Assembly: GCA_902794535.1 (NCBI GenBank)
Contig: CADBHQ010000001.1
Span: 1 to 64,000, forward strand
DNA length: 64,000 bases
Direction of reading: 5' to 3'
From: Fibrobacter succinogenes
Lineage (GTDB): Bacteria; Fibrobacterota; Fibrobacteria; Fibrobacterales; Fibrobacteraceae
The notes beneath the pieces are model-generated. The model was not told where the DNA came from, ran no database searches, and saw only the letters and a list, made by a program, of their open reading frames with translations. Below are positions 1 to 64,000 of the stretch, in pieces (positions within the stretch are counted from its first letter, which is position 1; each line of letters opens with the position of its first letter). The translations under genes were made by a program, and so were the position numbers.

Positions 1-47
1 TTGTATAGTTTTGTGACCAATTCCCATTTTTTGCGATTGAAAGCCAT
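1..47 (-). CDS. Start of an unidentified gene, cut by the window edge
   Basis: Only the first 15 codons lie in the window. On the minus strand an ATG at 47 is preceded by AGGA about five bases upstream and opens a frame reading MAFNRKKWELVTKLY, still open at base 1. The Shine-Dalgarno and the basic, aromatic N-terminus look like a genuine gene start, but nothing can be said about function. It is transcribed in the same direction as topoisomerase IV subunit A, whose stop codon lies about 175 bases upstream. Confidence 0.4.
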   Translation of the reverse strand, partial: MAFNRKKWELVTKLY

Positions 48-117
48 AAATTCCTCGAAAGCTGTGTCCAACTTTCGGGGTTCACATCACAGAGGGGGTA
101 ACGGCAGACACGGCGAA

Positions 118-181
118 AGCCTGTCCGCTAAGCAAACAGTAAAGGCCGAAGGCCGTAATTTGTTTGCGTGCGGAGCAGGCT
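118..181. repeat. Long imperfect inverted repeat (stem-loop) between genes
   Basis: The 64-base stretch folds back on itself: AGCCTG (118-123) pairs with CAGGCT (176-181), then TCCGC with GCGGA, GCAAACA (132-138) with TGTTTGC (161-167), and GGCC with GGCC around a three-base loop. It is intergenic, has no run of T on either side, and so looks more like a palindromic intergenic repeat than a terminator. Confidence 0.5.
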
Positions 182-198
182 AAGCAGTGGCTAGAGTT

Positions 199-219
199 AG
201 GGGGATTCTTCCCCCTTTT
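199..219. terminator. Short G/C hairpin downstream of topoisomerase IV subunit A
   Basis: AGGGGGA (199-205) pairs with TCCCCCT (210-216) around a four-base loop, three bases beyond the topoisomerase stop. The T-run is on the plus-strand side only, so its use as a terminator for the minus-strand gene is uncertain. Confidence 0.4.
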
Positions 220-221
220 AC

Positions 222-2768
222 TTAGTCAAACAGTTCCGGGTCGGATTCGTCGGAATCATCGTCGTCGTTAGACCCATCGTCGAATGAGTCGGGCGGGGAG
301 ATTCGGGAGGCGCGCTTCACCTTCTTGGCGGTGAACTTGCTGCCCAAAGCCTTGTAGCCCTTGACTTCGGCGACTTCGGTCAAGTCGAGTTCTTCCTTCT
401 GGACTTCGCGGCCTACCTGGTATTCCATGAGCTCGCGGGCGTCTTCGGTGGCGAAGAATTCAATCATCTGCGTATCCTTGTGGTCAGACACGAGGCTGAA
501 TTCCGTCGTCATGGGGCAGCCTTCCAAGTTGAAACGCTTGACCATGTAGTTGAAGTTGCCGCCTTCGAAGTAGAGAATCGTAAAGACCTGTTCCGGGTCG
601 AACTTGTGGACATACTTGATGCCGGTACCCACGAGAATCGGGTCGGCCATGTCGTGAACACGGGCGGTGCCGTTTTCCTTGACAATGAGAATCTTGTCCT
701 TTTCGCCGAATTCGCCGATGCGGTCGCCCTTCTTCTGGGTGCTGATGATGCCGGCGAGGGCGTCAAAGTAGAGAACGCGGGCGCCCAAGGTGCTCACACC
801 CTTACGGACGCGCTTAATGCTCTTGACCGGGTACTTGGTCACAATGTTACCCATGGCGCCACGGCCCTTCACGTCGATAGAGCTGAAATCTACCTCGAAG
901 TTGAGCTTGGTACGCGGACGCGGCTTCAGCGTGACTTCCACGACTTCGGCTTCACCATTCAGGTTGCTCGACATATAAAGAATCTTGCTGCCGGGCTTGC
1001 CCTTACCCATAAAGTAATCCTTGTCGCGGGTAACGCCACCCACGTTGAATCGCTTGATGTAGTAAGCGCCGTCCTTGCCGTCCTGGTGAATCACGTTGTA
1101 AATGTGGCGGTCGTCGTCCTTCTTGAACTTTTCGACGAGCAAGATGTTCTTGCCCACAAAATCCTTGTCGCTGACTTTAACGACCTTGAAGCTGCCGTCG
1201 GCCTTGAACACGATCAAGTCGTCGTATTCGGACACGTCGAAGAGGTATTCTTCCTTCTTCATGCCGGTGCCCACAAAGCCTTCCTTGCGGTTCACATAGA
1301 GCTTCTGGTTGGCAAGAGCCACGTGCACGGCTTCGACCTTGCCGAATTCGGCAATCTGCGTGCGGCGTTCCTTGCCTTCGCCATACTTCTTCAAGATGTT
1401 CTTGAAGTGCTCGATGGTGTAGTCGGTAATGTGCTCCTGGTTGTATTTGCAGGTGGCAATGCTTTCTTCCAGTTCCTTCAAAAGCTGGTCGGCCTTTTCG
1501 CGGTCGTAATGGCTGATGCGGCGGATCGGAATTTCGATGAGCTTGCCGATTTCTTCGTCCGTGACTTCCTTGCGGTGCAGGCGCTTGAGGTAAGGAGTGA
1601 GGCCTTCGCGCACGAGGCTGATAATCTGTTCGCGGTCCTTCGCCTTCTTGATGACCTCGTAGACTTCCTTCTCGATAAAGATCTTTTCGAGGGTGGTCAT
1701 GTGCCACTTGTCTTCGAGGTGCTTGAGTTCGTTGGCGAGTTCCCATTCCAGAAGCTTGACCGTGTGCTCCGTGTTCATGCGGAGAATGTCGGAGACGCCG
1801 AGGAATTTCGGGTGCTTGTCGACAATCACGCAGGTGCAGGGAGAAATGGACTTTTCGCAGTCGGTAAAGGTGTAGAGGGCGTCGATGGCGACCTGCGGGT
1901 CGGTGCCCGGCTGCAGATGCACGAGAATTTCAACTTCTTTACTCGTGTTGTCGTCGACGTGCTTAATCTTGATTTTACCCTTGTCGTTTGCCTTCACGAT
2001 GCTTTCGATCAGGCTTACGGTGGTGGTGCCGTACGGGATTTCGCGGATGGCGAGCGTCTTGTTGTCGACCTTTTCAATCTTGGCGCGCACGCGGACCTTG
2101 CCGCCGCGCTGGCCGTCGTTGTAGTCGCTTACGTCGATGATGCCGCCGGTAAAGAAATCCGGGTACAGCGTAAACTTCTTGCCCTTGAGGATGGCGATAC
2201 TTGCTTCGCAGAGTTCCCTGAAGTTGTGGGGGAGGATCGAGGTGGAAAGACCCACGGCAATGCCGTCTACGCCTTGCGCGAGCAAGAGCGGGAACTTAAC
2301 CGGGAGGGTCACCGGTTCCTGACTACGACCATCATAGCTCGGGATCCATTCGGTGGTTTCGGGGTTGAAAACGACATCGACTGCGAACGGCGTGAGGCGG
2401 CCTTCGATATAACGGGGGGCTGCAGCACGGTCGCCGGTGAAGGGGTTACCCCAGTTACCCTGGGTGTCAATCAGCAAATTTTTCTGGCCGAGGCCCACGA
2501 GGGCATCGCCGATGGAGGCGTCACCGTGCGGGTGATAGGCCATGGTTCGACCGACGATGGTGGCCACCTTCTGGTAGCGGCCGTCGTGGTTTTCGAAAAG
2601 GGAGTGCAAAATGCGGCGCTGCACCGGCTTAAGTCCGTCTTCGTAGTACGGAACGGCGCGGTCCAAAATCACGTAGCTGGCGTAGTCCAGGAACCACCCG
2701 TCATAGAGTTTTTCAAGGTGGTTAACGTTTGAAAGTCCAAGGGTCGAATCTTTAATTTCTTCGCTCAT
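222..2768 (-). CDS. parC: DNA topoisomerase IV / gyrase-type subunit A
   Basis: Breakage-reunion subunit of a type IIA topoisomerase, which cuts and re-ligates duplex DNA to decatenate and relax chromosomes. The 848-residue protein begins with the winged-helix domain typical of ParC/GyrA (SYVILDRAVP, DGLKPVQRRIL), carries the active-site Arg-Tyr pair (Tyr about 120, in AAPRYIEGRLT), and ends in an acidic tail rich in Asp and Ser. The canonical GyrA box is not apparent, which favours topoisomerase IV over gyrase. The ATG at 2768 is preferred over a TTG two codons upstream. The partner ATPase subunit is not in the window. The assignment to the ParC/GyrA family is secure; the choice of ParC is an inference. 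Confidence 0.93.
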   Translation of the reverse strand: MSEEIKDSTLGLSNVNHLEKLYDGWFLDYASYVILDRAVPYYEDGLKPVQRRILHSLFENHDGRYQKVATIVGRTMAYHPHGDASIGDALVGLGQKNLLIDTQGNWGNPFTGDRAAAPRYIEGRLTPFAVDVVFNPETTEWIPSYDGRSQEPVTLPVKFPLLLAQGVDGIAVGLSTSILPHNFRELCEASIAILKGKKFTLYPDFFTGGIIDVSDYNDGQRGGKVRVRAKIEKVDNKTLAIREIPYGTTTVSLIESIVKANDKGKIKIKHVDDNTSKEVEILVHLQPGTDPQVAIDALYTFTDCEKSISPCTCVIVDKHPKFLGVSDILRMNTEHTVKLLEWELANELKHLEDKWHMTTLEKIFIEKEVYEVIKKAKDREQIISLVREGLTPYLKRLHRKEVTDEEIGKLIEIPIRRISHYDREKADQLLKELEESIATCKYNQEHITDYTIEHFKNILKKYGEGKERRTQIAEFGKVEAVHVALANQKLYVNRKEGFVGTGMKKEEYLFDVSEYDDLIVFKADGSFKVVKVSDKDFVGKNILLVEKFKKDDDRHIYNVIHQDGKDGAYYIKRFNVGGVTRDKDYFMGKGKPGSKILYMSSNLNGEAEVVEVTLKPRPRTKLNFEVDFSSIDVKGRGAMGNIVTKYPVKSIKRVRKGVSTLGARVLYFDALAGIISTQKKGDRIGEFGEKDKILIVKENGTARVHDMADPILVGTGIKYVHKFDPEQVFTILYFEGGNFNYMVKRFNLEGCPMTTEFSLVSDHKDTQMIEFFATEDARELMEYQVGREVQKEELDLTEVAEVKGYKALGSKFTAKKVKRASRISPPDSFDDGSNDDDDSDESDPELFD

Positions 2769-2819
2769 ATTCAAAAATTGCGTTTTAAGGCTTAAATTTC
2801 AACGTACGGACACAATATA

Positions 2820-2851
2820 AAAAAAAGTAGTGTCAAAAAATTGACACTACT
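2820..2851 (-). terminator. Intrinsic terminator of the porin-like gene
   Basis: A perfect 10-bp stem, GTAGTGTCAA (2827-2836) with TTGACACTAC (2841-2850), four-base loop, followed on the minus strand by a run of eight T. It sits 25 bases past the porin stop codon. Confidence 0.85.
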
Positions 2852-2875
2852 GCACAAAGGGGCAAAAATGTTCGA

Positions 2876-4360
2876 TTAGAAGCTGAACACGGCTTCGATA
2901 CCGAATTTGAGGTTCAGATCTTCGCCATAGTCTTCGGTCGAAACATTGAAGGCGTGGTCTTCTTTTTCCCAGTCGTCACCCATGGGGAGAATGCCCATGG
3001 CGAAGGCGGTTACTTCGAGACCGTCAACCGGAGTGAAGTAGGAACGCAGGCCGAAGTTCAAAGTACCGAGGTCGGTATTTTCGGAGAGGGAGTTTGTGTG
3101 CAATTCGCCAACAAGGCCAAGGGTAATGACTTCGTTGAACTTAATGTCTCCTTCACCGTAGGCAAACATGTATTCAGGAATTTCGGGTGCGTGTATGGTC
3201 GGATTGCCATCATCTTCGTTGATGTATGCGTAGAAGAATCCACCCTTGATGCTTACGTTTGCAACCTTGAAGGTGGGTTCAGCCAAGAAGGTGTGGGTCA
3301 TATCCGGCTGGCTATTGGTGATGTTGTCTTTATGCAAACCGTATACGGCATGAATAGCGAACGGACCGAATTCGAGCGCGGCGTCCAAACCGGCATGGAA
3401 TATATTTTCTTCACCTTCTTGCCAGTTCTGGTAATGAACATACGGGCGGAGCATCTGGCCGGCAATGTCGAACTGGTAGGCACCATGGATATCGAAGCTT
3501 CGGCATACGTTATCTTTCGGATAGGGATTGCCGTTCATGTCATAGTTTTGGTGGTCGCAGGTATAATCAGACTCACTTCGGGTTAAACCGATGCCAAATT
3601 GCAGGCCGTAGAAGTCGACTTCGAGACCGCGAACGTCATGCTCGACCATGCCGGCGGCGTTCTCTGCCGGATCGATATAACCATAGTAGTTGAATACGCC
3701 TTCGGAATAAGTCAGGTCACCGAGCTTGAAGGCTAAATTTTCATTAGGCTGGAATTGAATGAATGCACCGTTGTAGTGAAGTGACGGCATGGAACCTTCT
3801 CCGTCGGCTTCGATTTCGACTTGTGCAGACCACTGGTCGTTAAACTTGACTTGGAAATCGAGGTCAACGGTTGACCAGAATGTGTGATAGAAATCTTGCT
3901 CGCTGTCGTTTTTCCAGTTGACGTAGGTGTCAAATTCAGCCTGACCGGAAATCTTGAATTCCATGGCCTTCTTGCTTTCCGGAGCGGGGTCGGCCTTAGA
4001 AATGTTCAGACGGTCAATGAGCGAGGCTTCGACAGGTTTGGACTCGTCAGCTTTGGCGACTTCTTCCGTTTTTGCCTCTTCAGCAGGAACTTCTACCTTC
4101 TCTTCTGCTTTGGGTTCTTCAGCCTTGGCCTCGGTCACCTCTTCTGTTTTCGGCTCTTCGGCCTTCGGGGCGGCTACGGTTGCGAAATCAGTTGCAGGGG
4201 CTGCGGCCGGCTGTTCTGCGGGTTGTTCCGCAGGCTGGGCTGCTTCGGTCTTAGCGGAGTCTGCGGGTTGAGTTGCAGGAGCCGCTGTCGGGGCTGCCTG
4301 TGCAAATGCGCTTGCGGCGGCAAGGCCGAGCACGATGGCGGAGAGTTTCATGGATTTCAT
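2876..4360 (-). CDS. Outer-membrane porin-like beta-barrel protein with Ala/Pro/Glu-rich linker
   Basis: Predicted 494-residue exported protein. It starts with a signal peptide (MKSMKL, hydrophobic core, AFAQA cleavage region), followed by roughly 100 residues of Ala-Pro then Glu-Lys-Ala-rich low-complexity sequence. Next comes a region of alternating polar and hydrophobic strands with many Tyr, Phe, Trp and Gly that ends in a terminal Phe, a signature of outer-membrane barrels recognised by BamA. The linker could span the periplasm or bind peptidoglycan. An upstream in-frame start at 4453 would run back through the terminator of the preceding operon, so the ATG at 4360, which follows AAAGGTGG, is chosen. 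It has its own promoter and terminator and is thus monocistronic. The substrate is unknown. Confidence 0.75.
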   Translation of the reverse strand: MKSMKLSAIVLGLAAASAFAQAAPTAAPATQPADSAKTEAAQPAEQPAEQPAAAPATDFATVAAPKAEEPKTEEVTEAKAEEPKAEEKVEVPAEEAKTEEVAKADESKPVEASLIDRLNISKADPAPESKKAMEFKISGQAEFDTYVNWKNDSEQDFYHTFWSTVDLDFQVKFNDQWSAQVEIEADGEGSMPSLHYNGAFIQFQPNENLAFKLGDLTYSEGVFNYYGYIDPAENAAGMVEHDVRGLEVDFYGLQFGIGLTRSESDYTCDHQNYDMNGNPYPKDNVCRSFDIHGAYQFDIAGQMLRPYVHYQNWQEGEENIFHAGLDAALEFGPFAIHAVYGLHKDNITNSQPDMTHTFLAEPTFKVANVSIKGGFFYAYINEDDGNPTIHAPEIPEYMFAYGEGDIKFNEVITLGLVGELHTNSLSENTDLGTLNFGLRSYFTPVDGLEVTAFAMGILPMGDDWEKEDHAFNVSTEDYGEDLNLKFGIEAVFSF

Positions 4361-4392
4361 TTTCCCACCTTTATGAAGGTTAATCTTTTCGA

Positions 4393-4421
4393 AATTTAAC
4401 AATGTAATTAGATCTTGACAA
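4393..4421 (-). promoter_or_regulatory. Sigma-70-like promoter of the porin-like gene
   Basis: On the minus strand TTGTCA (4416-4421), a 17-base spacer and TAAATT (4393-4398). It lies 33 bases upstream of the start codon and just after the terminator of the Mla operon. Confidence 0.6.
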
Positions 4422-4433
4422 AATAAACGAAAA

Positions 4434-4457
4434 AAAGTGCCTTTGGGGGGCACTTTT
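4434..4457 (-). terminator. Intrinsic terminator of the Mla operon
   Basis: AAAAGTGCC pairs with GGGCACTTTT around a short loop; on the minus strand the hairpin is followed by a T-run. It lies 25 bases downstream of the PqiC-like gene. Confidence 0.8.
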
Positions 4458-4481
4458 CTAGAGTCTCAATTGTTTTTATTA

Positions 4482-5075
4482 CTAGTTCTGGGACGAAATT
4501 CCCTGGAGAGTTTCTTCCATGAACTTGCCGAAGAGCTTGGAAATCGTTTCGGCGGTCGTTCTCGGCTCGCGGTCATTCATGCTCATTTTTTCGTCGAAGC
4601 TCTTTTCCCAAATGGCCTGGTCGCTTTCGGTCTTGCGGAAAGTCAGCTGCACCGCAAGGCGGGCGTATTGGTTGCTGCCTTCGTCAATTTCTTCGATGGC
4701 GACAATATTGCCCAAAAGTTCAAAGTCGGGCTTGCCTGTGGGCTTGGTTTCTACGGTCTTGAAAAGTCCACTTTTGGCGATGTATTCGCCTGCAACCTGG
4801 GCCATCATGTGCTCGGGGCGGCTGGCCCACAAGTCCAAATCATAGAACATAAAGTCGTAGGCCGATTCGCGGTAAACAATGTTTGTGCGCTGGTAGGCCG
4901 GTTCAATCGTGAACTTGCGCACCTGCAGGCGCTTGTCGGCGTATGCGCCGGCGGCGGGGGGTTGAATGTTTTCGACCGCAATGGTGTAATAGCGGGTGGG
5001 TTCGCTGGAACCGCCGCCCAGGCAGGCGGTCAAAGAAAGTGCGATTGCCGATAAGAGAATGAATTTCTTGAACAT
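4482..5075 (-). CDS. PqiC/YmbA-like lipoprotein, auxiliary component of an MCE transporter
   Basis: Predicted 197-residue outer-membrane lipoprotein: hydrophobic leader with lipobox LTAC (Cys 18), then a domain of the ABC-type transport auxiliary family (RYYTIAVENIQ near the N-terminus, then a long stretch on VYRESAYDFMFYDLDLWASRP). Known members pair with MCE proteins to move lipids between inner and outer membranes. The gene is last in a four-gene operon, three bases after the MCE-protein gene, which supports this role. The family is fairly clear from motif and context; the transported lipid is not known. Confidence 0.8.
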   Translation of the reverse strand: MFKKFILLSAIALSLTACLGGGSSEPTRYYTIAVENIQPPAAGAYADKRLQVRKFTIEPAYQRTNIVYRESAYDFMFYDLDLWASRPEHMMAQVAGEYIAKSGLFKTVETKPTGKPDFELLGNIVAIEEIDEGSNQYARLAVQLTFRKTESDQAIWEKSFDEKMSMNDREPRTTAETISKLFGKFMEETLQGISSQN

Positions 5076-5078
5076 TTA

Positions 5079-6005
5079 TCACTTCCTTCTAGACTTGTTT
5101 TCGGCGTGAATCAGCACCGACGGGTTATTCTTAATCTTTTGCGAGAATTCTTCGAGGTTTTCAAGCACGGCGTTGAGTTCCACCACGGCATCGCCGACCT
5201 GATCCTGATTCTTGTAAACCATCTGGTCGAGGCGCTTGGAAAGCTGGTTGATTGATTCCAGAGTCTGCGTGATGTTTTCGTTCATGCTCTTGGTGTCGAT
5301 GGCTTCAAGCTTTTCCTTGACCAAGTCCATGTTTTCGCTGGTCTTTGCCGCAATTTTAGCTTCTTCGATTTCGGAGAGAACGTTTTTCATGGAGGCGGCG
5401 GCATTCGAGATGTTATTGATAGGCTTGTTCAGGTTCTGAGTCATGTTGTTCAGATTCCTGGTGGCCCCTTCAAAATTCTTGATGGCGCTGCTGATATTGT
5501 CGGCGTTTTCAGACGAGAAAATCTTGTTGATGTTGGTCAAAAGGGAATCGATGTGACCGATAATGTCTGTGGCCTTGTTCGCCATGGCGTCAAAAGCCGT
5601 CTTTTCGGCCGGAACGAAGCCGCCATCTTGAACGTCGGGCTCGTCGAAGCGTCCGCCCGAAAGTACAATCTGCTTTTCGCCTGTCAGCGAAATGCCGTGT
5701 GTCATGCCGGCGCGGGTACCAATCTTAATAGGCGTGCCCTTGTTCACGCGGAAACGGACAATCACCTGGTTCAGGTTCGAAGAATCGATTTCGATTCCGG
5801 TCACGTTACCGACGTCGATACCGTTCAGCTTAACCTGAGCCTCGTTGTAAAGGCCTATCACGGACTCGTTAAAGATGGTGTAATAGCTGTCATATTCACG
5901 AGTCAAGTAGCGCGAAAGGACATAGCCCAAGAATACGAGGATAAGTACCCCGCAAAAGAGCATGAATGCGCCAATCTTTATTCGTTCGGAGCGTGTTGTT
6001 TCCAT
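5079..6005 (-). CDS. mlaD: MCE-domain substrate-binding protein of the Mla lipid transporter
   Basis: Inner-membrane-anchored periplasmic protein of 308 residues. One N-terminal membrane helix (about residues 12-32) is followed by an MCE domain (about 38-115, containing LNGIDVGNVTGIEI and a GxxxxI-rich beta core). A long predicted coiled-coil tail with repeated Asn, Leu and Glu completes it. MlaD proteins form hexameric rings that pass phospholipids between the MlaFE complex and the periplasm; the extended tail here may form the helical tunnel seen in longer MCE proteins. It sits 12 bases after mlaF. Confidence 0.88.
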   Translation of the reverse strand: METTRSERIKIGAFMLFCGVLILVFLGYVLSRYLTREYDSYYTIFNESVIGLYNEAQVKLNGIDVGNVTGIEIDSSNLNQVIVRFRVNKGTPIKIGTRAGMTHGISLTGEKQIVLSGGRFDEPDVQDGGFVPAEKTAFDAMANKATDIIGHIDSLLTNINKIFSSENADNISSAIKNFEGATRNLNNMTQNLNKPINNISNAAASMKNVLSEIEEAKIAAKTSENMDLVKEKLEAIDTKSMNENITQTLESINQLSKRLDQMVYKNQDQVGDAVVELNAVLENLEEFSQKIKNNPSVLIHAENKSRRK

Positions 6006-6017
6006 AGTTACTCCAAA

Positions 6018-6803
6018 TCAGTCTTTAAAATCAAAATGGTAATATTCATTGTTGTCTTCTTCTTTGGGGCATTGCCTGTTGAAGAAATGCTTGAGTATCG
6101 GGTCTTCGCTTTCGAGCCCTTGTTGCAAGGTCCCGTCCATCAAGATTCGCGCATCTTTAAGATAAATAAATCGATCGCAAATAATCTTGATGCTTTCAAG
6201 TTCGTGGCTCACAATGAGCATCGAAACCTTGAGCGTGTCGCGAAGTTCAAGCAAAAGTTCGTCGAGCGAACGTGCCGTTACCGGGTCAAGACCTGTAGAC
6301 GGTTCGTCGCAGAACAAAAGTTCCGGTTTTAACGCAATGGCGCGGGCAAGCGCTGCGCGCCTCTGCATACCGCCCGAAAGTTCCGAAGGGTACTTGTGGA
6401 AGGCATGCAACAGGTGGACTTTTTCAAGTCGGTCGGCCACAATGGCTTCCATCTGGCTCTTGGGCATGTAAGGCATGCTTCGAATCAGCGGGAGCATGGC
6501 GTTTTCTGCAACGGTTAAGTCAGACAGAAGTGCTCCATTCTGGAACAGCACTCCTGTACGCATACGAATTTCGCTGTCGAGGCCTTCGCGGGCGTCGAAT
6601 TTCTGCCCGAAGTAGGAAATAGTCCCGCTTTCGGACTTGGCAAGCTTTAGAATGTTGTTCAGGAGCGTCGACTTACCGCAGCCGGAACTTCCGAGAATCA
6701 TGCGGATTTCGCCCTTGCGGACATCGAACGAAATGTCGTCCAGAATGAGCTTTCCGTCGTAGCCGGCTTTCAGGTGTTCCACTTTCAAGACAGGATCTTC
6801 CAT
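6018..6803 (-). CDS. mlaF: ATP-binding protein of the Mla-type lipid ABC transporter
   Basis: Cytoplasmic ABC ATPase of 261 residues powering the Mla-type transporter. Visible are Walker A (GSSGCGKST, 38-46), the signature LSGGMQRR, Walker B followed by DEPSTGLD, and the switch His in VSHELES. It is eight bases downstream of the STAS-permease gene. Sequence style and gene order (permease, ATPase, MCE, lipoprotein) identify it as MlaF-like rather than a generic ABC subunit. Confidence 0.9.
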   Translation of the reverse strand: MEDPVLKVEHLKAGYDGKLILDDISFDVRKGEIRMILGSSGCGKSTLLNNILKLAKSESGTISYFGQKFDAREGLDSEIRMRTGVLFQNGALLSDLTVAENAMLPLIRSMPYMPKSQMEAIVADRLEKVHLLHAFHKYPSELSGGMQRRAALARAIALKPELLFCDEPSTGLDPVTARSLDELLLELRDTLKVSMLIVSHELESIKIICDRFIYLKDARILMDGTLQQGLESEDPILKHFFNRQCPKEEDNNEYYHFDFKD

Positions 6804-6811
6804 TTGTTCTC

Positions 6812-7876
6812 CTAGTAGAAAATGAAACTGAACGCGCAGTCAGTGATAATGATTGCAGAAATAGAAGTCACAACGCTCGAGGTGGTCGCGTGTCCCACGG
6901 CTTCGGCGCCGCCAGTCGCATTCAAGCCTTCGTTACAGGCAATCAGAGTGACTAGCCAACCAAAAACAATCGATTTGACGGTACTCTTGAGGAAGAGTAT
7001 GGGCGGAATTCCATCGCGAATGGACTGGAAATAGTTCCAGAACGAAATGTCGAAGAAGAAGTAGGCAATCAAGAAGCCGGCAAGGCAACCTGCAATCGAG
7101 GCGCAGAACGAAAGAAGCGGCGTGCAGAGCGACATGGCGATAAAGCGGGGGACCACCAGGTACTGCACCGGCGAAATAGCCATAGTCTTGATGGCCTTGA
7201 TTTCTTCGCAGACGGACATGTTTGCAATTTCGGCTGCAATAGCACTGCCCGAACGGCCTGCCAGAATAATTGTCGTCAAAAGCGGGCTAATTTCGGCAAA
7301 AATTAGGTAGCCAAGCCCAGAAGCCAAGTATGAACCGCCACCGACGGCCTTGAGCATAAAGGAACTCTGGAGTGCCATGGTAAAGCAGATGAGGGCGACC
7401 ATCAAGAAGCAGATTCCGGTCGCTTCGCTTCCGAGGCGGTTGATTTGCTTGGCGGTGCCGCCGAATTTAGATCTGCCCTTGTCGAAGGGGCCGCAAACGC
7501 TCCAATAAATGGCCATATTCAGCAAAACGAACACTTCGGCCACACTTTTTCCGAATCGGTAGCCGATATCGCCCAATTTTTCAACAAAACCGACCTTTCT
7601 GAGGTGGTCATTTGCCGGAATTTTCTGCTTTTTGAGGCCTTGAAGGTGTGCTTTGACTTCATCATTGAAGTGTAAAAGCGTGAGTTTATTCCCAGAGGTT
7701 TCGCTGATGTCTGCCAAAAGGGCGAAAAAGGCGTCTGCGCTGTAATCCATGCGCTGTAACGCGGATCCGTCGAGACAAAGCGGCTCGTTTCGGAGCGTGC
7801 GCCTGCACTCCCGCAACAAATCTTTGCTGTTTGCGGCCGTAAGAGCGGCGGGGAGTGTAATCAGTTTTCCTTCCAT
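6812..7876 (-). CDS. mlaE: MlaE-type permease fused to an N-terminal STAS domain
   Basis: Inner-membrane permease of 354 residues. Residues 1 to about 105 resemble a STAS domain (MlaB-like), and about 130-354 form the MlaE domain with several membrane helices and the typical stretch LAGRSGSAIAAEIANM. In E. coli the STAS subunit MlaB is a separate protein; here it is fused to the permease. The frame is open back to 8047, but that would overlap hflX by 77 bases and add a basic non-conserved tail, so the ATG at 7876 (MEGKLITLPAA) is chosen although its Shine-Dalgarno is weak. First gene of the Mla operon. Confidence 0.87.
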   Translation of the reverse strand: MEGKLITLPAALTAANSKDLLRECRRTLRNEPLCLDGSALQRMDYSADAFFALLADISETSGNKLTLLHFNDEVKAHLQGLKKQKIPANDHLRKVGFVEKLGDIGYRFGKSVAEVFVLLNMAIYWSVCGPFDKGRSKFGGTAKQINRLGSEATGICFLMVALICFTMALQSSFMLKAVGGGSYLASGLGYLIFAEISPLLTTIILAGRSGSAIAAEIANMSVCEEIKAIKTMAISPVQYLVVPRFIAMSLCTPLLSFCASIAGCLAGFLIAYFFFDISFWNYFQSIRDGIPPILFLKSTVKSIVFGWLVTLIACNEGLNATGGAEAVGHATTSSVVTSISAIIITDCAFSFIFY

Positions 7877-7970
7877 TTGGGCCAAATTTAGAAAATCCGT
7901 AAAATTCGTGTTACGGATTTTGCGTTTTTTCGACGAAAAGTCATATAAACGTGATAATGCGCAATATGGC

Positions 7971-9140
7971 CTATTCTTTCCACGGCGCTTCGTTGCGTTC
8001 TTTTTGTTTTTGCTCGTGGGCTTCGCGTTTTTTATGCCAGGTGGCAAGCTGTTCCTTGAAGGCTTCCTTCAGGCGTTCCATGCCGATGTTTTCGCGGGCG
8101 CTCACCTGGATAGCTTCGGGGTAATTTTCGCGAAGTTCCGTGCGGCGGGCTTCGTCGCAGACTTCGGCCTTGTTGAAAACGCGAATTCTCGGCGTTTCGG
8201 GGCTGATAATGCCTTCGAGCGTGCGGTGGGTGACTTCCAAGTGTTCGCGGTAGTCGGGGGCAGAACCGTCGACCACCTCTAAAATGCAGTCTGCATGCGA
8301 GGCAACCCCGAGTGTGCTCTTGAAGGTCTCAATTAAGTTGTGCGGAAGTTTACGGATAAAACCAACGGTGTCGGATAGAATGATGTTTTCGCCGTCCAGA
8401 TAGAGCTTTCGGGTGGTGCTATCGAGTGTTGCGAACAGTTTGTCTTCGACATACACATCGGCGCCTGTCAGGCGGTTTGTGAGCGTAGACTTGCCGGCGT
8501 TGGTATAACCTACAATACCGATATGGAATATGTCGTTTCGGTTTTCAGCCTGGCTTTCGCGGGCATCTTCAATCTTTTCAAGCTTCTTTTTGAGCTCCTG
8601 GATGCGTTTGCGGATCATGCGGCGGTCCGTTTCGAGCTGGGTTTCGCCCGGGCCCTTGGTGCCGATACCGCCGTTGTGTTGGCGGCAAAGGTGGGTCCAC
8701 GCACCGGTCAGGCGCGGCATCATGTACTGGAGCTGCGCCACTTCGACCATCAGGCGGCTTTCTGCCGTTACGGCATGCTTTGCAAAAATGTCGAGAATAA
8801 GACCTGTGCGGTCCAAAACCTTGATTCCCGGGAGTCGCTGTTCCAAGTTGCGAACCTGAGAGCCCGAAAGGTCGTCGTCGAATACGACCATCTTGGCATC
8901 GAGTTCAGCAAGGGCGTGCTTGACTTCGTTTACCTTGCCTTCGCCAATGAGGGTTGCGGGGCTAAAATTCTGTACGCGCTGCAAAAAACTCTGTACGACT
9001 TCGGCACCTGCAGTCTCAGCAAGTCTACCGAGTTCTGCAAGTTGTTCGGTGGCAAGCCAGGGGCGCACTTTCGGCGTTGAAATTCCTACGAGAATGCAGC
9101 GCTCCTTTTGGGGCTTGTGTTCTATGGTCAAATCCTTCAT
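7971..9140 (-). CDS. hflX: Ribosome-associated GTPase HflX
   Basis: GTPase of 389 residues that binds ribosomes and can split stalled or stressed ones. The N-terminal HflX domain (about 20-190) contains the glycine-rich GGIGTKGPGETQLE region, followed by the G domain with G1 GYTNAGKST (211-219), G3 DTVGFI and G4 NKAE. The C-terminus is basic and rich in Glu/Lys. It lies about 95 bases upstream of the Mla operon and divergent from the histidine kinase, with only 57 bases between the two starts. Confidence 0.93.
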   Translation of the reverse strand: MKDLTIEHKPQKERCILVGISTPKVRPWLATEQLAELGRLAETAGAEVVQSFLQRVQNFSPATLIGEGKVNEVKHALAELDAKMVVFDDDLSGSQVRNLEQRLPGIKVLDRTGLILDIFAKHAVTAESRLMVEVAQLQYMMPRLTGAWTHLCRQHNGGIGTKGPGETQLETDRRMIRKRIQELKKKLEKIEDARESQAENRNDIFHIGIVGYTNAGKSTLTNRLTGADVYVEDKLFATLDSTTRKLYLDGENIILSDTVGFIRKLPHNLIETFKSTLGVASHADCILEVVDGSAPDYREHLEVTHRTLEGIISPETPRIRVFNKAEVCDEARRTELRENYPEAIQVSARENIGMERLKEAFKEQLATWHKKREAHEQKQKERNEAPWKE

Positions 9141-9197
9141 ACGAGCTACATATTAGAAAACTTTTTGTTATAATTGCACTATATATTTTGAATTGCT

Positions 9198-11774
9198 ATG
9201 AAAAAGATTAAGTTAAAACGCTGGATGCCTTTGAGCCCTGCTATTGTAGTGGTTGCAATCGCTGTTGTGGTTCTAGTTTTTGTTTATGCTGTCATGGCTC
9301 GTGAATCTTATTTTAAACAAGTCGAAGAATCGATAGCGCAAGAAACAAAGCGTATCGCTTCGGAAATCACGAGCACAATGAATTATGCCAAGAGCAGTGT
9401 TAAATTGGTGTCTCAGTCGGTTTCAAAGAAAATGGATGGTCCCGAATTGCGTCGCTCGGAATCGATTTTCTTGGCGATGATGGATGAAGTTCCTTTTTCG
9501 AGAATCGATTATATCCGTAAAGACGGCCTGAAACTCTCTTACGACGAAGAACCGGTCGATGTTTCTGAAAGCGAATTTTTCCGCTTGGGAATGACGGGGA
9601 AATCGGGTATATGGATTGATTATAAGACAAAAGCTTATAATGAATCTAGAATCAACGTCTATACTCCGTTGTATTACGGTAAAAACGTCATTGGTGTGAT
9701 TTCGGGAATTTTGGGTGGCAAAAAAGACATTTTGCCGATGCTCAATTATACGGTAGGTGGGGAACGGACTGTTGTTCTCCTTTGCGATCACCAATTGAAT
9801 ATTATTGCATCAAATATCGTTGATAACGATTATGGCGCCTCTTTTGAAAAACGTGCCCAGGAATTCTTTCCGCCAGAAATATTTGACCAGTTTAAAAAGA
9901 ATGCGGTAATCAAGGAACCGAAGGCGTTTAGGTTCTCGACGGTTTATGGAACATCTATTGCATGCGTGATGCCGACTAACGAACTGGGTTGGTTCGTGGT
10001 GCAAATGGTGCCGTATCATGTGCTTTCTAATGCGACCAAGGTGATTGCATTTAAAGCTCTCTTTGCGCTTTTATTTGTGCTGTTGTTCTTTATTATATAT
10101 GTCCATTCCGTTTACCGTACCAACCGTCGCTTGCGTAATGAAATGGAAGGCAAGCACTTGAACGTGATTAATGCGCTTACGGATTCTTACGGCAGTGCAT
10201 TCGTGATTGATTCCAAGACGGGGCAGAGTGAATGTTATTGCATTGATCAGTATGTGTCGCGTTACATGCAAGATGCTTTTGACAAGGCTCCGCTTTATGA
10301 CCAGTTCATGTCTTTGTACGTGAATCGTATGGTGCTGCTCGATGATCGTTCTCTGTTTGACCGTGTAGTCACCTTGGAACGCCTGAATCGTGAATTTTTG
10401 AAGCATAACCGCTTTGAATACATTTATCGAATTTCAAGAGGCGGCGTTATCCATTACATGCAAATTCATTATGTAAAGCCTTCTAAGGATCGCCCTGAAA
10501 TTGTCATGGGTATCAAGGTTATCGATGAATCCATGAATGCCGAACTTGAAAAGCGTAAGGAACTGAACGAACAGCGCGTGGCGCTTGTGAAGGCTCTGGA
10601 TCGTGCTCAACGTGCTGATAAGGCAAAGTCGAATTTCTTGTTTAATATCAGCCATGACCTCCGTACTCCGATGAATGCGGTGCTTGGCTATAGTTCGCTT
10701 GCCCAGAAGTATTTGCTGAACAAGAACTTCCCCGAAGCAGAAACGTCGCTGTTGAATTATTACTTGGGTTGCATTCAGTCTGCAGGTACTTTGTTGCTCG
10801 ACATGATCAATTCAGTCTTGTGCCTTACGACGATTGAATCGGGTTATGAAAAGCTTGAAGAACGTCCGGTGCTTACGGCTGCGTTGAGCGAAGACCTGAT
10901 TACGACTTTCGAACAGAGCGCAAGACAAAAGAATGTCATGCTGCAAGTTTCGAGAAATATCAAGACTCGTTGCGTGAATGTTGATAAGGTCAAGTTCCAC
11001 CAGATTCTTTTGAATATTGTAAGCAACGCTATCAAGTATACACGTGCTGGCGGGCTTGTTCGTATTTCGATGCGCGATTTTCCGCATGAAAATCCCGAAA
11101 TGAGCAATATCGAAATGGTTGTCGAAGATACGGGCGTGGGCATTTCAGAAGAATTCTTGCCGAAGGTCTTTGAACTTTTTGAACGCGAACAATCTGCTCT
11201 TACTCGCGGTATTGATGGCACTGGGCTTGGACTTAGCATTGTAAAGAAGTTGGTCGACTTGATGCACGGTACGGTCAAGATTTCAAGCCGCGTGGGTGAA
11301 GGTACCCGTGTGGTGGTCGTGATACCGCTCCGAATCGCCGAAGACGATGCCGACACGAAGATGCTTGATTTCTCGCCGTTTAAGAAAGTTCTTGCCGGTA
11401 AACATATTCTATTGGCCGACGACGATCCGCAAACCTGCGAAATTGTTTCGTTCATGCTTAAGAGTGTCGATGCCGAAGTCGTTTGCGTCAATAGTGGCGA
11501 TGATTGCTATCGAAAGATTGATGTGTCGCCGACAGGTTCCTTTGACATTGTGCTGATGGACATGAAAATGCCGAAGGGTAACGGTTTTGAAACGACGGCG
11601 CTCATTCGTAAAATGGCAGACCATCGCAAATCGGAATTGCCCATTATTGCTCTTTCGGCAAGTGCGTTTGAAGAAGAAAAGCAAGCTGCTTTTGATGCCG
11701 GTGTGAACGGACACGTTGCAAAACCGATTGATTTCACGGAATTGTTCGCGTTGATTACACGCTTGGTAAAGTAA
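9198..11774 (+). CDS. Hybrid sensor histidine kinase with periplasmic sensor and receiver domain
   Basis: Membrane signal-transduction protein of 858 residues. Order: membrane helix (about 13-34), a periplasmic Cache-like sensor (about 35-270), second membrane helix (about 275-300), a PAS-like region, and HisKA with phospho-acceptor His 486 in NISHDLRTP. These are followed by a HATPase_c domain (N box NIVSNAIKYT, GTGLGLS) and a C-terminal receiver with phospho-acceptor Asp 788 (VLMDMKMP). No DNA-binding response regulator is adjacent, so the output partner is unknown. The next gene, a permease, starts six bases downstream, so the kinase may be cotranscribed with a peptide importer; a peptide or small-molecule ligand is only a guess. 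Confidence 0.9.
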   Translation: MKKIKLKRWMPLSPAIVVVAIAVVVLVFVYAVMARESYFKQVEESIAQETKRIASEITSTMNYAKSSVKLVSQSVSKKMDGPELRRSESIFLAMMDEVPFSRIDYIRKDGLKLSYDEEPVDVSESEFFRLGMTGKSGIWIDYKTKAYNESRINVYTPLYYGKNVIGVISGILGGKKDILPMLNYTVGGERTVVLLCDHQLNIIASNIVDNDYGASFEKRAQEFFPPEIFDQFKKNAVIKEPKAFRFSTVYGTSIACVMPTNELGWFVVQMVPYHVLSNATKVIAFKALFALLFVLLFFIIYVHSVYRTNRRLRNEMEGKHLNVINALTDSYGSAFVIDSKTGQSECYCIDQYVSRYMQDAFDKAPLYDQFMSLYVNRMVLLDDRSLFDRVVTLERLNREFLKHNRFEYIYRISRGGVIHYMQIHYVKPSKDRPEIVMGIKVIDESMNAELEKRKELNEQRVALVKALDRAQRADKAKSNFLFNISHDLRTPMNAVLGYSSLAQKYLLNKNFPEAETSLLNYYLGCIQSAGTLLLDMINSVLCLTTIESGYEKLEERPVLTAALSEDLITTFEQSARQKNVMLQVSRNIKTRCVNVDKVKFHQILLNIVSNAIKYTRAGGLVRISMRDFPHENPEMSNIEMVVEDTGVGISEEFLPKVFELFEREQSALTRGIDGTGLGLSIVKKLVDLMHGTVKISSRVGEGTRVVVVIPLRIAEDDADTKMLDFSPFKKVLAGKHILLADDDPQTCEIVSFMLKSVDAEVVCVNSGDDCYRKIDVSPTGSFDIVLMDMKMPKGNGFETTALIRKMADHRKSELPIIALSASAFEEEKQAAFDAGVNGHVAKPIDFTELFALITRLVK

Positions 11775-11780
11775 GGGATT

Positions 11781-12860
11781 ATGAAAATTCGCCTGACACA
11801 AGAAACTTTGAATCGACTCAAGCGTTTCCGCAAGAACAAGCGTGCGTTTTGGTCTTTGATTGTACTTGTGGTTGCGTATCTGTTGTCACTCACGAGCCCG
11901 TGGACTGTCAATGACGAACCGCTTTTTATGCGCTACGATGGCAAAACCTATTTCCCGGCTTTTGTGCGTTATAGCGAAAAAGATTTTGGTGGTGAATACC
12001 AGACGGAACAAGATTACGCCAAGCTTTTTGAAACGGTTCGGGAATGCGAAGAAGATGCGGCCGAAGGCTTTACTCGTGCCGGTGGCTGCCCGGACGTTTG
12101 GGCGATTATGCCCCCGATTGCGCATGACCCTTTGAAAGCGGACTTGAGCGAAGACGGAACACCTCCGTTTGCGCCGAGTGCAAGGCATTGGCTTGGAACT
12201 GATAGCAATGGCCGTGACGTACTTGCTCGCTTGATTCATGGATTCCGCATTTGCATTAGCTTCAGTTTGCTCTTGACTTTGCTCGGAACCTTCTTGGGCA
12301 TTGTGATTGGCGGTATTCAAGGCTATCTCGGCAAGTTCTGGGATACCGGTATGCAGCGCTTTATTGAAATCTGGTCGTCGCTTCCGATGCTTTACGTGGT
12401 GATTCTAATCGGTAGCATTTACGGCCGCAGTTTCTGGCTTTTGATTTTGATTATGGCGGCTTTCAACTGGATCTCGCTCAGCTATTACATGCGTGCGGAA
12501 TTCTTGAAATTGCGCGGCATGACTTACGTGCAGTCGGCCAAAGTCTTGGGCATGGGACACCGCCACATATTCTTCAAGGAAATCTTGCCGAATGCCATGA
12601 CGCCCGTGGTCACGCTATTCCCGTTCACGCTGATTGGCGGAATCGGAAGCTTGACTTCGCTAGACTTTTTGGGCTTTGGCCTGCAACCGCCTACACCTAG
12701 TTGGGGCGAACTCATGAGCCAGGGCCTCAACAACCTTTATGCGCCGTGGATTTCAGTCAGCACGGTAGCCGCACTCTTTGTAACGCTTCTCCTCACTACA
12801 TTCGTTGGCGAAGGCGTGCGTGATGCTATGGATCCGAAGTCGGGAGATCGCTATTTATGA
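11781..12860 (+). CDS. Peptide ABC transporter permease, YejE/OppC type
   Basis: Inner-membrane permease of 359 residues. It resembles E. coli YejE in detail: the start RFRKNKRAFWSL, the region NDEPLFMRYDGKTYFPAF, a periplasmic insert, HWLGTDSNGRDVLARL, and the membrane domain with the EAA-type loop (ILPNAMTPVVTLFPF) and TSLDFLGFGL near the end. YejE works with YejA, YejB and YejF to import oligopeptides. Here neither a second permease nor a binding protein is adjacent. The stop overlaps the start of the ATPase gene by four bases (ATGA). Confidence 0.88.
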   Translation: MKIRLTQETLNRLKRFRKNKRAFWSLIVLVVAYLLSLTSPWTVNDEPLFMRYDGKTYFPAFVRYSEKDFGGEYQTEQDYAKLFETVRECEEDAAEGFTRAGGCPDVWAIMPPIAHDPLKADLSEDGTPPFAPSARHWLGTDSNGRDVLARLIHGFRICISFSLLLTLLGTFLGIVIGGIQGYLGKFWDTGMQRFIEIWSSLPMLYVVILIGSIYGRSFWLLILIMAAFNWISLSYYMRAEFLKLRGMTYVQSAKVLGMGHRHIFFKEILPNAMTPVVTLFPFTLIGGIGSLTSLDFLGFGLQPPTPSWGELMSQGLNNLYAPWISVSTVAALFVTLLLTTFVGEGVRDAMDPKSGDRYL

Positions 12861-13864
12861 TTCCGGTTTTGCAGGTTCAAAATCTCTCGGTGGCTTTCGG
12901 GTTTGACAAGAATGGCAAACCCCGCGAAGGAATTACTCCGCTACAGGTAACGGACAAGGTCTCGTTTGAAATCAATCAAGGCGAATTCTTTGCGCTGGTG
13001 GGTGAGTCCGGCTGCGGAAAGAGCGTGACGGCCATGAGCATTCTGCGTTTGCTGCCGCAACCGAGCGCACAAATTGTCGAAGGCTCGGTGCTGTATCGCG
13101 CAGGCGAAAATGCTGCGCCAGTGGATCTTGCGAAGTTACCGCTTGCAGACTTGCAGAAAGTTCGCGGCTCTGAAATCGCATGCATTTTTCAGGAACCCAT
13201 GCAGGCCTTGAATCCGGTGGTGACCATCAAAAAGCAATTGCTCGAAGTCTTCAAGTTCTGTGGTGGCAAGGGCGATCTTTTAGCCACCATTCGCGAGATG
13301 CTGACTCTTGCCGGCTTCAAGGATATTGACCGCGTTCTAGATTCTTATCCGCATGAACTTTCGGGCGGCATGTTGCAGCGCGTGTGCATTGTGATGGCTT
13401 TGCTTTCTAAACCCAAGCTCATTATCGCCGACGAACCGACGACGGCTTTGGATGTCACGGTGCAGGCGCAGGTGCTTGCGGTGCTCAAGGATATGGCGAA
13501 TCGCACAGGGACGGCGGTGCTGTTGATTACGCATAATATGGGAATTGTGTCGCAGTATGCTGACCGAGTCGCCGTGATGTATGCGGGCCGCATTGTGGAA
13601 ACGGGTTCCGTTCGCGATGTGATTGATTCTCCGATGCACCCGTATACGCAGGGCTTGCTGGCGGCTATTCCCGAGAACCATAGCGACATGCGTACCATGA
13701 AGTCGATTCCGGGTTCGGTACCGCATCCGCGCGACTTTGCAAAGGGTTGCCGTTTTGCCGACCGCTGCGAAAAATGCACCGAACAATGCCACAGCGACGA
13801 ATTGCCGCCTCGCGTTATGGCGTCAAATTCTACTTCTCACGAAGCATTCTGTTTCGCGAAATAG
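12857..13864 (+). CDS. Peptide ABC transporter ATP-binding protein, OppD/DppD type
   Basis: Cytoplasmic ATPase of 335 residues with Walker A GESGCGKS, signature LSGGMLQR, Walker B and DEPTTALD, and the C-terminal oligopeptide-transporter extension with four Cys (GCRFADRCEKCTEQC), which in this family can carry an iron-sulfur cluster. It corresponds to the N-terminal half of YejF; the second ATPase half (OppF-like) is missing here. Translationally coupled to the permease gene. Confidence 0.88.
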   Translation: MIPVLQVQNLSVAFGFDKNGKPREGITPLQVTDKVSFEINQGEFFALVGESGCGKSVTAMSILRLLPQPSAQIVEGSVLYRAGENAAPVDLAKLPLADLQKVRGSEIACIFQEPMQALNPVVTIKKQLLEVFKFCGGKGDLLATIREMLTLAGFKDIDRVLDSYPHELSGGMLQRVCIVMALLSKPKLIIADEPTTALDVTVQAQVLAVLKDMANRTGTAVLLITHNMGIVSQYADRVAVMYAGRIVETGSVRDVIDSPMHPYTQGLLAAIPENHSDMRTMKSIPGSVPHPRDFAKGCRFADRCEKCTEQCHSDELPPRVMASNSTSHEAFCFAK

Positions 13865-13876
13865 AAATCAATGTTA

Positions 13877-14036
13877 CCACACGGATTGTACAGTCACTTC
13901 GTTCCTGTACCAAATGCTCGCTTCGGTCATGACAATACAAGTATTGTCGCGACACTCAGCTTATGCATTTGTTGGAAAACCTAACGGCATTTTAGAATAA
14001 CAACAGATTTTACGTTAGTAAAATCCATCCGTGTGG
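13877..14036 (-). repeat. Multi-hairpin intergenic repeat with 10-bp inverted ends (copy A)
   Basis: The element begins and ends with CCACACGGAT / ATCCGTGTGG (13877-13886 and 14027-14036). Inside, on the minus strand, are a GATTTTAC-TAAC-GTAAAATC hairpin, a GACAATAC-TT-GTATTGTC hairpin (13931-13948) and a GTACAG / CTGTAC hairpin. The end CCACACGGAT and the 17 bases outside it (CAACAAGATTCTTTTGG) recur in copy B at 19151-19233 in the opposite orientation. It fills the gap between convergent genes. Confidence 0.75.
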
Positions 14037-14062
14037 CTCCAAAAGAATCTTGTTGCCAACTA

Positions 14063-14764
14063 TTACTTAAAATTCTTGCACCACTTAGGTACAATGTCCG
14101 TGGCCTTGCCTTCCACGAAAACATCCGTGTAAGGATCGCTTGCCGGAACTTCCAAATTCAAGCAAGTCACCTTGGCGCCAAAGCTCTTCGCGAAACTCTT
14201 GAAACCGGCAGCAGGGTAGACCACGCTACTCGTGCCAATATACACGAATTCCTTGCAGTGCCTTAAGGCATCCTGGATTTCTTCCATGTAAAGCGGCTGC
14301 TCGCCAAAGAACACAATATCCGGGCGGCTCATTCCGCCACAGAACGGACAACGCGTATCAAGCGTTTCTTCGCCCTCAAAAATAAATTCATGCTTCGGAT
14401 TCTTTTCGCAAGTCAAGCGCATCAAGTCGCCGTGCATGTGCAACACGCGCTTGGAACCCGCGCGTTCATGCAAGTTGTCTACATTCTGCGTCACGAGCAA
14501 AAAGTCATCGCCCAAGCGTTCTTCGAGTTCCGCAAGCGCAAAATGGGCTGCGTTAGGCTCATGTTCCTTGAGACCCTTGCGCAAGAAGTTGTAGAAGTCT
14601 TTCACGCGCTTCTTGTCGCGGTAATAACCTTCGGGCGTGCACACGTCATCAATGTTTTCGTGTTCCCACATGCCATCGTTACCGCGGAAGGTTCGCAGGC
14701 CCGATTCAGCGCTAATGCCTGCGCCAGTTAATACCACAAGTCTCGGAAATTTGGTAGAAGTCAT
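14063..14764 (-). CDS. cobB: Sir2-family NAD-dependent protein deacylase
   Basis: Sirtuin of 233 residues that removes acyl groups from lysines while consuming NAD. Motifs: NAD-binding GAGISAESGLRTFRG near residue 15, TQNVDNLHERAG and the catalytic His in HMHGDL, a Cys motif (one Cys, then CPFCGG), and PDIVFFGE. A YxxxR-type segment (FYNFLRKGL) is close to, but not the same spacing as, the Tyr-Arg pair of desuccinylating class III enzymes, so acyl preference is unclear. The start overlaps by one base the stop of the upstream M20 peptidase gene, so the two are cotranscribed. Confidence 0.9.
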   Translation of the reverse strand: MTSTKFPRLVVLTGAGISAESGLRTFRGNDGMWEHENIDDVCTPEGYYRDKKRVKDFYNFLRKGLKEHEPNAAHFALAELEERLGDDFLLVTQNVDNLHERAGSKRVLHMHGDLMRLTCEKNPKHEFIFEGEETLDTRCPFCGGMSRPDIVFFGEQPLYMEEIQDALRHCKEFVYIGTSSVVYPAAGFKSFAKSFGAKVTCLNLEVPASDPYTDVFVEGKATDIVPKWCKNFK

Positions 14765-16149
14765 TAGCAGATTCCTCCAAAGAAAAGGGTCTCGGCTACA
14801 ATACCGTGCTCGAAGTCGGGCAGGTAAAGGCTTTCGTTTTCACCGTGGGCGTTGCATTCGGGGTCTTCAAGCCCTGTCAGCAGAATAGGAATGTCGCCGA
14901 AGGTGTTGCGGAATAGTTCTGCGCCCGGAATGCTTGCGCCGCAGCCGATAAACTTGGTCTCGGCGTTGTAGGCGGTCGCCATCGATTCGCTCATTTTCTG
15001 GAAGAACGGGTGAGCGGTATCGGTCACGAAGGGGTTTGCGCCATCTTCAGTAATAATGCTGCATTGCAGTCCGTAAGGCACTTGCGCCTGCAAAAATTCC
15101 ACCAGCTGCTGGGTGGCAATGTCTGCGTCCATGCCGGGGGCAAGGCGAATACCAATGCGGGCGTAGGCGCTGTTCTGCAGAACGTTTCCGGCGTTCATGC
15201 GGCTACCGACTTCTATCGCGGTCACCACAAGCGAAGGCCTGCGCCACAGCGACAAGAGGATTTCGTCTTCGGGCACCTTGAGCTGTACGCTGTCCAAAAC
15301 ACCGCCATCGTTTCTGAAAATCTTTTCGGTCATGCCGAGACTCTTGTACGAGGCGAGTTCTGCTTCCGTCGGTGGCACGAGCGTGTCTTCGAAATTCGGA
15401 ATTAAAATGTTGCCCTTGCCGTCGGTCAAGTTTGCAATCATGCGGCAAAGCACTTGACCGGGGTCAGGAATCGGGCCAGACCAGCTGCCAGAATGGAGCG
15501 GAGCCTTGGTCGCTTTAAGTTCCACGTTCACGGCACTCATACCGCGGAGCGTCGTGGTAATCGAGGGCGTGCCCTTTGCAAAGTTTCCGAGGTCGGCCAC
15601 AATCACGGCGTCGCATTTCAGAAGCTCGGCGTATTTTTTCAAAATCGTTTCAAAGCCTGCGCTGCCGGATTCTTCTTCGCCTTCAATCAAAAACTTGAGG
15701 TTCGGGCCGTCATTCTTCTTCCAGGCGCGAACCTGTTCCAGAGCGGCTAGGTGGGTCACGATGCCGGCCTTGTCGTCGGCGGTGCCGCGGCCAAAAAGTC
15801 GGTCGCCTTGCTGGCTTGCTTCAAAAGGCTTGGTGTTCCACAGCAATTCGCGCATGGGAGGCTGCACATCGTGGTGGGCGTACAAGAGCACAGTCGGCTT
15901 ATCGGGGCTTGTCAAGCTTTCGCCGTATACAGAGGGGCGACCGCTCGGCGGTAACAAAAATTGTACGTTGGTTAGGCCTGCGTCCAAAAACAGCTTTTTT
16001 ACGGCTTCGGCCGATTCCAACACGTATTTCTGGTCAAAATTGTCAAAACTGATCGATGGAATTCGTACCAGATCACTTAAAGTCTTGATATAATCCGGCA
16101 TTTTAGAGTGAATTGCCGAAACGATAGAATCAATTGTTTTCTGTTCCAT
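14764..16149 (-). CDS. M20-family metallopeptidase (dipeptidase/deacylase)
   Basis: Zinc peptidase of about 461 residues in the ArgE/DapE/ACY1/CPG2 family. The metal ligands are visible in YAHHDVQPP, GRGTADDKAG and GEEESGS, with a dimerisation domain inserted in the middle. Families with this size and C-terminal pattern are mostly cytosolic dipeptidases. The start at 16149 (MEQKTID) is chosen; an in-frame ATG eight codons upstream is possible, and neither has a clear Shine-Dalgarno. Coupled to the downstream sirtuin gene. Confidence 0.88.
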   Translation of the reverse strand: MEQKTIDSIVSAIHSKMPDYIKTLSDLVRIPSISFDNFDQKYVLESAEAVKKLFLDAGLTNVQFLLPPSGRPSVYGESLTSPDKPTVLLYAHHDVQPPMRELLWNTKPFEASQQGDRLFGRGTADDKAGIVTHLAALEQVRAWKKNDGPNLKFLIEGEEESGSAGFETILKKYAELLKCDAVIVADLGNFAKGTPSITTTLRGMSAVNVELKATKAPLHSGSWSGPIPDPGQVLCRMIANLTDGKGNILIPNFEDTLVPPTEAELASYKSLGMTEKIFRNDGGVLDSVQLKVPEDEILLSLWRRPSLVVTAIEVGSRMNAGNVLQNSAYARIGIRLAPGMDADIATQQLVEFLQAQVPYGLQCSIITEDGANPFVTDTAHPFFQKMSESMATAYNAETKFIGCGASIPGAELFRNTFGDIPILLTGLEDPECNAHGENESLYLPDFEHGIVAETLFFGGIC

Positions 16150-16244
16150 ACTGTTCAATAAAATAGTAAACATCTTTAAAAATGGTCGTTGGAGATAGAT
16201 ATTTTCTATTTTTTAGCCTGTAAGTTTTGGCAAAAGGAATTCCC

Positions 16245-17432
16245 ATGTCTTTCAACTGCGTGAATCACGAATATTACCTGAACTTTGGCGACCGCATGCT
16301 TGCGCTGATTCGCCGCATTTTTCACAAATATCCCGAATTCCGTCACGATTCTTTTAAACATGTCGCAAGGCTTGCTCCGTATATCCCGTTTTTGGGCGGT
16401 CGACCGGACTTGAGCAAGACCCTCAAGCGCGTTATTACCTTCCCGGACCACAGTAATTCTCTGTACCTCGGTTGCCCCATTATTCTGGCAGCAGGAGCTA
16501 ACAAGACTGCCAAGCGCATTTGCGACTATGCGAACATGGGCTTTGGCGGCATTACGGTTGGAACCGCGACCCGCAAGTTCCGCGAAGGCAACACGCACCG
16601 CCCGCGTATCGGTTTTCTTGAAAACGACCGTGCTATTCACAATAGCATGGGCCTCAACAACGAAGGTGTCGAAGTCATTGCACGCCGTGCCGATGAACAA
16701 CTGATGAAGGCTCACAAGGTCGGGCTTTGCGTAGGCGTGTCTGTGGCCGAAACCCCGGGCCTTACCGACGACGAAGAAAAGCTGAAGGACTTGCTCGAAA
16801 GTTTTGCCATCGCTTACAAGGCGGGCGACTTTATCGAAATCAATTTGAGCTGCCCCAATACCGGCGAATCTCGCGTAGACATGGACTTGTCGCTGACCGA
16901 ACGCATTTTCGGCGAAATCATGAAGTACCGCAATGCCCAGGCGATTCGCAAGGCTGTGTATGCCAAAATCAGCCCCGACCTGTCGGAACGCCACTTGGTG
17001 AACGTGATGGACATGATTGTGCGCACGGGCGTGAACGGTGTGGTGGTTGGCAATACTTACCCGACCAAAAAGATGAGCGAACTTCCGGTTGAATCCAAGT
17101 TCGAAGACTTGACTCCGCTTCGCGCTGATGGCGACTGCGGCGGTATGTCGGGCAGACCGCTCTACGAAAATATGATGTGGAATGTAACCTACATCCGTAA
17201 GCATTACCCGGAAATCAGTGTGATTGCTTGCGGTGGCATTGACCACGGCTTCAAGATTTTTGACTTGATCAAGCTTGGTGTCGATGCGGTGGAATGTTAT
17301 TCTGTGGTAGCCTTCCGCTGGATGGCTGCACACGCCATGCGTAAAGAACTCGAAGCGGCTCTCTTTGAACTGGGTTACAAGACTCTTTCGGATTACGACG
17401 ACCACAATCCCAAGCAAACTAAAGCTGTTTGA
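16245..17432 (+). CDS. pyrD: Dihydroorotate dehydrogenase-like flavoenzyme
   Basis: FMN enzyme of 395 residues, likely oxidising dihydroorotate to orotate in pyrimidine synthesis. The TIM-barrel signatures are present: AGANKTAKR, NSMGLNNEG, EINLSCPNTGESR, VYAKISPDL, VVGNTY, and ACGGIDHGFKIFDLIKLGVDAVECYS. The catalytic base position in NLSCPN is Cys, as in class 1 enzymes; class 2 enzymes have Ser. The N-terminal extension and overall length are nearer to class 2. The ATG at 16245 follows AAAGGAA; a TTG at 16227 is rejected. It precedes the PDZ-thioredoxin gene without a gap. Confidence 0.82.
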   Translation: MSFNCVNHEYYLNFGDRMLALIRRIFHKYPEFRHDSFKHVARLAPYIPFLGGRPDLSKTLKRVITFPDHSNSLYLGCPIILAAGANKTAKRICDYANMGFGGITVGTATRKFREGNTHRPRIGFLENDRAIHNSMGLNNEGVEVIARRADEQLMKAHKVGLCVGVSVAETPGLTDDEEKLKDLLESFAIAYKAGDFIEINLSCPNTGESRVDMDLSLTERIFGEIMKYRNAQAIRKAVYAKISPDLSERHLVNVMDMIVRTGVNGVVVGNTYPTKKMSELPVESKFEDLTPLRADGDCGGMSGRPLYENMMWNVTYIRKHYPEISVIACGGIDHGFKIFDLIKLGVDAVECYSVVAFRWMAAHAMRKELEAALFELGYKTLSDYDDHNPKQTKAV

Positions 17433-17434
17433 TC

Positions 17435-18196
17435 ATGACCATTCGCAATGCTATACTCGCGCTTCTGGTGACGGCGGGCGCTTCTTTTGCCGTCCCTTGG
17501 CTTGGCGTTACCTTTAAAAAGGCGACTTTCGAAAATCATCTTGCTCTAGACGTGCACGGCGTGCATCCGGAATCGGGCTGCTTTACGGCGGGCATGGTGG
17601 CCGGCGACCAAATTATCGGCGTGCAGGGCCAAACGCTTACGGACATGTCGCAAATTCAGTCTGCGGTCACAGGCCACAAGGCGGGGCAGAAGATTAAGGT
17701 TGAAATTGCCCGCGAAGGCAAAAAGCGAACGCTGACAGTTGCCCTCACGGAACGCCCCGACGACATCAGCAGTCTGACGGGTTCCGCCATCGGCAGTAAA
17801 ATCGCGAAATTCGGCGAAAACTTCTACAAGAATGGTGAAAAGCGCAAAGAAAAACCGAAGGCAACTTTGCTCGACTTTTGGGCTACCTGGTGCGGTCCTT
17901 GCCGCAAGACGCTCCCGGTGCTGGCTAACATCTATAAAAAGTACAGCTCCAAGGGGGTCGAAATCATCGGTATTGCCGACGAACCTGTCGAAACGCTGAA
18001 CGATTTCTACGCTCACCAGCATGCGTCGCCGTATCCGCTTTACCGCGATGCTAAAAAAGAAATGTGGATGCGCTATGGCATCCACGCAGTTCCGACTTTA
18101 ATGTTGCTCGATAAAGATGGCTACATCAAGCGGGTCTGGAGCGGGGCTCCGACCGAATACATGATTGAACAAATCCTGAAGGACGTTCTGGATTAA
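17435..18196 (+). CDS. Exported PDZ-thioredoxin fusion (TlpA-like)
   Basis: Predicted periplasmic protein of 253 residues: signal peptide (ends SFA), PDZ domain (about 20-105, SGCFTAGMVAGDQIIGVQGQ), then a thioredoxin fold (about 120-250) with active site WATWCGPC and the cis-Pro segment AVPTLM. TlpA-like proteins reduce or oxidise disulfides outside the cytoplasm; a PDZ domain would recruit C-terminal or extended peptides as clients. The ATG at 17435 is preferred to an in-frame TTG at 17429 that overlaps the previous stop codon. No obvious membrane partner (DsbD/CcdA) is nearby. Confidence 0.85.
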   Translation: MTIRNAILALLVTAGASFAVPWLGVTFKKATFENHLALDVHGVHPESGCFTAGMVAGDQIIGVQGQTLTDMSQIQSAVTGHKAGQKIKVEIAREGKKRTLTVALTERPDDISSLTGSAIGSKIAKFGENFYKNGEKRKEKPKATLLDFWATWCGPCRKTLPVLANIYKKYSSKGVEIIGIADEPVETLNDFYAHQHASPYPLYRDAKKEMWMRYGIHAVPTLMLLDKDGYIKRVWSGAPTEYMIEQILKDVLD

Positions 18197-18550
18197 TTAT
18201 TCAATAGCAGCTTTTTTCTGAGAAGCGAAGATATCTTCGTATTCTTCTTTGCTGATGCGGGCGTAACCCGTGGTGATGCCGCCGAATTCATAGTAAGCGG
18301 AGTCGCCCTTGACGCTCATGCAGTAAGGCATGTCGAGCGAATTCTTGCCGCAAAGCTTGCCTTCTTGCATAGTGGCGGTCAGGTCGCCGTTTACGTTACG
18401 AATCGTGAAGTCCTTGTTGTTTTCGCTCAAGACTTCAAAAATCATATTAGCTTCGCCCTTCCAGCAGCCAGTATAGTTGGCGTTGTCGCCGCAGCCGAAA
18501 AGGAACATCGAGGAAATAAGAGATGCGGAAATAAGAATAACTTTCTTCAT
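18197..18550 (-). CDS. Small lipoprotein of unknown function
   Basis: 117-residue protein with a lipoprotein signal (SMFLFGC, Cys about 20) and a short domain with three further Cys after the lipobox region (GCW, LCGK, PYCM), suggesting disulfides. Its stop codon directly abuts the convergent PDZ-thioredoxin gene. No family recognised. Confidence 0.65.
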   Translation of the reverse strand: MKKVILISASLISSMFLFGCGDNANYTGCWKGEANMIFEVLSENNKDFTIRNVNGDLTATMQEGKLCGKNSLDMPYCMSVKGDSAYYEFGGITTGYARISKEEYEDIFASQKKAAIE

Positions 18551-18582
18551 GCTCTTAAAATAGTATTTTTGATAGCTGTAAA

Positions 18583-19125
18583 ATGCAATTTTTTGTTAAA
18601 CATTTGTATTTGTTGGCGCCAATTTTGGCTATTTTGGCCTTATTTGGGGTATATCGACTCATTAAAGCCAATGATCGCCCGATTCCGCATTACGAGCCCA
18701 AGCAGGTCGAAGATACGTGGTCTGCCGAAGAATACATGCGCCATTTGAACTTGAAACCATTCAATCAGCGTGAAGTTCATCGTCTGTTGCTCAAGCGCAC
18801 TCGCCAAAAAGAAGGCGTGTACCTCGAAAGCCTGTTGCCGGTCATGGATACTGCTGGTCTAGAAATCATTCGCTGCTATCATAAGGTGATGGGTGACGAT
18901 TACGTGCCTGTGATTACGAGCGGAAACGATTACCCTTACCACTTGCCAAATTCAAAGCATTACAAGAATGCGGCTATGGATTTTCGCATTGTCGATATGC
19001 CTATGAACAAGCGTCGTCAGGTTGTAGAAATGGCCCAAGATAAACTCGGGCCGCGCTTCAAGGTGCTCTGGGAAAAAGGTGAAATGGAGCACCTCCATGT
19101 CGAGTTAATAGATAGCGAATTATAA
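18583..19125 (+). CDS. Membrane-anchored M15-like D,D-peptidase domain protein
   Basis: 180 residues with one N-terminal membrane helix (about 7-25) and a C-terminal domain carrying the metal-ligand pattern of the M15/VanY-like peptidases: SKHYKNAAMDFRI (His and Asp) and EHLHVEL (His-x-His-like end motif). Such enzymes trim peptidoglycan stem peptides in the periplasm. The match is by motif order only. The gene stands alone between the lipoprotein (divergent) and a repeat element. Confidence 0.6.
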   Translation: MQFFVKHLYLLAPILAILALFGVYRLIKANDRPIPHYEPKQVEDTWSAEEYMRHLNLKPFNQREVHRLLLKRTRQKEGVYLESLLPVMDTAGLEIIRCYHKVMGDDYVPVITSGNDYPYHLPNSKHYKNAAMDFRIVDMPMNKRRQVVEMAQDKLGPRFKVLWEKGEMEHLHVELIDSEL

Positions 19126-19150
19126 AGCAGACAACAAGATTCTTTTGGTA

Positions 19151-19233
19151 CCACACGGATCGGATTTTACTAACGTAAAATCTGTTTATGTGTCTTTTTC
19201 AGAAATGCCGTTAGGCATTTAAAATCCGTGTGG
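19151..19233 (+). repeat. Multi-hairpin intergenic repeat with 10-bp inverted ends (copy B)
   Basis: CCACACGGAT (19151-19160) and ATCCGTGTGG (19224-19233) form a closing stem around two inner hairpins, GATTTTAC-TAAC-GTAAAATC and AAATGCC-GTTA-GGCATTT. This predicts a three-way junction. The left flank CAACAAGATTCTTTTGG is shared with copy A. It lies between convergent genes. Confidence 0.75.
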
Positions 19234-19255
19234 CGAAGTAAAAGCGCTAGATGCC

Positions 19256-20500
19256 TTATTTGCAGCACCTGAACCCTACGTTCGGGTACTGGTTCTGCGG
19301 ATAGAAGCTGAACTTGTTGTCGGTGCACTTACTCTCGTTGTTGGTGTTCCAGGCACCGCCAGCGACTAAGTACATGTTCGGGTGATCCTTGCTCGTCGTC
19401 GAAGTCCATTCCCAAAGGTTTCCGTTCATGTCGTACATACCGTACCAGCTGCGGCACTGTTCCTTACGGCCACTGCGCATGGCAGCCTTCCTGTTGGTAT
19501 TGCACTTGTTTTGCTTATAGCTGTCGCCGTAGCTGTAGCGAGTGTTGTCCTTGCTCTTGCAAGCAGCCTGCCATTCGGCGAGGCTGCATAGGTGCTTGCC
19601 TTCTTGCTGGCAAAGGCTTGCGGCCTGTTCCTGGCTCACCATGTCGCGGGGGAGTTCGTCAACCTTGTTCGGATATTCGTAAGCGTCTACGCAAACGGTC
19701 TTGCCGCCGAGCGGAACGGGGTAGGCGTTCTTGCCGCAAACGTTGTCGCTAGCCATATCGTACTTGGCTTCTTCCCATGCAGAGCGGTTGCCCACGGAGT
19801 CTTCGGCGTAGAAGAATACACTTCCGGTCGTATTGTATTCGATTGCCTTGCCTGCTTCTTGAGCGTGGAGCGTATCGCCAATCGAAAGGAATGTCTTGCA
19901 CTTGATTTCTTCGCACTTGACCTTGAGCTTGATGGGGTCGTAGTAGCGGCCTGCCGGCGGTACGATTTCAGCGACGGGCGGCACTTGGTCGGCGGCACGA
20001 ATGCTGTCTTGAATGCGCTTCTTTTCGAGCGAGTCTGCCTTGGCCTTTTCGATGGCGGCCAAAGAATCGGCGATGCGCTGCAGGCTATCGGCGCGGGCCT
20101 TGTCGATTGCGGCAAGGCTATCCTTGATGCGGTTCAGGCTGTCGCGCACATGGCGAATGCTGTCGCGGTTCACATTGTTCTTGAGGGCTGCAAGCGAGTC
20201 TGCAATACGGAGACTGTCGGCAATGCGCAGACTGTCGTCTGCGTTAAGCTTTGCCAACGAATCGGCCATGCGAATGCTGTCGGCACGAGCCTGTTCCAGA
20301 GCGCGTAGGCTGTCCAGCGTCTGGCGGCGCTGTAATTCAAGTGCGGTTTCTTGTTCCTTGGCAAGTGCTTCTTGCTTGATCTGATCCAAGTGGCATTGCA
20401 CAATAAAAAGGGTCACCAACAAGAGGAACATCAACACGAGAATGGCGATGTTCTTCTTTTTGCGTTTGTTTTTCTGCTGTTCTTCGTTTTCGTTTGCCAT
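19256..20500 (-). CDS. Membrane-anchored SUMF1/FGE-like surface protein with coiled-coil stalk
   Basis: 414 residues: short cytoplasmic Lys/Asn-rich head, membrane helix (about 17-36), and a long predicted coiled coil built of ADSLRIADSLAAL-like repeats (about 50-165). A beta-rich region follows, then a C-terminal formylglycine-generating-enzyme-like domain (CVDAYEYPNK, LCSLAEWQAAC, MYDMNGNLWEWT, GGAWNT, NVGFRCCK). In Fibrobacter such domains are common on surface proteins and need not be enzymatic; many may act as binding modules. It is the last gene of the tilS-ftsH-folP-cdaA operon, five bases after cdaA. Confidence 0.8.
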   Translation of the reverse strand: MANENEEQQKNKRKKKNIAILVLMFLLLVTLFIVQCHLDQIKQEALAKEQETALELQRRQTLDSLRALEQARADSIRMADSLAKLNADDSLRIADSLRIADSLAALKNNVNRDSIRHVRDSLNRIKDSLAAIDKARADSLQRIADSLAAIEKAKADSLEKKRIQDSIRAADQVPPVAEIVPPAGRYYDPIKLKVKCEEIKCKTFLSIGDTLHAQEAGKAIEYNTTGSVFFYAEDSVGNRSAWEEAKYDMASDNVCGKNAYPVPLGGKTVCVDAYEYPNKVDELPRDMVSQEQAASLCQQEGKHLCSLAEWQAACKSKDNTRYSYGDSYKQNKCNTNRKAAMRSGRKEQCRSWYGMYDMNGNLWEWTSTTSKDHPNMYLVAGGAWNTNNESKCTDNKFSFYPQNQYPNVGFRCCK

Positions 20501-20505
20501 AAAGT

Positions 20506-21345
20506 CTAGCCTGCTTTTTCTTCGGCTGTTTCGGTCTTTGCCGATTCACGGACGTCGTTAAAGAGTTCGCCCCAGTGGCGAATGATTTCTTGCTTGAGTT
20601 CGGCGACGCTGATGTTTCTGCGCAGCGTGTTGCGGTAGGCGATAGAGATGTAGCCCGTTTCTTCGGACACCACGATCACAAGGGCGTCGCATTCGGCGGC
20701 AAGTGCCTTGGCGGCGCGGTGGCGCATGCCGTAGCCCGCTTCTTTTTCGGCGTTACCCGTGGGCATGGGCAAGATACAGCCAGCGGCGATAATACGTTTG
20801 CTGTTCATAATCACGGCACCATCGTGCAAAGCGGAATTCGGGAAGAAGAGGGCGCGCAAAAGTCTAGAGCTGATTCGGGCATCCAAGATTTCACCGGTGT
20901 CGGCGTAGTTACGCAGGCCCACGCGCTTTTCAAGCACAATCAGCGCACCGGTGTGTGTCTTTGCCAGGTCTTGGCAGGCGCTTGCGATGGTCTTGGTGAT
21001 TTCGTCGAGGCCGCTGGAATGGAAAAATAGATTGTGAAAATCGAGCTTACTGGCGGCCTGACCGATACGGGTAAGGGCGCTTCGAATTTCGGGCTGGAAA
21101 AGAATCACGAGAGCGATAATACCGAGTGTCGCAAGGTTACTGATAAGCCATACGACGGTGTGGAGTTCCCACCACTGCGCAATAATCCAGGCAAGAATCA
21201 AGAGCAATCCACCGAAAATCATCTGGGCGGCACGCGTACCGCGGAACAGCAAGAAGATGTAGTAGATGATGATGGATATCAGGAGCACGTCCAGAATATC
21301 TGCCGGACGCACATCGATAATCCCGAATAGCTTAAACAGAATCAT
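20506..21345 (-). CDS. cdaA: Membrane diadenylate cyclase (c-di-AMP synthase)
   Basis: 279 residues: three N-terminal membrane helices (about 15-90) and a DAC domain with the catalytic DGA (HDGAVIMN) and RHR (GMRHRAA) motifs. CdaA makes c-di-AMP from two ATP, a messenger controlling osmolyte and potassium balance and cell-wall homeostasis. Its start overlaps folP by 14 bases. In Firmicutes cdaA is usually next to cdaR and glmM; here it follows folP, the place glmM takes in E. coli, and no CdaR-like gene is adjacent. Confidence 0.93.
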   Translation of the reverse strand: MILFKLFGIIDVRPADILDVLLISIIIYYIFLLFRGTRAAQMIFGGLLLILAWIIAQWWELHTVVWLISNLATLGIIALVILFQPEIRSALTRIGQAASKLDFHNLFFHSSGLDEITKTIASACQDLAKTHTGALIVLEKRVGLRNYADTGEILDARISSRLLRALFFPNSALHDGAVIMNSKRIIAAGCILPMPTGNAEKEAGYGMRHRAAKALAAECDALVIVVSEETGYISIAYRNTLRRNISVAELKQEIIRHWGELFNDVRESAKTETAEEKAG

Positions 21346-22213
21346 TTCTTAACGCCTCCAAATACAGCAAGGATTCCTTGGCCTCTTTCACATCGTGCAC
21401 GCGAATGCAGCTTGCTCCACCGAGTACGGCCACGATTCCTGCCGTAACGGTCGGAATCAGGCGGTCGCTCGTTTCGAGGCCGGGCATTTTACCAATATAG
21501 GACTTGCGCGAGGTCCCGATGAGAACGGGGTAGCCGTCTTTCAGGAATTCTTCGGTGGATTTCATCAAATCGATGTTATCCTGAGCGGTTTTTCCGAATC
21601 CAATACCCGGATCAATGCAAATCTTTTCGCGTTCGACGCCGAGGTCCAAAAGCTTTTTCACTTGCGACAAGAGTTCTTCGCGGACTTCCTGCACCACGTT
21701 CGTGTACGGCTTGAAGTCCTGCTGCATGGTACCAAAATTTCCACGGATGTGGTTCAGCACGACGGCAGCCTTGGTGTCTGCGACAGTCTGGAGCATGTTC
21801 GGGTCCATGGCGCAGGCGCTGATGTCGTTGATAATATGCGCACCGAGCTTCATGGTTTCTTCGGCGACCTTGGCTTTGACCGTATCGACCGAGATGTAGA
21901 ATTCGCGTTCCTTGGCGAGCTTGGCGAGGCGTTCTACCACGGGGCATACGCGGTCCAGTTCTTCTTGCAGGCTGACAGGGGCGCTTCCTGGACGGCTGCT
22001 TTCGCCACCGATGTCCAAAATTTCGGCGCCCTGATCCAAAAGCATCATGGCGTGTTCGTAGGCGGCGTCAGGCTTGTTGTGCTTGCCGCCATCAAAAAAA
22101 CTGTCCGGAGTCACATTCACAATACCCATGATCAGCGGGGTTTTGCAAGGCAAAACCTTGTTGCCGATTTTCCAAGGGAGAGAGCGACTATGATCCAGAA
22201 CTTCTTTGAACAT
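21332..22213 (-). CDS. folP: Dihydropteroate synthase
   Basis: 293-residue folate-pathway enzyme joining dihydropterin pyrophosphate with p-aminobenzoate; target of sulfonamides. Recognised by MGIVNVTPDSFFDGG, the ILDIGGESSRPGS signature, IDPGIGFGKT and GTSRKSYIG. The start codon overlaps the ftsH stop (TAATG arrangement), giving translational coupling; ftsH-folP order is shared with many bacteria. Confidence 0.95.
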   Translation of the reverse strand: MFKEVLDHSRSLPWKIGNKVLPCKTPLIMGIVNVTPDSFFDGGKHNKPDAAYEHAMMLLDQGAEILDIGGESSRPGSAPVSLQEELDRVCPVVERLAKLAKEREFYISVDTVKAKVAEETMKLGAHIINDISACAMDPNMLQTVADTKAAVVLNHIRGNFGTMQQDFKPYTNVVQEVREELLSQVKKLLDLGVEREKICIDPGIGFGKTAQDNIDLMKSTEEFLKDGYPVLIGTSRKSYIGKMPGLETSDRLIPTVTAGIVAVLGGASCIRVHDVKEAKESLLYLEALRNDSV

Positions 22214-24315
22214 TACGAATTTTCCTGATGAGATTCTACAGTAGATGATTGGGCATCGCCGTCATTTGCCGGAGTGGTTCCGGCAGCGGGTGCGGGCTTG
22301 ATTTCGGCAACGGGGGCGTCAGTAACCGGGGCTACGGGCGGTTGTTTGCCCGGGTCAGGAGGCGGCGTATTTTCGCGCTTCTTCTTTTCTTCCATTTCTT
22401 CGAGCGCCTTGTACTGGCGGCTCTTCTTGGTGCCGGTCAGTTTCTCTCCAGCCATTACGCGGTCAATTTCTTCGCGGTCGAGGTCGATGAGCTTGTCCTT
22501 GTTTTCTTCAATGAGCTTCTTGGCGGCAAGGTCCAAACGCTTGATGAGGTTGTTCACCGCGTTGTCGATCTTTTCGGCCATCATTTCGGACATTTCTTTC
22601 GGCTTGCTGATTTCGCGGCCGAGGAATACTTCGCCGTCAGTGCGGCTGTAGCATACCGGTCCGATTTCGTCGTCAAAGCCCCATTCCGTCACCATCTTGC
22701 GGGCAAGTTCGGTAGCGCGCTGAATGTCGTTGCTGGCGCCTGTGCTCTGGTGGTTGAAGAAGATGAGTTCGGCGAGTCGGCCAGACATCATGATCATGAT
22801 GCGTTCTTCGGCGTATTCGCGGCTGTAGCTTACTTGGTCGCGTTCGGGCAGACTCATGGTGACACCGAGGGCACGACCGCGCGGAATAATCGTAATCTTG
22901 TGGAGCGGGTCAGAATGCTTGCACAAGAGCGTCATCAATGCGTGGCCAGCTTCGTGGTAAGCGGTGTGGCGCTTTTCTTCGTCGGTCATCAGGAGCGTGC
23001 GGCGCTCGGCACCCATGCTGAGCTTGTCGCGGGCTTCTTCAAAGTCGAGCATCGTGACTTTCTTGTTGTTGAAGCGAGCGGCCAAGAGGGCGGCTTCGTT
23101 CACCAAGTTTTCGAGGTCTGCACCTGCAAGACCAGGAGTTCCCTTTGCGACAGCCTTCACGTCTACGTCGTCGGCCAGAGGAACCTTACGCTTTTTCAGG
23201 TGCACCTTCAAGATTTCTTCGCGGCCCTTCAGGTCGGGGAGTCCCACCACAATCTGGCGGTCAAAGCGACCCGGGCGCAGCAATGCCTTGTCAAGCACGT
23301 CGGGGCGGTTGGTTGCGGCTATCAAAATCACGCCTTCGTTGGCGGTAAAGCCGTCCATTTCCACAAGCAACTGGTTCAAAGTCTGTTCGCGTTCATCGTG
23401 ACCGCCACCGAGACCTGCGCCACGCTGGCGACCTACGGCGTCGATTTCGTCGATGAAGAGAATACACGGAGCGTTCTTCTTGCCGGTTTCAAAGAGGTCG
23501 CGCACGCGGCTAGCACCCACGCCCACGAACATTTCCACAAAGTCAGAACCGGACATGCTAAAGAACGGCACACCTGCTTCGCCTGCAACAGCGCGGGCGA
23601 GGAGCGTCTTACCGGTACCCGGAGGGCCAACGAGCAATGCGCCCTTCGGAATACGTCCGCCGAGGGCATCGAATTTCTTCGGGTCCTTCAAGAATTCCAC
23701 GAGTTCCTGCAAATCTTGCTTGGCTTCGTCGCAGCCAGCCACATCGTTAAAGGTGGTCTTCTGCTTACCGTTCAACTGTTTTGCCTGGCTCTTGCCAAAG
23801 CTGAACGGACCCTTGCCGCCGCCACCCATCTGGCGATTCATCATCAGGTAGAAGAATACAATCAACAAGATTGCGGGCAAGAATGCGACAATCGTGTCGA
23901 GCCAGGTGCTGGATTCGTGAATGACCTTGACTTTGACGCCCTTGAACATTTCCCAGGCGGTAATCTGGTCATTGCTGACTTCCAGCATGTGGCTACGGAA
24001 AGCTTTAGTGTTGCCGTTGTCGTTTGACTTGGTAAAGCGGGCGAGAGCACTCTGGTTCTTTTTCGCTTCGGCCTTTTCTTCGGCACTCATTTCGCGCTTG
24101 CCTTCAATAATCACGCCATCGGGGGTCTTTTGCAAGGTGAGTTCGGTAATCACCTTGGTGGAGTCACCCATCATGGCCAAAAATTCGGTGCGCGTAATGT
24201 CCGATTCGCCATCTTTCCCGGCGAGCGGGAACATGACGAACAACAAAAGAATCATCACCAGTAAAATGATAAAGTTCTTGCTACGGTAGGGTGGAGTAGG
24301 TTTTCCTTGACTCAT
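22213..24315 (-). CDS. ftsH: ATP-dependent membrane zinc protease FtsH
   Basis: 700-residue AAA+ protease that degrades membrane and short-lived proteins. Two membrane helices (about 14-32 and 139-158) flank a periplasmic domain; Walker A GPPGTGKT (230-237), Walker B ILFIDE (285-290), the second region of homology LLRPGRFDR, and the zinc motif HEAGH (454-458) are intact. The C-terminus has a Pro/Ala-rich extension of about 50 residues beyond the usual end. It sits between tilS and folP, 17 bases after tilS. Confidence 0.96.
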
Positions 24316-24332
24316 AAAATCCTTTTATACGT

Positions 24333-25460
24333 TCACTTGCAAGATACAAATTTTAGGGCTGCTTCGACGCTTTCAAATTCGCAAATCAAGACAGTAGAGC
24401 CGTTTTTGACGATAGAACGCTTGCGGTAAGCGGCGCGTACGGGAATTTTAACATGTGCGGGCTCTTTTTGGTTGTAAAAGAACCCAATTGGAAAGCGAAA
24501 ACCCTGCTCCGAAAGCCATAACCGGAACATTTCGGAAAGGTCTGTACTTTCGTGAGCGAGCAGAACCTTGCGAAGCTTTTTCTTGTCCAATGCGATTCCA
24601 GCCTTCAAGTCATGCTGACCCATGGCTTTCCAGGGCAGGCTCCGGTCAGCATCAGCTTTCTCGGCCTTCAAAACGGGCGCGAAAATCGATTCGCCAGCAT
24701 TCATCACTTTCGCATACGCCTTGTCTGCCAACAGCGCAATTCTGCACAATTGCTGCGCTGCACCAGGGCATTCTTTTTCCAGCTGCGGAAGGAATTCGTG
24801 CCGCACCTTGTTTCGTGCGAATTTTACATCGGAATTGCTTTCGTCTTCGCACCACTTAAGATTGTTTTCGCGAGCATACGCAAGAAGTTCCGCTCGAGTC
24901 ACATTCAGAAAAGGACGGTAAATGTTGCCTCGTACTTCTTGAATTCCTCTAAGCCCCGCAAGCGTTGTTCCTCGGCGGAGTCGCATGTACATGGTTTCTG
25001 CTTGGTCGCCGGCATGATGCGCGGTTACAATGACTAATGAGGTATGAGGAATGAGGTCGGTCGCTACGCTCCCTTTGAGGTATGAGGTTTTATGCGGGAA
25101 AAATGAGTCATCCTGAGTGATTTCTGCTAATGCTCTGTATCTTGCATCCCTTGCGTTTTCTTCGAGCGAACCCTCGGCATTTTTTAGCGCTTCGCCATCC
25201 AGTTTCTTCAAAAAAAATGGAATGTTATGCGTTTTCGCAAATGCTTCAACAAATGCGGCGTCGCGGTCGGCTGTTCCGACCCGCAGTCCATGATGTACAT
25301 GCGCAATTCCTAGCCATTCAATGCCCAAAGCCTCTTTATTGCAAATAAAATAATGCGCTAGACAAATAGAATCCAACCCGCCCGAAACTGCAAGCAACAA
25401 GCGTTTGAATCCATAATCATGGATTCTTTTTTGGATGCTTGCAAATTCGTCGGTAATCAT
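24333..25460 (-). CDS. tilS: tRNA(Ile)-lysidine synthetase, with a repeat-derived insertion
   Basis: 375-residue enzyme that attaches lysine to C34 of the tRNA reading AUA. The PP-loop LAVSGGLDSICL (about 22-33), HVHHGLR and TAHHAGDQAET are typical. Between ARYRAL and VIVTAHH there are about 30 residues, whereas E. coli TilS has about ten; the extra DNA (about 25035-25120) is full of short repeats (ATGAGGT units and GTCATCCTGAG), so a repeat seems to have expanded in frame in a surface loop. First gene of the tilS-ftsH-folP-cdaA operon. Confidence 0.92.
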   Translation of the reverse strand: MITDEFASIQKRIHDYGFKRLLLAVSGGLDSICLAHYFICNKEALGIEWLGIAHVHHGLRVGTADRDAAFVEAFAKTHNIPFFLKKLDGEALKNAEGSLEENARDARYRALAEITQDDSFFPHKTSYLKGSVATDLIPHTSLVIVTAHHAGDQAETMYMRLRRGTTLAGLRGIQEVRGNIYRPFLNVTRAELLAYARENNLKWCEDESNSDVKFARNKVRHEFLPQLEKECPGAAQQLCRIALLADKAYAKVMNAGESIFAPVLKAEKADADRSLPWKAMGQHDLKAGIALDKKKLRKVLLAHESTDLSEMFRLWLSEQGFRFPIGFFYNQKEPAHVKIPVRAAYRKRSIVKNGSTVLICEFESVEAALKFVSCK

Positions 25461-25469
25461 TCTTATTTG

Positions 25470-26660
25470 TTAATTCCTTGCGACCGAAGAGAGAATTCTT
25501 TTGGTCTCTCCTGTCACATTGCTGCGAATACATTCGTAGTATTCTTCACGGTTGTCTGTGCTGAAACCATCAACAGGGCCGTCTTTGTAATAAAGGGCTT
25601 CTTCGGTGCTGTCGCGTGCGCTGAGCAAAAAATCTGCATTTCCCTCTAGGCACTGTTCCTTTGAAATGGCGCCTAATTGTTCGTGCTTTGTGCAGGTTTT
25701 ACCATTGCTGGAGAATGTTTCGTAGAAATTCATGCCGGTCTGGTCGAATTTGTAGGAACCGTCTATTACAAAAGTTTGGCTGCCAACGGAAAACTCCGTG
25801 TTTGAAACAACTTTTATGACTTGGGCTTCTACGAGAGAGTCTATGTGGAAATCGCTGATGTCGAAGTCCAAATAGTTAGCCAGAATGCTGCCCAACCTTA
25901 ACGTGCTTTCTGTGATATTACTTGGGTCAATGGTGGTCGTGTTGTATACGGAATCCTGGGTGATGGTGATTGTTCTTGCAATACCTTTCAGGCCGCCGAT
26001 AGAGGCGGTGCATTTGATTTCAGTTTCCCCGATAATTCTCTGACAGCCTGTTGCTTTCCACTTGCCATAAATGCCGTTATGTTCGGTGCTCATGGACAAT
26101 GTTTCAACGTTTTTGTAGGCGTCGTAAAACATCTGTTCATCAGGATCGTCAGATACCATTTTTTTGACAGGTCCTGTCCACATGGAATCTCCGACAATGG
26201 TAATCTTGTTTGTGTCGAGAGCCGATGCATTTTCTTCCCATGCGAATGTCTTGGTGCCTGCGTGGTAGTTGCAGGATTCTAACCCCTGGTAAAAGAATCC
26301 TGTGGTTTGGTCATACCGATATACCATGGCGTAGGTGTAGCCTTCGCCAAAGTCTATGCTAACCGAGGGATTTGTTGTATTTTCTTTTGATGAAGAAGAT
26401 TCGCTTTTCGATTCCGAAGAACTGATGCTAGAACTAGAAGCAATTGCTTCGCTAGATGAAGATTTTTCTTCTTGATTGCTAGAAGATGAGCCCGTTGTAT
26501 TTTGAGATTCCGATGAAGAGGACTCGTTTTCCGCTGCAGAAGAGCTGAGAGTCGTTTCTTCAGAAGACGATGAAATTTCATCTGTTGCCGACGAAGAATT
26601 GTCATCGCCGCAGGCGATAAGCATAGCACTAGTCATTGCAAATGCAAATAGCTTTTTCAT
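25470..26660 (-). CDS. Ser-rich lipoprotein of unknown function
   Basis: About 396 residues: lipoprotein signal ending MLIACGDD, then about 90 residues of nearly pure Ser, Glu and Asn, a typical Fibrobacter linker, then a beta-rich domain with paired Cys (ESCNYH, ATGCQR, KTCTKHEQ). The folded part would be displayed away from the membrane. The ATG at 26660 follows GAGGTG; a GTG three codons upstream is rejected. Stop is nine bases from the tilS start, but a shared transcript is uncertain. Confidence 0.75.
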   Translation of the reverse strand: MKKLFAFAMTSAMLIACGDDNSSSATDEISSSSEETTLSSSAAENESSSSESQNTTGSSSSNQEEKSSSSEAIASSSSISSSESKSESSSSKENTTNPSVSIDFGEGYTYAMVYRYDQTTGFFYQGLESCNYHAGTKTFAWEENASALDTNKITIVGDSMWTGPVKKMVSDDPDEQMFYDAYKNVETLSMSTEHNGIYGKWKATGCQRIIGETEIKCTASIGGLKGIARTITITQDSVYNTTTIDPSNITESTLRLGSILANYLDFDISDFHIDSLVEAQVIKVVSNTEFSVGSQTFVIDGSYKFDQTGMNFYETFSSNGKTCTKHEQLGAISKEQCLEGNADFLLSARDSTEEALYYKDGPVDGFSTDNREEYYECIRSNVTGETKRILSSVARN

Positions 26661-26722
26661 AATGTTCACCTCGTATAAAGCCTTAAATCTAAAAAATTAT
26701 ATTTGTTTGTAAGGAGGCCGTT

Positions 26723-26998
26723 ATGGCTAAAAACGACGCAAAAGAAAGCGCAAGGCTCAGAACGCTGCGCATCGACGGCTCCCAGAATGGAGCCACCCTG
26801 CGGACAAGAGTCGTCCGCGACAAGACGAAGTACACCAGAACCCTTAAACACAAAAAATCCCTCGCCGACGCGGGGGATTTTCCTTTTACTTTTTGTAGAA
26901 CTCTCTTACGTCATCCCAGCGGTAATACGGTGCAGCGGGGCAGTTCTTTACGGTTGCAGTATCGCATGTCACGGGCAACTTTTGCTCGATTTCGTTGA
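26723..26998 (+). CDS. Small basic protein gene lacking a stop before its terminator
   Basis: A strong Shine-Dalgarno (AAGGAGG) precedes an ATG opening MAKNDAKESARLRTLRIDG, a basic Arg/Lys-rich segment of about 46 residues that looks like a genuine small protein. No in-frame stop occurs before the strong terminator at 26854-26888, and the frame runs on to 26998, antisense to the phosphatase gene. Either the natural stop was lost, or a one-base frameshift removed it (a TAA lies at the same point in another frame). Function unknown. Confidence 0.45.
   Translation: MAKNDAKESARLRTLRIDGSQNGATLRTRVVRDKTKYTRTLKHKKSLADAGDFPFTFCRTLLRHPSGNTVQRGSSLRLQYRMSRATFARFR
26854..26888. terminator. Bidirectional terminator between convergent genes
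   Basis: AAAATCCCTCGC (26854-26865) pairs with GCGGGGGATTTT (26870-26881), 12 bp with one G-U, loop CGAC. T-rich runs follow on both strands, so it can serve both the small plus-strand gene and the minus-strand phosphatase gene that ends at 26886. Confidence 0.85.
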
Positions 26999-28214
26999 GC
27001 ATTACCTTTACCAGAATGGGGGAGCCTTTCTTGGCGGACTTGTAGAAGATAAATTGCACGTTCGCAGCCATCGGCGTGATTTCGTAGTCGCGCCAGACCT
27101 TGTGCAGGTTTTCCATGTCGGCGGTTTCGATTCCGGTATTCATTGTGCCGTTTTCTAGTTGCAGCAATACGGCGAAAGGAATGATGACGGTATCATGCCC
27201 GAAGCGGAGCGTTGCCGTTGTCTTTTTGACGGGCTTTGCGGCAGTTTTGTTTGCCTTTGTTGTGTCGGCTGCAATCACCTTGTCGGCCTCGTCCAAAACG
27301 TTTTTCAAGAGTGGGCGAGCGTTTTCGAGACCCTGCTTTTTAGCGAAGGGGTTGTTGCCGAGAACGCTATACCACCAGGCATTCTGCGCCCGCCAGCGCT
27401 CGTAAAGGTTGTCGGCAGTCCACAAATCGTCAAAGCTGAATTCGATTTCGGGGCTGCCTTGCAGGCTGTTCCCGATTTCATAAATCTTGCTTAAAAGATC
27501 GCCTCCGTCTACATTTTTCTTGATGTAGTTGGAATCGTTGAAAATGGCGCGCATCATGCGAGTCGGATTCACGTGGCTGTAAAGTTTTTCGTTTTCCTTT
27601 TGCCAGGCGGGTGTGTTCGATTCACCGATGATTTTTCCGAAGTCGAGCGGGCTGATGAAGCTCATCAGGTACTTGCCCGATTCTTGGTGAATTTCGACCT
27701 TGGGCTTTTGCGCATGCAGTTCTTCGAGGAATGCGGCCATGCTCACGACGCAGCGCACGCTTGTGCTGGCATAGGCTTCAATGTAGGCGTCGTTCTTGAA
27801 CACTTCGGGGAAGTTCTTGACCATGCGTTTGGCGATTCCCTGGTGCTGGGCCACGCCGAGCTGGGTCAAATCGCCTGCGCGCGGGGCGGCGTATTCGTCT
27901 AAGTACTTGGCGCGTTCAAGCAGGCTTTTGCCCAAATCGCTGAGTTTGCCTAAAGAATCGGCCTTGGCGAGCGTATTGTACAGAGCGTGGTAATGGTCGG
28001 CAGGTTGATGAAAACGACTGCCGTGTCTGCCGTAATGGCTCAGGTAAAACGGCTTGTAGCCGGCAGGGGCCTTGGTATACTTGGCGGTCGGAGTGGGGTA
28101 GGCGTAGTAGTTGCTACCCATTTTTCGAAAGTCTTTGGTGATTTCATTCTTGATAGAATCGGTCTGAGCAAAGCAAGCAACAGCGAGAAAAAGTAAAAAA
28201 GCGGTTTTCTTCAT
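26886..28214 (-). CDS. Exported histidine phosphatase (clade 2, MINPP/phytase-like)
   Basis: 442 residues with a signal peptide (LFLAVACFAQ). The histidine phosphatase motif RHGSRFH (in LSHYGRHGSRFHQ) provides the phosphohistidine, and the C-terminal FGHDTVIIPF supplies the His-Asp proton donor. Clade 2 members include phytases and multiple inositol polyphosphate phosphatases; the length fits. In a rumen-type habitat phytate degradation is plausible, but specificity cannot be read from the sequence. Confidence 0.82.
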   Translation of the reverse strand: MKKTAFLLFLAVACFAQTDSIKNEITKDFRKMGSNYYAYPTPTAKYTKAPAGYKPFYLSHYGRHGSRFHQPADHYHALYNTLAKADSLGKLSDLGKSLLERAKYLDEYAAPRAGDLTQLGVAQHQGIAKRMVKNFPEVFKNDAYIEAYASTSVRCVVSMAAFLEELHAQKPKVEIHQESGKYLMSFISPLDFGKIIGESNTPAWQKENEKLYSHVNPTRMMRAIFNDSNYIKKNVDGGDLLSKIYEIGNSLQGSPEIEFSFDDLWTADNLYERWRAQNAWWYSVLGNNPFAKKQGLENARPLLKNVLDEADKVIAADTTKANKTAAKPVKKTTATLRFGHDTVIIPFAVLLQLENGTMNTGIETADMENLHKVWRDYEITPMAANVQFIFYKSAKKGSPILVKVMLNEIEQKLPVTCDTATVKNCPAAPYYRWDDVREFYKK

Positions 28215-28254
28215 CTTGGATCTCCTGTTGCCAAAAATAATAAAGTCGACCGCG

Positions 28255-28794
28255 TTAAAAAAGTAAACTTAAATTCATACCAGCAGAGCTATTTAAGGCG
28301 TTAAAGGTCGGTATTAGAACGAGCTTTGCACCTTCGTTTTGTTCCTGTCGTCTCCGCTTGTAAATGTCGTAGGCTCGCTTATGTGAATCAAGCCGGTTGT
28401 AATGCCCGTCTTTGTTGTATAAAGCGTAAAGATTGTATGAAAGCCCAATGGTTCCAACAACTATGAGGCCTATGCCAATTATAATTGCATCTGCAGTAAA
28501 GGCTTCTTTAATGGATTCTTGTTCTTCGGAACTTGAACCGTGGTCTTTAAAAACGAGGATGCTGAATCCGATTCCTGCTCCCAAAGCAATTCCGCTGATG
28601 CCGCCTTTTGTGATTTTAGTGTCAATTTCTTTTTGTTCTTGTTCAATCAAATTTTTATAGTGTTCGTCGTAGTTAATTTGAATGTCCTGCGCTTTTTTCT
28701 CGGCATCAAGAGAATCGCTTTCTGCGATTCCATGCGCTAGGCTTATGGTGGCTAACGCAAATAAAAAAACGAATATGTTCTTAATAAGGCGCAT
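28255..28794 (-). CDS. Small membrane protein of unknown function
   Basis: 179 residues: signal-like N-terminus (IFVFLFALATISLAHG), a charged helix, then two membrane segments (about 68-88 and 105-128) separated by an Asp/Glu-rich loop, and a basic C-terminus. No family recognised. It stands alone, 40 bases from the phosphatase gene start. Confidence 0.55.
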   Translation of the reverse strand: MRLIKNIFVFLFALATISLAHGIAESDSLDAEKKAQDIQINYDEHYKNLIEQEQKEIDTKITKGGISGIALGAGIGFSILVFKDHGSSSEEQESIKEAFTADAIIIGIGLIVVGTIGLSYNLYALYNKDGHYNRLDSHKRAYDIYKRRRQEQNEGAKLVLIPTFNALNSSAGMNLSLLF

Positions 28795-28825
28795 GCTAGA
28801 AAGATAAATAACTTTATACGAAAAA

Positions 28826-28851
28826 GCCTAGTTTTGCTGAGAAAACTAGGC
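28826..28851 (-). terminator. Intrinsic terminator of the proA-hisI transcript
   Basis: GCCTAGTTTT pairs with AAAACTAGGC; on the minus strand it is followed by a run of five T. About 40 bases past hisI. Confidence 0.8.
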
Positions 28852-28891
28852 GAATGGATAAAAGTGACCGATAAACGGTAAACTTGGTCTG

Positions 28892-29242
28892 TTATTTATC
28901 GCAGACTTTAAAGAAACAGCTGCGGGCACCCGTGTGGCAAGCCACCTGCGGACCCTGCATGCGAACCTTAAAGAGCAAAGCGTCGCTGTCGCAGTCGGCA
29001 GCCCATTCCACGACGGTCATCACGTTTCCGCTGGTGTCGCCCTTGTGCCAGTATTCCTTGCGGCTACGGCTCCAGAACACCATTTCACCACATTCGTGCG
29101 TGCGACGGAGTGCTTCTTCGTTCATCCAGGCCATCATCAGAACGTCGCCCTTGTCGGCATCTTGAACGATTGCCGGCGCAAGTGCTACGCCGTCCACAAC
29201 GACTTCGAATTTAATCTCTTTAATCAGTTCGTCAAAGTTCAT
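28892..29242 (-). CDS. hisI: Phosphoribosyl-AMP cyclohydrolase
   Basis: 116-residue cytosolic enzyme of histidine synthesis opening the adenine ring of PR-AMP. The family signature is complete: [37 protein letters not shown] and the metal-binding [10 protein letters not shown]. The HisE domain is absent, so the protein is single-function. The ATG at 29242 follows GAGGAG; an upstream in-frame start at 29356 would overlap proA. Located 77 bases after proA. Confidence 0.94.
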
Positions 29243-29319
29243 CTTTCGTCTCCTCATAGAGGATAACTCTACTAAGGTGTTAAAACACCAAGTATCGTAT
29301 ATCTCGTCAAGTTGTCTAA

Positions 29320-30600
29320 TTAACCTCTCACCTGGCCATTGCCGCGGAGAATCCACTTGTAGCTGCAGAGGCTTTCCACGCCCATGGGGCCGCGGGCATG
29401 CAACTTGTCGGTCGAGATACCCACTTCGGCGCCGAGGCCGTATTCGCCACCGTCTGCAAAGCGGGTGCTGGCGTTCACCATCACGCTGCTGCTGTCCACG
29501 TTCGCGACAAAGTAGTCTTGGACGCTAGCGTCTTCGGCAACGACTGCTTCGGTATGGCGGCTGCTGTTCTTTTCGATATGGTCGCAGGCTTCGGCAACGT
29601 TATCGACGAACTTGACGCTAGCCTTGAGGGCCAAGTATTCGTGGTGGTAATTGCTGTCGTCGCCAATATCCTTGATACGGCTATCGTGGCTCTGGGCGTC
29701 CTTGTTGCCAAAGAGTTCCACGCCACGGTCGGCGAGGCAATCAATCAACTTCTTGGTGGTGGCATCATCAATATGGCGGTCGATAATCACGCATTCCATG
29801 GCGTTGCACACGCCCGTGCGCTGCGTCTTGGCGTTAATCAAGATGTTCACCGCCTTGTCCATATCGGCGGACTTGTCCACGTACACGTGGCAAATGCCGT
29901 TGAAGTGCTTGATCACAGGGATCTTGCTCTGTTCAACGACAGCACGAATCAGGCGTTCGCCACCGCGGGGAATCACGAGGTCAAGGCAATCGTTGCGCTG
30001 CAAAAGCATGCCCACCAGGTCGTGGCTCGTTTCGGTCACGAGCTGTACGGCGTCTTGGTCGATGCCTTCTTCGGCAAGTGCTTCGTGGAAGATTCCGGCG
30101 AGGCACTTGGCGGAATTCAGCGATTCCTTACCGCCGCGCAAAATCACGGCATTGCCCGCCTTAAAGCAGAGGCAAGCGCCATCGATGGTCACGTTCGGGC
30201 GGCTTTCAAAAATAAAGAACACAGAACCGATAGGCACGGCCACGCGGCTAATCTTGATGCCGTTCTTGAGTTCGCGGCTTTCGAGCACCTTGTTCAGCGG
30301 GTCAGCAAACGAGGCAATTTCTTCGGCACCTTTGGCCATAGCCTCAATACGGGCGTCGTTCAAAGTCAGACGGTCCATCTTCGAGTCGTCGAGCTTACCG
30401 GCGGCTGCTTCAAGGTCAATCTTGTTTGCGGCAAGGATTTCTGGCTTACGGTCGCGCAAAATCTGGGCAACGCGATTCAGCACGGCGCTACGCTTTTCTC
30501 CCGGGAGGGTACGGAGCGTCTTGCTTGCCTTCTGGGCGTTTCTGGCCAAAAGGTCGGAGTATTCTTCCAAGTTGGAATATTTCAAATTGGAGCAAGTCAT
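29320..30600 (-). CDS. proA: Gamma-glutamyl phosphate reductase
   Basis: 426-residue aldehyde-dehydrogenase-type enzyme of proline synthesis, making glutamate semialdehyde. The catalytic Cys lies in [28 protein letters not shown] and the [17 protein letters not shown] region are typical of ProA. ProB is not nearby. hisI follows. Confidence 0.95.
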
Positions 30601-30689
30601 AAGCCGTTTTTATCCTTTTTTGAACATCCTCTGTGATTGTTTTAAATATTTTACAATGTAAAACTTGATTTTCATCACATTGGAGTATA

Positions 30690-30811
30690 AGTTAGTATCG
30701 TACAGGTTTGTTATTACCCGCGACGTGGGTTTGTAGTCGCAAGGTATCGGACTTGGGTGTTTAGACTCGGTGCATTCCTTCTCTCTCGGGGAGCACCGAG
30801 TCCTTTTTTTG
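30690..30811 (+). ncRNA. Candidate small RNA between minus-strand genes
   Basis: The 220-base gap between two minus-strand genes ends with a strong plus-strand terminator (30764-30811), but no plus-strand protein gene precedes it. A promoter-like TTGATT (30665-30670) and TATAAG (30686-30691) lie upstream, with a short 15-base spacer. The body holds a GCGAC / GTCGC hairpin. An RNA of about 120 bases is inferred; its family is not recognised. Confidence 0.4.
30764..30811 (+). terminator. Strong plus-strand intrinsic terminator
   Basis: GACTCGGTGC (30764-30773) pairs perfectly with GCACCGAGTC (30793-30802), followed by CTTTTTTT. No coding gene on this strand ends nearby. Confidence 0.85.
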
Positions 30812-30821
30812 TTCTAAGCTT

Positions 30822-33671
30822 TTACAGCAAATTCACGATCGTTGCAAACAGCTTGTCGGCGAGTACGTTCGTTTCCAGACCTTCGAACACGTTGAACTGG
30901 TTGAACATGATCTTACCGTTACCGAACGGGTAGAGCTGCAGGTCAGAACCGGTCTTGACTTCGCCGTCCTTCAGGGTCACGGAGCGTGCAAACACCTTGG
31001 CACCCGGAAGTTCGTTCAGCGAAATGCTCGGCATAATGGCTGCGGCATTGCTGTCAAGCACAGTGGCTTCGCCAAATACCGGTGCAAGTTCGGAACCCTT
31101 GGGCAGGTAGTGCAGACTGAGTTCGCTTGCGCCCGTGCTCCAGTGAGATTCGATATTGCAGTCGAACTGGTGACTCTGGTTCATGTAGTCGATGTCTTCC
31201 TGCGTGAGGTCAGAAAGCAAGAGCGTCTTGCCACCGTTCTTCACCACATCCACAATCTTGTCCAAAATTTCGTCGGGCCAAGAGCTCAGGTTCGCGGTAA
31301 AGATAATCTGTTCTGGGCCAGTGAGGGCGGCGAGAGCATCGCTGGATTCTTCGCTGTTGTCCAAGAAGCAGACCTTCTTCATGGCGCTCTTCACGTCGGC
31401 TTCGGCAATCACGATCAAGTCTTCTTCGGTCGTGTGAATTCGGTTGCCGTCGTTAATCAGCGTCACCTGGAGCTTGTAGCTGCCTTCGGTGCGCGGAGCC
31501 ATCATAGTGCAAATGCCCATCTGCGTAAGGCTGGTCTTGCCGGCAGGTTCTTCGGGAGAAATCTTGTCGGTGGCGAGTTCCTTGCCCTTGTCGTCTACGA
31601 GCTTGACTTCCACAGAAACGTCTTCGTAACGGCTGTTGTTCAAAAGCGTTACCTGGAAACTGATTTCGCTCTGCGGGGCGACCACGTGTTCCAGTTCGCT
31701 GATGAGGGCGCGGCTCGGAGTCGTGATTTCCTTCGAGAAATCTTCGAATCCCTTGCTTACGCGGTTTTCGTCGCACAGACCGTCAAATTCGGTGCCGCAG
31801 TCGGCCCACTGGTCCAAGAAGAAACCGGCAATCTGCGGGTTGCTCTGGAAGGCGGTAATCTGGTCGAGCTTGCTCTTGATGGCAATGCGGTTCGCGTCGG
31901 CCACAAAGCTCTTGTAGTCCTTCCAAATGGACATGTCGCTTTCCACGAAGGTTTCGATTGCCTTGAGGGCATTCTTGATGGCCTTCTGGTTCTTGGCGCT
32001 GCGCGGTCCCTTGATGTTTGTGGCCGTTTCCGGGAGGAGCGTGTGGTTCTTGAGCGTCACCAACATCTTGTTGTTGATGTCGTTTGCCACATTTTCTTCT
32101 TCGTCCTGGAAGTGACTATCGCCAAGGCCAGTGTCGGGCACGGTCAGCACTTCGCCGTCGCGGTCAAAGCTGTGGGCGAGGTAGTGCGTGTAGGCGGCGT
32201 TCGGCGTCATGCGCGGGTTCACGCGGAGCGTGGCGTAAGTCGAAATCTTGTCGACAGACACGGGCAAGAGCTTGCCGGTATCCTTGTGGAAGTTGCCTTC
32301 GTTGTCAAGGAAGATACTGTTCAGGTTGCTAATGACCGGGCGAGTCATGTCGACCGGGCTAATAGCGTTCAAGAGCTTGTTACCGTTCTGCAACAGGAGC
32401 GTGCCGTTTTCAGCACCCATGACCCATGCGCCAATGCAGGGGTGGTGGTGCTGTTCGCCCACGATGTCGTTGATCAGTTTCTTGACGATTTCAAGACCCT
32501 GAGCGGTAGACCTCATGGTGTGGATCGGGAATTCCTGGAACACAATCAGGCCGAGCTTGTCGCAAATGTCGAGAGCCTGGGTAGAAAGCGGCGCGCCGCA
32601 GCTACGAATGGCGTTGTAGCCGGCAGCCTTCACAGCCTGCAGGTCCTTTTCGAGCTTCGGGTTGTCGAACGTCCAAAGGCCACCTTCGCTCCACTGCTGG
32701 TTGTAGGTAATGCCTTGGATCTTCAAAATCTGGTCGTTCAGGTAGTAGTCACCCTTGAGGCAGTCGAACTTGCGGAAACCGAAGGTGCGCACCACGGGGA
32801 ATGCGTATTCGGCGCGCTTGATTTCCTTGCCGTCCTTTTCCTTGCCGGCCTTGATTTCCATCTGGAATTCAATAGCGTAGACGTTGGGGTGTTCGGGACT
32901 CCACTGGAACTTGTGACGCTGCTGTTCCTTGACTTCGAAAACAAAACGCTGGGTCATGTTTTCCTTGTCGAGTTTCAGGTTGTTCACGAACTGCTCGTAA
33001 ACGTCGCCATCGGGGTTACGCATGAGCACACGGAGCCTGGTCTGGAAGCCGCGGGGGTTGTTGAAGCTGATTTCGCAGGCAATGCGCTGGGTGTCGGCAT
33101 CGGGTTCGAGCTTCACATCAGAAATGAATGCTGCGGTGCCAAGAATCAGGTCCACATGGCCAAAGATACCGCCAAACGGGTACTGGGTCCAGGGGAGGCC
33201 GACCGGGAGTTCGCCCGGGTGTACAAAGCGGTCGTCGGCGCCGTCGGCACTTTCGCGGCCAAAGTCAATGCGGCTGTTGAGAGCGCCCATGTTGGCAACG
33301 CGCACGCAGAGCACGTTTTCTTCGCCGAGCTTTAAAGCCTTCTGAAGTTCAATAGTAAAAGGTGTGTAGGCGCCAAAGTGGGTGCCCAAGAGCTTGCCGT
33401 TCAGCCAAACGGTGGCATGGCTTGCAATGCGTTCGAAACGCAGGAAAATGCGCTTTGCGACCTGTTTTTCGTCGTCGATGGTAAAACGCTTGAAGTAGAA
33501 CGCGCAGTCGTGCGACATCAGGAGCTTGTCGAAAGCCCTTTCCCAGATATGGGGAACTTGCACTTCTTGGGTGTCTTTGGGGTAAGTAGCGTACCAACGA
33601 TTAGAAATACCGGCATCTTCGGTGTCCCAAATCATCTGCCAGTCGCCGTCAAGGCTCAAAATCTTGTACAT
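30822..33671 (-). CDS. Glycoside hydrolase family 2-like protein with altered active site
   Basis: 949 residues with GH2 layout: sugar-binding jelly roll (about 1-180), an Ig-like domain, a TIM-barrel (about 300-560, with FPIHTMRS), then Ig-like and C-terminal domains. No signal peptide is seen, suggesting a cytosolic enzyme on oligosaccharides. The usual Asn-Glu acid/base pair reads Ala-Glu here (HPCIGAWVMGAENG, Glu 421), and the region where the nucleophile motif SE(Y/F)G is expected reads VPDTGLGDSH. Activity is therefore doubtful or atypical. The ATG at 33671 (MYKILSLDGDW) is chosen over an upstream start at 33761 that would overlap rplU. It is divergent from rplU with 37 bases between the starts. 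Confidence 0.8.
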   Translation of the reverse strand: MYKILSLDGDWQMIWDTEDAGISNRWYATYPKDTQEVQVPHIWERAFDKLLMSHDCAFYFKRFTIDDEKQVAKRIFLRFERIASHATVWLNGKLLGTHFGAYTPFTIELQKALKLGEENVLCVRVANMGALNSRIDFGRESADGADDRFVHPGELPVGLPWTQYPFGGIFGHVDLILGTAAFISDVKLEPDADTQRIACEISFNNPRGFQTRLRVLMRNPDGDVYEQFVNNLKLDKENMTQRFVFEVKEQQRHKFQWSPEHPNVYAIEFQMEIKAGKEKDGKEIKRAEYAFPVVRTFGFRKFDCLKGDYYLNDQILKIQGITYNQQWSEGGLWTFDNPKLEKDLQAVKAAGYNAIRSCGAPLSTQALDICDKLGLIVFQEFPIHTMRSTAQGLEIVKKLINDIVGEQHHHPCIGAWVMGAENGTLLLQNGNKLLNAISPVDMTRPVISNLNSIFLDNEGNFHKDTGKLLPVSVDKISTYATLRVNPRMTPNAAYTHYLAHSFDRDGEVLTVPDTGLGDSHFQDEEENVANDINNKMLVTLKNHTLLPETATNIKGPRSAKNQKAIKNALKAIETFVESDMSIWKDYKSFVADANRIAIKSKLDQITAFQSNPQIAGFFLDQWADCGTEFDGLCDENRVSKGFEDFSKEITTPSRALISELEHVVAPQSEISFQVTLLNNSRYEDVSVEVKLVDDKGKELATDKISPEEPAGKTSLTQMGICTMMAPRTEGSYKLQVTLINDGNRIHTTEEDLIVIAEADVKSAMKKVCFLDNSEESSDALAALTGPEQIIFTANLSSWPDEILDKIVDVVKNGGKTLLLSDLTQEDIDYMNQSHQFDCNIESHWSTGASELSLHYLPKGSELAPVFGEATVLDSNAAAIMPSISLNELPGAKVFARSVTLKDGEVKTGSDLQLYPFGNGKIMFNQFNVFEGLETNVLADKLFATIVNLL

Positions 33672-33708
33672 TTGGGGTCCCAATAGCAACCAAAAAAGGA
33701 TTACAAAA

Positions 33709-34194
33709 ATGTATTCTATTGTTGAAACAGGTGGTTTCCAGTATAAAGTTGAGCTGGGCAAGGCTTACAAGGTCCCCACGCTCGATGCCGCTGTTGGTTC
33801 CGAACTGGAGCTCAAGTCCGTTCTTCTTTTCGCAGGAAAAGAAGTGCAAATCGGCACCCCTGTCCTGAACGACGCATCCGTGAAGGTTGAAGTGCTTGCT
33901 CACGGCAAGTATGACACCGTCATCGTTTTCAAGAAGAAGCGCCGTACCCGTTACGAACGTCGTAACGGTCATCGTCAGGGCTATACCGAGGTGCTGGTTA
34001 CGGAACTTCGCTCCGGCGCAGAATCCGCAAAGGTCGACTCCAAGGTTATCGAACGCAACCGCGCTCGCGTGGCTGCCCTCGCCAAGCAGAAGGTGCAGTC
34101 TGTGCCTCTGACTCGCAAGGAAAAGATTGCCCAGGGTCTCCCGAAGCCCGCCAAGGTCAAGAAGAACTCTCTGCGTAAGGCTAAGGAGGTTTAA
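33709..34194 (+). CDS. rplU: Ribosomal protein L21 with a C-terminal extension
   Basis: 161 residues; the first 100 match L21 (MYSIVETGGFQYKV, IGTPVL, KKKRRTRYERRNGHRQ). Typical L21 is about 103 residues; the extra 60 are Lys/Ala-rich and basic, likely contacting rRNA. The ATG at 33709 follows AAAAAAGGA. rpmA starts three bases after its stop, the usual order. Confidence 0.95.
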   Translation: MYSIVETGGFQYKVELGKAYKVPTLDAAVGSELELKSVLLFAGKEVQIGTPVLNDASVKVEVLAHGKYDTVIVFKKKRRTRYERRNGHRQGYTEVLVTELRSGAESAKVDSKVIERNRARVAALAKQKVQSVPLTRKEKIAQGLPKPAKVKKNSLRKAKEV

Positions 34195-34197
34195 TCC

Positions 34198-34458
34198 ATG
34201 GCTCATAAGAAAGGTCAAGGTTCAGTACGTAACGGCCGCGACAGTAACGCCAAGTATCTTGGTGTTAAGAAGTATGCGGGCGAAGTCGTCAAGGCTGGCA
34301 ACATCATCGTTCGTCAGCGCGGTTCTCACTTCCACAAGGGCACCAACGTTGGTATGGGCAAGGACTTTACCCTGTTCTCCCTCGTCGATGGCAAGGTGAA
34401 GTTCGAACGCCTCGATGCAAAGCGTCAGAAAGTTTCTGTCTACCCGGAAGAAAACTAA
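34198..34458 (+). CDS. rpmA: Ribosomal protein L27
   Basis: 86 residues; the N-terminus [24 protein letters not shown] and [18 protein letters not shown] are diagnostic. It begins directly with MAHKK, so no N-terminal extension needs to be cleaved as in Firmicutes. Cotranscribed with rplU and followed by a terminator. Confidence 0.97.
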
Positions 34459-34479
34459 TCGGTTTTGAATCGTTTAGAG

Positions 34480-34517
34480 CCGGCGGTACCACAAGTACCG
34501 CCGGTTTTTGTTTTTAT
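34480..34517 (+). terminator. Intrinsic terminator of rplU-rpmA
   Basis: CCGGCGGTAC (34480-34489) pairs with GTACCGCCGG (34495-34504), then TTTTTG and more T. Confidence 0.9.
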
Positions 34518-34576
34518 ACAGCCCCTTCCTAACCACTTCCTACTTCCTACTATTAATTTTTGCTATTTTGTGCTCG

Positions 34577-36910
34577 ATGTCTAGACTTTTGACGATTCGT
34601 TTTTTCTTGGTTGCGGTCCTGTTTTCGATGGTAACCTTGTTTTTTGGCTGTTCTGACGACGACAGTTCGATAGAATTTAGGGTGGAACGCGAAATTTCGG
34701 ATATTTCGACCTTGTTGCAGTGTGCCAAGGGTACCGACAGTAGCGCCTACTGCTTTATGGTGCGTTTCCGTTTCCCGGACGATACCGAAAATCTTGATGC
34801 GATTTATATGTGGGTCAATTCGGATGTTGTCGATGACACTTCGAAGACTGTGAATGAAGAGGAAATTTCGAAGGCTACCGAAACCTTCAAGTTCAAGGAT
34901 AATGGCGACCTTTTCGATACGATTGACTTGACTTCTTATATTCAGAAATATGTGGAAGAAAGCGAAAGCTTGATGGTGGCTTTCTATTGCGACTATACGA
35001 GCGGTCGCCCGGGAACCGTCCAGAGAATATACCTGCATTTTGGCGACAAGATTGCGCCTTCGGACATAAGCCTTACCGATTCTACTTGGACTACAGGTGT
35101 GCTTTTGGAATGGGCGCGCCCCACAGACCAGACGAACTATTACAAACCGAATGAACTTTCGGGCCCGATTCTTGGCTATAACATTAGAATCTATACCGAA
35201 AACAAGAACGAAGACTTGCGCAATCTAAAGGTGCGGCTTGAATCTTCAGAAGGAATCGATTCTACGGGCAAAACGCTTTACTTGCGCCACAAGGGTTATC
35301 ATTCCAACGTGGATTCCGTGTTCTTGCAGACAAAGGAACATGGCGACAGCCGTAAGAACGAACTGTATCTGGCTATTCCGGATGGCTTTGGCTACAATGT
35401 CGATAATCCCGATTCTAATAATTTCCGCTTGATTATCGAAGGGCTCAAAGCCGAAAGCGAATATAAGGTTGGTTATTCCGCTTGGGATACTTGCGGTAAC
35501 TATACTGGCGTAGACCATTCGGAAATACGCGCATGGCATACCATTAATACCACGGACTCGGTGGCCCCCTTGATGCCGACCAAGATTTTCACGATGCAGG
35601 ATACCTTGTTCCCTGGTATGGCGCGACTCGACAGCAACAACCGCTTGCGCATTTTCTGGAGTCAGAGTGTAGACCCGCTTAAGCGCGAACACCCAATCAA
35701 GGTCGATACCGTTCTTGTGATTCCTGATTCTTGCATTTCTACGCTTTGTTATGACAACGTGAATCAGTACCGCGTTGAATACTTGGACCGCTATACCAAC
35801 AAGTGGATGATCAGTTCCGATTTCGATACGTTGGATCGCTACACGAGTCTTTATGAGTTGAATGGCGATACCATGAAGATTTCTGCCACCGGTTCCTTTG
35901 TGACCGATACGATTCGCTATGTGGCTCCGGGCGACACGCTCATTCTGCGAATTACGGCAATTGATGAATCGGGCTACTTGTCGGTTACGCTGATTGATAC
36001 GATTGCTGTGTCTCCGGGTGCGATTGCAAACGAAATCGAATGCCCCGCAAACTTTGTCGCGGTCAAGTCGTCTGACACGACCTTCTTCTGCATGGAACGC
36101 ATGGAACACCAGAATGATTCGGGCGAGTTTGTCACGAACGTTATGCATTCCGAAGCGCTTGCAGCATGCGAGGCGATTTCGGCGGATGGCTTTAAGGTGA
36201 GCCTTTGCAATGAACGCGATTGGGAACTGGTTTGTCTTTCGGGCGGTACGCTTGCTTATGGCGTGATTCAAGACGATACTCTTGAAATGTCCGATTTCTT
36301 GTTCCGTTATTGCAATGTGTTCTCGAATGATTCTGCCTCGGCTGCGGATCCTTTAAAGCGTAGCCCGCGCTGCATGAACCCCATGGGCGTGCGTGATTTG
36401 CCTGGTCAGTACCAGGAATGGGTTATTGGCCGTTCCGAAGATACGGCTGCCGTGCTGAAGGGTGGCTCTTATACCGTGATGGGTGGCATTGAACGCGAAA
36501 CGCGTGGACTTTGCGTTGGCCGTTCTTTCCCGTACTTTACGCGCTTGGCCTATACGACCGATACAGTTTATCTGTACCGCGAAGGAACCAAGGTCGATAC
36601 GGTGTTTACGGCCGATACGTCGAGGACGCTGTACAAGAAACTGACCAAGAAAGATTTCAAGGATACCTTGCAGTTCTTTGACGTGCAAGATTCCAGCGGT
36701 AATTCGGTGGGTGTCGATTACGCTCCTTATGCCGAATACAAGAAGGGCGGCGACGAATGGCTCGAATCGATTTCTAACGGCATGAAGTACGTGCCTGACC
36801 ATGTAGAAGTCGTATTCCTGACAGGCGAACGCGTTTCTTACCGTGGTGTTTCGAACTTCTATAAGTCGCCAAGCATTGGGTTTAGATGCTGCGCTTACAA
36901 GAATGAATAA
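34577..36910 (+). CDS. Large lipoprotein with SUMF1/FGE-like C-terminal domain
   Basis: 777 residues: lipoprotein signal (TLFFGCSDDD, Cys about 25), a long beta-rich region with fibronectin-like pieces (GYNIRIYTENK, LIIEGLKAESEYKVGYSAWD), and a diverged SUMF1/FGE-like end (SLCNERDWELVC, GVRDLPGQYQEWV, LKGGSYTVMGG, SIGFRCC). Cys pairs in that end probably form disulfides. A surface role, perhaps binding plant polymer, is inferred from domain style. Start chosen at the ATG at 34577 because it gives a proper lipobox; no clear Shine-Dalgarno. suhB follows six bases after the stop. Confidence 0.75.
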   Translation: MSRLLTIRFFLVAVLFSMVTLFFGCSDDDSSIEFRVEREISDISTLLQCAKGTDSSAYCFMVRFRFPDDTENLDAIYMWVNSDVVDDTSKTVNEEEISKATETFKFKDNGDLFDTIDLTSYIQKYVEESESLMVAFYCDYTSGRPGTVQRIYLHFGDKIAPSDISLTDSTWTTGVLLEWARPTDQTNYYKPNELSGPILGYNIRIYTENKNEDLRNLKVRLESSEGIDSTGKTLYLRHKGYHSNVDSVFLQTKEHGDSRKNELYLAIPDGFGYNVDNPDSNNFRLIIEGLKAESEYKVGYSAWDTCGNYTGVDHSEIRAWHTINTTDSVAPLMPTKIFTMQDTLFPGMARLDSNNRLRIFWSQSVDPLKREHPIKVDTVLVIPDSCISTLCYDNVNQYRVEYLDRYTNKWMISSDFDTLDRYTSLYELNGDTMKISATGSFVTDTIRYVAPGDTLILRITAIDESGYLSVTLIDTIAVSPGAIANEIECPANFVAVKSSDTTFFCMERMEHQNDSGEFVTNVMHSEALAACEAISADGFKVSLCNERDWELVCLSGGTLAYGVIQDDTLEMSDFLFRYCNVFSNDSASAADPLKRSPRCMNPMGVRDLPGQYQEWVIGRSEDTAAVLKGGSYTVMGGIERETRGLCVGRSFPYFTRLAYTTDTVYLYREGTKVDTVFTADTSRTLYKKLTKKDFKDTLQFFDVQDSSGNSVGVDYAPYAEYKKGGDEWLESISNGMKYVPDHVEVVFLTGERVSYRGVSNFYKSPSIGFRCCAYKNE

Positions 36911-36916
36911 TTAAAA

Positions 36917-37702
36917 ATGAATAATGATGATTTTTTAAAAGTCGCTGAAGCGCTTGCTAAAGAGGCGGGCGCTCTTTGTCTTGAAATTCAACAGAACTTG
37001 GGCGATGTCAAGTACAAGTCCAAAAAGGACGTGGTAACCCGCGCTGACATTGCAAGCGAAAAACTGATTGTAGAAGGACTCCGCAAGGCTTTCCCTGAAC
37101 ATTCGATTCGTACCGAAGAGGCTGGCATTATCGAAGGCTCGGACCCGCGTTACCGCTGGATTATCGACCCGGTCGATGGCACGGTGAACTTTAGCCGTGG
37201 AATTCCGTTCTGGGGCATTTCGATTGCTCTCCATTTTGAAGGCAAGCCGCTTGTCGCGGTGGTGAACTTGCCCAAGCTGGGCGAGCTCTTTACGGCAGTA
37301 AAGGGCGAGGGCGCCTTCATGAATGGTAAGCGTATTCATGTGAGCGATGAATCGGACCCGGTGCATGCGATTGTATCGAACGGCGATTTTAACGTGGGCG
37401 AGGTGGCCAAAATCAACGCCCAGAATTCCAAGAATTTTGCCCGCGAAGCCGAAACCTTCGAACGTGTAAAATGTTTTGGCTCGGCCGTTATCGAGGGCTG
37501 TTTTACCGCCTGCGGGCGCTTGGACTGTTTTGTGATGACCATGAGTTACCCGTGGGATATTGCAGCCATAGCCTTGATTGTCGAAGAGGCCGGCGGCAAG
37601 TCCACGCGTATTGACGGCTCGCCCATGCAGTTTGTGGATGCCGAACAAGTCGCGTTTAGCAATGGAATTTTACATAATACGTTGATTTCTGTGCTTCAAT
37701 AG
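36917..37702 (+). CDS. suhB: Inositol monophosphatase family protein
   Basis: 261 residues of the magnesium-dependent IMPase family. Metal ligands in RTEEAG and WIIDPVDGTVNFSRG, and the second signature YPWDIAAIALIVEEAGG, are intact. Such enzymes act on inositol phosphates, sugar phosphates or, in some bacteria, histidinol phosphate; specificity is open. It directly follows the large lipoprotein gene. Confidence 0.9.
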   Translation: MNNDDFLKVAEALAKEAGALCLEIQQNLGDVKYKSKKDVVTRADIASEKLIVEGLRKAFPEHSIRTEEAGIIEGSDPRYRWIIDPVDGTVNFSRGIPFWGISIALHFEGKPLVAVVNLPKLGELFTAVKGEGAFMNGKRIHVSDESDPVHAIVSNGDFNVGEVAKINAQNSKNFAREAETFERVKCFGSAVIEGCFTACGRLDCFVMTMSYPWDIAAIALIVEEAGGKSTRIDGSPMQFVDAEQVAFSNGILHNTLISVLQ

Positions 37703-37801
37703 AGGCGCGGTCCCAGTGTAAATATTCTTTTTAATGAAAAATTGCCAAAATAAGCTATATTGGCATTGGGTTTGCGGTGTGGTAATTTTTTGGAGAAAGT
37801 C

Positions 37802-39601
37802 ATGAATTGTAGAAAATACCTTTTGTCGGGCCTTGCCGTTTTTGGTTTGGCAGCGACGAGTGCCGTAGCAGCACTTAGCACCGACGACTATGTGGAAGCT
37901 GCGTGGATGACGACCCGTTTCTTCGGTGCGCAGCGTTCTGGCCAGGGCCCCAACTGGATTTTGGATGGCACGAGCAACCCGACCAGCTTTACTAAGGATA
38001 GCTATAACGGCAAAGACGTGAGCGGCGGTTGGTTTGACTGCGGTGACCACGTGATGTATGGTCAGTCTCAGGGTTATGCCTCTTATGTGCTCGCTTTGGC
38101 TTATGCCGAATTTACTGAAGGTTTTTACGACCTTTATACCGGTGACTACACCGACTACAAGGCTGCTAACAACTACTCCATGAAGAGTGGTAAGGCCAAC
38201 AAGGTGCGAGACTTGCTCGAAGAACTCCGCTACGAAGCAGACTTCTGGACCAAGGCCGCTATCGATGGCAACAGCTTTGTGACGGTCAAGGGCGATGGTA
38301 ACGCTGACCACCAGAAATGGGTGACTGCCGGTGCCATGAGCAAGCTCGGCTCGGGCGAAGGTGGTGAACCGCGTTCGATTACGGGTAACGCAAACGATGG
38401 CTTTACTCCGGGCCTTGCTGCGGCTATGCTTGCCGTGATGGCTCGTGTTGACCCCGATACGGCAAACCAGGCTAAGTACCTGAAGGCTGCAAAGACGGCC
38501 TATTCTTACGCCAAGAGCCACAAGGGTGTTACGAACTCTCAGGGTTTCTATGAATCCAGCTGGTGGGATGGCCGTTGGGAAGACGGTCCGTTCCTTGCTG
38601 AACTCGAACTTTACCGCACGACGAATGAAGAGTCTTACAAGAAGGCCGCTATTGACCGTTATGATAACTTGAAGTTCAACTTGGGCGAAGGCACGCACTT
38701 TATGTACAGCAACGTGGTGCCCCTGTCTGCCGTGATGGCCGAAGCCGTGTTCGAAGAAACTCCGCATGGCATGCGTAAGGAAGCCGTTGGCGTGTTGGAT
38801 TTGATTTACGATGAAAAGGCTAAGGACGGCATTTTCCAGAATCCGAACGGAATGGGGTCGGGCAAGTTCCCGGTGCGTGTTCCATCTGGCGGTGCATTCC
38901 TGTATGCGTTGAGCGACAAGTTCAACAATACAGATGAACACATGAAGATGATCGAGAAGAATGTGGGTTACTTGCTTGGCGACAACGGTAGCAAGAAGTC
39001 CTATGTGGTTGGCTTTAACAAAAACGGCGCAAACGCTCCGTCTAGACCGCACCATCGTGGCTACTATGGCAACGAAAATGCGGGTGTCGAAGTGGGCGGC
39101 GCTCCGAATCCTCCTGAAAAGAACAAGCTCTTGGGCGGTATGATTGCTGGCGACTTCACCAGCGGCAACCATGACGGCAATACGTCAAACTGGCAGACCA
39201 ACGAAGTCTGCGTTGACTTGAACGCTCCGCTCGTTGGCGCTCTCGGCTATATCTTGAGCAAGAAGGCTCCGAAGACCGACGAAGATCTCGGCATCAAGTC
39301 TATCGTCAAGAAGGACACGACGAAGAAGGATACCGTTGTCAAGGATACTAGCGACGCCATTATCCCGCGTCTTGCCTTGGCTAAGAACTTCAACTTGACT
39401 TCGAAGGGCTCCATGGTGAGCGTTTCTCAGGCTCAGAATGTGCCGTTCAAGGTGCAGGTGTTCGACCTCACTGGCAAGCTCTTGCAAGAAGTCAAGAGCG
39501 AAGGCAAGAACCTGGAATTCAAGATTGAAAGCAAGGGCGTGTTCCGTGTGCGCGTGATGTCTGCCCGAGCAAGTGAAATGTTTACCGTGAAGGCTTACTA
39601 G
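37802..39601 (+). CDS. Secreted GH9 endoglucanase with C-terminal sorting-like domain
   Basis: 599 residues: signal peptide (ATSAVAA), GH9 catalytic domain (about 25-490) with the catalytic-base region GGWFDCGDHVMYGQS, HHRGYYGN, and NTSNWQTNEVCVDLNAPLVGALGY, where the Glu of NEV is the proton donor. A Lys/Asp/Thr-rich linker (KKDTTKKDTVVKDT) leads to a beta-sandwich end (VPFKVQVFDLTGKLLQEV to FTVKAY) resembling the type IX secretion sorting domain or Fibrobacter basic terminal domain. It hydrolyses beta-1,4-glucan chains of cellulose outside the cell. Start at 37802 after GGAGAAA. Confidence 0.93.
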   Translation: MNCRKYLLSGLAVFGLAATSAVAALSTDDYVEAAWMTTRFFGAQRSGQGPNWILDGTSNPTSFTKDSYNGKDVSGGWFDCGDHVMYGQSQGYASYVLALAYAEFTEGFYDLYTGDYTDYKAANNYSMKSGKANKVRDLLEELRYEADFWTKAAIDGNSFVTVKGDGNADHQKWVTAGAMSKLGSGEGGEPRSITGNANDGFTPGLAAAMLAVMARVDPDTANQAKYLKAAKTAYSYAKSHKGVTNSQGFYESSWWDGRWEDGPFLAELELYRTTNEESYKKAAIDRYDNLKFNLGEGTHFMYSNVVPLSAVMAEAVFEETPHGMRKEAVGVLDLIYDEKAKDGIFQNPNGMGSGKFPVRVPSGGAFLYALSDKFNNTDEHMKMIEKNVGYLLGDNGSKKSYVVGFNKNGANAPSRPHHRGYYGNENAGVEVGGAPNPPEKNKLLGGMIAGDFTSGNHDGNTSNWQTNEVCVDLNAPLVGALGYILSKKAPKTDEDLGIKSIVKKDTTKKDTVVKDTSDAIIPRLALAKNFNLTSKGSMVSVSQAQNVPFKVQVFDLTGKLLQEVKSEGKNLEFKIESKGVFRVRVMSARASEMFTVKAY

Positions 39602-39631
39602 TCGTCGCGAATAGACATTCGAAATTTGCGT

Positions 39632-39662
39632 AAAAACCCGCCTTTTGAGGGCGGGTTTTTCC
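39632..39662 (+). terminator. Intrinsic terminator of the GH9 gene
   Basis: AAAAACCCGCC pairs with GGGCGGGTTTTT around TTTTGA, ending in a T-run. Confidence 0.9.
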
Positions 39663-39729
39663 ATTATGTGAAAAGCATTTTTAGTTGTGTTTTGTAAAAC
39701 TTTGTTTACTGTGTGTCTGGAAATGACTA

Positions 39730-39749
39730 AACTTACAAAAATGTAGGTT
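39730..39749. promoter_or_regulatory. Operator-like palindrome upstream of gdhA (site 1)
   Basis: AACTTACA-AAAA-TGTAGGTT, an 8-bp inverted repeat with one mismatch. It matches site 2, whose centre lies 82 bases downstream, about eight helical turns. Confidence 0.5.
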
Positions 39750-39811
39750 TTGTACTTCCTGTGCCTTGAAATTTAACGAAAAAAGGCAATTTTGAAAACT
39801 TGCAAAATACT

Positions 39812-39831
39812 AACTTACAAAAATGTAAGTT
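39812..39831. promoter_or_regulatory. Operator-like palindrome upstream of gdhA (site 2)
   Basis: AACTTACA-AAAA-TGTAAGTT, a perfect 8-bp inverted repeat with a four-base centre, 103 bases before the gdhA start codon. A dimeric regulator is inferred; which one is unknown. Confidence 0.55.
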
Positions 39832-39904
39832 TTTGAAGATTTTTGCCCGTTTTTCACTTTTTTCCAATCGTCTTTGCTATCTTTACAGCCGTTGAAAACA
39901 TTAA

Positions 39905-41251
<1,347 letters not shown>

Positions 41252-41310
41252 TAAGACCGCTCGGCTCTATCGCATTCAATACAATGTGATATCGCCTCGC
41301 TCTCGCAATC

Positions 41311-41338
41311 GCGACCGGTTAATACCGGTCGCTTTTTG
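41311..41338 (+). terminator. First terminator after gdhA, TTAATA-loop hairpin
   Basis: GCGACCGG (41311-41318) and CCGGTCGC (41325-41332) enclose TTAATA and are followed by TTTTTG. The same TTAATA loop on a different stem occurs at 43772-43791. Confidence 0.85.
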
Positions 41339-41376
41339 CTCACGGATATGACCGCTCGCGGAAAATTACCACTTTA

Positions 41377-41414
41377 AAAAGTCCTCGGTCTCGCAAGAGC
41401 CGGGGGCTTTTTTA
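41377..41414 (+). terminator. Second terminator-like hairpin after gdhA
   Basis: AGTCCTCGGTCT pairs, with G-U pairs and a bulge, with AGAGCCGGGGGCT and is followed by TTTTTT. Confidence 0.65.
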
Positions 41415-41440
41415 TATGTTCTGGCCTTCGCAGTAGTGTG

Positions 41441-41570
41441 CAAACGAGTGTCGCGACGGTCTGCTTGCAGACCGGCATGACCGAGTGCAGCCACGGACGC
41501 CTATACGAAACTTGCCACTTTAGTGGCTTAGTTGAGTTATCCCCTTTGGGGAGTAGGCGTCCACTCCGAG
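41441..41570. repeat. Intergenic multi-hairpin element with a predicted three-way junction
   Basis: GTGTCGCGA leads to an 8-bp hairpin CGGTCTGC-TT-GCAGACCG (41457-41474), then CATGACCGA. These flanks are shared with the element at 13924-13955, though the stems differ. Downstream, GGACGCCTA (41495-41503) pairs with TAGGCGTCC (41554-41562) and encloses GCCACT-TT-AGTGGC (41514-41527) and CCCC-TTT-GGGG (41541-41551). No reading frame is evident. Beyond it, up to the FISUMP start, the DNA is AT-rich and probably holds that gene's promoter. Confidence 0.6.
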
Positions 41571-41691
41571 CTGGGGTCCCTCCCGCAAAAAAAAATAAGG
41601 TTTAATCCTACACTATTCTGACTTGGAATAATTGCTTTTTGTTTTCTTTTGTATATATTCACTTGTTAGGGATACCTTTTACGGGTGGAAT

Positions 41692-43725
41692 ATGAGAAGG
41701 ATTTTTGCTGTTGTTTTATTAATTTGCTGCGGAGCATCTTTTGCGCATGTCGAAAAAATGCCCGACTTTAAAGATAAACGCGACGGTCGCGTGTACAAGA
41801 CGGTGCAGATCGGAAACCAGCGCTGGTTTGCCGAGAACTTGCGCTTTAAGCTCAAGGGGAGCTATTGCTACGACAACAAGGACTACAACTGCGAAACCTT
41901 CGGCCGAATGTACGACTGGGCGATGGCCATGCGCATGGCCGATTTTTACAACTATCATTCCATCACAAAGTTCGATTTTTCGAGCGTAAAGGGAAAATAT
42001 CACGATGTCTGCCCGGCTGGCTGGCATGTGCCCACCAACAAGGAATGGAAAAGACTCAAGTTCTATGTGGGTAAAACGGGCAAGAGCGATGGCGTGGGCA
42101 TTAGCTTGAAGGCCCAGGATTTGTGGGAAAACGAAATCCGTATTCCGGCGGGCTCTGACGAATTCGGGTTTGGTGCGCTGCCGGCCGGTGAAAGGCATTA
42201 CATTGGCGAATTTATGGACTTGAAGTCTTCGGCGCAGTTCTGGGCGTCGAATGAATACGATGCAAGCGGCGCCATATTCTGGCGTCTCACTTACGATTCC
42301 AGGACTTTTGAACAGGTGTACGACGCCAAGGTGACAGCGGTCTCTATCCGTTGTGTCGAAGACCGTCTGTATGAAATCAAAGAACCGCCTCCGCCACCGC
42401 CTAAGGTTGTACCGCAAGTGGTCAAGGTGCAGAACAAAGAAATCCAGACTATCCATATTGGCGATCAGGTTTGGATGGCGAACAACCTGAACGTGAAGGT
42501 TCCGGGCAGTTACTGCCTAGACAATAAAGAAGAAAACTGCGACAAGTACGGCAGGCTTTATACCTGGATGGCGGCCCTCAAGATTTTTGAGAAGTTCGCG
42601 CGCGTTCCGGCTAAGGATTCTATTTCGAAGCGCAAACCGCATGGCATTTGCCCGAACGGCTGGCATATTCCGACGGCGCTTGATTTTTACAGGCTCGAAA
42701 CGTACTTGAAAGATATCGATGACGCTGTGGGCGTAGGCACGAATTTGCGCGGTCACGAAGGCTGGAAAGAAAGCGAAGACGCCTTGCTGGGTGAAAACGG
42801 ATTCGGATTCTCGGCGATGGCAGCTGGCTTCCGCGATTCTGTGGGTGGCTACAATGGCTTTGAAACGTTTGCCGGATTCTGGTCAGGGACCGAAGGCGAT
42901 TCGACGCGGGCTCTGGTTTGGACTTTGCCGTATGATAAAGATGAATTTATAAAGGATTCTGTGAACAAATTGAATGCGTATTCGATTCGTTGCTTGATGG
43001 ATCCGCCCGACGAAGATGAAATTTACGACAGCACATCGATTCACGATAAGCGCGACGATAACCGCTACAAAACGGTGGCTGTGGGCGAAGATGTTTGGAT
43101 GGCCGAAAACTTGCGCTTTGCGGCTGTGGGGAGCTACTGCTACGAAGACAAGGATACTCGTTGCCGCAATTACGGAAGACTTTATCCGTGGCATGTGGCC
43201 ATGAGACTGCCTGCGGATTACATCGAAAATTCGCTCGATAGCGTGTCGCAGGGGGCGGTGATTGCAGAACACCAGGGCATTTGCCCGGATGGCTGGCATA
43301 TCCCGCGGCAAGAGGAATGGGTGCGGCTCGGGCAGTTTGCGGTCAACAAGCGTAAAGGCTTGGCGGCAGCCCTCAAGAGTCGCGATGGCTGGGTGCAGGG
43401 GAGCTTGGCCAAGAACAATAACGCGAGCGGATTCAATGCTCTCCCTGCGGGCGCACGCTTTACCGATGGCGAGTTCACGGAACTCGGCTCCAGTGCCTAC
43501 TTCTGGGCGGCTGAGGGCGGTGGCGGCATGGGAGCTACCTATTGGTATGTGCTCAGCAGTAAAGACGAGTTCAAGAGCGAAGAAGATTTTGAACACAATG
43601 CATTCTCGCTCCGGTGCGTAAAAAACAAGGTGCCGCCCAAAGAGGCTGCGCCGGAGAGTGATTCCGCAGCCCAGCTTCCAGCTGCAACAGAAACGCAAAA
43701 CAATAATGCGAACCAAGAACAATGA
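41692..43725 (+). CDS. Secreted protein with three FISUMP domains
   Basis: 677 residues: signal peptide (LLICCGASFAHV), then three FISUMP repeats of about 200 residues each, opening with KTVQIGNQRWFAENL, QTIHIGDQVWMANNL and KTVAVGEDVWMAENL, each with GSYC, YGRLY/YGRMY, CPxGWHxP and a closing S(I/L)RC. The four Cys per repeat probably pair. Short Pro-rich and Asp-rich linkers separate the repeats. FISUMP domains, related in fold to FGE domains, are typical of Fibrobacter surface proteins, some linked to adhesion; catalysis is not established. The ATG at 41692 follows GGTGGAA; an upstream start at 41632 would spoil the signal peptide. Confidence 0.87.
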   Translation: MRRIFAVVLLICCGASFAHVEKMPDFKDKRDGRVYKTVQIGNQRWFAENLRFKLKGSYCYDNKDYNCETFGRMYDWAMAMRMADFYNYHSITKFDFSSVKGKYHDVCPAGWHVPTNKEWKRLKFYVGKTGKSDGVGISLKAQDLWENEIRIPAGSDEFGFGALPAGERHYIGEFMDLKSSAQFWASNEYDASGAIFWRLTYDSRTFEQVYDAKVTAVSIRCVEDRLYEIKEPPPPPPKVVPQVVKVQNKEIQTIHIGDQVWMANNLNVKVPGSYCLDNKEENCDKYGRLYTWMAALKIFEKFARVPAKDSISKRKPHGICPNGWHIPTALDFYRLETYLKDIDDAVGVGTNLRGHEGWKESEDALLGENGFGFSAMAAGFRDSVGGYNGFETFAGFWSGTEGDSTRALVWTLPYDKDEFIKDSVNKLNAYSIRCLMDPPDEDEIYDSTSIHDKRDDNRYKTVAVGEDVWMAENLRFAAVGSYCYEDKDTRCRNYGRLYPWHVAMRLPADYIENSLDSVSQGAVIAEHQGICPDGWHIPRQEEWVRLGQFAVNKRKGLAAALKSRDGWVQGSLAKNNNASGFNALPAGARFTDGEFTELGSSAYFWAAEGGGGMGATYWYVLSSKDEFKSEEDFEHNAFSLRCVKNKVPPKEAAPESDSAAQLPAATETQNNNANQEQ

Positions 43726-43771
43726 CAACTCCAAAAGGATTAGTTAGTCTTGGTTCGCCCTTCGCCTCGAC

Positions 43772-43791
43772 AACAGGTTAATACCTGTTGC
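43772..43791. repeat. TTAATA-loop hairpin between FISUMP gene and thiC
   Basis: CAACAGG-TTAATA-CCTGTTG, perfect 7-bp stem, no T-run. Same loop as the gdhA terminator but another stem; both follow a CGCCTCG motif. It lies between convergent genes and may aid termination. Confidence 0.55.
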
Positions 43792-43816
43792 CTCGTCTCG
43801 GCACTAGATTTATTTG

Positions 43817-45538
<1,722 letters not shown>

Positions 45539-45542
45539 TTAA

Positions 45543-47399
45543 TTACTTCACACCAATGAGGCTCAGGTCGCGCACAGCGCCCTTGTCTGCAGAAGAGGCC
45601 ATGGCAGCGTATGCCTGCAGAGCCTTGGATACCACGCGGTTGCGGGTTTCCGGCTTCCAAGCCTTGGCTCCGCGAGATTCCATTTCCTTGCGGCGGGCGT
45701 CGAGTTCGGCGTCGGTGAGTTCCACATTGATGGTGCGGTTCGGAATATCGATTTCGATAACGTCGCCCGTGTGCACGAGGCCGATGTTACCCTTGTTGGC
45801 GGCTTCCGGAGAAGCGTGACCGATGGAAAGACCGCTGGTACCGCCGGAGAAACGACCGTCGGTAAGAAGGGCGCAGGATTTGCCGAGGTGACGGCTCTTG
45901 AGGTAAGAGGTCGGGTAGAGCATTTCCTGCATGCCGGGGCCACCCTTCGGGCCTTCGTAGCGGATAACGACCACGTCGCCAGCCTTCACCTTGTTGCCGA
46001 GGATGCCTTCGACAGCTTCTTCCTGGCTTTCAAACACGATTGCCGGGCCGGTGAACTTCCAGATGGATTCGTCCACGCCAGCGGTCTTCACGATACAGCC
46101 GTCAATAGCGAGGTTACCGTACAGAACAGCGAGGCCGCCGTCCTTGGTGTAAGCGTGTTCGCCATCGCGGATAGCGCCGTTGGCACGGTCGAGGTCGTGA
46201 TCCGGATACATGAAGTTCTGAGAGAAGGCTTCGATATTGTACTTGCGGCCCGGACCAGCGAGGTAGCGCTGCTTGGCTTCGGCGCTCGGGTTACGCTTGA
46301 GGTCGTTCACTTCGAGAGCTTCGCCCATGGTGGCAGCGTGAACGGTCTTTGCATTCTTGTGGATGAGGCCCATGCGGTCGAGTTCACCGAGGATACCCAT
46401 GATGCCACCGGCGCGGTTCACGTTTTCCACGTGGATGTTGTGAACGGTCGGGGCGACCTTGCAGATGCACGGCGTGTTGCGGGAAAGGCGGTCGATGTCC
46501 TTCATGGTGAAGTCGACGCCAGCTTCCTGAGCCACAGCGAGCAAGTGGAGCACGGTGTTGGAGGAACCGCCCATGGCGATGTCGAGGCGCATGGCGTTTT
46601 CGAAGGCGTCCTTCGTGGCGATGCTGCGCGGGAGGATGCTTTCGTCGTTCAAATCGTAATACTGGTGGCAGAGTTCCACGATGCGCTTACCGGCGGCTTC
46701 AAAAAGTTTCTTACGTTCGGCGTGGGTTGCAACGATGGTGCCGTTGCCCGGGAGGCTAAGGCCGAGAGCTTCGGTAAGGGAGTTCATGGAGTTTGCGGTG
46801 AACATGCCGGAGCAGGAACCGCAAGTCGGGCAAGCGTTTGCTTCGATGGCGGCCACTTCTTCGTCGCTGATGGTGTTGTCGGCGGAATCGATCATGGCGT
46901 CGATCAAGTCGAGAGCGCGGTCCTTGCCGTCCTTCGTGGTAACGTGGCCAGCTTCCATCGGGCCGCCAGAAACGAAGATTGCCGGAATGTTGAGGCGCAT
47001 GGCTGCCATGAGCATACCCGGAGTCACCTTGTCGCAGTTAGAAATGCAAACGAGGGCGTCGGCGCGGTGGGCGTTTGCCATGTATTCGGTAGAGTCTGCA
47101 ATCAGGTCGCGGCTGGGCAAGCTGTAAAGCATACCGTCGTGGCCCATGGCGATACCATCGTCCACGGCGATGGTGTTCATTTCCTTAGCGACACCGCCAG
47201 CAGCTTCGATCGCGCGGGCGACTACCTGGCCCAAGTCCTTCAGATGAACGTGTCCCGGAACAAACTGGGTGTAGCTGTTCACCACGCAAATCACGGGCTT
47301 ACCAAAGTCTTCCACCTTGGTTCCTGTTGCGTGCCACAGGGCGCGTGCACCGGCCATTTCGCGGCCTTCCATAGTCTTGAGCGAACGAAGTTTCGGCAT
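45543..47399 (-). CDS. ilvD: Dihydroxy-acid dehydratase
   Basis: 618-residue iron-sulfur dehydratase for isoleucine, valine and pantothenate synthesis. Cluster ligands and signatures: [32 protein letters not shown], and near the end [16 protein letters not shown]. ilvD and thiC next to each other couple branched-chain amino acid and thiamine synthesis; acetohydroxyacid synthase of the ilv pathway needs thiamine diphosphate, which gives the pair a logic. Confidence 0.97.
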
Positions 47400-47766
47400 A
47401 ATAATCCTCTTTTTGTGTCTTTAAAATCTGCGGCGTTACTCGTAAAAATCTGCGGGCAAAAAACGCCAAATTTCGGGCTAAAATGTAGAAAAAGTAGACA
47501 GTAGGAAATAGGCTGTAAGAAGGAAGATGATGTATTCTCTTGAAAAACAATAAATGTATCTCGTCACTTTTGACCCCCGAAATTTCGCTAAAAACGGCAC
47601 TTTCAAAGTAGTTTATTTATTATAGAATACTTAAAATAATCTTAAAAACGCTTATTTTAAGCTAAAAACGGCGTTTGATAAATTTTATACAACAAAACGT
47701 TGTTCAAAAACCCTTTAAACCGGTGGGGAATAAGTCTATATTAGGCCCGACTTCTAAAAAACGAGG
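47400..47766. other. AT-rich divergent intergenic region
   Basis: No credible reading frame. It holds two direct copies of GCTAAAAACGGC (about 47589 and 47663), a TAGACAGTAGGAA microrepeat also seen inside the methyltransferase gene near 55670, and a palindromic AACAAAACGTTGTT. It should carry the ilvD promoter on the minus strand and the adhesin promoter on the plus strand. Confidence 0.5.
47715..47743 (+). promoter_or_regulatory. Candidate promoter of the GLUG-like protein and peptide gene
   Basis: TTTAAA (47715-47720), 17-base spacer, TATATT (47738-47743), 32 bases before the start codon. Confidence 0.45.
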
Positions 47767-47775
47767 TTGGTTTTG

Positions 47776-49653
47776 ATGGAAAAAAATATTCTCACGAATA
47801 GATTTTGTGGCGTATTTGTATGCGCTCTTATGTTGTTTGCAACACAGGTTTTTGCTGCTTGGGACGGCTCTTCCATGGAAGAGCCGGAAATTCAAGAGAT
47901 AGAAGGCAAAAACTTTTATTTGATTAATGACGAAGCCGAATTGGCATGGTTCGCTAACGAAACCAATAAAAATCCTGGCGCCAGGTTGAATATCAATGCC
48001 AAGTTGAATGCCGACTTGGACATGAACCACAAATTGTGGATTCCGATGGCTGCAGGCACGGGTAAAGTTGCGTTCGAGGGAATTATTGATGGTGACGGCC
48101 ATGTTATTTCGAATTTGTACATCAATAGCGATGAAGTTGCCGCTGTAAAAAAAGAATTCGCTCAGAATCTTGGTTTTGTAGGTGTCTTGGGCAATGGCTC
48201 GGTGAAAAACATTGTCTTTGAAAATGTGGATATTGTAACATCGACTAATGCTGGCTCCATTTTATCTAGTAAGACGAATCAGATCTCTGTCGGTGCCGTT
48301 GTGGGGTGGCTGGCCGATAAAAATCCGGGTGGTGTAGTGTCGGCTTGCTATGTGTCTGGATCCATTCATGCTACTGGTGACGGTCAAGGTATTGGAGGCA
48401 TTGTTGGAAATGGCAAAAATGGAACGATTGAGCATTGCTTGAGTGCTGTTACGATTCTGGCTGAAGGCAATGATGCTTTTGTTGGCGGTATTATTGGGAT
48501 TACGAAGGCAACCTTGTCGGTGAAATCTTGCGTGTACGATGGTGAGGGATTGACCAATTTGGGCAATGGTGTGACGGGTGCTGTTGTCGGCAATCATATT
48601 AGTGGAGCACTCACTACCTCTAACAATTACTATGATGAAGACTTGAACGGTATCGGCAATGGTTCTGAATCTGGTAATACCAAGGTTGATTTGGTAAATG
48701 CCGAAGGTATCGCATGCGCTTTGAATGACGGTGAAATGCTTGACGGTTATTGTTCCGTTGCGTCTCCGTGGTCAGTGGGCGAAAAGTCGTTGGCCTTGAA
48801 TGGTTATGGAGCGGCTACAATTTCTGTTTTGACGGTTAAGGTGACCCAGTATGGTGCCGTGAAGATTACGGAATACCCCGATAAGACAGTTGCTGAAATC
48901 AATGGCTCTTACATGGGACCGGATACAGTAAAAATTGAAAAGGATATCCTTGTTGATCAGGTGGTGTTCAACCGCACATTTAATGTGAACAAGATGTCTT
49001 CGATGATGATGCCTTTCTCAATTGATACGGCAAATGTGAGTGGCGCTGTAATCTATGAATTTAAGGAAATGGCGATTGTTGATGATGTGTGGAAGGTGAA
49101 GGTCCGTAAAGCGGCAACTGTACTCGCCAATACTCCTTACATGGTTTTGCCGAAGGCCCAAAATATCACCTTCAATATTGAAAAACCGGTGACGTTCAAT
49201 ACGACTGTTAAAACGGATAAGGTTTTGAGTACGGGTTCTTGGGAATTCAAGGGTGTGTATGCCTATACCACGTTTGAAAATGACCCTGAACTTGGCCGAA
49301 TTTACGGCTTTGCTGCAACGGAAAGCGATGGCGTTAAGGTGGGGCAGTTTGTAAAGGTGGGTAGTGATGCTTGGGCCCCCGCCATGCGCGCCTATTTGGT
49401 TCACCATGCTGCAGCGACTGCTGCTGCCAAAACGCGTGGTAGTTTGGAGCATTTTGGTTTGGGAAACCCGCTTGAAATCGACATTGAATTTGTTGATGAC
49501 AACAACAATGTGGTTGAATCGGGTAAACTCAACACGGTGACCGGTGAAGTTCGTATGGATCGCTGGTTTGATTTGAATGGTCGCAAACTGAATGCGAAAC
49601 CAACGACTCGCGGAACCTATTACCACAACGGAAAAAGAGAAATCATTAAGTAA
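47776..49653 (+). CDS. Secreted GLUG-like repeat protein with C-terminal sorting-like tail
   Basis: 625 residues: signal peptide (FATQVFAA), then LINDEAELAWFANETN and repeated GxxGxxxNGSVKNIVFENVD, GAVVGWLADKNPGGVVSACYVSGSI, GGIVGNGKNGTIEHC and VGGIIGITKA units, the look of GLUG beta-helix repeats (about 80-240). A beta-rich part follows, ending in DRWFDLNGRKLNAKP to YHNGKREIIK, which resembles sorting or anchoring tails of Bacteroidetes-type surface proteins. ATG at 47776 follows GAGG; a TTG at 47767 is rejected. The 49-codon peptide gene starts 11 bases after its stop, before any terminator, so the two are cotranscribed. Confidence 0.75.
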   Translation: MEKNILTNRFCGVFVCALMLFATQVFAAWDGSSMEEPEIQEIEGKNFYLINDEAELAWFANETNKNPGARLNINAKLNADLDMNHKLWIPMAAGTGKVAFEGIIDGDGHVISNLYINSDEVAAVKKEFAQNLGFVGVLGNGSVKNIVFENVDIVTSTNAGSILSSKTNQISVGAVVGWLADKNPGGVVSACYVSGSIHATGDGQGIGGIVGNGKNGTIEHCLSAVTILAEGNDAFVGGIIGITKATLSVKSCVYDGEGLTNLGNGVTGAVVGNHISGALTTSNNYYDEDLNGIGNGSESGNTKVDLVNAEGIACALNDGEMLDGYCSVASPWSVGEKSLALNGYGAATISVLTVKVTQYGAVKITEYPDKTVAEINGSYMGPDTVKIEKDILVDQVVFNRTFNVNKMSSMMMPFSIDTANVSGAVIYEFKEMAIVDDVWKVKVRKAATVLANTPYMVLPKAQNITFNIEKPVTFNTTVKTDKVLSTGSWEFKGVYAYTTFENDPELGRIYGFAATESDGVKVGQFVKVGSDAWAPAMRAYLVHHAAATAAAKTRGSLEHFGLGNPLEIDIEFVDDNNNVVESGKLNTVTGEVRMDRWFDLNGRKLNAKPTTRGTYYHNGKREIIK

Positions 49654-49664
49654 AAGAGGCAATT

Positions 49665-49814
49665 ATGTTTTTTGAAGAAAAGAAAAAGTACATTGCTCCT
49701 GAGATGGATGTAATTGATATGGAATGCCGTACTATTTTATGTGATAGTGGTAATTCTGATCAAGAAGTTATTGATATTATTGATGATGGTAGCGAAAGCT
49801 CTGCAGAAGATTAA
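49665..49814 (+). CDS. 49-residue peptide, candidate precursor of a modified peptide
   Basis: Starts at an ATG after AGAGG and ends in TAA. The N-terminal half is a leader-like KKKYIAPEMDVIDMECRTILCDSG; its pattern of an aromatic, Pro, hydrophobic-acidic stretch, then Leu-Cys-x-Ser-Gly resembles short precursor-like peptides near PqqD-type genes in Bacteroidetes. The C-terminal half is acidic and Ser-rich with no Cys (NSDQEV to SSAED). It is followed by a strong terminator and then by genes for a nucleotidyltransferase, kinase-like protein, peptidase, PqqD domain and exporter. That it is their substrate is inferred from position and composition. Confidence 0.7.
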   Translation: MFFEEKKKYIAPEMDVIDMECRTILCDSGNSDQEVIDIIDDGSESSAED

Positions 49815-49840
49815 GTTTTAATACAGGCAAAATTTGCATT

Positions 49841-49865
49841 AGGCCCCCTTGGGGGCCTTTTTTTA
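49841..49865 (+). terminator. Intrinsic terminator after the peptide gene
   Basis: AGGCCCCC / GGGGGCCT with a two-base loop followed by seven T. It separates abundant peptide mRNA from the downstream enzyme genes, which would then be read through or from their own promoter. Confidence 0.9.
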
Positions 49866-49881
49866 TTTTATCTTTACGCGC

Positions 49882-50994
49882 ATGGGTATGGTTCTGAAAA
49901 AGACAGATAAACTCTTGTTTGAACTCTTGCGGTTTGCGCTTGATACGACTGGCGAATTGCAGTGCTTTAAAGAGGCTCCTTCTGATGCGCAGTGGAAGTC
50001 GATTTACGAGCTGGCCAAACGCCAGTGCGTTCGCGGGGTGGCTTTTTCGGGAATCAAGAAACTGCCTGAAAATGTTCGGCCTGCAAGGGCTTTGCTTTTG
50101 CACTGGTCGCTTGATGCCGAGGCAATTGCCGGCAAGAATAAGCTCATGGACCAAGAGGGCGCGCGCCTGACTCAAATTTTTGAGGGCGCGGGCCGCAAGA
50201 ATGCCATTTTGAAGGGCCAGGCGAATGCGCGACTTTACCCAGACGTACTTTCGAGGCAAGCGGGCGATATTGATATTTGGGTCGAAGGCGGTCGTAAGAA
50301 CGTTTCCGAATTGCTTTACAAATTGAATTTGTTGAATGCGGAAACCGATGACCATGCTTATTCGCTGCACCACATTCATTTGCCTGAGACGAAAGACGGA
50401 ATCGCTGTCGAAGTGCATTTTAAGCCGGCGTCGGGAATCCCGTTCCGCAATGGTGCATTGCAAGAATTTTTGAATGAAGAAATTCGCAAGGCTGAAAAGG
50501 TGCCCGAGGGCTTTTATTCGCCGTCTATCAAGTTTGCGCTCTTGATGCAAATGGCGCACTTGCAGCAGCATTTTTATAGCGGTGGCCTTGGCCTTAGGCA
50601 GTATATGGATTACTTGATGCTGCTTCGGCATTCTACCGAAAGCGATCGCAGTGCGGCGGTAGCTATCATGAAACGCTTGAGCATGATGCGTGCATGCGGT
50701 GCTGTCATGTGGCTGTTGCAACAGGTTTTCGGGCTAGAACAAAACTTAATGCTTTGTGCGCCTGACCGCAGGCGCGGTGAACGCCTTTTGAAACTCGCAC
50801 TTGCGTTCGGCAATTTTGGCCAGTACAAATCGAAACCCAAGAATGTTTTTGTGCGCTGGTACAAGGACCGCTTGCAAGCGCTTTCTTGGTTGCCGTTTGA
50901 CCCGGTGAATGCGATTTTCAAGGAACTCAAGTATTGGCGTGCAACGATTTCGCTGATTCCGAAGCGCATTAAACGCAGGCGGATTGCTTTATGA
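49882..50994 (+). CDS. Nucleotidyltransferase-fold protein (PF14907-like)
   Basis: 370 residues. The core motif ILKGQANARLYPDVLSRQAGDIDIWV (Lys-Gly at 111-112, GDIDIW 128-133) is that of the uncharacterised nucleotidyltransferase family often found in peptide-modification clusters, including some lasso-peptide loci. It could transfer a nucleotide to a peptide or sugar. The C-terminus is basic (PKRIKRRRIAL). Start at 49882 or the ATG two codons later; an earlier TTG lies in the terminator and is rejected. Its stop overlaps the next start by four bases. Confidence 0.8.
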   Translation: MGMVLKKTDKLLFELLRFALDTTGELQCFKEAPSDAQWKSIYELAKRQCVRGVAFSGIKKLPENVRPARALLLHWSLDAEAIAGKNKLMDQEGARLTQIFEGAGRKNAILKGQANARLYPDVLSRQAGDIDIWVEGGRKNVSELLYKLNLLNAETDDHAYSLHHIHLPETKDGIAVEVHFKPASGIPFRNGALQEFLNEEIRKAEKVPEGFYSPSIKFALLMQMAHLQQHFYSGGLGLRQYMDYLMLLRHSTESDRSAAVAIMKRLSMMRACGAVMWLLQQVFGLEQNLMLCAPDRRRGERLLKLALAFGNFGQYKSKPKNVFVRWYKDRLQALSWLPFDPVNAIFKELKYWRATISLIPKRIKRRRIAL

Positions 50995-51872
50995 TGGAAA
51001 ATTTTTATAAGGTGGCGGAACATGTGTTTGCCGTGTCGGCGCAGGCAACTGTTGGCGACAAGATTTTTGCGGAATGCATGGACAATTACGCTCCTTTTGC
51101 GATTGAAAAGTCGGACGATTGCCTTTTTGCGTTGAATGTGCAATGTGGCGAGGCTCCCGAATACACCGAAGAAACCCGCCAGGAAGAAGAAGGCCAGCAG
51201 ATTATTTGCGGGCTTACAGCTAAACAGGAATCGGCTTTTGATTTTCGCTTGTTTGGTGAGGCGATGGGCGTGTTAGTTTGTTCGACTGACTATAAAAAGG
51301 CTGAACTTTTCGTGCCCCAAAATCAAAAATTGAGTTCGCTCAAGTTTGCGGTGAACAATTCGCTGATGGTGCTGTATGCAATCGCGACGGCACCTTACGA
51401 TACGGCCTTGTTCCATGCGGCGGTCGTGAGTTACAAAGATCGCGGCTACCTGTTCTTGGGCAAGAGTGGTACGGGCAAGAGCACGCATGCAAGGCTTTGG
51501 CTCAAGCATGTTGCGGGCACAGACCTTTTGAATGACGACAATCCGGTGGTTCGCATTTTTGATGGCGCACGAGCGGTTGTTTATGGCTCGCCGTGGAGCG
51601 GCAAGACACCTTGCTACAAGAATCAGGAATTTGCGCTGGGCGGCTTTGTGTTGCTTTCGCAGGCTCCCTACAACAAGATTGCCCGCTTGCGGGGCGTGCA
51701 GGCTTTTGCTGCGCTTGTTCCGTGCATTTCGGGCAAACGCTGGGAACGCGTGATTGCCGATGGGCTTCACAAGACTGAAAATGCACTTGCCATGAATGTA
51801 CCGGTGTGGTATTTGGAATGCTTGCCGGATGAAGCTGCCGCAAAGTTGTGCTGCGAGACGGTTTCTGCTTAA
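50991..51872 (+). CDS. HPr-kinase-like P-loop protein of a peptide-modification locus
   Basis: 293 residues. The C-terminal two thirds resemble HprK and PEP-carboxykinase-type kinases: FHAAVVSYKDRGYLFLGKSGTGKST (Walker A 157-165), LLNDDNPVV (Asp pair 182-183) and GSPWSGKTPCYKN. Homologues of this kind in lasso-peptide clusters phosphorylate Ser or Thr of a precursor; the Ser-rich tail of the 49-residue peptide offers possible targets. True HprK is unlikely because HPr-phosphatase motifs are not evident. Coupled by overlap to the nucleotidyltransferase gene. Confidence 0.8.
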   Translation: MMENFYKVAEHVFAVSAQATVGDKIFAECMDNYAPFAIEKSDDCLFALNVQCGEAPEYTEETRQEEEGQQIICGLTAKQESAFDFRLFGEAMGVLVCSTDYKKAELFVPQNQKLSSLKFAVNNSLMVLYAIATAPYDTALFHAAVVSYKDRGYLFLGKSGTGKSTHARLWLKHVAGTDLLNDDNPVVRIFDGARAVVYGSPWSGKTPCYKNQEFALGGFVLLSQAPYNKIARLRGVQAFAALVPCISGKRWERVIADGLHKTENALAMNVPVWYLECLPDEAAAKLCCETVSA

Positions 51873-51880
51873 CAGGATTC

Positions 51881-52336
51881 ATGATGCAAAAGAAAGATGA
51901 TGCAATGATTCTTTCCGAGGCGATTCGCCTGGTGAGCGAAGGTATCGAAGTAATCTTCCCGGTGAATGGGCGGAGCATGCGCCCGTTTATCGAGGGTGGC
52001 CGCGACAGCGTAGTGCTTGTTCGTCCGGAAAACGTGAAACCGATGGATGTGGTGCTCGCGAAGACTGATGACGGTCGGTTCGTGATTCACCGCGTTATGG
52101 AAATGACGGGCGACCGTGTGACTTTGATGGGCGACGGCAATTTGCTTGGTCGCGAACATACTGAATGTAAACAAATTTATGCTAAAGTAACGCATGTTGT
52201 GCATCCAAAAGGTTACAAAAGATCTCTTTACACGCCTTTTATACAATTTGTCCAAAGAATGTGGGTGAGGCTTTTACCTTTGCGTCGTTATTTGCTTAAA
52301 TTATATAGAGTCTACATTCGAATCCGGAACCTCTAG
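51881..52336 (+). CDS. S26-family signal-peptidase-like serine protease
   Basis: 151 residues. Ser 32 in VNGRSMRPFI and His 70 in RFVIHRVMEM fit the Ser-His dyad of ER/SipW-type S26 peptidases; MGDGN follows as in that family. There is no clear N-terminal membrane anchor; instead the C-terminus is basic and amphipathic (QRMWVRLLPLRRYLLKLYRVYIRI) and may lie on the membrane. In this setting it could remove the leader of the exported peptide. Start at 51881 after CAGGA, eight bases past the kinase stop. Confidence 0.72.
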   Translation: MMQKKDDAMILSEAIRLVSEGIEVIFPVNGRSMRPFIEGGRDSVVLVRPENVKPMDVVLAKTDDGRFVIHRVMEMTGDRVTLMGDGNLLGREHTECKQIYAKVTHVVHPKGYKRSLYTPFIQFVQRMWVRLLPLRRYLLKLYRVYIRIRNL

Positions 52337-52350
52337 AAGGAGAGTACACC

Positions 52351-52620
52351 ATGCACATTAGAAAAGGATTTGTTCTGCGCGAAGTCTGCGGTGAACAGGT
52401 AATTATGGGCGAAGGCGTTGGCGCTCTCGATTTCGGGAAGCTCCTTTGCCTGAACGAAACGGCGTCTTGGCTTTGGGCGCGTGCAAGCGAACTCGGCGAA
52501 TTTACCGTCGAAGCTCTTGCCGATGCGCTCTGTAGCGAATACGACGTTGCCGCCGACGATGCCTTGAACGATGTCAAGTGCATTGTTTCGCAGTGGCAAA
52601 ACGTGAACGTAGTCGAATGA
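52351..52620 (+). CDS. PqqD-family peptide-recognition protein
   Basis: 89 residues with the PqqD/RRE pattern: FVLREVCGEQVIMGEGVGALDFGKLLCLNETASWLW, then a helical half (VEALADALCSEYDV, DALNDVKCIV). Such domains grip the leader of a ribosomal peptide and hand it to modifying enzymes. Strong Shine-Dalgarno AAGGAGA. The stop overlaps the ABC transporter start (ATGA). Confidence 0.85.
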   Translation: MHIRKGFVLREVCGEQVIMGEGVGALDFGKLLCLNETASWLWARASELGEFTVEALADALCSEYDVAADDALNDVKCIVSQWQNVNVVE

Positions 52621-54239
52621 AATACCTTTCGTGGTTATGGAATAGGACGGAAGGATTCCGCCTGAACATAGCGCTCCGCATTGTATTTGGTGTGGGGCGA
52701 ATTTCGCTTGGGCTGTTGATGGTATGGCTCAGCAAGCGCTTTATAGACGAAACGATTCGCACAGGTGGTCAAGACGATATTGTGCGCATGATTGCGTTGC
52801 TTGTGGCAACGGTCGTGGGTGCGATTGTCTTGCGCATTGTGTTTTATTATATGACGAATGTGGCCATGGTCCGCCAGTCGAATCGCTTGCGTTTGCAAGT
52901 GTTCGAGGGCTTGTTCTTGCGTAAGCTTTACGCGGGGGCGGAACTGCATTCGGGTGATGTGGCGTCTAGGCTTTCGAAAGATATCGAGTCGGTGTCGACT
53001 ACGACCATGGAAACTTTGCCGCAAATGATTGTGACGGCGCTACAGCTGGTGGGCGCGTTCCTTTTGATGCGCTGGTTTGACCCGCGGCTTGCATGGGCGT
53101 TGCTGTTGCTTACGCCGGTAGCGATTGTGCTCGGAAAGTTGGTGTCTCGCAAACTCAGGAACATGACGCTTGCGATTCGTGAACGCGAATCGAAAATCCA
53201 GATGCAGGTGCAAGAGGGCGTGGAACACAATGTGCTCATGCGTTCGCTCGAAAGCGAGAACTGGGTGGCGGGTCGCCTGAGTGACATGCAACAACACTTG
53301 GAAAACGATGTTCTGCGCCGTACGCGATTTACCACGCTTTCCCGTTTTGCGCTCGGGTCTGCTTTTGGGCTGGGTTACTTGCTCGCCTTTATTTGGGGCG
53401 GCCTCGGGCTCCGCGATGGAGCGATTACCTTCGGTATGATGACTTCGTTCTTGCAACTGGTGGGCCAGATTCAGCACCCGATTCTTTCGATTTTGAACAT
53501 GGTGCCGCAAGTGGTGCATACGACGGCGAGCATTGACCGCCTGGAAGATCTTGAAAAATCCAAGGAGCCTGAATGTGACGGAACGCCTATGGCGCTTGAA
53601 GGTTCGCTCGGGGTACGACTCGAGAACCTGCATTTTGGCTATGCGGCGGGCAGGCACGAGGTCTTGGAGGGATTCAGTCACGATTTCGAACCTGGTACAA
53701 AGACGGCGATTATGGGCAGGACTGGTGCCGGAAAGACGACGCTGTTCCGGTTATTGCTTGGCTTTGTAAGGCCCGATAGCGGGCGAATGTTAATTTATTC
53801 AAGCTCCGAGGTGTGTGCGATTGGTAAAGAAACTCGCACGAATTTTGTGTATGTGCCGCAGGGCAATACTTTGCTGAGCGGGAGCGTGCGTTTGAATTTA
53901 CAGCTGGCCAAGCCTGATGCGAGCGAACAGGAAATGTTGCTAGCTTTGCATGCGGCCTGTGCCGACTTTGTGCTGGATTTGCCCGATGGCTTGGATACTG
54001 AAATCGGTGAGCGCGGCCGTGGCCTGAGCGAGGGCCAGGCGCAGCGAATTGGAATTGCTCGCGGGCTTTTACGGCCCGGGAATGTTTGGCTGTTTGACGA
54101 GGTGAGTTCTTCGCTCGATGAATCGACGGAGCGCGAATTGTTCGAAAGGCTGTTTGCAACTTACCCCGACAAGACCATGATTTTTGTGACGCACCGTTCG
54201 GCAATGTCTGAAATTTGCGACGAAGTCGTTCGACTATGA
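52617..54239 (+). CDS. ABC exporter (membrane and ATPase domains in one chain)
   Basis: 540 residues: an exporter-type membrane domain (about 1-300, five or six helices) and an ATPase domain with Walker A GRTGAGKTT, signature LSEGQAQRIGIARG and Walker B WLFDEVSSSLDE. No C39 peptidase domain is present, so leader removal must come from elsewhere; the adjacent S26-like gene could do it. Overlaps pqqD-like and DUF5662-like genes by four bases each side, making a coupled unit. Confidence 0.88.
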   Translation: MKYLSWLWNRTEGFRLNIALRIVFGVGRISLGLLMVWLSKRFIDETIRTGGQDDIVRMIALLVATVVGAIVLRIVFYYMTNVAMVRQSNRLRLQVFEGLFLRKLYAGAELHSGDVASRLSKDIESVSTTTMETLPQMIVTALQLVGAFLLMRWFDPRLAWALLLLTPVAIVLGKLVSRKLRNMTLAIRERESKIQMQVQEGVEHNVLMRSLESENWVAGRLSDMQQHLENDVLRRTRFTTLSRFALGSAFGLGYLLAFIWGGLGLRDGAITFGMMTSFLQLVGQIQHPILSILNMVPQVVHTTASIDRLEDLEKSKEPECDGTPMALEGSLGVRLENLHFGYAAGRHEVLEGFSHDFEPGTKTAIMGRTGAGKTTLFRLLLGFVRPDSGRMLIYSSSEVCAIGKETRTNFVYVPQGNTLLSGSVRLNLQLAKPDASEQEMLLALHAACADFVLDLPDGLDTEIGERGRGLSEGQAQRIGIARGLLRPGNVWLFDEVSSSLDESTERELFERLFATYPDKTMIFVTHRSAMSEICDEVVRL

Positions 54240-54787
54240 AAATGCATCCGCTTAAACACTTTATAACGATTACGAAGCACCGGAACGAGGTGATTCGGCT
54301 TTGCTTTAAGGCCGGAATCGGGTTCCAAGGCTTGTTCCACGATTTGTCGAAGTACAGCCCGACTGAATTTATTCCGGGGGCCAAGTATTACATGGGCGAT
54401 CAGTCGCCTAACAATGGGGAACGCAACGACAAGGGCTATAGCTTGGCTTGGATGCATCATAAGGGCCGGAACAAGCACCATTTTGAATTCTGGTATGACT
54501 ACGAAATGGCGACCAAGAAGCTTGTGCCGATTGATATGCCGGACCGCTACATTAAAGAGATGTTCTGCGACCGTGTGGCAGCATCCAAGACGTACAACAA
54601 GGCGGGCTATACGCAAGAATCTCCGCTTTTGTATTTGACTAAAAGTACGGCTCGCGAAAAGATGACTGAAAAAACTTACCGCAAGTTGCTTTACTTGCTC
54701 AAGATGCTTGCTGAAAAAGGCGAAAAAGAAACGCTTGCGTTCATGAAACGGACGAAGCTGCTGCCGGAAGACATGAGCTGTCTTTAA
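54236..54787 (+). CDS. DUF5662-like protein of the peptide locus
   Basis: 183 residues, mostly helical. FHDLSKYSPTEF and WMHHKGRNKHHFEFWYDY contain His and Asp residues spaced as in HD-like metal proteins, and the pattern matches the uncharacterised DUF5662 family. It is translationally coupled to the exporter (ATGA), so it probably belongs to the same system, but the family also occurs alone and its function is unknown. Confidence 0.72.
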   Translation: MKMHPLKHFITITKHRNEVIRLCFKAGIGFQGLFHDLSKYSPTEFIPGAKYYMGDQSPNNGERNDKGYSLAWMHHKGRNKHHFEFWYDYEMATKKLVPIDMPDRYIKEMFCDRVAASKTYNKAGYTQESPLLYLTKSTAREKMTEKTYRKLLYLLKMLAEKGEKETLAFMKRTKLLPEDMSCL

Positions 54788-54843
54788 ATAAGTCTTCTAG
54801 TTCGTTTGTGAAATATTGAAGTGAACTCTAGAAATAAAAAAAA

Positions 54844-54870
54844 CGTATTTCATAGGATATATGAAATACG
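54844..54870 (-). terminator. Terminator downstream of the methyltransferase gene
   Basis: CGTATTTCATA (54844-54854) pairs perfectly with TATGAAATACG (54860-54870); the minus strand continues into eight T. It lies about 150 bases past the gene, beyond the tandem repeat. Confidence 0.75.
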
Positions 54871-54874
54871 GATC

Positions 54875-54976
54875 ATCCGTTGACCTTTCTTTTTTATCTC
54901 AGGTGGGCTGGTCTGCCACCCTGTCATCCATTGACCTTTCTTTTTTATCTTAGGTGGACCGGTCTGCCACCCTGTC
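54875..54976. repeat. Two tandem copies of a 51-bp repeat
   Basis: Units 54875-54925 and 54926-54976 differ at four positions. Each holds TTGACCTTTC, a T-run, then GGTGG...CCACC able to form a hairpin, and ends in GTC before ATCC. The shared GTCATCC core also appears in repeats inside three genes of the window. Confidence 0.8.
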
Positions 54977-55019
54977 ATCTGTATAAGAATATATAAAAAA
55001 TAAACAAGAATGTCAAGAG

Positions 55020-56369
55020 TTATTCAATCTTTGCGATAAACACGTTCAGGCTGAATCCGCCGTGGCTGGTGGCGATGCATTTGGCGGCCGGATTGTGGTC
55101 GGGCGATAAGCCGGGGCACTCTCGCAGCAAGTTTGCGGTGCAGGTGTAAGCAGAGCCAGGGCGGTTGTCGTCTTTGGGCGCAAGGATTGCGGCTGTGAGC
55201 GGTTTGCCGAGGGCGCGCAGGGCGCGGGCGAGCTCGGCGAGTCGGCGACCAATGCGCGTGTAGAGTTTGGGTGCGTCAAAATCGAGACGCTTGCCGTAGG
55301 GCGGATTCAGAACGATAACGGGCGAAGATTCTCCGCACAGCTCGGCAATTTCAGGCGCGGTGTAGCTGAAAAAATCGCGGAGTTGAGGATTGATTGGCTT
55401 GTACTCGATGTTTGCAAGCGGGCAACATTCCACGTTGTGCTCGATGATTTTGACCGCGTGTTCAGAAATGTCACTCGTGACAATTCTTTTTAATTCCGAA
55501 TTCTGAATTCTGAAATCGGAATTTATTATGTGGTTCCAGGTAGCGGGCTTGAATGCGGGCTGGTGCTTTAAGGCGAAATCGCGACACTTTCCCGGAATGA
55601 GCCCGTTTGCCATGTAAGCTGCTTCGAGGCTGAAGGTGCCGCTGCCGGCCATTAAGTCAAGTAGACAGTAGGAAGTAGACGTTAGACCGTGGAATGATTC
55701 GAAAATCATCGCAGCGGCGATGGTTTCTTTGAGCGGAGCGTCATTCACGAATCGCTCGTGACCGCGCTTGTAAAGTTCTTCGCCTGCAAGGTCAAGCCAA
55801 ATTGTGCAGCGGTCATCGACGAGGGTGACGAAGATGTTTTGAGGCTCCGACAGAAATTGCTGTTCCCGGCCTTCGCCGGGATGACATGGGGCGTGCGAGT
55901 TGATGACGTTTTGCAGGCGTTCGGCGATGGCGTCGCTATGGTACAGGCGAGAATGCTTGCAAGTCACGTGAATACGGAGCGAGTTGCTAGAAATACTCCT
56001 TTCGTCTCTCGTCTGTAGGGCGTAGCCCGTTCTCTCGTCTGATAAGTACAGCTCCCACGGAATTTCGGCGGCTTTCTTTTCGAGGTCGCGGAAATTTTCG
56101 GCCTTGAAGTCGGCAATATGCATTAGAATGCGGTTTGCAATGCGGCTGTAGGCCACAGCTTTCCAAGATTCGGTGATTTTGGCCGTGAATTCGACCTTGC
56201 CGTCGCCAACAATATGTGGAGAACATTCTGTATTGGCAAATTCTAGCCCGAAACCCTGCAATTCGCGAACTAGAGTTTGTTCGAAACCAAGCGGTGTAAT
56301 CGCCAAAAAACGGTGCGGCTTGCCGATCACCTGCCGTTTGATACGCTTTTCGAAGGCTGTAGAGAGCAT
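55020..56369 (-). CDS. rlmL: THUMP-domain 23S rRNA guanine-N2 methyltransferase
   Basis: 449 residues resembling the N-terminal (RlmL) half of E. coli RlmKL: FLAITPLGFEQTLVRELQGF, THUMP region, SAM-binding LDLMAGSGTFSLEAA and catalytic VLNPPYGKRL. The RlmK half is absent. At least two in-frame repeat insertions are evident: a CCCGGC-CTTC-GCCGGG hairpin repeat (55865-55880, encoding HPGEGREQQF) and an 11-bp direct repeat around GGGCGTAGCCC (56005-56041). The gene thus tolerates expansions in its THUMP-side loops. RlmL versus another THUMP methylase is not certain. Confidence 0.85.
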   Translation of the reverse strand: MLSTAFEKRIKRQVIGKPHRFLAITPLGFEQTLVRELQGFGLEFANTECSPHIVGDGKVEFTAKITESWKAVAYSRIANRILMHIADFKAENFRDLEKKAAEIPWELYLSDERTGYALQTRDERSISSNSLRIHVTCKHSRLYHSDAIAERLQNVINSHAPCHPGEGREQQFLSEPQNIFVTLVDDRCTIWLDLAGEELYKRGHERFVNDAPLKETIAAAMIFESFHGLTSTSYCLLDLMAGSGTFSLEAAYMANGLIPGKCRDFALKHQPAFKPATWNHIINSDFRIQNSELKRIVTSDISEHAVKIIEHNVECCPLANIEYKPINPQLRDFFSYTAPEIAELCGESSPVIVLNPPYGKRLDFDAPKLYTRIGRRLAELARALRALGKPLTAAILAPKDDNRPGSAYTCTANLLRECPGLSPDHNPAAKCIATSHGGFSLNVFIAKIE

Positions 56370-56477
56370 GCTATGAATATAGAAATAAGAGGCTCAAATC
56401 TAGATACCCAAATTGAAAATCGTGCAATCAGGTGATTGCAAGGTTTGTAAAAGATTTTTCTTGATTTCGGGGTGAGT

Positions 56478-56562
56478 GGGTGCGAATTCTTGTTTTTACA
56501 AAAGTTTTACAAAAAAATGGTATTCAAATGGCTGAAAAAAGCGTGTATAGTAAAGATGGGGA
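56478..56562 (+). repeat. Conserved promoter block of rpn gene 1
   Basis: This 85-bp block is nearly identical to 58841-58925 before rpn gene 2. It contains a promoter: TTCAAA (56523-56528), 17-base spacer, TATAGT (56546-56551). A reading frame crosses it in copy 1, but the corresponding ATG is ACG in copy 2, which shows the block is regulatory rather than coding. Confidence 0.75.
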
Positions 56563-56620
56563 ATATGTCTCTCTGTCGCTTCGCGGAATGTTCCGTGATG
56601 AAATATTTGAAAGGCTACAA

Positions 56621-57556
56621 ATGACTAAAAATAAGAAGATTCTCCGTCGTAAACACGACCCTTTCTTCCGTTATATTTATGCAATTCCCGCCAATACTCG
56701 CACGCTCTTGCGTTTGGCCGGACTCGGGAACCCAAATCTTCGCAAAATGCTCTCTACGGTTGATATGGAAACTCTCGAACTGATTCCGGGTAGCTTCAGC
56801 AACGTGAAGGAGTGGGGAGAGTCCGATCTTGCCTTTAAAGCTCGTATCAAAGGTGGCCCTGAAATTTTTGTGGGAATTTTGCTGGAGCACAAGTCTTACC
56901 GTAAACGGGATGTGCTTTCGCAAATTTACCGTTATACCTTCGAGGTTATGCAGAATAAGGGGGCGACAGACTTTGGCTGGCTTCCGACGAAGGCGATTAT
57001 TATCTATAATGGTCAAAACGGGTGGGACCCGATGGCCGAATTTCGAGCTAAACACAAGGGGAGTTTTAATGGTCGCGAATTGCCATTTGAATGCGTCCTT
57101 GTAAACCTGGCGAATGTTCCTGACATGGCGTGCTTTAGGGAATCTAATGTGGAGGCCGCGATTGGTACATTGGTTATGAAGCATGCTTTTGATGCTGATG
57201 GCCTAAACGGTATTGTGGAAAGGCTGGTAAAGATGCTTTCTAAACTGGAAAATGATGCTAGGGCTACCCTAGCTGACAAAATTGTAGTATATTTACATGA
57301 GTATCTCGACAAAGATGTCGTGGAGGAGTTGCGTATGCGCATGAGTATCGGACAAGCTTTGGGCATTAAGACGGCTGGAGATCGTCTGCGAGCTGCGGAA
57401 CGTGCGGCTCTTCGCCGTGGCGTAAAAAAAGGTGCTCAACAGGAACGCGAAAAGAACGAAGCGGACAATGCTGCTCGCGATTCTAAGCGTGCCGATTACT
57501 TGCGTTCGCAGAATGTGCCGGACAGCGTGATTTCAGCAATGCTCGCCCTCAAGTAG
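56621..57556 (+). CDS. Rpn-family PD-(D/E)XK nuclease, gene 1
   Basis: 311 residues of the recombination-promoting nuclease / putative transposase family. The typical start RKHDPFFRYIYA is followed by nuclease residues Asp 69 (ESDLAF), Glu 89 and Lys 91 (LLEHKS). A charged tail, EREKNEADNAARDSKRAD to SVISAMLALK, is almost identical to that of gene 2. An ATG at 56621 after AAAGG is chosen because the longer frame crosses the promoter block. An internal in-frame start at 57335 after GGAGGAG could yield the C-terminal 73 residues separately. Rpn proteins cut DNA and can act in phage defence; here a toxin role is inferred. Confidence 0.85.
   Translation: MTKNKKILRRKHDPFFRYIYAIPANTRTLLRLAGLGNPNLRKMLSTVDMETLELIPGSFSNVKEWGESDLAFKARIKGGPEIFVGILLEHKSYRKRDVLSQIYRYTFEVMQNKGATDFGWLPTKAIIIYNGQNGWDPMAEFRAKHKGSFNGRELPFECVLVNLANVPDMACFRESNVEAAIGTLVMKHAFDADGLNGIVERLVKMLSKLENDARATLADKIVVYLHEYLDKDVVEELRMRMSIGQALGIKTAGDRLRAAERAALRRGVKKGAQQEREKNEADNAARDSKRADYLRSQNVPDSVISAMLALK
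57322..57556 (+). CDS. Internal Rpn_S-like product of rpn gene 1 (predicted)
   Basis: GGAGGAG (57322-57328), six bases, then ATG at 57335, in frame with the nuclease (codon 239). Translation gives a 73-residue protein, MRMSIGQALG to MLALK, matching the position at which E. coli Rpn genes encode a small inhibitor inside the large gene. Initiation is predicted, not shown. The interval includes the Shine-Dalgarno; coding starts at 57335. Confidence 0.5.
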
Positions 57557-57570
57557 GGCCCCCTTCCCCT

Positions 57571-57615
57571 AAAAAGATTTCGTGCCCGGATCCGTCGGAT
57601 TCGGGTGCTTTTTAT
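57571..57615 (+). terminator. Terminator module after rpn gene 1
   Basis: AAAAGATTTCGTGCCCGGATCC pairs in its GCCCGGATCC part with GGATTCGGGTGC, then TTTTT. The same module recurs at 57922-57968 and 59970-60012. Confidence 0.85.
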
Positions 57616-57668
57616 GTGTACGGTTGGGGTGAGTGGGCGGGGTGATTCTTGTTGAAAAGTTCAAATAC

Positions 57669-57697
57669 TTGCACGATTTGCATGGATGTGGTATATT
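57669..57697 (+). promoter_or_regulatory. Promoter of the free-standing Rpn_S-like ORF
   Basis: TTGCAC (57669-57674), 17-base spacer, TATATT (57692-57697). The bases before it (GGGGTGAGTGGG) also precede the block at rpn gene 1. Confidence 0.65.
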
Positions 57698-57744
57698 CTT
57701 AGGTGTCTTATTATAAAGCCGACACTCTCATAAGGAGCAAGTAC

Positions 57745-57909
57745 ATGACTTTCGAATATGACCTTCATGAAAGCAAGGAAGAAGGCAAAGCTGAAGCCAA
57801 ACTCGAAATGATTGACGCCATGATTGCAAACGATATTCCTGTTGAGAAAATCGCTGTTATTTCGGGTGTTCCTCTGGACGAAATTCAGAAACGTCGCTCT
57901 CAGCGATAA
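57745..57909 (+). CDS. Free-standing 54-residue Rpn tail (Rpn_S-like) protein
   Basis: MTFEYDLHESKEEGKAEAKL followed by a helix-turn-like AMIANDIPVEKIAVISGVPLDEIQKR, the usual composition of Rpn C-terminal tails, but with no nuclease domain. It has its own promoter, Shine-Dalgarno AAGGAG and the shared terminator module, so it is expressed alone. It could be a remnant of a third rpn gene or a kept antitoxin. Its tail differs from those of the neighbours. Confidence 0.7.
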   Translation: MTFEYDLHESKEEGKAEAKLEMIDAMIANDIPVEKIAVISGVPLDEIQKRRSQR

Positions 57910-57921
57910 GCCCCCTCCTTC

Positions 57922-57968
57922 CCCTAAAAGATTTCGTGCCCGGATCCGTCGGATTTGGGTGCTTTTTT
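57922..57968 (+). terminator. Terminator module after the Rpn_S-like ORF
   Basis: Second copy of the GCCCGGATCC / GGATTTGGGTGC hairpin followed by six T. It also lies just beyond the stop of the small minus-strand ORF. Confidence 0.85.
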
Positions 57969-58128
57969 AGTCGTTTGCGCCTCCTTCGCGAAGGATTGCC
58001 GCGATAGAGGTCTTTTTGCTTAGGGCTTGCCTTTTCAGATTGTCTGTGAAACGCTTGACTGCGGCGTATGTAACCCGACGACTGTTGCCCTTTTCAATGG
58101 ACACCGGTCCTTCCAGCAGCTCGAACAT
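57967..58128 (-). CDS. 53-residue ORF overlapping the end of the upstream gene
   Basis: Starts at ATG 58128, inside the end of the 210-residue gene, directly after a run of eight A, and ends at TAA 57967-57969. It reads MFELLEGPVSIEKGNSRRVT to AAILREGGAND, a plausible small basic helical protein. Overlap is 35 bases in another frame. No Shine-Dalgarno is seen; translation could depend on coupling or on slippage at the A run, which would join the two frames. Confidence 0.45.
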   Translation of the reverse strand: MFELLEGPVSIEKGNSRRVTYAAVKRFTDNLKRQALSKKTSIAAILREGGAND

Positions 58129-58726
58129 TTTTTTTGTTCAGTTTGTTGTGCGTCTGCAGCTTCATTGTTTGTAAAATTTTTTCAAGAACGTCGGAAAAGG
58201 TTTTTCCGGTTATTCCCTTTAGCGTTTTGCCATGTATACATGCCGTACCCATCCAGCATTTTTTTGAGGAGTTATAATCGACATTACAACTGTAACAAGT
58301 TTGCAGGTGAGCTTCTTTGTATTTAGTACGGATGCGCTGTACTTGCTTTTGCTCAAGAAATTCCTTTAGTTGATTCTTGGCTTCTATTATTTTTTGAATG
58401 TATTCCATGCTGTACATCCAATCGTTATTTTGCTCTGAAAAACGGCATGCGTTTGGATGTTTGATAGAGCTTGATTCATCTGAGATAATGGTCCATTTGT
58501 TGTAAAATGGCTTCCGTTTTCCATTGACAAACCATTTAGTTGCTATGGAGTATTCTTCATCGGGCATGTCGATGTAGCCACCAAGAGAAATGTTTTCGTT
58601 GCCGTCCTTGTAATCGAAACCGATATTGCCTATGCCGTCTGCGAAAACTTCGATGTCGTGTTTCTTTAATAGTGACTTTAACCTTTTCCAGGGAACTTCT
58701 TTTTGACTGGTATTTGACCTTGACAT
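58094..58726 (-). CDS. Unknown protein in the Rpn island, first gene of an overlapping pair
   Basis: 210 residues, no recognised family. A helical N-terminus (WKRLKSLLKKHDIEVFADG), a beta-rich middle (GNIGFDYKDGNENISLGGYIDM), a helical segment and a Cys-rich stretch (TCYSCNVDY, KKCWMGTACIHG) that may bind zinc, then a helix (TFSDVLEKILQTM). Strong Shine-Dalgarno AAGGAGA, strong promoter with a palindrome over the -10 box. It lies between two rpn genes in the opposite direction. The control region and overlapping small ORF recall toxin-antitoxin or regulator-effector pairs, but this is inference. Confidence 0.6.
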   Translation of the reverse strand: MSRSNTSQKEVPWKRLKSLLKKHDIEVFADGIGNIGFDYKDGNENISLGGYIDMPDEEYSIATKWFVNGKRKPFYNKWTIISDESSSIKHPNACRFSEQNNDWMYSMEYIQKIIEAKNQLKEFLEQKQVQRIRTKYKEAHLQTCYSCNVDYNSSKKCWMGTACIHGKTLKGITGKTFSDVLEKILQTMKLQTHNKLNKKNVRAAGRTGVH

Positions 58727-58750
58727 GGATTCTCCTTAGTACCGATATTT

Positions 58751-58792
58751 CGAAAATATTTTCGGATGTGATAATTGTCAAGCGGATTAATG
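58751..58792 (-). promoter_or_regulatory. Strong promoter with operator-like palindrome over the -10 box
   Basis: On the minus strand TTGACA (consensus -35), a 17-base spacer and TATTTT. A perfect 14-bp palindrome CGAAAATATTTTCG (58751-58764) covers the -10 box, the usual place for an autorepressor site. Confidence 0.65.
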
Positions 58793-58840
58793 TTCCGGTG
58801 AAAATGGCGTGAAATTTGTATGCGGCTGGGCCGGCTGGAC

Positions 58841-58925
58841 GGGTGCGAATTCTTGTTTTTACAAAAGTTTTACAAAAAAATGGTATTCAAACGGCTGAAA
58901 ACGGCGTGTATAGTATAGATGGGGA
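58841..58925 (+). repeat. Conserved promoter block of rpn gene 2
   Basis: Near-identical to 56478-56562. Promoter TTCAAA (58886-58891), 17 bases, TATAGT (58909-58914). Between it and the start codon is a CTTACGGGAGTGCCCGTAGGG hairpin, not present in gene 1. Confidence 0.75.
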
Positions 58926-58985
58926 CCAAATCTCTGTCGCCTTACGGGAGTGCCCGTAGGGCCACCCTAAAACAAGGACACGCTA

Positions 58986-59948
58986 ATGTCTGAAAAAGAA
59001 AATATTGAAATTCGCGATATTGCCCATGAATTCAATGTCATTGTCGATTCCGTAAAAGATAGCAAGAGCGACTTCATTCATGATCGCTATTTCCGCTTTG
59101 CTTTTGCAGAACCATCTCGCATGGCTGAACTTCTGACTCTGTTCTCGCGTCATAATCCCTCACTAAAGGCTTTCCTTGACACCATTGACCTTACGAGCCT
59201 CCGCGGTGCGAGTGAAAATCACTCGTCCGACAAACATGCCGGTTCTGCGGATCTAGTATTTGAGGCGAATATCAAGGCGGGCGGTGTAACGGGACTTTAT
59301 GTGGGTATTATAGCTGAACATAAGTCAACCAACAGGGATAACGTGCTTCTCCAAATTTCGGAATATTACCATCATCTGTTCCTGGAACGCAAGAAGGATG
59401 TTCCAGTAGTAGCCTTCATTGTCTATAACGGCGAAAAGGGATGGAATCCGCTTGCTCAGGGGCGATTTGCAAATTATCCTGAATACTATCACGATATCGG
59501 CTTTCCGTTTAAGGTGGAATTTCTTGATGTTGGGCATGCCATTGATGACGCTGAATTGGGGGACTTTTCGCCCACCACCCTTGTCGCCTTGACGGCAATG
59601 AAGTATATTTTTGATGTCGAGAAGTTCTCAATTACTTTCCGCGAGGCGGCGTTGCATCTGCTTAAGATGCAGAACACCGACGAAGGGAGAGATTTCATCA
59701 AGCAGTCGCTTTCGTATTTCTTTTGGAAGTGGCCCTACAAGAGCGAGGTAATCAAGATGGACAGTCCGGAAGCCATTGCAAATAAGGGTTACGAAACCTT
59801 CGGCGAGCATTTCTTCAATGCTGGCGCTAAACATGAACGCGAAAAGAACGAAGCGGACAATGCTGCTCGCGACTCCAAACGCGCTGATTTTTTGCGCTCG
59901 CAGAACGTGCCTGACAGCGTGATTTCGGCGATGCTCGCCCTGAAGTAG
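58986..59948 (+). CDS. Rpn-family PD-(D/E)XK nuclease, gene 2
   Basis: 320 residues. The opening differs from gene 1 (FIHDRYFRFAFAEPSRM), with nuclease residues Asp 89 (SADLVFEANI), Glu 111 and Lys 113 (IIAEHKS). The last 37 residues (EREKNEADNAARDSKRADF to MLALK) are almost the same as gene 1 at both protein and DNA level. An internal ATG at 59757, in frame (codon 258), follows GAGG by eight bases and would give a 63-residue C-terminal product. Shares promoter block and terminator module with gene 1. Confidence 0.87.
   Translation: MSEKENIEIRDIAHEFNVIVDSVKDSKSDFIHDRYFRFAFAEPSRMAELLTLFSRHNPSLKAFLDTIDLTSLRGASENHSSDKHAGSADLVFEANIKAGGVTGLYVGIIAEHKSTNRDNVLLQISEYYHHLFLERKKDVPVVAFIVYNGEKGWNPLAQGRFANYPEYYHDIGFPFKVEFLDVGHAIDDAELGDFSPTTLVALTAMKYIFDVEKFSITFREAALHLLKMQNTDEGRDFIKQSLSYFFWKWPYKSEVIKMDSPEAIANKGYETFGEHFFNAGAKHEREKNEADNAARDSKRADFLRSQNVPDSVISAMLALK
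59745..59948 (+). CDS. Internal Rpn_S-like product of rpn gene 2 (predicted)
   Basis: GAGGT upstream of ATG 59757, in frame with the nuclease. The product, MDSPEAIANKG to MLALK, is 63 residues and ends in the tail shared with gene 1. The interval includes the Shine-Dalgarno. Prediction by analogy with gene 1 and with E. coli Rpn genes. Confidence 0.45.
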   Translation, partial: EVIKMDSPEAIANKGYETFGEHFFNAGAKHEREKNEADNAARDSKRADFLRSQNVPDSVISAMLALK

Positions 59949-59969
59949 CAGAACTCTTCCCCCATCCCC

Positions 59970-60012
59970 CCAAAAGATTTAGTGCCCGGATCCGTCGGAT
60001 TCGGGTGCTTTT
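59970..60012 (+). terminator. Terminator module after rpn gene 2
   Basis: Third copy of the GCCCGGATCC / GGATTCGGGTGC hairpin, with a shorter T-run. Confidence 0.8.
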
Positions 60013-60033
60013 GCATAAAAAAGTAAGATTTCT

Positions 60034-60062
60034 GTGACAAAATTGAAAAAACAACCTATATT
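60034..60062 (+). promoter_or_regulatory. Promoter of the polysaccharide operon
   Basis: GTGACA (60034-60039), 17-base spacer, TATATT (60057-60062), about 50 bases before the GTG start of the first gene. Confidence 0.65.
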
Positions 60063-60113
60063 TGCCTAGAATTTGTTCAACACAGGTTTTAAACCATAAC
60101 CCGAGGTTGCGGC

Positions 60114-60647
60114 GTGGCGCAAACGCAGAACGGAAATCTCCTTATTCTAGGTGCAGGTCAGTACGGTCAGATGGCCGCCGAGATCGCACAAGAAATGGGG
60201 ATTTTCGCGAAAATAGCCTTCCTCGACGACTCTTTCTTGGCTTGTCATCCTGAGCAAGCAACGCGCGTCGAAGGATCTATGGCAGACCTCCCGAAATTCG
60301 CCGCCGAGTTCCGCTACGGTTTTGTGGCCATCGGTAATCCGGCACTCCGCCGCAAGCTTACCGAACAGCTTTTACAGAACAACATGACCCCGGCAACGCT
60401 CGTGCACCCCACGGCATACGTGAGCCCGAGTGCTAAGCTCGAACAGGGCTGCTGCATCGAGCCGAATGCCACCGTGCAGACCGGCGCAACCCTCAAGACA
60501 GCGACCTTTATTGCCAGCGGGGCAGTAGTCCGCCATAATGCCGTTGTCGGCGAATATTGCCATGTAGACTGCAACGCCGTCGTGAATTCTACCGCCAATG
60601 TTCCGGCGGGTACGCACATTTTGGCCCAAGAGGCTCCTAATGCATAA
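60114..60647 (+). CDS. Sugar O/N-acetyltransferase, PglD/NeuD-like
   Basis: 177 residues: an N-terminal Rossmann-like part (NLLILGAGQYGQMAAEIA) and a left-handed beta-helix (HPTAYVSPSAKLEQGCCIEPNATVQTGATL). Such enzymes acetylate UDP-amino sugars; with the following PglC-like gene a bacillosamine-type route is possible. Residues about 44-56 (CHPEQATRVEGS) are encoded by a GTCATCCTGAG...GAAGGATC repeat (60244-60279), a known type of genomic palindrome that has entered the gene. GTG start after GAGG. Confidence 0.85.
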   Translation: MAQTQNGNLLILGAGQYGQMAAEIAQEMGIFAKIAFLDDSFLACHPEQATRVEGSMADLPKFAAEFRYGFVAIGNPALRRKLTEQLLQNNMTPATLVHPTAYVSPSAKLEQGCCIEPNATVQTGATLKTATFIASGAVVRHNAVVGEYCHVDCNAVVNSTANVPAGTHILAQEAPNA

Positions 60648-61275
60648 GACTCCCTACACACTCTTTTTTAAGCGACTTATCGATATTGTGCTCTCCGGTT
60701 TCGGCATCGTGGTGCTCGCGCTCCCCATGCTCGCCATCGCTATTGCCATCAAACTCGACAGCAAGGGCCCAGTGCTCTTTAAGCAAAAGCGCGTGGGCCT
60801 GCACAAGAAACACTTTAACATTTACAAGTTCCGCACCATGCGCACCGACACCCCCAAGGACGCCCCGACCCATGAGCTGAGCGACCCCAAGAAGTGGATT
60901 ACCAAGGTGGGCGGGTTCCTCCGCAAGACCAGCCTCGATGAACTCCCGCAGATGTTCAACATTTTCGAGGGAACCATGAGCATTATCGGCCCGCGTCCGG
61001 CGCTGTGGAACCAGTACGACCTGATTGAAGAACGCGACAAGTACGGTGCAAACGACGTGCCCGTGGGCCTTACCGGCTGGGCGCAAATCAACGGCCGCGA
61101 CGAACTGGAAATCCCCGTGAAGGCGGCCCTCGACGGCGAATACGTAAAGCGCCAGAGTTTCCTTTTCGACTGCAAGTGCTTCTTTGGTACGTTCGTTAGC
61201 GTGCTTAAGAGCGACGGCGTGGTCGAAGGCGGTACCGGCGAAATCCACAAGCACGAGCAGGAGGCCCGCAAATGA
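60640..61275 (+). CDS. Initiating phosphoglycosyl transferase (PglC/WcaJ type)
   Basis: 211 residues, one N-terminal re-entrant membrane helix (KRLIDIVLSGFGIVVLALPML), then the conserved core KQKRVGLHKKHFNIYKFRTM, LRKTSLDELPQMFNI and GPRPAL. It moves a sugar phosphate from UDP-sugar to undecaprenyl phosphate, starting glycan assembly. The length is that of the short monotopic class. Start overlaps the end of the acetyltransferase gene (ATGCATAA); the next gene overlaps by four bases. Confidence 0.92.
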   Translation: MHKTPYTLFFKRLIDIVLSGFGIVVLALPMLAIAIAIKLDSKGPVLFKQKRVGLHKKHFNIYKFRTMRTDTPKDAPTHELSDPKKWITKVGGFLRKTSLDELPQMFNIFEGTMSIIGPRPALWNQYDLIEERDKYGANDVPVGLTGWAQINGRDELEIPVKAALDGEYVKRQSFLFDCKCFFGTFVSVLKSDGVVEGGTGEIHKHEQEARK

Positions 61276-62150
61276 TCCGCATCCTCATTACAGGCGCGAA
61301 CAGCTACATCGGCACCTCCTTTGCCAACTACTTGGCTCAGCCCGAATTCGTGGGCAAGTACCAGGTGGCCACCCTTGACATGATTGGCGACGCCTGGCGC
61401 AGCCACGATTTTAGCCAGTACGATACCGTTTATCACGTGGCAGGAATCGCCCACAGCGACAACGGCAAGATTAGCGATGAACGCGCGAAACTCTACTACG
61501 CCGTGAACACCGACCTGACCGTGGAATGCGCCAAGAAGGCGAAAGAGGCCGGCGTCAAGCAGTTCATATTCATGAGCAGCGCCATTGTGTATGGCGACAG
61601 CGCCCCCATAGGCAAAGAGAAACTGATTACCCGCGACACCCCCGTGAACCCCGCCAACTGCTACGGCGACAGTAAGGTTCAGGCCGAAAACGGCATCCGC
61701 CCGCTGGACTGCGACACCTTCAAGGTGGTGATACTCCGCCCGCCCATGATATTTGGCAAGGGGAGCAAGGGCAACTACCCGCTGCTCAGCAAACTGGCCC
61801 GGAAACTCCCCGCGTTCCCGAAGGTCGAGAACAAGCGCAGCATGCTCTACATAGGCAACCTGGTGGAATTCGTGCGCCTGATGATTGAAAATGGCGAACA
61901 CGGCACCTTCTGGCCGCAGAATCCGCAGTACAGCAACACCAGCGAAGTCATCTCGCTCATTGCCAGGGCCCACCACAAGCGCTGCGTGCTGATTCCCGGA
62001 TTCGGCTGGGCATTGAAACTCATGAGCCACGCCACCGGCCTGGTGAACAAGGCCTTTGGTAACCTGGCCTACGACCAGTCTATGAGCGTGTACAAGGAAC
62101 CCTACCAGAAGTATAGTCTGCAAGAAGCCATCGAAAGGACGGAAGGCTAG
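61272..62150 (+). CDS. NAD-dependent sugar epimerase/dehydratase
   Basis: 292 residues of the extended SDR family: NAD-binding ILITGANSYIGTSFANYL, VAGIAH, Ser in MSSAIVYGDS and the catalytic YGDSKVQAE in the position of YxxxK (here Cys-Tyr-Gly-Asp-Ser-Lys). It probably edits a nucleotide sugar or the lipid-linked sugar. GC-rich, like the two genes before it. Confidence 0.88.
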   Translation: MIRILITGANSYIGTSFANYLAQPEFVGKYQVATLDMIGDAWRSHDFSQYDTVYHVAGIAHSDNGKISDERAKLYYAVNTDLTVECAKKAKEAGVKQFIFMSSAIVYGDSAPIGKEKLITRDTPVNPANCYGDSKVQAENGIRPLDCDTFKVVILRPPMIFGKGSKGNYPLLSKLARKLPAFPKVENKRSMLYIGNLVEFVRLMIENGEHGTFWPQNPQYSNTSEVISLIARAHHKRCVLIPGFGWALKLMSHATGLVNKAFGNLAYDQSMSVYKEPYQKYSLQEAIERTEG

Positions 62151-63250
62151 TGAACGTCGTCATCGTAAATGCTTTTGATACCTATGAGCATCGAGTAAAG
62201 CTTCTTTACGATGTTTTCAAGGAAAATGGTTTTTCTGTTAAGGTTCTAACGTCTAACTTTAGGCATTTTGAAAAAGTAAAGAGAACGGAAAAAATAGAAG
62301 GGTTTCATTTCTTTGATGCGGAACCCTATAAGAAAAACTTGTCTTATCAACGGTTGCATTCGCATTATAAATTGTCAAAGGATATCTTCAAAAGTTTAGA
62401 GAATGAACCCGAAGTTGATATTTTATGGGTGCTTGTTCCGCCGAATTCCTTTGTGAAAGATGCTGCTTCGTATAAAAAAACGCACCCCAAGGTAAAGCTG
62501 ATATTTGATTTGATTGACCTTTGGCCGGAAACGATGCCCATTGGCTTTATGAAGAAACTTTTCCCGTTTTCTGTATGGAAGAATCTTAGGAATAAGAACC
62601 TGAAATATGCAGATACGATTGTTACTGAGTGTAATTTATATCAAGAAACATTAAAAGATGTTCTTCATAATTTGAAAGTTGAAACATTGTATCTTGCTCG
62701 TCCTCTTGTTCCTTATGAACCCCATTTGTCTTTGCCGCAAGATAAGGTTAATCTTTGTTATTTGGGATCTATAAACAACATTATTGATATTGATGTAATT
62801 GCAAATATTGTGTCTGAATTCAAAAGATTCAAACCAGTGACATTGCATATTGTTGGAGACGGAGAAAAGAAAGACCAACTCATCAATGCTGTTGAGGGTA
62901 AGGGTGGCTCTGTTGTTTTTCATGGCAAGGTCTATGACAAAATTGAAAAACAGAAAATTTTCGATTCGTGTCATTATGGCTTGAATATTATGAAGTCTAC
63001 GGTTTGTGTTGGCCTTACTATGAAAAGTATGGATTATCTGGAATACGGCCTTCCTATGATAAATAATATTAAAGGGGATACCTGGGATATTATTGAAAGA
63101 AAACAAATCGGGCTCAATATTAACAGCTTGTCCTGTGCTACAGGAACTTACAACGTTGCTCTGAGAACGAATGCTAGATGTTTTTTTGAAAATAATCTAA
63201 CGAAAGAGTGTTTTGATAAAAAAGTTGAAGATGTTATAGCCAGGAGTTAA
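62150..63250 (+). CDS. Glycosyltransferase, GT4-like
   Basis: 366 residues with two Rossmann-like halves; the C-terminal half has PQDKVNLCYLGSINNIIDID, HIVGDGEKKDQL, and MKSTVCVGLTMKSMDYLEYGLPMI, the donor-binding pattern of GT-B, GT4-like enzymes. GTG start one base after the epimerase stop. From here on the DNA is far richer in A and T than the three genes before, a sign of a swapped-in segment. Confidence 0.82.
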   Translation: MNVVIVNAFDTYEHRVKLLYDVFKENGFSVKVLTSNFRHFEKVKRTEKIEGFHFFDAEPYKKNLSYQRLHSHYKLSKDIFKSLENEPEVDILWVLVPPNSFVKDAASYKKTHPKVKLIFDLIDLWPETMPIGFMKKLFPFSVWKNLRNKNLKYADTIVTECNLYQETLKDVLHNLKVETLYLARPLVPYEPHLSLPQDKVNLCYLGSINNIIDIDVIANIVSEFKRFKPVTLHIVGDGEKKDQLINAVEGKGGSVVFHGKVYDKIEKQKIFDSCHYGLNIMKSTVCVGLTMKSMDYLEYGLPMINNIKGDTWDIIERKQIGLNINSLSCATGTYNVALRTNARCFFENNLTKECFDKKVEDVIARS

Positions 63251-63254
63251 TGAA

Positions 63255-63857
63255 ATGAATCGACAGAATGTGAGAAGTGTGAATTACGGATTGGTTGAAA
63301 TAATTTGGAATGTTCTTTTTCTTATTAGAACAAAACTCCTGGTGTCAAGCGCGAGACTAATCAGATTCCCCATAACGATTCGCGGGAAAAAATGGATTGA
63401 TTTTGGTAAAAGATTGACTACGGGTCGTAGGTGCAGAATAGAGGTAAATGGTGTTTTTGATGAGCCCGCGATTGTGTTTGGTGAAAATGTAAATATAGGC
63501 GATGATGTAAGGATTGCTGCTGCTGAAAAAATCAAAATAGGGAATAATGTCTTAATTGGTTCAAAGGTTTTGGTAATTGACAATTCCCATGGCTCTTACA
63601 ATGGTGATGCTCAGGATTCTCCTGATACGCCCCCTAATCAAAGGCCTATATATACGGCTCCCATTGTGATTGAAGACAATGTTTGGATTGGTGAAGGGGC
63701 TATAGTACAAATGGGAGTCTCAATAGGTTATGGTAGTATCGTTGGCTCCAACGCTGTTGTAACTAAGAATGTGCCGCCAAAATCTATTGTTGGTGGAGTT
63801 CCTGCTATGGTCCTAAAAAAATATAATGAAACAAATTGTTCTTGGGAAAAAGTTTAA
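63255..63857 (+). CDS. Left-handed beta-helix acyltransferase (WcaF/CysE-like)
   Basis: 200 residues: a membrane-proximal N-terminus, then hexapeptide repeats (NVNIGDDVRIAAAEKIKIGNNV, IEDNVWIGEGAIVQMGVSIGYGSIVGSNAVV) ending VGGVPAMVLKKY. Members acetylate sugars in surface glycans. AT-rich. Starts four bases after the glycosyltransferase. Confidence 0.85.
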   Translation: MNRQNVRSVNYGLVEIIWNVLFLIRTKLLVSSARLIRFPITIRGKKWIDFGKRLTTGRRCRIEVNGVFDEPAIVFGENVNIGDDVRIAAAEKIKIGNNVLIGSKVLVIDNSHGSYNGDAQDSPDTPPNQRPIYTAPIVIEDNVWIGEGAIVQMGVSIGYGSIVGSNAVVTKNVPPKSIVGGVPAMVLKKYNETNCSWEKV

Positions 63858-63871
63858 AAAGAAGGAATGAT

Positions 63872-64000
63872 ATGGTTGGTTTGTTTTGTTTTGATGGCCC
63901 GTTATATAAAGACAAAAATGGAGTATACTGTAATGTTACTTTGACAAATGAAATGTTTAGTAGATATTTTTCTGTAGTAAACAAACTTTTTATTGTTGTT
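63872..64000 (+). CDS. Next polysaccharide gene, truncated by the window end
   Basis: Opens at ATG 63872 after AAGGAA and reads MVGLFCFDGPLYKDKNGVYC with no stop before base 64000 (43 codons). The opening is like that of glycosyltransferases, and its place in the operon supports this, but the fold cannot be judged from so little. Confidence 0.6.
   Translation, partial: MVGLFCFDGPLYKDKNGVYCNVTLTNEMFSRYFSVVNKLFIVV

Follow-up and report, generated by a model that had tools for sequence, protein, structure and literature searches.

A gene of only 49 codons followed by six closely packed genes, in a stretch of 64,000 nucleotides of Fibrobacter succinogenes DNA (the window), raises the question of which pathway these genes make up and whether the short gene belongs with them. 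The earlier note had described a peptide gene with its own terminator and six downstream genes; this content was borne out, as an open reading frame check and Pfam and NCBIfam searches of the window confirmed all of these features, with coordinates and domain matches in agreement. The precursor peptide gene (49665–49814; all features reported here are on the + strand) encodes 49 aa with a YxxP leader, an ILCDS motif, and an acidic tail, and is matched by the peptide profile described below. An intrinsic-terminator-like hairpin (AGGCCCCCTTGGGGGCCT-TTTTTTA, 49841–49858; including the T-run, 49841–49868) lies between the peptide gene and the enzyme operon; this hairpin is stable, yet unremarkable by fold energy alone (z = -1.1). 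The first gene behind it encodes a PF14907 nucleotidyltransferase (NTP_transf_5; 49888–50994; E = 9e-42), which carries the motif AGDIDIW and resembles LppN of the system discussed below. It is followed by genes for an HprK-like Ser kinase (LppK-like; 50991–51872), assigned from weak library matches and invariant motifs; a putative S24/S26-like leader peptidase (LppS-like; 51884–52336), with archaeal signal peptidase I as its best match (2e-6); a PqqD-type discrete RRE (LppB/B1-like; 52351–52620; PqqD E = 7e-12); an ABC half-transporter without a C39 peptidase (MsbA/LppD-like exporter; 52617–54239); and a DUF5662 protein (54236–54787; E = 2e-35). The genes of this operon are joined by 4-bp overlaps or separated by gaps of 11–14 bp.

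Translation of the upstream region identified a gene encoding a secreted protein of 625 aa (47776–49653), which ends 11 bp ahead of the peptide gene. Based on its position, this 11-bp gap, and the terminator, the peptide gene closes the upstream secreted-protein unit rather than opening the enzyme operon, with which it had previously been grouped; most precursors of the family are located elsewhere in the genome. The two units are separable, since in one genome (G087) the site homologous to that of the window (ilvD side/methyltransferase gene) carries only the pair of peptide and secreted protein with the common C-terminal domain (CTD), with the enzymes located on another contig.

A search for the same gene order recovered kinase–peptidase–RRE–ABC in 63 of the 97 Fibrobacter and Bacteroidota loci that had enough downstream sequence, a set with some redundancy, and the peptide profile presented matches in 46 of 51 genomes of the genus, with up to 13 matches per genome distributed over many contigs; gene arrangement and peptide recurrence are thus far beyond chance. 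The gene that closes the operon in the window rarely follows this order: DUF5662 was present in 6/39 Fibrobacter loci (the window and five others) and in 0/42 Bacteroidota loci, counts on which it was rejected as a conserved part of the system and on which its earlier listing as a pathway member does not stand. The nucleotidyltransferase, also listed as a pathway member, is present here but optional among relatives, with zero to two copies in related loci; it was more common where a precursor was adjacent (Fisher p = 0.017 and 0.027) and, where present, may provide an extra tailoring step that goes with the adjacent peptide. PADLOC matched only generic ABC/ATPase entries, and a defence-system reading was dropped.

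Comparison with LPP and lasso peptide systems

Linear polyphosphorylated peptides (LPPs) were published in May 2026 (Popov et al. 2026, Nat Commun 17:6633; PMC13381572) and were reported as restricted to Bacillota. LppK of Paenibacillus phosphorylates Ser3 of the core, leader removal by LppS (Ser29, His68, Asp93) depends on the RRE LppB, and the YxxP motif is required for leader binding; LppA is cut two residues before a conserved Ser, and phenotypes of LppK and LppS deletions were demonstrated (PMC13381572). LPP genes of Bacillota are often found in capsular polysaccharide loci, and the biological role of LPPs was stated as unknown by their describers (PMC13381572). Because the gene set described here equals the LPP core set, which has been biochemically demonstrated in Paenibacillus, we consider it highly probable that the locus represents an LPP-type RiPP system, in this case with a hub-and-spoke layout; such an assignment would add two phyla that are abundant in the rumen to a class described from Bacillota. 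The pathway had been proposed as new, which the published class contradicts (PMC13381572); the proposal that it is a non-lasso, PqqD-guided pathway with a kinase, a nucleotidyltransferase, an S26-type peptidase, and an exporter is supported by the LPP precedent (PMC13381572) and by the finding of PF13471 in 0/19 genomes.

Both systems contain a discrete RRE, an HprK-like kinase, an NTP transferase, and an MsbA-like exporter, with no cyclase at the locus, and both have precursors with a YxxP leader, a conserved Ser (the third core residue here, if the cut falls after LL), and a hypervariable C-terminus. The peptidase is of the SipW/archaeal type with Ser, His, and Asp in both, the likeness being one of residue kind; Ser31, His69, and Asp84 of the window enzyme are invariant in 18 homologues from two phyla, 16 of which matched the archaeal signal peptidase model. 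The window peptidase has no N-terminal membrane helix, and its predicted structure presents a LexA/signal-peptidase fold. Library matches of the kinase were weak (HprK_rel_A, 5e-4; Hpr_kinase_C, 0.03); its Walker A motif GKSGTGKST and the motif PWSGKTPC are invariant in 16 homologues. The systems differ in that LPPs were described from Bacillota and the loci reported here are from Fibrobacterota and Bacteroidota; in that Bacillota leaders end in FET (YxxPxVLxHQxIxFETxxS), with 18 residues from Tyr to Ser in the consensus, whereas the leaders reported here end in LL or IL and usually have 20; and in that LPP clusters contain one to three precursors, whereas the precursors reported here, of which a genome has up to 13, mostly lie scattered and are mostly paired with secreted CTD proteins.

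In profile matches, LppB is no closer to the RRE than lasso B1 proteins are; among solved structures, TfuB1 of the fusilassin system (6jx3) was the best match to the RRE profile (E = 1.4e-3), followed by PbaB1 (0.035) and LppB (9x8z; 0.73). The peptide profile matched a single PDB chain, the TfuA leader in the same structure, with a weak match over 11 residues (E = 0.23) that aligns MEKKKYTAPQL of TfuA with mkKKeYekPeM of the profile; TfuB1/TfuA belong to an actinobacterial lasso system. This likeness of the leader to a lasso leader, along with the HprK-like kinase, nucleotidyltransferase, discrete PqqD-type RRE, and exporter that the locus has in common with paeninodin-type clusters, would fit a lasso pathway whose B2 peptidase and cyclase genes lie at a distance from this locus. 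However, lasso B2 (PF13471) had no match in any of the 19 genus genomes searched, a signal-peptidase-like, LppS-like leader peptidase is found in place of B2, and the leader motif is YxxP, not WxxP; the window locus itself carries no asparagine-synthetase-like macrolactam cyclase. In addition, lasso precursors usually have Thr as the second-last residue of the leader (PMC10368454), but this Thr is not conserved among 116 distinct peptides, whose predicted leaders end in LL or IL. The absence of PF13471 from the 19 genus genomes largely refutes the lasso reading, which we rejected as very improbable.

No description of the LPP-type gene set was found in a study mining Bacteroidales for RiPPs (PMC10352776) or in a structure-based RRE discovery study (PMC12710340), and the open-access literature found contained no description of its spread to Fibrobacterota and Bacteroidota, of a single hub with scattered precursors, or of the pairing with secreted proteins.

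Precursor peptides and the proposed pathway

The peptide profile (A1) was built from peptides of related loci, including the window peptide (P0001), which presented E = 2.1e-13 in its own genome as one of the profile seeds. The 116 distinct peptides follow the leader pattern KKxYxxPxMxVVxLxxxxxLLxxS with nearly fixed spacing; the leader Tyr and Pro are near invariant, the distance from Tyr to LL is 16 in 86 of the 105 peptides that have the LL motif, and Ser is found at +20 in 75% of the peptides. Leaders are basic and tails acidic, with a between-peptide identity of 41% for the leader and 9% for the tail, the latter near the level of shuffled tails; a conserved leader with a divergent tail would be the usual picture of a leader followed by a hypervariable core. 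With this comparison, a large family of small proteins that lack annotation (KKxYxxP...LLxGS) is placed in a context.

A pathway can be proposed by analogy with LPPs, building on gene content, conservation, co-occurrence, pairing, and invariant catalytic residues, all of which are established. The single RRE (PqqD) would bind all precursors made in the cell through their conserved leader, KKxYxxPxM. Phosphorylation by the HprK-like kinase would take place at the Ser conserved within LLxxS (Ser28 in the window peptide), and the Ser-His-Asp signal-peptidase-like enzyme, with the leader presented by the RRE, would cut after the LL or IL pair and remove the leader; the ABC transporter would export the short acidic core. 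Precursors would represent the spokes of this system, most of them encoded immediately downstream of a Sec-type secreted protein that has the common CTD. For the window peptide, the predicted cut is after Leu25, that is, two residues before the conserved Ser, as in LppA. This placement, also consistent with the conserved spacing, yields a predicted leader of residues 1–25 (KKKYIAPEM...RTIL; 49665–49739) and a putative acidic core of 24 residues, CDSGNSDQEVIDIIDDGSESSAED (49740–49811), in which Ser28 corresponds to core Ser3; this Ser is predicted to be phosphorylated and the core to be exported. The calculated monoisotopic [M+H]+ of the predicted core is 2499.98, with values of 2579.95 and 2659.91 for the singly and doubly phosphorylated forms.

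Kinase homologues were found in 22 of 25 genus genomes (one sample, own genome counted) and RRE homologues in 61 of 67, as well as in one genome of another genus of the family. The genome that contains the window encodes eight precursors and a single PqqD protein, the RRE, which is the only PF05402 match in this genome. The earlier note had anticipated a conserved peptide near the enzyme genes; the peptide family is indeed strongly conserved, but its members are often not nearby. Among Fibrobacteraceae genomes that are ≥90% complete, precursors were present in 39/39 RRE-positive vs. 0/15 RRE-negative genomes, counts that ignore kinship and include just three RRE-negative genus genomes of >90% completeness. 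Exceptions were limited to less complete genomes, including two (G134, 85%; G151, 65%) with peptides in which the RRE was not found and one (G129) with an RRE in which no peptides were found. One RRE hub per Fibrobacter genome thus appears to serve up to 13 scattered precursors, a RiPP layout that would be missed by cluster-based genome mining.

This co-occurrence also bears on the possibility that the peptides are exported unmodified, in a bacteriocin- or pheromone-like manner, with the kinase and nucleotidyltransferase acting elsewhere, e.g., on surface polysaccharide. The frequent location of the Bacillota counterparts within capsular polysaccharide loci (PMC13381572) and the lack of the nucleotidyltransferase in many loci are consistent with this explanation; however, the almost perfect co-occurrence of peptide and RRE, the conservation of Ser near the predicted cut, and the precedent of the LPP kinase argue for modification of the peptides, and we consider unmodified export improbable.

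Secreted partner proteins and their C-terminal domain

The 625-aa partner in the window has an N-terminus (MEKNILTNRFCGVFVCALMLFATQVFA-A) that, judged by eye, resembles a signal peptide; the whole protein presented no Pfam or NCBIfam match. Alignment of secreted partners delimited a common CTD of approximately 270 aa (48838–49650 in the window) with the tail DLNGRKLNAKPTTRGTYYHNGKREIIK, for which Pfam and NCBIfam searches yielded no named family. A structure model of the CTD is all-beta (pLDDT 85), and a fold search of the PDB with this model yielded nothing below E = 0.07. Four genomes were found to contain 37 precursor genes, 35 of which are located directly behind a gene for a CTD protein and one more directly ahead of such a gene; a second sample of eleven genomes contained 75 peptides, 59 of them behind a CTD gene and 16 without an adjacent CTD gene. 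For both samples pooled, approximately 84% of precursor genes are thus directly behind a gene encoding a secreted CTD protein. Moreover, every CTD copy longer than the bare tail adjoins a precursor in the four genomes of the first sample. The presence of the CTD was tested in 16 genomes, and full-length copies were found only in RRE-positive ones; ten RRE-negative genomes and two genomes outside the family contained none, with tail-only matches in G001 and G013.

These observations suggest that, outside the cytoplasm, the exported core probably acts together with the secreted partner or upon it. A more specific proposal, which we put forward tentatively, is that every core, once phosphorylated and exported, has the CTD of its own secreted protein as its site of binding or attachment, with a possible function in folding, anchoring, or control of activity. 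Covariation between core and CTD was weak, and more pairs did not strengthen the signal: a first set of 22 pairs presented r = 0.20 (p = 0.003), whereas a larger set presented r = 0.07–0.09 (p = 0.04–0.06; 61 and 41 pairs), with r = 0.09 and p = 0.056 for the 41 non-redundant pairs. No covariation was found between leader and CTD. The weak core signal may instead indicate that peptide and secreted protein are neighbours merely as one inherited cassette, without any action of the core on the partner, and the 16 of 75 Fibrobacter peptides without an adjacent CTD gene, along with the more diverse partners in Prevotella, which are sometimes encoded downstream of the peptide, are in line with this explanation. 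However, the finding that all CTDs beyond the bare tail adjoin a peptide in four genomes, with none in ten RRE-negative genomes, represents a tighter association than hitchhiking needs; a mere cassette is a possibility to be taken seriously, though not the one we would expect. If the core indeed acts on the CTD, the peptides would be dedicated partners of secreted proteins and not free natural products, and the RiPP hub would serve the cell surface on a genome-wide scale, in modification as well as assembly, a service common to rumen Fibrobacterota and Bacteroidota. The close neighbourhood with one secreted protein family suggests a specific and testable role for peptides of this type.

Relatives in Bacteroidota and Bacillota

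Gene order and the pairing of peptide and secreted protein are repeated in Bacteroidota as a second phylum. A scan of genome contigs with a kinase alignment identified at least 589 confirmed relatives; among the best 80 of these, 15 are named Fibrobacter and the others are from Prevotella, Segatella, and other Bacteroidales, with approximately 49–61% identity. Close relatives of the system in Bacteroidales number several hundred. In a quick tree, Fibrobacter kinases were placed among the ABC-linked kinases of Bacteroidota, suggesting transfer between the two phyla.

Whether the system is related to LPPs by descent is a separate question, as it may represent an independent assembly that resembles LPP and has its own origin from lasso-like RREs. 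The ranking of TfuB1 above LppB in matches to the RRE profile, the different leader spacing, and the reported restriction of LPP to Bacillota (PMC13381572) would fit such an origin. On the other hand, the entire enzyme set is identical in kind to that of LPP, and a plasmid of rumen Butyrivibrio (Bacillota) carries a locus in which kinase, RRE, and peptidase match the Fibrobacter profiles and which also includes a YxxP open reading frame; based on these findings, we consider independent assembly rather less likely than not, with common descent with LPPs as a candidate relationship.

Within the genus to which Prevotella sp. tf2-5 belongs, precursors were present in 19 of the 20 genomes with the ABC-linked type of RRE; these 20 genomes averaged 6.6 precursors, and the remaining 99 averaged 1.3 (p = 9e-9). 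Exclusion is not strict in this genus; genomes that lack the ABC-linked type of RRE often show a few peptide matches, and one (G432) presented nine without a strong RRE. A second type of Prevotella locus contains genes for an RpoD-like sigma factor, a small secreted protein, a kinase, a peptidase, and an RRE. The latter three are homologous to, and in the same order as, those of the Fibrobacter locus, but this locus includes neither an ABC exporter nor an adjacent peptide, and its kinase forms a separate clade in the kinase tree.

Repeats and precursor neighbours in Fibrobacteraceae

Two near-identical direct repeats of ~50 bp (TTGACCTTTCTTTTTTATCT.AGGTGG.C.GGTCTGCCACCCTGTCATC) are located immediately 3′ of the window operon (54875–54982). 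In two of the compared loci, L206 (G003:C10) and L278 (G009:C2), the protein preceding the precursor lacks the C-terminal domain (CTD) of the secreted proteins encoded beside most precursor genes; these proteins instead have a shorter, related-looking tail (KLYDLLGRIKGFFNIQ and KLYDLLGRIKGFLNIQ, respectively). Only one RRE-positive genome in the family, G128 (locus L061), falls outside the genus; because its precursors are similar to those of G109, its system may represent a recent transfer or a misbinned contig.

Related clusters on plasmids

The Butyrivibrio fibrisolvens (rumen Bacillota) plasmid pNP243 (L250) contains an LPP-like cluster (5713–7736) with a kinase, a 57-aa YxxP ORF (MKKAYVKPELKAS...), PqqD, and an S24/S26 peptidase; this cluster adjoins ABC and capsule-type genes. 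An unannotated 77 kb Phocaeicola massiliensis plasmid record (OY725995; L251) presents homologues of the RRE, nucleotidyltransferase, ABC, kinase, and peptidase genes (2958–7309) in a different order.

A second locus in Prevotella

A second locus, found in Prevotella (L230–L235, L246, and L247), encodes an RpoD-like σ factor and a small secreted protein, followed by kinase-peptidase-RRE homologues, with neither exporter nor peptide; in L233, no RRE ORF was present among the ORFs passing the display filter. This locus is apparently inherited vertically, and most Prevotella probably carry it.
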